Source of the DNA: a virus
Virus record (IMG/VR): IMGVR_UViG_3300047550_001665
Span: 1-23,277 of that record
DNA length: 23,277 nucleotides
Strand: one strand, 5' to 3'
The notes beneath the pieces are model-generated. The model was given only the letters and a program-made list of their open reading frames with translations. It was not told the DNA's origin and searched no databases. Position numbers and translations under genes: made by a program. Positions within the stretch are counted from its first letter, which is position 1. Each line of letters begins with the position of its first letter. Below are positions 1-23,277 of this stretch, in pieces.

Positions 1-17
1 TCATTATGCCGTGGCGG

Positions 18-1322
18 CTAGGCAAGGACAACGTTCTGCCGAATCTTGTCCACCTGCTCCGTCTTGGCGCCTTTGAGAACGCGCATCTTGTACGCGGTCT
101 CAACGTCCACGCCCGCCTTGATGAGTTTCGCGCCGTCAATCGTGGCACGCGGCGACACGATGACGCGCAAGCCGTACTTCGCGACGTTCTCGCGAGACTG
201 GCGAACCGCCGCCAGCCACTGCTTGGCGACCGCGGCATCCAGCCCGACCGAATCCAGCATTGACTGCTCCAGCGCCTCGTCTAGGTCAATCGCGACCATC
301 GCGAACCTGTCCAGAAACGCGGCGTCAATCGGGTTGCGTCCCACGTACTCCGCGGTCGCGCCGTTGCCGAACGTGTTAGCGGACGCCATGCCCACGAAAT
401 TTTCGTGACGCTTGACCATGCCATCGGGGAACGCCATCACGCCATTCGCAAGCGCGCTATTGAGCACGTTGAGAACGTTCGGGTTGCCGTTGTCCACCTC
501 ATCCAGTAGGAACACGCCGCCGTTCTCAAACACGTCACGGAACGGTGTGCGTACCGTCTTGCCGTGAGCGTCAACGAACCCGACCAGCGATGCCTCGGAC
601 GTTTGCGCGGTCACGCTCTTGGATGCGAACGTGACGCCTAACGCTTTGGCGACGTTCTCCGCGATGGTGGACTTGCCAGTGCCAGCCGCTCCCACAAGGT
701 ACACGTGGACACCAGCCGAAACAGCCTTGAGAACATTGGCGAATTCGGCATGTTGACGCCCCGCCACCTGCACTACCTGCTTGGACGGTAGCGTGATGTG
801 TGTTACCTGCGGTCGCATGTCCGCGATTGCCGCCTGCATCTCGCCGCGAATCGCATCCAGTGACGCCGCCATCTCATCACGCAACACTCCAGCGGTCGGC
901 GCGACCAATTCCATAATCATCTCGCCAACCTCACGCTTGTCCACGCCAACCTTGGCGCCTGCCAGCACCTCGGCGGCGGCACGACGTGCCACCTCCGCAA
1001 TGACCGCATCCACACCAGTCGCATTATGCGTAGGTGCCGCGGGCACCGTCACCGTCGGCGGCGTGTATGACGCCAGCCCCGCCGTTTCGTACGTCAACGT
1101 CTTGGCGCCGCTACGAATCGCCGCCAACATCGCATCGGTGCCGAAATGCATCGGCGGACGCCCCACAAATTGGATGCCCAAATACTTGGACAACGCGATG
1201 AGTGTGGTCTTGCGGGCACTCACCAGCGGGATTTCCCGCGGGGTCGTACCGTTGTATGTGTACGTGATGCGCTCACGTTGCGGGTCATAACCGATGACCG
1301 TCGGTGCTTTATTCGCGGACAT
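18..1322 (-). CDS. CobS/MoxR-like AAA+ ATPase
   Basis: This 434-aa protein carries an AAA+ module of the AAA_5 (MoxR/CobS) type in its second half. Walker A is GAAGTGKST at about 211-219. Walker B is VFLLDEVD at about 270-277. Sensor 1 is in ASANT at about 313-317, with a candidate arginine finger in DRF at 338-340 and a sensor-2-like SPRAT at 390-394. The first 200 residues show no recognised enzyme motif and include an Ala-rich stretch that is probably helical. I chose the ATG at 1322 because AGGAG lies six bases upstream; a start at 1382 adds 20 Arg/Lys-rich residues without such a site. ATPases of this class usually remodel a partner, often a VWA-domain protein, but none is visible here. 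A possible next start lies at the extreme left edge. The class call is firm; the substrate is unknown. Confidence 0.88.
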   Translation of the reverse strand: MSANKAPTVIGYDPQRERITYTYNGTTPREIPLVSARKTTLIALSKYLGIQFVGRPPMHFGTDAMLAAIRSGAKTLTYETAGLASYTPPTVTVPAAPTHNATGVDAVIAEVARRAAAEVLAGAKVGVDKREVGEMIMELVAPTAGVLRDEMAASLDAIRGEMQAAIADMRPQVTHITLPSKQVVQVAGRQHAEFANVLKAVSAGVHVYLVGAAGTGKSTIAENVAKALGVTFASKSVTAQTSEASLVGFVDAHGKTVRTPFRDVFENGGVFLLDEVDNGNPNVLNVLNSALANGVMAFPDGMVKRHENFVGMASANTFGNGATAEYVGRNPIDAAFLDRFAMVAIDLDEALEQSMLDSVGLDAAVAKQWLAAVRQSRENVAKYGLRVIVSPRATIDGAKLIKAGVDVETAYKMRVLKGAKTEQVDKIRQNVVLA

Positions 1323-1373
1323 TGCCGCTCCTTTCCGCTTTCGCGGGTGTGTGTTTCCGATGGGACTCATCAG

Positions 1374-1419
1374 CGCCAGCATTTACTGGCGGACACGCGG
1401 CGGGGGAAACGCCGCGTGT
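1374..1419 (-). promoter_or_regulatory. tandem hairpins in leader of AAA+ ATPase gene
   Basis: Two perfect inverted repeats, one base apart, fill the gap between the 72-aa gene and the ATPase start. The first on the minus strand has 10-bp arms ACACGCGGCG and CGCCGCGTGT (1393-1419, 7-nt loop). The second has arms CGCCAG and CTGGCG (1374-1391, 6-nt loop). No U-run follows either, so a standard terminator is unlikely. An RNA-processing, attenuation or mRNA-stability element is possible. Function is inferred. Confidence 0.6.
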
Positions 1420-1425
1420 TTCGTC

Positions 1426-1644
1426 CTACGCTTGCGCCTTGGCGATTCGCGCCGCCGCGGCGAATTCCGAACGATTCAGGTTATACGCCATAAAGAACGT
1501 GTCGCGGTCAAACCTCGCATTATCCGCGGCGCACACCTTGGCGACCTCCACGACCGCCTCCGCAATTATGCGCCCGTGCTCGTCGCTACGCGCTCCAACC
1601 AATGCAAGCGCCTTGACCAGCGCCCGATAATCTTTCCGTGTCAT
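1426..1644 (-). CDS. small hypothetical phage protein (72 aa)
   Basis: The product starts MTRKDYRALVKALALVG and is 72 residues long. It is predicted mostly helical, with alternating charged and Ala-rich segments, and has no catalytic motif or membrane segment. I chose the ATG at 1644 over the longer frame from 1755 because AAAGG lies eight bases upstream and the extra N-terminal residues read like untranslated DNA. The ribosome-binding site is bracketed by two ACACACAC runs. Short proteins beginning MTRKDY are common among phage early genes; I recall the style but cannot name a family. It is co-oriented with the ATPase, and a strong hairpin begins seven bases after its stop. Confidence 0.7.
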   Translation of the reverse strand: MTRKDYRALVKALALVGARSDEHGRIIAEAVVEVAKVCAADNARFDRDTFFMAYNLNRSEFAAAARIAKAQA

Positions 1645-2226
1645 GTGTGTGTACCTTTCGTGTGTGTATCTGAACTCGTCAGCACGGACATTTATCCGTG
1701 GACGCGGCACGTGTTCAACGTGTCGCGTTTCGTTCTCGCAACCCTTGGCGCCCACTACGTATGCAACCGTAGCCGTTCACGGTACTCGGCGCGCCACGTG
1801 TTCCGTGGCGTGTCTTGTTCCGCATCCCGCGAACGTCATACACCCTAGCAGCGTGCCGCATAATGCCGCGGCACACCCAACGAATACGTCCCCGCTCGCC
1901 GCAATTCCGCGCCGTTGTCACTCCCACATTGCAGGGCTGACCATACTCCCGACGCGGCGCAACGATGGCGCCGTATCCGCTCCCATTACGAGCCGTGCAC
2001 GATTCAGTGCCCTCACGGTACTCGCTCAGTCCCACGGTGTGACCGTATCGCGACCTAAGCCGCTTGAGACTGCCAGCGCTTCACGGGGCGTCATGTCCCC
2101 TGATTGCTTCACGCCAACAACGAATCGGGGCGTAGTCGCCACCGTTGCGTTTGCCACCGCCGCTATTTGGGCGATTCCCGTGATTCGCCGCCATGGTGAT
2201 GCGACGACGAATTGACGATGCCAAAC
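1645..2226. other. GC-rich stretch without a convincing gene
   Basis: About 580 bases lie between the leftward promoters and the first confident leftward gene. Frames are open on both strands, but their products are Arg/Cys/His-rich and lack good ribosome-binding sites. On the minus strand one frame is open from 2256 to 1777 except for two TGA codons (2028-2026 and 1920-1918), so a decayed or very small gene cannot be excluded. Perfect hairpins occur at 1792-1810 (arms CGCCACG/CGTGGCG) and 1853-1874 (arms GTGCCGC/GCGGCAC). The stretch could be a long structured leader or a non-coding RNA. Confidence 0.5.
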
Positions 2227-2256
2227 ACGGTAAGCGACCCGAAACCCACTTGTCAA
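2227..2256 (-). promoter_or_regulatory. leftward sigma70-like promoter A
   Basis: On the minus strand a perfect -35 hexamer TTGACA (2256-2251) is followed after 18 bases by TACCGT (2232-2227), a TAnnnT-type -10. An A/T-rich block lies directly upstream, where an UP element would be. The same -35 and its upstream flank recur in promoter B. The promoter would drive transcription toward the 72-aa gene and the ATPase. It is predicted from sequence only. Confidence 0.5.
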
Positions 2257-2269
2257 CTACCCCCCAAAA

Positions 2270-2299
2270 TTGGAAATATATATAAATATATATTTCCAA
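2270..2299. repeat. 30-bp A/T-rich perfect inverted repeat
   Basis: The arms TTGGAAATATATA and TATATATTTCCAA (13 bp each, perfect) flank a 4-base centre. A second perfect palindrome, AAAAATATTTTT, abuts it at 2298-2309. Together they make about 40 nearly pure A/T bases within very GC-rich DNA, directly upstream of promoter A. Read on the minus strand the hairpin is followed by TTTT, so it could also act as a weak terminator for transcripts from promoter B. A DNA-unwinding or protein-binding site is equally possible. Confidence 0.75.
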
Positions 2300-2384
2300 A
2301 AATATTTTTTCGGCAATCACATACCCAAGCGCACACCCAGACGCCCGTTTGCGCTCCCGCGCGTCGCATGGGGGCGCGGCGCGC

Positions 2385-2413
2385 GTGGTACCACATTCGG
2401 CGCCGCTTGTCAA
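2385..2413 (-). promoter_or_regulatory. leftward sigma70-like promoter B
   Basis: On the minus strand TTGACA (2413-2408) is followed after 17 bases by TACCAC (2390-2385), a weaker -10. The -10 lies in a perfect 10-bp palindrome GTGGTACCAC (2385-2394), which could be an operator. The upstream flank matches that of promoter A. It is predicted from sequence only. Confidence 0.42.
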
Positions 2414-2427
2414 GTACCCCGAAAATT

Positions 2428-2717
2428 TTGGGGGTGGATTATGGGCGGATTATGGCGGCGAAAATGGGGTCGCGTGACGCACACACGTACGCCGCACCAG
2501 CATGGGTGGGGGTGCCTAGGGGGGCGCCACCCCCGCATCCGTGTAATATAGTTATAGCCTAGGGCGAGGGCGTGTCGTTTTGGGGTCAGGCATACCTTGT
2601 TGTGACGGTGGGCACACCTCCGTACGGGGTTTTGTTTGGGTCCCCCACCTGTTTGTCCGTGCTGTGATGGTGTGGGTTTACGATACGAATAGTTGCTACT
2701 GGTGGTAACTATTGGTA
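2428..2717. other. gene-free stretch between promoter B and tRNA
   Basis: I see no credible gene. It contains a G/C hairpin at 2508-2534 (arms GGGGGTG/CACCCCC, with a CCTAGG palindrome in the loop), an A/T-rich patch near 2545-2560, and an imperfect hairpin at 2689-2712 (arms ATAGTTGC/GTAACTAT) just beyond the tRNA 3' end. The last could help tRNA 3' processing or act as a weak terminator for it. Confidence 0.5.
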
Positions 2718-2793
2718 TGGCTGGCTCGCTTGGGCTTGAACCAAGAACCTACGGATTAACAGTCCGTTGCACTGCCAGTTGTGCTACGAGCCA
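2718..2793 (-). tRNA. tRNA-Asn (anticodon GTT), CCA encoded
   Basis: A full cloverleaf can be drawn on the minus strand. The acceptor is TGGCTCG with CGAGCCA, the D stem GCAC/GTGC, the anticodon stem ACGGA/TCCGT with loop CTGTTAA (anticodon GTT) and the T stem CTTGG/CCAAG with loop TTCAAGC. The discriminator is G, followed by a genome-encoded CCA. A first base U and discriminator G are typical of bacterial tRNA-Asn. It is 76 bases including CCA. It stands between a terminator-like hairpin and the gene-poor region, so it may have its own promoter or be cut from a longer leftward transcript. Confidence 0.95.
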
Positions 2794-2798
2794 CCGAT

Positions 2799-2819
2799 AA
2801 ATCACGCTATGCGTGATTT
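2799..2819 (-). terminator. hairpin after the leftward small-gene operon
   Basis: Perfect 9-bp arms AAATCACGC and GCGTGATTT flank a 3-base loop. The element begins one base after the stop codon of the last leftward gene and ends just before the tRNA. The T-rich end is short (ATTTAT), so termination may be partial and allow read-through into the tRNA. Confidence 0.6.
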
Positions 2820-2820
2820 G

Positions 2821-3096
2821 TTACCATTTGACTTTGTTAGCCCACCATGCTGCGCTGATTGGTCCACGCGCAATGTTCTTTGCGTGACGTGACTTGAACC
2901 GTTTACGCTGTCCAGCGTTCTGATTCGTTTTCGCACCTTGCTCACCGAACCTGATGGTTTTTACTTTGCCGTCAACTTTAGCGACGACAATGTGCGACTT
3001 GGTGGGATGGTTCGGTGTACGCTTCGGCTTATTGTAGCCTGAGACTCCAGCCCGCTTTAATCGTGGGTCCCTAGTGGTTTTTCTTGCTTTAGCCAT
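2821..3096 (-). CDS. small basic conserved phage protein (91 aa)
   Basis: The product has a Lys/Arg-rich N-terminal tail (MAKARKTTRDPRLKRAG), then a compact region with IVVAKVDGKVKTIRFGEQGA at about 36-55, then RKRFKSRHAKNI and a C-terminal AAWWANKVKW. I recognise the RKRFKSRHAKNI...WWANKVKW ending from many uncharacterised phage proteins but cannot assign a function. Its strong positive charge suggests binding to nucleic acid or to an acidic capsid surface; that is inference. It has no Cys and no membrane segment. The start is coupled to the upstream gene by a TAATG overlap (stop TAA, start ATG). It is last in a five-gene leftward chain. Confidence 0.82.
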   Translation of the reverse strand: MAKARKTTRDPRLKRAGVSGYNKPKRTPNHPTKSHIVVAKVDGKVKTIRFGEQGAKTNQNAGQRKRFKSRHAKNIARGPISAAWWANKVKW

Positions 3097-3494
3097 TATT
3101 TGCTCCTGCGGACTTGGCGTCCTGCTGCTTTTGCTGCCTTAGTGTTCGCAACAAACTGTTTGCCTTGTTTTGAGCCTTGTAGTTTTTTGCGATTTGTTGC
3201 CGCCTTCTGGGATGATGACAGTTTGTCCCACGCCTTATCTGGCAAATATCTAGTTGTGCCACCACGTCTAATAGCGGGCTTGGCATCAGATGTTCTCCAC
3301 TTTTCTTTCGTCCACTTCTGTAAGGATTGCTGTTTTTTGGTACGGCTACCTGTGTAGCCGCCCCCAGCCTTCTCGTAGCGTTGCGCTACAATTTGCGCTT
3401 TACGAGCGGACCACTGCCCCGCTTTGCCGCCTTTGGTTCCTGCTTTGACAGCAGAAACGATGCGTTTGCGTAACGCTGGTTTGGTGTAACCCAT
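3096..3494 (-). CDS. DUF5872-like basic protein (132 aa)
   Basis: The N-terminal third holds KAGTKGGKAGQWSARKAQ, a segment seen in many small phage proteins. The middle and end contain SLQKWTKEKWRTSD, GTTRYLPDKAWDKLS and the tail GSKQGKQFVANT. This order matches what I recall as the DUF5872 family; I could not check the number. Function is unknown. It is very basic, lacks Cys and catalytic motifs, and may be a virion or DNA-associated protein. It begins in a TAATG overlap with the 56-aa gene and ends in another with the 91-aa gene, so the three are translationally coupled. Confidence 0.82.
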   Translation of the reverse strand: MGYTKPALRKRIVSAVKAGTKGGKAGQWSARKAQIVAQRYEKAGGGYTGSRTKKQQSLQKWTKEKWRTSDAKPAIRRGGTTRYLPDKAWDKLSSSQKAATNRKKLQGSKQGKQFVANTKAAKAAGRQVRRSK

Positions 3495-3664
3495 TACTTG
3501 CGCTTCGGCTTACGTTTCGCTTTGGGTTTGGACATGCCTGCTTCGCTGAGTGCGATTGCGATGGCTTGGCGACGTGACTTGACAACCTTGCCACCTTTAC
3601 CAGAGTGCAGGGTCCCCTTCTTGTATTCACGCATCACCTTAGATACTTTTGCTGGTTTCTTCAT
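3494..3664 (-). CDS. DUF6496-like small basic protein (56 aa)
   Basis: The frame reads MKKPAKVSKVMREYKKGTLH, then SGKGGKVVKSRRQAIAIALS and a Lys/Arg-rich tail. The pattern VMREYKKGTLHSGKGGKVV followed by RRQAIAIALSEAG is the small family I recall as DUF6496, common in bacteria and phages and without known function. AGGAG lies nine bases upstream of the ATG. The start overlaps the upstream stop as ATGA, and the stop overlaps the next start as TAATG. The gene is short and easily missed, but the motif and the tight coupling make it convincing. Confidence 0.88.
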   Translation of the reverse strand: MKKPAKVSKVMREYKKGTLHSGKGGKVVKSRRQAIAIALSEAGMSKPKAKRKPKRK

Positions 3665-3942
3665 TTTAGTTTGCTCCTAGGTTGTAGTCGGGTTACTGAT
3701 TTAATCATACCATTCGGAATATGTGTGACCTGAGAAACAATGCCTTGTCCACGAGTTGCTGCCAACACCATGTATCCGCTGGGGTTGGGTGTGTTCCACC
3801 AATAGCCGACAGTCCGAATGATGCACTCGGTTTCCTTGTAGGAGTCTATGTCGTGCCAGCCTGCGGTCGCGTCAAACGCGTCCTGCCATTCCACCAACAC
3901 CAAGTCCCAATTCCTGAGTCCGCTAGTCGGCTTTAACATCAT
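3661..3942 (-). CDS. conserved phage hypothetical protein (93 aa)
   Basis: The product contains WDLVLVEWQDAFDATAGWHD near residues 12-31, then a beta-rich core (CIIRTVGYWWNT, GYMVLAATRG) and an end with THIPNGMIKSVTRLQ. This layout, DLVxVEWxDA...TVGWxx...VTxIPxGMIxS, is one I recall from many phages, where it stays unnamed. It is probably a compact beta-fold. Two adjacent ATG codons exist; the first overlaps the upstream stop as ATGA. It is co-transcribed with the basic small proteins downstream. Confidence 0.83.
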   Translation of the reverse strand: MMLKPTSGLRNWDLVLVEWQDAFDATAGWHDIDSYKETECIIRTVGYWWNTPNPSGYMVLAATRGQGIVSQVTHIPNGMIKSVTRLQPRSKLK

Positions 3943-4130
3943 TCACCGTTCCGCGAGTCCATGCGGTCCATTTCCCGCAACAAATGCCACCCAGCCAAAA
4001 CCACTAACAGTGAAGCCCCAACCACACCCAGTAGCAACCCCGCTACCATCTTCAGGATATTTACCAGCATAACAAAGGTGTTTCTTCCATCTTGTCCATG
4101 CTGCACCTCGCTATGGCTCGGTGCAACCAT
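3939..4130 (-). CDS. small single-span membrane protein (up to 63 aa)
   Basis: The frame contains one strongly hydrophobic segment, MVAGLLLGVVGASLLVVLAG, followed by a charged tail HLLREMDRMDSRNGE. It is therefore a one-pass inner-membrane protein with a short cytoplasmic or periplasmic tail. The start is uncertain: ATG at 4130 has GAGGG upstream, whereas ATG at 4070 would give a 43-aa protein whose extra 20 residues are no longer needed. It is first in the leftward chain, overlaps the next gene by ATGA, and faces the divergent terminase unit. A holin-like or superinfection role is possible but not shown. Confidence 0.62.
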   Translation of the reverse strand: MVAPSHSEVQHGQDGRNTFVMLVNILKMVAGLLLGVVGASLLVVLAGWHLLREMDRMDSRNGE

Positions 4131-4233
4131 TGGGGGTTTCCCTCACCCCCCTATATCCCCCCTCTCCCGTTCCCTAACGGACAGTAGTATCGCAACCACT
4201 CTCGGTGGTCGGGAACAGCACGGACGGTGAGTG
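4131..4233. promoter_or_regulatory. divergent intergenic control region
   Basis: This gap separates the leftward small-gene chain from the rightward late region, so both promoters should lie in or near it. It holds a C-rich tract (4141-4168) and two perfect short hairpins, 4167-4180 (CCGTT/AACGG) and 4195-4209 (ACCAC/GTGGT). It also contains GGGAACA at 4211-4217 and, on the minus strand, TTAGGGAAC within 4171-4179. I see no clean -35/-10 pair in either direction. Confidence 0.45.
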
Positions 4234-4659
4234 ATGGACACCGAGAACGTTTTGGACCCGCGACAAGAAAAATATTTGCAATGGTTGTGTTTACCGCAAC
4301 CCATGCGTGAACCATCCTCTAAGGAGAAGTACGCTAAGGAGAATACGGTTGACGTAACTACGTTACGTCGCTGGGAGAAGAAACCTGCCTTCAAGGCGGA
4401 GTGGGAACGGCGTGTGAACGACCTGCAGGAGTCACCTGAGCGTACTCAACGGTTGTTGGACTCTTTGTACGAGGCTGCTTTGGGCGGGGACAACAAAGCC
4501 GCACAACTATATCTACAGGCAACGAATCGGTTTGCCCCGACCCAAATCAAGGTTGAACATAAACAGACGTTGGCGGAGTTGTCCGATGAGGAGTTGGATG
4601 CGTTGATTGCTCAGGAGGCTAGGGTGTTGCGGCGGGAGCGAGAACAACCGCCACTATAG
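4234..4659 (+). CDS. terminase small subunit-like HTH protein
   Basis: The 141-aa product has a helix-turn-helix region near the N-terminus (SSKEKYAKENTVDVTTLRRW, about 28-47, followed by EKKPAFKAEWE). A helical middle follows (RTQRLLDSLYEAALGGDNKA) and then an acidic C-terminus with LAELSDEELDALIAQE. The order HTH, helical oligomerisation region, SDEEL tail fits small terminase proteins of the phBC6A51-like type, which bind packaging-site DNA and regulate the large subunit. Start is ATG 4234 or GTG 4231; neither has a clear Shine-Dalgarno sequence. It is the first gene of the rightward region but lies 4.2 kb from the large subunit, separated by fibre and lysis genes. Confidence 0.78.
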   Translation: MDTENVLDPRQEKYLQWLCLPQPMREPSSKEKYAKENTVDVTTLRRWEKKPAFKAEWERRVNDLQESPERTQRLLDSLYEAALGGDNKAAQLYLQATNRFAPTQIKVEHKQTLAELSDEELDALIAQEARVLRREREQPPL

Positions 4660-4799
4660 TGAGTAGTCTCATAGAGTGCCCGATGTGCGGATGCGAATAT
4701 CCGCCTGAAGCAACTAGGTGGCTATGTCCGCAATGCAAACACAAGGATTCGTGTTGCGAAGGGGAACCAAGAAAGTTCAGGGACTATGACGACAATTAA
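4659..4799 (+). CDS. zinc-ribbon miniprotein (46 aa)
   Basis: Starting with GTG in a TAGTG overlap with the small terminase gene, the frame encodes two Cys pairs, CPMC and CPQC, separated by a short loop. They lie in ECPMCGCEYPPEATRW and LCPQCKHKDSCC. This is a typical rubredoxin-knuckle zinc ribbon. An Arg/Asp-rich tail follows. The last 14 bases overlap the next gene in another frame. No close Shine-Dalgarno exists, so translation probably relies on coupling. Zinc ribbons of this size bind DNA, RNA or protein; the partner here is unknown. Confidence 0.72.
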   Translation: MSSLIECPMCGCEYPPEATRWLCPQCKHKDSCCEGEPRKFRDYDDN

Positions 4800-5067
4800 C
4801 GACGCGATGTTCACCGCCCTCAAGGCGTTGCATCCCAGCGTTGCACCCACGTTGGGTGATTTGTTGCATGCCGAGAACCTGTCCCCGCGACTAGGTTCTT
4901 ACGAGTATTATGCGGCTGTTGTACCTGCTGCTACTACGTGGTCTGATGCGGCGTTCGCATATTGGACTGACCCCGACTATGTGGTTTCTAACCTTGAGTT
5001 GGAAACGGGGAACGATATTCTATTAGAGGACGGCTCGTTTATGCTGTTGGAGGCTGGAAATGTCTGA
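4786..5067 (+). CDS. small virion/fibre-associated protein (93 aa)
   Basis: The product begins MTTINDAMFTALKALHPSVA and ends in NDILLEDGSFMLLEAGN. The repeated LLExG phrase at the C-terminus is one I recall from short phage structural proteins near tail fibre genes. The rest (GDLLHAENLSPRLGSYEYYA) has no known motif. There is no signal peptide or membrane span. It overlaps the zinc-ribbon gene by 14 bases and the fibre gene by eight. A virion role is inferred from position. Confidence 0.7.
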   Translation: MTTINDAMFTALKALHPSVAPTLGDLLHAENLSPRLGSYEYYAAVVPAATTWSDAAFAYWTDPDYVVSNLELETGNDILLEDGSFMLLEAGNV

Positions 5068-5641
5068 CCTAAAAATTTCTCAACTGACTGCGCTTACGGC
5101 GGCTGCTGCTGCCGCTACGGATGTCGTTCCCATTGTTGACACTAGCGCTACAACGACCAAGAAGATGTCGTTGGCTGATATTGCAGAATATGTTGCCAGT
5201 GCAACAGTCATTACGAACTTGATTCCGACTGACTCGGATGAGTTGGCTGAAGGCGCAACGAATCTATATTATACGACTGCTCGTTCAGCCTTGAAGGCAA
5301 ACTTGGCTTCGCCAACTTTTACGGGTACACCTGCCGCTCCGACTGCCGCTGTGGACACCAATACGACTCAGGTGGCGACTACGGGTTATGTTGTTGGTCA
5401 GGGTTACTTGAAGTCGGCTACGGCTTCTAGCACGTATATTGCAAACGCTTTGGTTGATGCCAAGGGCGACTTGATTGTTGCTACGGCTAATGATACGCCT
5501 GCCCGTTTGGCGGTTGGTGGCACCAACGGACATGTTTTGATGGTTGACTCAGCCGAAACGGCTGGCGTCAAATGGGCGGCGGTCCCCGCCAGCCCTGTGG
5601 ACTCAGACCAAGCAGTTTTGGCTGGGGCAGTATTCAACTAG
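5060..5641 (+). CDS. tail fibre-like protein (193 aa)
   Basis: The N-terminal section (KISQLTALTAAAAAATDVVP, then KKMSLADIAEYV) is a common phage fibre start. Next come SPTFTGTPAAPTA with a TTQVATTGYV segment (fibre shaft repeat). Then come ALVDAKGDLIVATANDTPAR, NGHVLMVDSAETAGVKW, a module repeated in many fibre and collar proteins. Low-complexity Ala/Thr content suggests a trimeric beta-structured fibre. At 193 aa it is short for a full fibre and may be a base or linker for the downstream glycine-rich proteins. Its start lies inside the previous gene; its stop is part of the first GGGAAC stem-loop. Confidence 0.82.
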   Translation: MSDLKISQLTALTAAAAAATDVVPIVDTSATTTKKMSLADIAEYVASATVITNLIPTDSDELAEGATNLYYTTARSALKANLASPTFTGTPAAPTAAVDTNTTQVATTGYVVGQGYLKSATASSTYIANALVDAKGDLIVATANDTPARLAVGGTNGHVLMVDSAETAGVKWAAVPASPVDSDQAVLAGAVFN

Positions 5642-5661
5642 GGAACGAATCCCACTAGGAG
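5638..5661 (+). repeat. GGGAAC stem-loop, copy upstream of 120-aa gene
   Basis: CTAGGGA pairs with TCCC..TAG around loop ACGAA, with a two-base bulge in the 3' arm. The 5' arm includes the stop codon of the fibre gene; the 3' arm runs into the AGGAG that serves the next start. The structure matches the copy before the scaffold gene (12685-12706). Confidence 0.6.
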
Positions 5662-5666
5662 TAGAT

Positions 5667-6029
5667 ATGGCAACTTTTACCAAGAAGATTCTCAGCGGTT
5701 CAACAGATGGTCGCGCCATCAAGGTTGCCGCTACGGCAACCGCAGGCACAACGATTCACACTGGCAGCACTACTGCTACTACGTTGGATGAAGTGTGGCT
5801 GTACGCAATCAACACAGATACGACTGCCCGCAAGTTGACGATTGAGTGGGGTGGCACTAGCAGCCCTGATGATTTGATTGAATTGACGATTGCTGCCGAG
5901 TCTGGTTTGGTTCTTGTAGCCCCTGGACTTCTCATCAAAGGAAATGCGACTGCTCTTGTGGTTCGCGCATTTGCTGCGACTGCGAACGTTATCACGATTC
6001 ACGGATACGTAAACCAGATTACGGTCTGA
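5667..6029 (+). CDS. small beta-rich virion protein (120 aa)
   Basis: The start ATG at 5667 has AGGAG seven bases upstream; a longer open frame to 5544 is ignored because it overlaps the fibre gene. The sequence (MATFTKKILSGSTDGRAIKV, then TIHTGSTTATTLDEVWLYAI, LTIEWGGTSSPDDLIELTIA) is beta-sandwich-like with many Thr and hydrophobic alternations. Similar proteins occur beside fibre genes, and I recall them as virion decoration or head-fibre components, but I cannot name a family. There are no Cys residues and no membrane span. Confidence 0.75.
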   Translation: MATFTKKILSGSTDGRAIKVAATATAGTTIHTGSTTATTLDEVWLYAINTDTTARKLTIEWGGTSSPDDLIELTIAAESGLVLVAPGLLIKGNATALVVRAFAATANVITIHGYVNQITV

Positions 6030-6041
6030 GGAGTCCGCATA

Positions 6042-6926
6042 ATGCGGTTTGACCAGCGAGAGCGCCCTAGTACGATTGTCGGTCAATGGTTCGGCAACGG
6101 CTGGCGTGCACCTCAGTACCCAATCAATGTGGATTTTTTGGTTATTGCTGGCGGTGGTGGTGGCGGTAATGGAACTAATACTTTTAATGGTGGCGGTGGT
6201 GGCGCAGGTGGTTATCGCAATTCTGTAAGTGGCGAAACATCAGGGCGTGGTTCATCCGCTGAAAGTCAAATTACGGTTACGCTTGGCTCTTACACCGTCA
6301 CAGTTGGTGGCGGTGGTGGTAGCAATGCACAAGGAAGTGACAGTTCGTTTTCCACAATAACCAGCACTGGTGGAGGTCGTGGTAAGGGAACCAGCACCGC
6401 TGCAGATGGTGGTTCTGGTGGTGGTGGTCATAATACTTCTGGTGCTGGTGGTGCTGGAACTTCGGCACAAGGTTATGATGGCGGAGCATACACAGGAAAT
6501 TCTGGTGTAAGCCGTGGCGGCGGCGGCGGTGGTGCTGGTGGTACAGGTAAAAATTCCTATCCAGAAGATGCGTCTGGCGGCGTAGGTCTTGCATCATCCA
6601 TAACAGGTAGTTCTGTTACCCGTGCTGGTGGCGGTGGTGGAGGCGCTACAGGTGGGGCTGGAACTGGAACCAATGGCGGTGGCAATGGTGGTTCTAGTGC
6701 GAATGGTAGTAATGCGACAGCAAACACAGGAAGTGGCGGCGGAGGTGCTGGTGCAACAGGTGGTAGCACATCTGGTGGCAATGGTGGCAAAGGTCTAGTC
6801 ATCATCCGTTATCTCACAGCAGATGCTTCAGCGCAATCGTTTTCCATCACTGGTGGAACTATCACCACATCGGGTTCGTACACGATTCACACATTCAACG
6901 ACACGGGTAGTTTGGTGGTCGCATGA
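6042..6926 (+). CDS. glycine-rich tail/receptor-binding protein 1 (294 aa)
   Basis: A short N-terminal anchor (RPSTIVGQWFGNGWRAP) is followed by VDFLVIAGGGGGG, then about 200 residues of Gly-rich sequence with SGETSG, YTVTVGGGGG and SSITGSSVTRAGGGGGGA. The protein closes with KGLVIIRYLTAD and TTSGSYTIHTFNDTGS. This is the Glycine_rich-domain layout, thought to fold as packed polyproline-II helices as in the S16-type phage adhesins. Surface loops between Gly runs usually set host specificity. It is paralogous to the next gene, with matching ends and a variable middle. It overlaps the next gene by ATGA. Confidence 0.85.
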   Translation: MRFDQRERPSTIVGQWFGNGWRAPQYPINVDFLVIAGGGGGGNGTNTFNGGGGGAGGYRNSVSGETSGRGSSAESQITVTLGSYTVTVGGGGGSNAQGSDSSFSTITSTGGGRGKGTSTAADGGSGGGGHNTSGAGGAGTSAQGYDGGAYTGNSGVSRGGGGGGAGGTGKNSYPEDASGGVGLASSITGSSVTRAGGGGGGATGGAGTGTNGGGNGGSSANGSNATANTGSGGGGAGATGGSTSGGNGGKGLVIIRYLTADASAQSFSITGGTITTSGSYTIHTFNDTGSLVVA

Positions 6927-7873
6927 GCCGCGGTGGAAAGCGCACACGCCCTTCAACAATCGTCGGTCAGTGGATTGGCAACGGTTGGACGGCACCCATC
7001 TATGTGCCAAGTTCAGTTGAATATCTAGTCATCGCTGGTGGTGGCGGTGGCGGTGGTGGATACCGAGATGCAGATAGAGATGCTGCTGGTGGTGGTGGTG
7101 CTGGTGGCTACAGAACTTCTGTTTCTGGTGCAACATCAGGTGCCAACTCTTCTGCTGAATCAACATGGGCACCTTCTAGTGGTGTTACTTACACGATTAC
7201 TGTTGGTGCTGGCGGTGCTGGCGGAATATCATCAACCACAAACGGGCAAACCCAAGGGACAAACGGTTCTACTTCCAGTATTGCTGGAACAGGACTTACA
7301 ACCATCAGCACGAGTGGTGGCGGTGGTGGCGGCAGAACATTCTCTGGAGGTAGCGCTGGTGGTTCTGGAGGCGGCGGTGGTGGCTGGAACGCTGGCGGTG
7401 CTGCCGCTGGTGGTGCTGGAACAGCAAATGAAGGTCGCAACGGCGGTAGCGGCGGTCACATTTATGGGTCTGGTGGCGGTGGCGGCGCGAGTGGGCTGGG
7501 CGGAAGTTCAGCAGGAACAAACAACAGTGGTAGTGGTGGCGCAGGATTGAGCAACAGCATTACGGGTAGCGCAGTGACTCGTGGTGGTGGCGGTGGTGGT
7601 GGTGGCAACGCAGGGTCAGGAACCGTCGGGGCAGGTGGCTCTGGTGGCGGTGGCGCTGGGAACGGTGGCACTGGTAGTGCCAATACTGGCGGTGGTGGTG
7701 GCGGTGCTTGGGCTGCTAGCGGTAATGCTGGTGCGGGCGGAAAAGGTGTTGTCATTTTGCGTTACGCAGATACTTCACCAGCGGCATCAACTTTGACTGG
7801 TGGAACACTAACCACTTCTGGTGGATACCACATTTACACTTTCAACGACACAGGAACAATAGGCTGGTCATAA
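6923..7873 (+). CDS. glycine-rich tail/receptor-binding protein 2 (316 aa)
   Basis: The N-terminus (RTRPSTIVGQWIGNGWTAP) and C-terminus (GGTLTTSGGYHIYTFNDTGT) match protein 1 almost residue for residue, as do VEYLVIAGGGGGG and NSITGSAVTRGGGGGG. The central Gly-rich part differs in length and loops (YRDADRDAAGGGG, GRNGGSGGHIYGSGGG). It is probably a second adhesin or an alternative partner in a mixed fibre tip. The GGN codon runs are near-repetitive at DNA level, which would help recombination between the two genes. Its start overlaps the stop of gene 1. Confidence 0.85.
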   Translation: MSRGGKRTRPSTIVGQWIGNGWTAPIYVPSSVEYLVIAGGGGGGGGYRDADRDAAGGGGAGGYRTSVSGATSGANSSAESTWAPSSGVTYTITVGAGGAGGISSTTNGQTQGTNGSTSSIAGTGLTTISTSGGGGGGRTFSGGSAGGSGGGGGGWNAGGAAAGGAGTANEGRNGGSGGHIYGSGGGGGASGLGGSSAGTNNSGSGGAGLSNSITGSAVTRGGGGGGGGNAGSGTVGAGGSGGGGAGNGGTGSANTGGGGGGAWAASGNAGAGGKGVVILRYADTSPAASTLTGGTLTTSGGYHIYTFNDTGTIGWS

Positions 7874-7882
7874 GGAGAAACT

Positions 7883-8245
7883 ATGGCGTACTTTGCTGAA
7901 CTAGACGACAACAATGTGGTACTGCGTGTCCTCGCGGTTTCCAACAATGATTGCCCCGACCCTGCACCAGACAACGAACAGCAAGGAATCAACTTCCTTG
8001 CATCTATTGGTCTTGGCTCTAACTGGAAGCAAACCTCATACAACGCAAACTTCCGCAAGAACTATGCGGGCATCGGCTACACGTACGATGTGGCACGTGA
8101 CGCTTTTACTCCGCCGCAACCGTTTGCGTCGTGGGTGTTGAACGAAACCACATGTCAGTGGGAAGCGCCTGTGGCATATCCGACAGATGGAAAACAATAC
8201 TCGTGGGATGAGAATACGGTTTCGTGGGTTGAGGTGACGGAATGA
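7883..8245 (+). CDS. conserved tail-associated protein (120 aa)
   Basis: AAGGAG precedes the ATG. The product reads MAYFAELDDNNVVLRVLAVS, then NWKQTSYNANFRKNYAGIGY, TYDVARDAFTPPQPFASWVL and ends with a W-containing YSWDENTVSWVEVTE. This is a strongly conserved phage family that I recall from marine phages and that is often placed beside tail fibres. It is sometimes labelled structural or fibre-assembly, with no proven function. It links the glycine-rich adhesins to the lysis genes and overlaps the holin-like gene by ATGA. Confidence 0.85.
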   Translation: MAYFAELDDNNVVLRVLAVSNNDCPDPAPDNEQQGINFLASIGLGSNWKQTSYNANFRKNYAGIGYTYDVARDAFTPPQPFASWVLNETTCQWEAPVAYPTDGKQYSWDENTVSWVEVTE

Positions 8246-8442
8246 AACTGAATAAGAAACAGCAAGCCGCATTACAGTCGTACGCTCGCAGCGTGTTGGC
8301 TGCCGTGGCAGCCGTTGTTGCCACTGGTAATTGGAACGCTGAGGACATCTTCAAGGCTGCTGTGGTTGCTGTGTTGCCTCCTGTTTTGCGTTGGGTTAAC
8401 CCGAACGATAAGGCGTTTGGCAGAACCAAGAAATCCCGATAG
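8242..8442 (+). CDS. holin-like small membrane protein (66 aa)
   Basis: The product starts with a Lys-rich stretch (MKLNKKQQAALQSYARS), has a hydrophobic segment VLAAVAAVVATGNW at about 18-31 and another FKAAVVAVLPPVLRWV at about 37-52. It ends in basic NPNDKAFGRTKKSR. Two short spans with a charged tail, the small size and the position directly before a secreted lysozyme fit a holin. Proteins ending in RxxNPNDxAFGR are widespread in phages. GAGGTGACGG lies before the ATG, which overlaps the upstream stop. Confidence 0.68.
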   Translation: MKLNKKQQAALQSYARSVLAAVAAVVATGNWNAEDIFKAAVVAVLPPVLRWVNPNDKAFGRTKKSR

Positions 8443-8448
8443 TATTAT

Positions 8449-8470
8449 TCACACGCATCAGCGTGTGATT
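8449..8470 (+). terminator. hairpin between holin-like and lysozyme genes
   Basis: Perfect 8-bp arms TCACACGC and GCGTGTGA flank an ATCA loop, with only TT after it. It sits seven bases after the holin stop and just before the GGAGG of the lysozyme gene. With so short a U-run it may be an attenuator or RNA-processing site. Confidence 0.45.
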
Positions 8471-8483
8471 GACTGGAGGAATA

Positions 8484-8882
8484 ATGAAACTGCTGTTGGC
8501 TGCTATATTGGCAGTTGTCCCCGCTCAACCTGATTGGCGACGGTCACAACACTGCCCAGAGTACGCGATGGCAGTCGCGTACGTAGGTTTTGGTCCCACC
8601 ACACACAATACGGCATTGCGGGTAATGCACAAAGAATCTCGCTGTATTTATACGGTGTTCAATCCGAATGACCCGAATGGTGGCAGTATTGGGTTGATGC
8701 AGATTAATATGTTTTGGTGCAAACCATCTCGCTACTTTAAGGATGGTTGGTTGCAGTCTCAGAATATTGTTGATGATTGTGATGATTTGTATGTTCCGTT
8801 GACGAATCTGAAAGCCGCTAAGGCTATTTATGATTACAGTGTTGAAAGAAATGGTAACGGCTGGCAGCCGTGGGGTTTATGA
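8484..8882 (+). CDS. secreted SLT-type lysozyme (endolysin or virion lysin)
   Basis: The start at 8484 follows GGAGGAATA. Residues 1-18 (MKLLLAAILAVVPAQP) form a short signal or anchor peptide. The domain has the lysozyme-like SLT pattern: HKESRC with the candidate catalytic Glu at about residue 54, then NPNDPNGGSIGLMQINMFWC, where SIGLMQIN is the family hallmark. The closing part contains AAKAIYDYSVERNGNGWQPW. It would cleave peptidoglycan glycan strands. Next to a holin-like gene it is the likely lysis enzyme; the signal peptide suggests export independent of large holin holes. It overlaps the large terminase gene by ATGA. Confidence 0.85.
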   Translation: MKLLLAAILAVVPAQPDWRRSQHCPEYAMAVAYVGFGPTTHNTALRVMHKESRCIYTVFNPNDPNGGSIGLMQINMFWCKPSRYFKDGWLQSQNIVDDCDDLYVPLTNLKAAKAIYDYSVERNGNGWQPWGL

Positions 8883-10477
8883 ACATTCAAGAATTGTTGC
8901 ATGAAAAAGAATGGCGTAAATGTTGTGGCGGGGACAATGCGACGCTTGAGCAGCAAATTGAGGCGTTCCGATATTTTTGTGAAAACTATTGGCATGTTAA
9001 ACATCCGTCACGTGGACGTATCAAGTTTGTGTTGCGTGAAGCGCAAATTCAGACGGTACGCACATGGATGAGTGACCGCTACACGGTTGTCTTGAAGGCT
9101 CGCCAGATTGGTTTTTCTACGTTGGCTGCCGCGTACGCGTTTTGGATGGTGTTCTTTAGTGCTGACCGATTCATAATCATGTTGTCGCGCACGGAACGTG
9201 AGGCTGCGAAGTTGCTGGCGAAATCAAAGTATGGTTATCGGTTTATGCCGTTTTGGATGAAGGACCGTGGACCGAAGCAAACAACTGACCATCAACTTAA
9301 GATGGTGTTTGATAATGAGTCGGCTATTGAGTCGTTGCCGTCAGGTAGCGACCCTGCGCGTGGTGAGTCGGTGTATGCGGTGTTTGTGGATGAATGGGCG
9401 TTTCTACCGAATCCCGAGGAAGCGTGGGCGTCTATTGAGCCGATTGCTGACGTGGGTGGGCGTGTGCATGGTTTGTCCACTGCTAATGGGTCAGGTAACT
9501 TTTTTCATCAGTTGTGGGTTGGTTCCCAAACGGGAACCAACAAATTCACAGGTATTTTTTATCCTTGGTCAGCGGACGGTGAACGTGGCGAGGACTGGTA
9601 CGAGGACAAGGCGCACAATATGCAGCCGTGGCAGTTGCATCAGGAGTATCCGCGTTTTCCAGAGGAAGCGTTTATTAAGTCGGGTAATCCTGTGTTTGAT
9701 ATTGATTTGTTGGATGGGATGACAGTTGCGGAACCTGACCGCGGGTATTTGCATGTGTATGCGAATAATGTTGCGGAATTTCATCCGACGGAAGAAGGCG
9801 AGTTGTCAATATGGGAGTTTCCCGATAAGGAATGTGTTTATACGATTGGTGCTGACGTTGCTGAAGGTTTGTCGTATGGCGACTACAGTTCGTGTCACAT
9901 AATCAACGCCTCTAAGGGTTTTGTGGCGGCGCATTGGCATGGTCATATTGAACCTGATTTGTTTGGGGAGTTGATGGCGCAGTTGGGTTGGTGGTACAAC
10001 GGTGCGCTGGTTGGTATTGAGAATAACAACCACGGTTTGACCGCCCTAAAGGCGGCGCAGAAGTTGGGTTATAAGAATTTGTATCGTCAACGCCGTTTGG
10101 GTCATGTTCGTCCCGAGGCTACGGACATGTTGGGTTGGCGTACCACTGTCAGCACTAAGCCGTTGATGATTGACGAGTTGTCCGCTGCTCTCAGGACGAA
10201 TGAACTTGAGGTGTATTGTGCGCAGACGATTGCCGAGTTGCGGACATTCGTTCGCAAGGCGAACGGCAAGATGGCTGGTAGTCCGCATGACGACCGAACC
10301 ATCAGTTTGGCTATTGCGAACCAGATGTTGAAGTATGTGTGGATGCCCGAGTATCGGGGGGATGCTGCCGTTCCGAAGAACAGTTTGATGTGGTGGGAGC
10401 AGCATATTTATCGTGAATATCCAGTGGGAAAGGTGCCGATTGGGGCGCATAACATCCGTTCGCGTACTGGAATGTGA
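8879..10477 (+). CDS. terL: terminase large subunit
   Basis: This 532-aa protein is the DNA-packaging motor and headful or site-specific nuclease. A Walker A variant KARQIGFST lies at about 73-81, Walker B with the catalytic carboxylate in VFVDEW at about 168-173, and the coupling motif STANG at about 200-204. The C-terminal RNase H-like nuclease has acidic residues in GADVAEG (D about 326), GIENNN (E about 381) and HDDRT (D about 471-472). All parts are present, so the enzyme looks intact. Start ATG 8879 overlaps the lysozyme stop as ATGA. The small terminase gene lies 4.2 kb upstream rather than adjacent. Confidence 0.96.
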   Translation: MNIQELLHEKEWRKCCGGDNATLEQQIEAFRYFCENYWHVKHPSRGRIKFVLREAQIQTVRTWMSDRYTVVLKARQIGFSTLAAAYAFWMVFFSADRFIIMLSRTEREAAKLLAKSKYGYRFMPFWMKDRGPKQTTDHQLKMVFDNESAIESLPSGSDPARGESVYAVFVDEWAFLPNPEEAWASIEPIADVGGRVHGLSTANGSGNFFHQLWVGSQTGTNKFTGIFYPWSADGERGEDWYEDKAHNMQPWQLHQEYPRFPEEAFIKSGNPVFDIDLLDGMTVAEPDRGYLHVYANNVAEFHPTEEGELSIWEFPDKECVYTIGADVAEGLSYGDYSSCHIINASKGFVAAHWHGHIEPDLFGELMAQLGWWYNGALVGIENNNHGLTALKAAQKLGYKNLYRQRRLGHVRPEATDMLGWRTTVSTKPLMIDELSAALRTNELEVYCAQTIAELRTFVRKANGKMAGSPHDDRTISLAIANQMLKYVWMPEYRGDAAVPKNSLMWWEQHIYREYPVGKVPIGAHNIRSRTGM

Positions 10478-10505
10478 CTTTTGGGAACAACTAGGGCATA
10501 AATGT

Positions 10506-10730
10506 ATGATGATTGTCTGTAAACCGTGCGGAAAGCAATTCCAGTCCGATGAGATGCCCCGCAGGGGCGCTGTTTGCTTTGGTTGCCACGTCAAAACCGT
10601 CCGCCTAGGGTTCACCCAAGGCAGGGACGAGTTTCACGGTCCGACCATCAAGGAACGTCAAGAGAAAATTGTCAGCGACGCGAAGATAAATGGTTACAAT
10701 GCCGAGCCTGTCGGGACACGTTGGGTTTGA
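10506..10730 (+). CDS. small zinc-finger protein (74 aa)
   Basis: The frame gives MMIVCKPCGKQFQSDEMPRR, then GAVCFGCHVKTVRLGFTQGR, with CxxC pairs at about residues 5-8 and 24-27, a four-Cys zinc knuckle. The C-terminal half (TIKERQEKIVSDAKINGYNA) is helical and charged. It lies between large terminase and portal, where I recall small zinc-finger proteins of this kind. A terminase or nuclease accessory role is possible but unproven. The GGGAACAA element at 10483-10490 lies just upstream, and no good Shine-Dalgarno is seen. Start ATG 10506 or 10509. Confidence 0.77.
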   Translation: MMIVCKPCGKQFQSDEMPRRGAVCFGCHVKTVRLGFTQGRDEFHGPTIKERQEKIVSDAKINGYNAEPVGTRWV

Positions 10731-10733
10731 TGT

Positions 10734-10931
10734 ATGGACCCCATGTGGATTCCTGTTATCGTTGCGGTAATCTCAGGTCCGCTCGTGGTCGTAATTCAGA
10801 AGTTGCGCCGAGAGAATACCGCGCAACATGCGGAAGGTCGTGCATTGCTGGAAAGGGTCGCGGACAAGGTGGATGGGGTCGCGACTAAGTTGGATGAACA
10901 TATCGGATGGCACAAAGGGCGTGGTAAGTAA
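10734..10931 (+). CDS. small membrane-anchored coiled-coil protein (65 aa)
   Basis: An N-terminal hydrophobic span (MDPMWIPVIVAVISGPLVVV) is followed by a charged helix (RRENTAQHAEGRALLERVAD, then KVDGVATKLDEHIGWHKGRG). This layout, one span followed by an amphipathic coiled coil ending in HIxWH, is one I recall from phage proteins sometimes labelled holin-like or spanin-like. It could be a second lysis component or a minor virion protein. It starts four bases after the zinc-finger gene and ends in a TAATG overlap with the portal gene. Confidence 0.72.
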   Translation: MDPMWIPVIVAVISGPLVVVIQKLRRENTAQHAEGRALLERVADKVDGVATKLDEHIGWHKGRGK

Positions 10932-12679
10932 TGGCTAGGAAACCGTTGGCGGACCAGTTGGCTGCCTACAAGAAGCAGTTGTCCGCGTCCAAGCAGTGGC
11001 GCAAGAACGAGCAGTTTGACCAAATTTGGAAGCGTCTCCGCGACCTGTATCGCGGGCGCCATTATGACCACTATAGTGACGATGACCGCATGCTGGTTAA
11101 CGTCGCGTTCGCGACGATTAACGTGTTGGCTCCTGCGACGACGGTGAACTATCCGAAGATTACGGTGACGGCGACGAAACCTGAGAACGCGCCGCAGGCG
11201 ATTATCTCGGAGGCTGTGGTGAATTATTGGTGGCGTCACCGACGCATCCACCCCGAGATTCGCAAAGCAACCAAAGACATGCTGATTTTCGGGCATGGTT
11301 GGGTAAAGGTCGGCTACAGGTTCGTTGAGGAAGAAGTCGTCACCGAGTCCGATAATGCTGCTGACCCGATTGAGGGCGGCGAAAGTACGCCGAATACCAT
11401 CATTCTTGAGGACAGTCCGTTTGCGGAGCGCGTGTCTCCGTTTGACGTGTTCGTTGACCCAGATGCAACCAGTGACAAGGACATGCGTTGGATTGCTCAA
11501 CGTATCCGTAAACCGATTTCGGAAGTGAAAGCCGACAAACGTTACGTGAAAGCGGCTCGTGAAGCGGTCGGTGTGATGGCGGTCAGCCGCTACAGCGATG
11601 ACCCGAGCCAACGCAAAATCCAAGACAAGAACGTTGGTTACGCGGAAATCTGGGAGTTCTATGATGTGGCGAAACGCACGATGTGCGTGTTCGCCGAAGG
11701 CAGCGACCAGTTTCTGGTCAAGCCGATTAAGATGCCGTACGCGTTCGGACAGCCGTTCGTCATGTTGCGCAACTATGATGTGCCAGACAATTTTTATCCG
11801 ATGGGCGACCTAGAGAGTATTGAGCCGCTGCAACGCGAATTGAACGAGACGCGCACCCAGATGATGAACCATCGCAAACGGTTTGCTCGTAAATATCTGT
11901 ACAAGGAGTCGGCGTTTGACCAGTTGGGTCGCGGCGCTTTGGAGTCCGACGAGGACAACGTGATGGTGCCAGTCATTTCGGATGAGCCGCTCAGCAACGT
12001 GATTACGCCGATGCCTGCTGTAATCAACCCTGCGGACTTCTATAATCAGTCCAATATGATTGTGTCGGATATTGACCGCGTGTCTGGCGTGTCCGAGTTT
12101 CAGCGTGGTGCGGTGTCCGAGATTCGTCGTACCGCCACCGAAATGGCGCTTATTCAGGATGCGTCAAATGCCCGTACCGCCGACAAGTTGGCTATCGTGG
12201 AGTTGGCTATCGGTGAGGTTGGTCGCCGTCTGTTGATTATGGCTCAGCAGTTTATGACGGGCGAGCAGGTGGCTCGCATCACCGCCAAGAACGGCGAGTC
12301 GGTGTGGGTCAAGTTTGACCGCGACTACCTGCAGGGCGAGTTTGACTTTGAGGTAGTTGGTGGTTCCACTCAGCCAGTGAACGAGTCGTTCCGACGCCAG
12401 CAGGCACTTCAGATTGTGGATGCGATGGCGCCGTTTGCGTCGGCTGGTGTCGTGGACATGCAGAAACTGGCTGCCTACGTGCTGCAGTCTGGTTTTGGTG
12501 TCAAGAACCCCGAGCAGTTCATTATGTCCCCGCCACCCCCACCCGAGGAGGCGGCGCCCCCGATGGGGGCGTTGCCGTCCGCTGGCGCACCGTTACCGCC
12601 AGACATGCCGATTGGTGGTGAAATGGAAGAACCAGTCGTTCTTCCTCAGGGTCCGCTGCCTCAACCTCCGATGCTGTAA
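10931..12679 (+). CDS. portal protein
   Basis: At 582 aa the size fits a portal of the P22/T7-like class, the dodecameric gate at one capsid vertex. Supporting segments are DRMLVNVAFATINVLAP near residue 55, KATKDMLIFGHGWVKVGYRF near 113, SPFDVFVDPDATSDKDMRWI near 169, and YPMGDLESIEPLQRELNETR near 291, a typical portal phrase. VSGVSEFQRG lies near 382. The C-terminal 45 residues are Pro-rich (PPPPPEEAAPP) and probably disordered. Its position after large terminase and before scaffold and capsid is the standard head-gene order. Start overlaps the previous stop as TAATG. Confidence 0.93.
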   Translation: MARKPLADQLAAYKKQLSASKQWRKNEQFDQIWKRLRDLYRGRHYDHYSDDDRMLVNVAFATINVLAPATTVNYPKITVTATKPENAPQAIISEAVVNYWWRHRRIHPEIRKATKDMLIFGHGWVKVGYRFVEEEVVTESDNAADPIEGGESTPNTIILEDSPFAERVSPFDVFVDPDATSDKDMRWIAQRIRKPISEVKADKRYVKAAREAVGVMAVSRYSDDPSQRKIQDKNVGYAEIWEFYDVAKRTMCVFAEGSDQFLVKPIKMPYAFGQPFVMLRNYDVPDNFYPMGDLESIEPLQRELNETRTQMMNHRKRFARKYLYKESAFDQLGRGALESDEDNVMVPVISDEPLSNVITPMPAVINPADFYNQSNMIVSDIDRVSGVSEFQRGAVSEIRRTATEMALIQDASNARTADKLAIVELAIGEVGRRLLIMAQQFMTGEQVARITAKNGESVWVKFDRDYLQGEFDFEVVGGSTQPVNESFRRQQALQIVDAMAPFASAGVVDMQKLAAYVLQSGFGVKNPEQFIMSPPPPPEEAAPPMGALPSAGAPLPPDMPIGGEMEEPVVLPQGPLPQPPML

Positions 12680-12684
12680 CCCTT

Positions 12685-12724
12685 CTAGGGAACAACATTC
12701 CCCTAGGGTAGAGCAACCCCCTAG
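12685..12724 (+). repeat. tandem CTAGGG stem-loops before scaffold gene
   Basis: CTAGGGAA pairs with TTCCC(C)TAG around loop CAACA (12685-12706, one bulged C). Sharing the CTAG, a second CTAGGGT pairs with ACCC(CC)TAG (12703-12724). The two could form alternative, mutually exclusive folds. GGGAACA is at 12688-12694. The GGAG of the scaffold gene follows at 12731-12734. Confidence 0.6.
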
Positions 12725-12744
12725 GACTCTGGAGAATAAACAAC

Positions 12745-13539
12745 ATGAGCGAGGAAATCGCAACACCGTCAGCAGTGGACACCAATACTGGTGCAACCGA
12801 AACCGCGAGTACGGAGATATCAGAAACGACAGTAAACTATTTGCCTGTTGACGACTACAAAGATTATGTAGTGCCAGTCAAGGTGGATGGGGAGGAACTG
12901 AAAGTTCCGCTTGCTGAAGCAATTTCTGGTTATCAGCGTCAAGCAGACTATACGCGCAAGACGCAGGAGTTGTCACAACAGCGTGAGCAGATGCAATTTG
13001 CTGCCGCCATCCAACAGGCGTTGGAACGTGACCCTGCTGCAACCATTGACCTACTTTCTAGGCATTATGGTATCTCGCGTGCGCAGGCTGCGGAGATGGC
13101 GGCTGAGGTTGAGGATACCGAGTCTCTTGACCCAGCAGAACGCAAGATGCGTGAACTGGAATCCAAAGTTGCACAGTTTGAGGAATACCAGTCCCAGCAG
13201 CAGTGGGAGCGAGAAATCGCGAAACTGCAATCCAAGTATTCTGATTTCAATGTTAGCGAAGTAGTTGGTACGGCTATCCGTACGAACTCAACCGACCTTG
13301 AAGGTATCTACAAGCAAATGGCGTACGATAAATTCGTGTCCAAGCAGCGTTTGGAGCAAGAAGCAGCGGCTCGTAAACAGGCTGAAGAACAGTCTGTTAT
13401 TGAGGCGAAGCGTCAAGCGGCTGTGGTGGCTGGCGGGAGCAATCCTGCGGCTTCCACGACGAACGAGACGATGGAACCGATTACGAACATCCGTGACGCT
13501 TGGGGTGCTGCCAAGAGACAACTTGGCTTCAATCAGTAA
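12745..13539 (+). CDS. scaffolding protein
   Basis: The 264-aa product has an acidic Thr/Glu-rich N-terminus, a conserved VKVDGEELKVPLAEAISGYQ region near 47-66 followed by RQADYTRKTQELSQQREQMQ, long charged helices through residue 235, and a basic C-terminus. Scaffold proteins assemble the procapsid and usually bind the coat through a short basic C-terminal helix. The DGEExxVPLxExxxGYxRQADYTRKTQEL motif is one I recall as typical of phage scaffolds. It has no Cys and very high helix content. It lies between portal and major capsid genes. GGAG precedes the ATG by about ten bases. Confidence 0.88.
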   Translation: MSEEIATPSAVDTNTGATETASTEISETTVNYLPVDDYKDYVVPVKVDGEELKVPLAEAISGYQRQADYTRKTQELSQQREQMQFAAAIQQALERDPAATIDLLSRHYGISRAQAAEMAAEVEDTESLDPAERKMRELESKVAQFEEYQSQQQWEREIAKLQSKYSDFNVSEVVGTAIRTNSTDLEGIYKQMAYDKFVSKQRLEQEAAARKQAEEQSVIEAKRQAAVVAGGSNPAASTTNETMEPITNIRDAWGAAKRQLGFNQ

Positions 13540-13556
13540 TTTCATTATCCCAACTA

Positions 13557-13574
13557 GTTACTTTAAGGAGTAAC
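13557..13574 (+). promoter_or_regulatory. hairpin holding the capsid Shine-Dalgarno
   Basis: Arms GTTAC and GTAAC flank an 8-base loop TTTAAGGA. The AAGGAG ribosome-binding site (13565-13570) is displayed in the loop with its last G in the stem, nine bases before the major capsid start. A loop-exposed site could raise or stabilise translation of the most abundant virion protein. Confidence 0.45.
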
Positions 13575-13579
13575 CACTA

Positions 13580-14518
13580 ATGTCAAACCCGAACTTTGAC
13601 GCGTTGCTTTCAACAACGCTCGCAAACTACCGTGACCAACTCACGGACAACGTATTCACGGCACGCCCGCTGACCTACTTCCTTCAGGATAAGGGTCGCA
13701 TCCGCATGCTCAACGGTGGAAGCAAAATCGTTGAACCGCTCGTCTACGGCACGAACAGCACTGTTGCGTCGTACAGCGGCTTTGACACCATCTCGCTGAC
13801 CGCCCAAAGCGGCATCACCGCCGCCGAGTACGACTGGAAGCAGTACGCTGCGTCCATCGCCATCTCGGGCATTGAGGAAGCGAAGAACAACGGCGAGCAG
13901 GAAGTCATCAACCTGCTGGAAGCCAAAATCATGCAGGCTGAGGAGTCCATGCGCGAAGGGTTCAACCAGATGTTGTTCGCTGACGGCACGGGCAACTCGG
14001 GCAAGGACTGGAACGGTCTGGGCAACATCGTTGAGGCGTCGGGCACCGTTGGTGGTATCAACCGTGCGACCGCTGGCAACGAGTACTGGCGCTCGTACGA
14101 GGAGAACACCGCCACGGCGTTGACCCTCGCGCAGATGGCGACCGCCTACAACACCGTGTCGGTCGGCAACGACCACCCCGACATGATTCTCACGACTCAG
14201 ACCCTGTTTGAGAAGTACGAGGCTCTGTTGGTTCCGTCGCTCCGTTTCACGGACACCAAGACGGCTGACGCTGGTTTCCAGAACCTGCTGTACAAGGCAG
14301 CACCTGTCACCTTTGACGTGCACTGCACGGCTGGTGTGGTGTACTTCCTGAACAGCAAGTACCTGACTCTGGTTGGTCACAGCGACAAGTGGTTCGCTCA
14401 GACCGAGTTCGTGCGTCCCGAGAACATGGATGCGCGTTACGCCCTCGTCATGTGCTACGGCAACCTCACCTGCCGTAACGCGAAGAAGCAGGGCAAACTG
14501 ACCGCCAAGACTGCCTGA
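13580..14518 (+). CDS. major capsid protein
   Basis: The 312-aa protein opens MSNPNFDALLSTTLANYRDQ, then TDNVFTARPLTYFLQDKGRI, GGSKIVEPLVYGTNSTVASY and LTAQSGITAAEYDWKQYAAS. It later has FADGTGNSGKDWNGLGNIVE. These segments match a large group of phage coat proteins with the HK97-type fold, which I recognise by this N-terminal order. Composition and codon use are more uniform than in neighbours (many NNC and NNG codons), as expected for a highly expressed gene. It follows the scaffold gene, has a strong AAGGAG, and is followed by a strong terminator. Confidence 0.94.
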   Translation: MSNPNFDALLSTTLANYRDQLTDNVFTARPLTYFLQDKGRIRMLNGGSKIVEPLVYGTNSTVASYSGFDTISLTAQSGITAAEYDWKQYAASIAISGIEEAKNNGEQEVINLLEAKIMQAEESMREGFNQMLFADGTGNSGKDWNGLGNIVEASGTVGGINRATAGNEYWRSYEENTATALTLAQMATAYNTVSVGNDHPDMILTTQTLFEKYEALLVPSLRFTDTKTADAGFQNLLYKAAPVTFDVHCTAGVVYFLNSKYLTLVGHSDKWFAQTEFVRPENMDARYALVMCYGNLTCRNAKKQGKLTAKTA

Positions 14519-14544
14519 TTAGGTAGCCTAGGAACAGGTCACAT

Positions 14545-14585
14545 AATGGTGGCGGGGGTGGAAGCCCCCGCCACCATTTCTATTT
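14545..14585 (+). terminator. strong terminator after major capsid gene
   Basis: Perfect 14-bp arms (14545-14558, AATGGTGGCGGGGG; 14565-14578, its complement) flank a 6-base loop TGGAAG, followed by TCTATTT. It lies 26 bases after the capsid stop. It would separate high capsid expression from the downstream genes, with some read-through likely because no clear new promoter follows. Confidence 0.85.
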
Positions 14586-14595
14586 AGGAGCCATA

Positions 14596-14799
14596 ATGCC
14601 GTACAAGTATCGTATTCTTGCATCGCATGCCGATGCGGTCCCACCTTCGGTTCCGTCCCGCGCACCGTACTTGAGCAAGTCCAAGCGTTCCGCTGGCAAG
14701 TCAACGTACGAAGCCATTGAGGGTTCGCACGAAAAGTATGAGTCCAAGCGTGAGAAGCGTGGCGAAAAGATGCTGGGCAAGTACGGAAAGAAGAAGTAG
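14596..14799 (+). CDS. small basic hypothetical protein (67 aa)
   Basis: AGGAG lies ten bases before the ATG, directly after the terminator. The product, MPYKYRILASHADAVPPSVP then APYLSKSKRSAGKSTYEAIE and a Lys-rich tail, is very basic with no recognised domain, Cys or membrane segment. It is the first gene after the capsid and probably a minor virion or DNA-associated protein. Function is unknown. Confidence 0.75.
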   Translation: MPYKYRILASHADAVPPSVPSRAPYLSKSKRSAGKSTYEAIEGSHEKYESKREKRGEKMLGKYGKKK

Positions 14800-14801
14800 T
14801 C

Positions 14802-15212
14802 GTGCCTGCTGTTCAACCTCCTTCCCCATACCGTAAAAAGAGTTCGGTTCCAGCGAACGCGCCGAAGTCCGCTAAAGCCGCTGTTGCTTCACGCGGCAGA
14901 GCCGCGGCTGCTGGTCGCCTGTTCATGGGTCCGACTTCTAAAAAGGATGACGGCAAAAAGGGCGGGGACACCCCGAAGAAGGGTGGCTACACGAAGTTGA
15001 AGAATCCCGCACGTGAGGCTGACCGTCGCGCGTTTGTCCAAGCCGAACTGGCACGCAAGGGAATCAAAGCGAATCCTGAAGGCAAGCGTAGCGTCGCGGA
15101 GATTGCTGCACGTGAGATGGCTAGGCAGAAGTGGTCTAAGCAGAAGAAGCGTGCGCGTCGCAACGCGCCCAGCCCGTCGGGCGAATATGGTCAGTCTTGG
15201 ATGTCTGAATAA
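14802..15212 (+). CDS. basic, disordered hypothetical protein (136 aa)
   Basis: It starts with GTG two bases after the previous stop and ends in a TAATG overlap. The N-terminal 70 residues are low-complexity, rich in Lys, Pro, Ala and Gly (KKDDGKKGGDTPKKGGYTKL). A helical part follows (READRRAFVQAELARKGIKA) and then a strongly basic KWSKQKKRARRN stretch. It has no Cys or membrane segment. It may bind DNA or acidic virion surfaces; that is inferred from charge alone. The start is uncertain because the only upstream purine run is GAAGAAG. Confidence 0.7.
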   Translation: MPAVQPPSPYRKKSSVPANAPKSAKAAVASRGRAAAAGRLFMGPTSKKDDGKKGGDTPKKGGYTKLKNPAREADRRAFVQAELARKGIKANPEGKRSVAEIAAREMARQKWSKQKKRARRNAPSPSGEYGQSWMSE

Positions 15213-15586
15213 TGGCTGCCAAGAAACCCAAAGAAGTCGGTCCAATTCCTCCAGACCGTTTTGACAAGATGTCGGCTGGCGACAGAAACACGCACCTTGA
15301 GGCGTTGGGTCGTGAAGCGATGTTGGGTAAAGCGAAGTGGATTGAACGCACTGGTGCGTTGGGCAAGCAAGTTGAACAGTACAAGGCTGCCAAGTCTCAG
15401 TCTGAGCGGCGCGATATTTTGCGTCAAATGGGTGCCCAAGTGCAGAACTCGTGGGTTGCCAAGAACTTCAAGGTCAAAGGTACCGCTAAGGCGCCTATTA
15501 GTGTCAAGGATGCGTTTGCTGCCGCTAAGACGGAATTGGGCAGGATGCGACCGACTGGCGGGGGACGTTCCGACCAAGAGATGTAA
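15212..15586 (+). CDS. hypothetical protein (124 aa)
   Basis: The product reads MAAKKPKEVGPIPPDRFDKM, then a helical body (GDRNTHLEALGREAMLGKAK, KQVEQYKAAKSQSERRDILR) and a basic end. No domain is recognised. It is translationally coupled to the previous gene by TAATG. It lies between capsid and adaptor genes, so a head-completion or minor virion role is plausible but not shown. Confidence 0.72.
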   Translation: MAAKKPKEVGPIPPDRFDKMSAGDRNTHLEALGREAMLGKAKWIERTGALGKQVEQYKAAKSQSERRDILRQMGAQVQNSWVAKNFKVKGTAKAPISVKDAFAAAKTELGRMRPTGGGRSDQEM

Positions 15587-15587
15587 T

Positions 15588-15608
15588 ATGCGGGAACAAG
15601 TCCCGTAT
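15588..15608 (+). repeat. GGGAACA stem-loop, copy before 92-aa gene
   Basis: Arms ATGCGGGA and TCCCGTAT pair (one G-U) around loop ACAAG. The element fills most of the 27-base gap between two genes, and the start codon follows within six bases with no Shine-Dalgarno between. Confidence 0.6.
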
Positions 15609-15613
15609 TTGTG

Positions 15614-15892
15614 ATGAACTCACAGCCCAACGCCGTCCCTGCCCATTCGTATTATGGGGTTCTTGTTGATGGGTACCGTCTTACTCCTACGGCGGGTAGC
15701 CGTTTGGCTACCCCCAGCGGACCGTATCTGGGTCGCGAAGGCAAGTGCAAGTGGGCTGATGACACGTGCGAGGGGTACGCCGTCAAGGATTCCGAGTTCT
15801 GCATCGGACACACCAAGCGTGTCTCAAAGAACAAGCAGCATCTGAAAGCCAAGACTGGCGAGCAGGTTGCCGAACCAGAAACGGCTGAATAA
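15614..15892 (+). CDS. small Cys/His protein, likely zinc-binding (92 aa)
   Basis: The protein has CKWADDTCEGYAVKDSEFCI then GHTKR, giving a C-x5-C...C-x2-H pattern that fits a small zinc site. The rest is unstructured, with a Glu/Lys-rich tail. I recall the CxxxxxxCxGxxxxxSxFCxGH pattern from other small phage proteins, without a function. Start ATG 15614 or GTG 15611; no Shine-Dalgarno is visible, and a GGGAACA hairpin stands directly upstream. It ends in TAATG, coupled to the adaptor gene. Confidence 0.75.
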   Translation: MNSQPNAVPAHSYYGVLVDGYRLTPTAGSRLATPSGPYLGREGKCKWADDTCEGYAVKDSEFCIGHTKRVSKNKQHLKAKTGEQVAEPETAE

Positions 15893-16602
15893 TGGCGTAT
15901 TCAACGATGACCGCAACTACGTTGCGGCAAACGGTCCGAGACATCACCGACTTGGATTCCGAGGACCTGCCAGACAGCCTGTTGAATTTGTTTATTCGTG
16001 ACGGCTACTACAGGATTTTGGACGTTGAGAAGCGTTGGTCGTTTCTTGAGCAGTCGTTCACGTTCAACACGGTCGCGAACCAGCGTGCCTATAGTATTTC
16101 GGCGTTTACTGCGGACCCGATGTCGCAGATTGTTTCCATTCTGGACAACACTGGTGTGGGGCAACGTTTGGACATGGTGTCCTATGATATGGCTGAGCAG
16201 ACGTATGTGGGTTCGTATGATACGGCTGGCGACCCGCTGTTTTATGCGGTGTGGGATGGTCAGATTCATTTGTTTCCGAAGCCGAACAATGTTCGCACGT
16301 TGACGTGCCGCGGTTATCGTGAGCCTGTTGATTGGGTGACGACTGGTGACGCAGTGGATGCGTCACCGTCTTTGCATTTTCCGTTGGTGTATTATGCGTG
16401 CAGTCGCGTGTATCAGCGTCTTGAGGATTCGGCGATGGCTGCGGTGTACAAGCAGGCGTTTGACGAGGGTGTTGGTTTGGCTCGGGCGCAGATTACCAAG
16501 CCTGTGAGCCACGGTCATTTGATTATGGCGCACGGACAAACCAAGGGGCGTCCTACCTACAAGGGATGGTTGCAGCAACTCGGCAAGACTTTGGGGCAGT
16601 AA
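15892..16602 (+). CDS. head-tail adaptor (connector) protein
   Basis: This 236-aa protein has TATTLRQTVRDITDLDSEDL, then LLNLFIRDGYYRILDVEKRW near 25-49, a beta-rich middle (DPLFYAVWDGQIHLFPKPNN) and a helical end (SPSLHFPLVYYACSRVYQRL). This is the pattern of phage adaptor proteins of the P22 gp4 / T7 gp11-like type, which bind beneath the portal and join it to the tail. It directly precedes the nozzle gene, as in podoviruses. The name rests on pattern recall and position. Confidence 0.78.
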   Translation: MAYSTMTATTLRQTVRDITDLDSEDLPDSLLNLFIRDGYYRILDVEKRWSFLEQSFTFNTVANQRAYSISAFTADPMSQIVSILDNTGVGQRLDMVSYDMAEQTYVGSYDTAGDPLFYAVWDGQIHLFPKPNNVRTLTCRGYREPVDWVTTGDAVDASPSLHFPLVYYACSRVYQRLEDSAMAAVYKQAFDEGVGLARAQITKPVSHGHLIMAHGQTKGRPTYKGWLQQLGKTLGQ

Positions 16603-18213
16603 ATGTCGTCGTTGCAAATCTTTCAGCAACAGGATTTTACTGGCGGGTTGAATTTTCGTGCCGACCAGTTCCAGTTGGCTGACAACGAGTCGCCGAGAAT
16701 GTTGAACGTGGAGATTGACCCGCGTGGCGGCGTGTTCAGCCGCGGCGGCTACCAGCGTATTAACACGACCGCAGTGGGCGGGACGTGGGCGCCGAAACGT
16801 CTACATTTTTTCCAAGGGGCGACCCCGCGCATTATGCTGGCGAACAACAACCGTGTCCTTCACTCAACTGGCGGCGATTTTACGACGCTGGAGTATTCTG
16901 CTGGCAACGCGGTGAACGTCACCAGCGCGAACGGCGCATCGTTCGCGAACTGGGGCAACAAACTATATATCGCCACTGGTCAGGCAGCAACCCAAACCTA
17001 CAGTTGGTTGACAACGGACACGTATGCGACGGCTATTACGGCGATTACAAACTCAAACTGGAACAACAACTACACCAACCCAACTACTGGTCATTTTCCA
17101 AAGTGCGAGTTGATTATTCAGCACGCGAACAAAATGTTCGCCGCCAACATCACCGTTGATGGAACGAATTATCCGAACCGTGTCCATTGGTCGCATGAGA
17201 ACCAGCCCGAGGATTGGGCTGACGACGACTATATTGAAATCAACGCGGGCGGTACTGGCATCACTGGCATGGCTGTGGTTGCTGGTTCTTTGGTCGTTTT
17301 CAAGCCGACCGCAACTTTCGTCATCGTGGGTTATGATTCTACGACGTTCCAAATCGTGCAGTTGTCCACGAATCTTGGCGCTGTGGCGCCGCGTGCCGTC
17401 GCCCAAGCGGATGCTGGCGTATATTTTTTCAGCAACCCCGAGGGATTGTTTTTCTTTGACGGCACCAGCATCCAAGATGTTTTTGAGCCGATTCGCCCCG
17501 CCGTTGACTTGGGGCAGTTGAACACGTCCGCTCCCAGCGCGATTGCGTTGAGTTGGGTGAACAAGAAGTTGTGGATGTCCGCGCCGTACGACCGCACGTC
17601 AACGGTTACGCAACCGAAGGTGAATTTCGTTTATGACCCGTCCATCAGCGCCCGCGGCGCATGGACCATGTTCCAGTCTGCGGACGGATACGGTTTGGTC
17701 GGCGGCACCGATTATACGGATTCCAGCGACGTGAATCATGCGTACATGATTCACCCCATTCAGGCACGCGTGTTGGCTGTTGACAAATACTCTTTGGACA
17801 CTGACAACATTACTGGTACTACGGCGAACTTTTCCAGCACGTACCGCACGAAGTGGTTTGATGGCGGGACGTTCATGCAGAAGAAGATGTTTCGCCGCCC
17901 AGATTTCGTCGTGAAAGAGCCGTCAACTACTGCGAATATCAACGTGAAGGTGTACCACGATTATGACGACGGCGACAATAATGAGCGTCGTATTTATGAT
18001 TTGACGGTTACGCCGCCCGACGGCGGTTTGATTTGGGGTACGGATTTGTGGGGCGATTATTGGGGGTCTGGCTTGTCCACGTCTGCGGTGGTGGTCGGCA
18101 AAAATTTGGGGTTGGCTAGGTCTGTTCAGATTGAGTTGACTGGTCCAGCGGGTCAGTCGTGGGGCGTGAACAGTATCGGATGGAAGTATCAACCAAGGAG
18201 AATCAAAGGATAA
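16603..18213 (+). CDS. tail nozzle / DNA stabilisation protein (P22 gp10-like)
   Basis: At 536 aa it begins FQQQDFTGGLNFRADQFQLA with SPRMLNVEIDPRGGVFSRGG, the typical start of this family. The centre has NRVHWSHENQPEDWADDDYI followed by EINAGGTGITGMAVVAGSLV and a VFKPTATFVIVGYD strand, with propeller-like repeats. Such proteins form the nozzle closing the DNA channel in short-tailed phages (P22 gp10, T7 gp12-like). Its presence is the best evidence for a podovirus-type tail. The ATG follows the adaptor stop directly. Confidence 0.87.
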   Translation: MSSLQIFQQQDFTGGLNFRADQFQLADNESPRMLNVEIDPRGGVFSRGGYQRINTTAVGGTWAPKRLHFFQGATPRIMLANNNRVLHSTGGDFTTLEYSAGNAVNVTSANGASFANWGNKLYIATGQAATQTYSWLTTDTYATAITAITNSNWNNNYTNPTTGHFPKCELIIQHANKMFAANITVDGTNYPNRVHWSHENQPEDWADDDYIEINAGGTGITGMAVVAGSLVVFKPTATFVIVGYDSTTFQIVQLSTNLGAVAPRAVAQADAGVYFFSNPEGLFFFDGTSIQDVFEPIRPAVDLGQLNTSAPSAIALSWVNKKLWMSAPYDRTSTVTQPKVNFVYDPSISARGAWTMFQSADGYGLVGGTDYTDSSDVNHAYMIHPIQARVLAVDKYSLDTDNITGTTANFSSTYRTKWFDGGTFMQKKMFRRPDFVVKEPSTTANINVKVYHDYDDGDNNERRIYDLTVTPPDGGLIWGTDLWGDYWGSGLSTSAVVVGKNLGLARSVQIELTGPAGQSWGVNSIGWKYQPRRIKG

Positions 18214-18216
18214 GCA

Positions 18217-18444
18217 ATGGCAACTCTCAGTATTCCAAACAACTTTGTTAACGGCACCGTCGCTGTGGCGACGGAAGTTAACGCCAACTTTACGGCAGTC
18301 AAGACGTTCGTTGAGGGTATTTCGGCGGGGACAAACATTGACGATGGGGCGATTACGTATTCCAAGTTGGATGCGAACGTCGCTTCTCAGTTGGCTGCGG
18401 GTGATTCCGCGGCGGTGGTGTTGGGTTCGCAGGTGTTTGGCTGA
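18217..18444 (+). CDS. small tail/fibre-like protein (75 aa)
   Basis: The sequence MATLSIPNNFVNGTVAVATE, then VNANFTAVKTFVEGISAGTN, carries the phrase I recall as IPNxFxNGTxxxAxEVNANF from short proteins and fibre N-termini in many aquatic phages. It is probably a virion component at the nozzle or fibre base. AAGGAG occurs 16 bases upstream, inside the end of the nozzle gene. It overlaps the next small gene by one base (TGATG). Confidence 0.8.
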   Translation: MATLSIPNNFVNGTVAVATEVNANFTAVKTFVEGISAGTNIDDGAITYSKLDANVASQLAAGDSAAVVLGSQVFG

Positions 18445-18590
18445 TGAACGAGTTTCAGTTACCGATTATGAACGCGTTGGCGTCGTCCGACAAGGACACG
18501 CTGCGTACGCTGTTCGCGTCGGTGATTAAAGAAATAAATCGTTTGCGTGAGGAAATTCGGTTACTACAGCAGCAGGGAAATTCGCGATGA
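18444..18590 (+). CDS. short coiled-coil protein (48 aa)
   Basis: The frame reads MNEFQLPIMNALASSDKDTL then RTLFASVIKEINRLREEIRL and a Gln-rich end. The heptad-like spacing of I and L in IKEINRLREEIRLL indicates a coiled coil. It is locked between two genes by TGATG and ATGA overlaps, which supports translation despite its size. It could be a small virion or chaperone-like protein; function is unknown. Confidence 0.72.
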   Translation: MNEFQLPIMNALASSDKDTLRTLFASVIKEINRLREEIRLLQQQGNSR

Positions 18591-19027
18591 GCAACATAGA
18601 GTCGGCAACGTACGGTGATTTTGGGATGTCGGAGGCGTCTACGCGTCGTCAGCGTTTGGCGCAGTCGCTGGCGAACCAGCAGGCGGCGTTCATGGGTCAG
18701 ACGCGTGGTCAGCGTCGCATATCGGACATTACCCGCCAATATACCGAGGGGTACCGTCCTCAGCAGGCTGAGTTCGGTCGCCGTGGTTTGGGCGGTCCGA
18801 ACGTGCGTTCGGGCATCCGTCAACGCGGACTGCAACGCTACGCCGAGCAGTTCCAGCGTGATTTGGGTGACGAGTCGTTGGCTTTGCAGCAGGAGTTGAA
18901 CAATATTGCGATGCTTGAGGCTGGCGGTCAGGCTGATTTGGACTCGTATCTGAACCAGTTGCGTGTCTCCAAGGCGCAGCAGATTATGGAAGCGGCTGCG
19001 GCTTTGTCGCAATATACGGGCTATTAG
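18587..19027 (+). CDS. hypothetical internal virion protein (146 aa)
   Basis: The product is helical and rich in Gln and Arg (RRQRLAQSLANQQAAFMGQT, YRPQQAEFGRRGLGGPNVRS, LALQQELNNIAMLEAGGQAD). It has no Cys, signal or membrane segment. Helical Gln-rich proteins after the nozzle gene in short-tailed phages are often ejected internal proteins. The assignment is by position and composition. It overlaps the preceding gene by ATGA. Confidence 0.7.
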   Translation: MSNIESATYGDFGMSEASTRRQRLAQSLANQQAAFMGQTRGQRRISDITRQYTEGYRPQQAEFGRRGLGGPNVRSGIRQRGLQRYAEQFQRDLGDESLALQQELNNIAMLEAGGQADLDSYLNQLRVSKAQQIMEAAAALSQYTGY

Positions 19028-19045
19028 AACAGGGAGCATAATAGT

Positions 19046-20278
19046 ATGGTCATCAAGAATCCCCGCAATGGCGGCAATAGGAACGTTGGTCCGACGACGC
19101 CCATAACCGACGAGGATATTGCGTTATATAATGCCGCGATGACGCTTGAACGCAAACCCGTCTATAAGGCAATGTTGAAAACGCGTGACCCAGAAACAAT
19201 GTCTAGTGGTTCTAGTTTGGCTGGTTACTTGTCTCCAGATGTAATGAAGAAGCGCGAAGATGCACGCATTAAGGCGTTGCAAAAGCAGCAGTCGTCGTCG
19301 GTGGCTGCTGCGAAGGCTGCGGCTGATATGGCTTGGGAGCGTGAGAAACGTCAGTGGGAGCGTCAGGACCGTGCTTGGACATTGAGTGACCGTGCCACCC
19401 AGCAGCGTTTGGCTGAGGAGGAGCGTCAGCGTGAGGCAGCGGCTTTGGCTCGGAAAGGTCAAGCGTTTCGCGGTATCGCCGACCTGTACAAGACCCAAGG
19501 TGAAGAATCGTATCAAGAAGCGTTGAAGAATATTGCCGCCGCGTACGGCGGTGAAGAAGAAGCAGTTACTAGTGCACGTAAGCGCCAGTTGGATGCGCTC
19601 ACCAAGGCGTTGGCTGAGTCGCGTGGGCAGATTGGCTCTGCTGAGCAGCAGGCTTTGTCCTCGCTGATTTCGCCTACCGCCTACAGTAATTTGCCGTTGG
19701 TGAATTTGGCGCCTCAGCAGCAGGTTCTTCAGGCGGCGCTTGCTGCCGAAGGTGCTGGTCCGTCTGCTGAGCAAACCGCTGAGCAGAATTATGCGCAGCA
19801 GTTGGCTGCGCAGTTCAACGAGTTGGCTCGTCGTTCCGCAGAGCAGTTGAATGTCGGGGAGCAGAACTATTTGACGGCGTTGCGTAACGCGTTGACTGGT
19901 GGGGCTTTGGCAGCACGGACAGGTTTGGAGCAGCGTGGTACGGCGATTACTGGTGGCATTGAGGAGCAGTATGCGGCTGCGGTTCGCGAGTTGGCTCGTC
20001 AGCGTGCTGAAGCGCAGGCTCAGGCTGATGCTGAGCGTCGTGCGGCGTTGCTGCGTGCGGCAGAAGCGGCTGCCGAGGCTGAAGGCTATAGTCCGTCGTC
20101 TGGTGCTGGTACAGGCAAGGGCGCAGGTGCTGACGGTACTGAAGGGGATACTCAAGAGGATGTTCCACTGACCCCGCAGCAACTTGAGGATTTGCGCCGC
20201 AAACTGGAATTGGCTCGTTTAGCAGCCATCCCCCAACAGTTGGCTCAGCCAACGTTGGGTATGTTTGGCATGGAATAA
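19046..20278 (+). CDS. coiled-coil internal virion/ejection protein candidate (410 aa)
   Basis: GGGAG precedes the ATG. After a flexible start, residues about 68-380 are dominated by Ala/Gln/Glu/Arg helices (AAADMAWEREKRQWERQDRA, AVRELARQRAEAQAQADAER) with a Gly-rich break at about 349-362 (SPSSGAGTGKGAG). This indicates a long coiled coil. No enzymatic motif is visible. Such proteins, after the nozzle gene and before a giant gene, resemble the T7 gp14-16 or P22 ejection-protein set, although the sequences are not recognisably related. An internal virion role is inferred. Confidence 0.75.
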   Translation: MVIKNPRNGGNRNVGPTTPITDEDIALYNAAMTLERKPVYKAMLKTRDPETMSSGSSLAGYLSPDVMKKREDARIKALQKQQSSSVAAAKAAADMAWEREKRQWERQDRAWTLSDRATQQRLAEEERQREAAALARKGQAFRGIADLYKTQGEESYQEALKNIAAAYGGEEEAVTSARKRQLDALTKALAESRGQIGSAEQQALSSLISPTAYSNLPLVNLAPQQQVLQAALAAEGAGPSAEQTAEQNYAQQLAAQFNELARRSAEQLNVGEQNYLTALRNALTGGALAARTGLEQRGTAITGGIEEQYAAAVRELARQRAEAQAQADAERRAALLRAAEAAAEAEGYSPSSGAGTGKGAGADGTEGDTQEDVPLTPQQLEDLRRKLELARLAAIPQQLAQPTLGMFGME

Positions 20279-20282
20279 TCCC

Positions 20283-20299
20283 TTAGGGGAACATTTCCC
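20283..20299 (+). repeat. GGGAACA stem-loop, copy before the last gene
   Basis: GGGAA pairs with TTCCC around a 3-base CAT loop (20287-20299), preceded by TTAG. The next start codon lies 12 bases after the hairpin, with no Shine-Dalgarno between (only CACATTATAGAT). Confidence 0.6.
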
Positions 20300-20310
20300 A
20301 CATTATAGAT

Positions 20311-23277
20311 ATGGCAGCAGTTACGCCCGACCCCACCGAGGACTATATTGCGAAACTGAAGCGCCAATATGGCAAGGACTGGCTGTCAAAATCATTCGGC
20401 GTAACGACCTTGAGTCGCGCTGTTAGTCCTAGTTTGACTCCCGCCAAAGAGGATGATGGCACCGTAAAAACACCTGTCGGTCAAGAAAGACTGAAACTGG
20501 AGAAGGCGGCGGCAACCGCCGAGAGTCGGGTGCGTTATTCGCGCAATATGCCGTATGAGAAAAAACTTGAGGTTATTGCCGAGATTGAGAAAGCGAAACA
20601 AGGTCAGAAGGCTGACGTTGACAAGTCTTTCTGGGACAAGATTCAGGAAGTAGCAACCTCAAAGATTATCGCGCCGTTCTCCAGCACCTACAAGGCGACT
20701 GTTACGGCTGGTGGAGATTTGTCGTTGCAGTCGCAGGCGAAGGCGTGGGGTGGCGTTTTCAGTGGTGCTAAGCGTGTTGCGCAGTCCGCGGTCAAGGAGA
20801 TGCAGGACTTGCAGACCCAACTTGACAAGAAGGGTCCGTTGGGCAAGATTGGTTCAGCGGTCATAAATGTCGCCAGTCCAGTTAATCAGTTGGCTAACGC
20901 GATGCAAGACATCGCTGGTTATTCTGGGCAGTCCGAGGAATTCAGGAAAATTGCGGAAGAAAAAGGCGACAACCTTAAGGCTTCGTTGAATGATTTTGTT
21001 ATGCAGGTCAAGGACCCTGATTGGGGTTGGCGTAACAGCGTGTATTCGGATTCCATCAGGGAGCGCGGTAAGGCTTGGCGGGAGAACCTGAAGGATTTTG
21101 ATATTCCGTTGCCGAAAACGGACAACGAGTTTGAGGTCGGGCAGATTGCGGCACGGTTGCCGTCGTTCATCACGGACGTTGGTGTGGATGTTGCGACTGA
21201 CCCGCTGTCTTATGTGACTGGTGTTGGTGAGGTCAAATATATTGGTAAGGCTGGTCGCGCACTTCTCGCTGAGAAGTTTGCGACGACTGAGATGTTAGCC
21301 AAGTATCCAGAGTTGGCTGGTAAGACGAACGAGATTTTGCGGCTTGGTCAGTGGGCGATTCCGAAAGAAATTCGTTTGGCTGAGGGAATCAACAGTGGCG
21401 TGCGTATTGCTGGTACGCCGATTGCTGGCACGGACAGTATCGCGATGGCGGTGGGCAAGCCGTTATCGCTTGTCCGCGCCAAGGTTGCGGATATTGCGTC
21501 TGCGTCGCGTGTGTTTGACGCTGCTGGTCGTGCGATTACGCGTGGTTCGCTGGTGGAGTTGGCTAACGCTGGCAAGAAGGAACTTGGTTTGGGTGGCGCG
21601 GCTTGGAAGGCGACCGACGAGGAGGCTCGTCGCGGTGTGGCGGCTTGGTCCATGCGTCAAGCGGGCAAAGGCGATACCCAGTATCAGTTCGCGAAAGCGA
21701 ACGCTGATGTTCGCGGGATTGTGGATGAGGCGCGTCGTACTGGTAACGCGAATCTTCCAGAGTTGGTTGAGCGATTGGGCAAGGCGCCACATACGTTGGA
21801 TGCCAAGCAATTTGAGTTGGCTACGCAATACAAGGCATGGCAGGATTCTTTGTACAAGTTGGTGCAGGAGCGGTACGAGAAGTTTGGTTTGGATTTTGGT
21901 GCGACCATCAAGGATTGGTCGTGGTTGGATGATTATGTGCATCACACGATGTCGCGTGAGGCGCGCGACTTTTTGCGCAGTAAACGCGGCAGTACCATCA
22001 AGGGTTTGTTCCGTAACGCGGACTTCAATATTGACGAGATTCTGAATGTGGGGCGTCCGCTCCAGCACCGCAAGTTGGTGGTCGGAAACAAGTTCATGGG
22101 CGAGGACATCGTTGACGGCACCATCACGGAGATGAACGACATATTCAAGCGTGTGACTGGTACCGACATCAATTTCTTTGAGACCGAGGTTGGGACTGTT
22201 GCCGAGAGTTACGCGTATTCAATGGCGAAGATGTTGGGTCGCGAGGCGTTTACGCGTCGCGGCATGGCGTTCGGTGGCGATGTCGCCCAGCGTCTAATCA
22301 AGGTGGATGTTCCGAACAAGGAGTTGGCGGCATCTCTTAGTGACGCGCTCAAAGGTTGGCGCGAGGTTCGTGCGTCGTTGCGTGGCGATGTGTCGTCGTC
22401 GTATAACGGTTTGGAGAAGATGGTTCGTGACGGTGTTCGCGAGGCTGAGCGTGTCGTCAACAAGGAGGCTCGTTCCACGATTGTGAATGAGCAGGCGATT
22501 GCGAAGGCGCGGGCGCGGTTGTCCAAGTTGGAGGCGGATTTGGTTGAGGCACGCAACGTTGCTGACGGCGTTGAGGTGACGATGCGCGGCGAGTTTGACA
22601 CTCAGCACGCGGTGTTGTTGTCCGAGGTGCAGAACTTGCGTATGGCGTTGGAGACTGGTAACGCGGATTTGGCTGTGCAGCGCGAGGTGCTGCAGAACGC
22701 GTATATGGCGATGTATCCGAACGCGAAGAAGATTCCTGACGATATTGACATATTGGCTGACCGTATCGTGCGTGCGCGTGGCGGGGCGGCATCCAAAGAG
22801 GTTCGTTTGATTGAGGACGAAATCACGAAGGTGCGGGCGAAGTTGGATGATGTTGACCCCAAGAGTCCTGAGTACGCGGGGCTGGTCGCCCGCGAAGCAG
22901 AACTAAAGGATTTGCAGAACGGTTATAACACGGCGTCCGAGTTTGCGATGCGGCAGGATTATGCGTTGGATACGCCGTTTTTGTATATTGACGACTCGGA
23001 GTTGGTGATGGGCGCGGACATGGTGCCGTTCAAGATGTTGCGCTCAAACCCTGAGGGGTTCGCGAACAAGGCGAACGTGGTTGGTGTCCGTGCGTTGGCG
23101 AACGACGAGATTCTTGACAGTCGCACGTTTGAGGGCATCACCCATATTTTCGGTGCGCGCAGTATGGGTGAGACGTTGGCTGACCAGATGGATTTGGCTG
23201 GGATTGACAGCACGTTATATCGCGAGGTGTTGGACCGTCATATGGCTGGGTTGGCTATTGACCCGCAATTCCGCAAC
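20311..23277 (+). CDS. giant internal virion protein, 3' end outside window
   Basis: The frame is open for 989 codons from ATG 20311 to the window edge without a stop, so the gene is partial. The N-terminus is charged (AAVTPDPTEDYIAKLKRQYG). A hydrophobic, Gly-containing region (ARLPSFITDVGVDVATDPLS, then YVTGVG) occurs at about 275-300, a phrase I recall from very large phage virion proteins. From about 680 to 870 there are long Glu/Arg/Lys helices. I see no transglycosylase or protease motif in this part. Its size, position and coiled-coil content fit an ejected core protein or a fused virion polyprotein. There is no Shine-Dalgarno; a hairpin stands just upstream. Confidence 0.85.
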   Translation, partial: MAAVTPDPTEDYIAKLKRQYGKDWLSKSFGVTTLSRAVSPSLTPAKEDDGTVKTPVGQERLKLEKAAATAESRVRYSRNMPYEKKLEVIAEIEKAKQGQKADVDKSFWDKIQEVATSKIIAPFSSTYKATVTAGGDLSLQSQAKAWGGVFSGAKRVAQSAVKEMQDLQTQLDKKGPLGKIGSAVINVASPVNQLANAMQDIAGYSGQSEEFRKIAEEKGDNLKASLNDFVMQVKDPDWGWRNSVYSDSIRERGKAWRENLKDFDIPLPKTDNEFEVGQIAARLPSFITDVGVDVATDPLSYVTGVGEVKYIGKAGRALLAEKFATTEMLAKYPELAGKTNEILRLGQWAIPKEIRLAEGINSGVRIAGTPIAGTDSIAMAVGKPLSLVRAKVADIASASRVFDAAGRAITRGSLVELANAGKKELGLGGAAWKATDEEARRGVAAWSMRQAGKGDTQYQFAKANADVRGIVDEARRTGNANLPELVERLGKAPHTLDAKQFELATQYKAWQDSLYKLVQERYEKFGLDFGATIKDWSWLDDYVHHTMSREARDFLRSKRGSTIKGLFRNADFNIDEILNVGRPLQHRKLVVGNKFMGEDIVDGTITEMNDIFKRVTGTDINFFETEVGTVAESYAYSMAKMLGREAFTRRGMAFGGDVAQRLIKVDVPNKELAASLSDALKGWREVRASLRGDVSSSYNGLEKMVRDGVREAERVVNKEARSTIVNEQAIAKARARLSKLEADLVEARNVADGVEVTMRGEFDTQHAVLLSEVQNLRMALETGNADLAVQREVLQNAYMAMYPNAKKIPDDIDILADRIVRARGGAASKEVRLIEDEITKVRAKLDDVDPKSPEYAGLVAREAELKDLQNGYNTASEFAMRQDYALDTPFLYIDDSELVMGADMVPFKMLRSNPEGFANKANVVGVRALANDEILDSRTFEGITHIFGARSMGETLADQMDLAGIDSTLYREVLDRHMAGLAIDPQFRN

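Follow-up and report, generated by a model that had tools for sequence, protein, structure and literature searches.

In this study, we found that a noncoding region in the genome of an uncultured podovirus-like phage very probably holds the promoter from which a unit running leftward would be transcribed, with a structured noncoding RNA as its first product. The window, by which we mean the whole stretch of DNA that was analysed, is a genome fragment of 23,277 bases. The sequence-only reading of this DNA had described a pair of leftward promoters around an A/T palindrome and had missed the RNA, which lies in the leftward noncoding stretch downstream of both TTGACA boxes. We propose that the RNA polymerase of the host, carrying the main sigma factor, would start near 2220, from the repeat copy named A, and move leftward. 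The transcript would adopt a compact fold of several helices, for which conservation extends over 2221-1939 at least, and would most likely continue as the 5′ leader of a small gene and an AAA ATPase gene. Upstream, a control block would be made up of box B, the CCATAATC repeats and the inverted repeat that separates B from A; B itself probably serves either as an additional start under regulation or as a site for a regulator. The features of the region are as follows.

18..1382, minus strand: AAA ATPase gene (PHROG 249), downstream of the RNA and in the same direction
1426..1644, minus strand: small first downstream gene, likely start ATG 1644-1642 (MTRKDY...), as in the relative L137
1645..1938, minus strand: remainder of the leader, or perhaps the 3′ portion of the RNA; conservation is lower, with several hairpins common to the relative L335
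1939..2221, minus strand: conserved 5′ portion of the structured noncoding RNA, with a predicted 5′ end
2020..2174, minus strand: RNA core, 155 nt, whose 8 helices comprise 49 base pairs; 24 of these pairs show two-sided changes among the 7 distinct sequences
2227..2256, minus strand: putative promoter A, -35 TTGACA 2256-2251, 18-nt spacer, -10 TACCGT 2232-2227
2270..2299: A/T-rich inverted repeat between B and A, 14-bp arms and 2-nt centre
2298..2309: 12-bp palindrome AAAAATATTTTT, adjoining the inverted repeat
2385..2413, minus strand: box B, TTGACA 2413-2408, 17-nt spacer, TACCAC 2390-2385 inside GTGGTACCAC
2437-2444 and 2448-2455, minus strand: two CCATAATC repeats (GATTATGG on the plus strand), upstream of box B
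2718..2793, minus strand: tRNA-Asn (GTT), upstream of the RNA on the same strand

Gene setting and relatives

The closest named phage by portal protein was an uncultured podovirus (Manatee Spring), with 44% identity. The noncoding stretch that holds the RNA lies between a small leftward gene and the tRNA-Asn gene. Small leftward genes continue upstream of the tRNA-Asn up to 3942, and rightward genes for packaging and head (terminase small and large subunits, portal, major head protein) begin at 4231. One of the small leftward genes, 2821-3096 (PHROG 7595), has at least 600 close relatives in viral contigs. The longest frame of the first downstream gene runs from 1755 to 1426. In the relative L137, the protein begins with MTRKDY, which corresponds to ATG 1644 of the window. 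Thus, the GTG at 1755 is probably the wrong start and ATG 1644 the real one. A tblastn search with gene 1426-1755 as the query returned zero relatives, and a piece of it matched L137, L307, L315 and L335.

To collect relatives, the terminase, the AAA protein and short DNA patterns of the leader were used as queries, and all three kinds of query yielded contigs with the same gene order. This order (gene 2821-3096, promoter block, RNA, AAA gene) is common to the relatives. The leader DNA itself matched L230 (E 1.7e-41) and L231 (3e-36), and further leader matches were found in L306, L307, L315, L324 (the contig also labelled G026), L334 and L335. The nearest relative is L335, with 76% identity in the AAA protein and 90% in the terminase. 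The RNA occurs in several contigs of 36-39 kb. Terminase relatives were sought in 84,980 bacterial and archaeal genomes with zero matches, and a pattern search with the tRNA-Asn gave matches only in Colwellia and one Bacteroidetes MAG.

A structured RNA conserved by compensatory changes

The RNA core recurs in nine phage loci, which represent seven distinct sequences differing by 1-3 nt in core length. Six of these loci align almost without gaps over 155 columns, and 21 of the 49 pairs have two-sided changes in this alignment, in which 98.8% of the cells are paired, a level that 0 of 500 shuffles reached and that compares with 33-48% in slid controls. When all members were included, two-sided changes were found in 24 of the 49 pairs with 98.5% of cells paired, compared with 13.6 ± 2.1 such pairs in the shuffles and at most 4 in the slid controls. 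The core model was built from the six loci only. Two members left out of the building were nevertheless recovered, one in another contig at 147.5 bits and the other in L335, which had been located by a short pattern, at 158.8 bits. The consensus fold of the whole conserved 5′ part has 75 pairs, of which 29 have two-sided changes, and the added helices are less well kept than those of the core.

The strand of the RNA is also clear. The sense (minus) strand folds at -66.5 kcal/mol compared with -54.0 kcal/mol for the antisense strand and -27.6 ± 3.6 kcal/mol for column shuffles. In addition, the leader of the window (1645-2221) folds with a z of -3.3. The core does not code for protein, since stops occur in all three sense frames of the window, L230 and L324, and no frame is open in all members. 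It could be argued that this is an ordinary promoter with an untranslated leader, whose structure is incidental to the GC-rich sequence. GC-rich DNA does fold readily on either strand, as the antisense energy indicates. However, the covariation in nearly half of the core pairs, far beyond both kinds of control, speaks strongly against this explanation, and we consider it hardly credible.

We did not identify a terminator ahead of the first gene at which a separate RNA could stop. The RNA stands before the AAA gene, and together these observations fit a long structured leader. The core model gave zero matches in L129, L228, L137 and other more distant phages, whose leader RNA would seem to be either too diverged or different. 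The leaders of L129, L142, L143, L003 and L225, a more distant group without core match, repeatedly contain hairpins with loops such as UAACGGGAUGUU and UCACGGGAUGAG.

Copies A and B

The sequence-only reading had pointed out two 25-base copies on the minus strand, 157 bases apart. Both were located at that place, and the ungapped 25-mers are identical at 20 of 25 positions. The spacing given for their boxes, a TTGACA with a TACCnn box 17-18 bases on, was also correct (18 nt in A, 17 nt in B), and the -10 of copy B, TACCAC, does lie within GTGGTACCAC. When the 2 kb around them were Markov-shuffled, 0.7% of the shuffles had an equally good repeat within 200 bases. Exact matches of the 15-mer CTTGTCAASTACCCC occur in the window only at copies A and B, and the same 15-mer searched alone in the collection gave 79 scattered matches. 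The reading had further suggested looking for the repeats in relatives. The place of A and the boxes of B are conserved there, but not the long likeness of A and B, which is lost in copy A of L335. Thus, the likeness is not the conserved part.

A probable promoter at the 5′ end of the RNA

The boxes of copy A, TTGACA and a TAnnnT-like hexamer, show the spacing of a sigma70-type promoter (16-19 nt), and the transcription start predicted from the sequence is near 2220. In about 16 relatives, the leader is immediately preceded by a similar pair of boxes: one like TTGACA/TTGCAA and, after a spacer of 16-19 nt, one like TAnnnT (or CAnnAT). For instance, the site reads TTGACT-18-TACCTT in L230, TTGCAA-18-TATAGT in L307, TTGACA-17-TATTGT in L003 and TTGACA-18-TACGGT in L335. 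These boxes were positioned by eye. In all relatives read, A-type boxes stand directly before the leader start, a few bases from the 5′ end of the RNA. Thus, copy A is most likely the sigma70-type promoter of the RNA. Of the promoter pair originally suggested, the A half is therefore supported, whereas B has the spacing of a promoter only in the window, L335 and L237.

A generic sigma70 scan of the window reported neither A nor B, because TACCGT fits TATAAT at only 3 of 6 positions. With a matrix made from the A sites of 14 relatives, leaving the window out, the A site of the window ranked 4th among all positions on both strands. However, this score alone is not rare, since a shuffled window would be expected to contain about 3 sites of this kind. 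Thus, the position adjoining the RNA is a stronger argument than the score. Candidate promoter A resembles known sigma70-type phage promoters in its TTGACA-type -35, its 16-19 nt spacer, its TAnnnT-like -10 and its place at the head of a leftward unit. It differs from them in its weak -10 box and in the first product, which would be a noncoding RNA.

The upstream block

The 30-bp perfect A/T inverted repeat described earlier is present at 2270-2299, but it consists of two perfect 14-bp arms around 2 unpaired bases and includes GG/CC. It is the sole site of the window with perfect arms of at least 12 and a gap of at most 4. The adjoining 12-bp palindrome was located as described, and the A/T island is real (12% GC over 2270-2311). 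In L335, there is a similar A/T run at the place of the palindrome, and the 30-bp symmetry is kept with two-sided changes on both arms, although the alternating AT of that repeat makes this weaker evidence than mixed sequence would give. The other relatives have no such dyad in this slot; A/T tracts or different inverted repeats, built around GCATTATGC, stand there instead. An A/T tract as a universal upstream element was rejected, since it is marked in only about half of the relatives.

The sequence GCATTATGC is found upstream of promoter A in L306, L307, L315, L230, L324, L129, L142 and L003 as a recurrent loop of inverted repeats, and the arms around these loops vary among phages yet remain complementary. 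The window has one copy of GCATTATGC, within the leader (1853-1874).

Further upstream, the TTGACA of B does not vary among the members that carry the RNA core, and CCATAATC-like repeats occur at the same place in L230, L231, L334 and L335. L335 has an identical copy of a 35-base block that lies just upstream of B in the window, at about 2540-2575 (minus strand CACGCCCTCGCCCTAGGCTATAACTATATTACACG), and L137 retains part of it.

What this block does can be explained in several ways. A and B may be twin promoters, both of sigma70 type and serving one unit, in which case the B transcript would be about 160 nt longer and would carry the A/T hairpin in its 5′ part. We give this nearly an even chance. 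The TAnCAC-like box lies 17 nt from the invariant TTGACA in the window and L335 (TTGACA-17-TACCAC) and in L237 (TTGACA-17-TATCGG), and the hairpin pairing between B and A is kept in L335 and replaced elsewhere by inverted repeats with changed arms, as judged by eye. However, in L230, L231, L306, L307, L315 and L324 the two B boxes are 7 nt apart. This is too close for a sigma70 promoter built from this pair and speaks against a plain sigma70 promoter in those six phages. With the matrix of A sites, moreover, B ranked 83rd, as chance predicts. The distance between the boxes shifts by exactly 10 bp, about one helical turn, while the boxes themselves are conserved. This would suit an operator at which a phage or host regulator binds both B boxes and the dyad on one helix face and controls promoter A. 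The identity of A and B at most positions of the 25-mer in the window and the dyad in the window and L335, with other inverted repeats there in several relatives, also point that way. Against it, the extended likeness is gone from copy A of L335, and no regulator gene was identified in the window. We regard an operator as possible, with somewhat less than an even chance. On this evidence, box B may be a regulatory site or a second, lineage-specific promoter.

The repeated sites and the A/T tract could also belong to a replication origin, with initiator sites next to an unwinding element. The low GC content of the island would fit, and short CCATAATC repeats and A/T tracts do recur in several relatives, although the marked tract is missing in about half of them. 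The sequence-only reading had expected that a GC skew switch near 2.3 kb would favor an origin. In the window, however, the switch was found at about 4.2-4.5 kb, where leftward and rightward genes diverge ahead of the small terminase gene, and a displacement of about 2 kb was seen there as well as in two relatives of 37-39 kb (switch at 8 kb and RNA at 10.0 kb in G027; 13 kb and 10.9 kb in G029). Thus, the skew position removes support for an origin. In addition, the TTGACA of A fits a promoter at the RNA 5′ end. We therefore consider an origin improbable, and the promoter of a leftward RNA-first unit remains the preferred reading of the region.

Comparison with known RNAs

A search of Rfam 15 with the window, L129, L137, L118, L230 and L231 found no family that fits the RNA, which by this search is a member of a family not in Rfam 15. 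No real match to the core RNA was found in named phages. The model of PAGEV RNA (RF03037) aligned weakly over its full length to 1890-2230, and its 5′ end fell close to where the RNA is predicted to start. However, it scored 16.1 bits against a curated cut-off of 61.1. The same model was unmatched in L230 and L231, which have the same RNA, and brought no relative over the cut-off. Furthermore, sub-cut-off signal appeared in 11 of 14 control genomes. Identity with PAGEV was therefore rejected as below the cut-off and unspecific. A literature search found no paper on PAGEV RNA or on the present RNA.

Phages and prophages encode the large structured RNAs GOLLD and ROOL, often in the vicinity of tRNA genes (PMC12286853). 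The present RNA is like them in being phage-encoded, in its length of hundreds of nucleotides, in its many covarying helices and in the same-strand tRNA gene nearby. Unlike them, it would be a leader before an AAA gene and has no Rfam match, and the GOLLD and ROOL models gave zero matches in the window and relatives even at permissive settings. By these likenesses, GOLLD and ROOL are the nearest known kind, and the Rfam search shows no relation. Few large structured phage RNAs are known, and GOLLD and ROOL are still without a known function. The family added here has strong covariation and a likely promoter, stands at a fixed place ahead of an AAA ATPase gene and, in relatives, has a tRNA-like end, and it offers a concrete RNA to seek in infection transcriptomes.

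The tRNA-like domain stands at the leader end in relatives and consists of a 7-bp acceptor-like stem, mismatched at position 3, and a T-arm of 5 bp whose loop is TGCRATT. Domains of this type are found in tmRNA and in tRNA-like processing signals such as mascRNA. The relatives share with these the acceptor-like stem and T-arm. They differ in having no canonical CCA end, and the leader of the window has no copy that a descriptor search could recognise. ARAGORN found no tmRNA. The tRNA-like end in relatives suggests cutting by tRNA-processing enzymes. Tentatively, the RNA might belong to a new class of phage RNAs with an independent role. It would be made from a promoter of its own at the start of the leftward unit, and in the wider family it would be cut at the tRNA-like 3′ domain by host tRNA-processing enzymes. 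Such a class would be akin to GOLLD and ROOL in kind and unrelated to them in sequence. We consider this proposal rather doubtful as a whole.

The tRNA-like leader end was located at 5495-5618 in L230 and at 5083-5201 in L231, and it is also seen in L307 and L324, in sense orientation. Another compact tRNA-like copy follows after about 400-800 nt in L228, L229, L230, L231 and L237.
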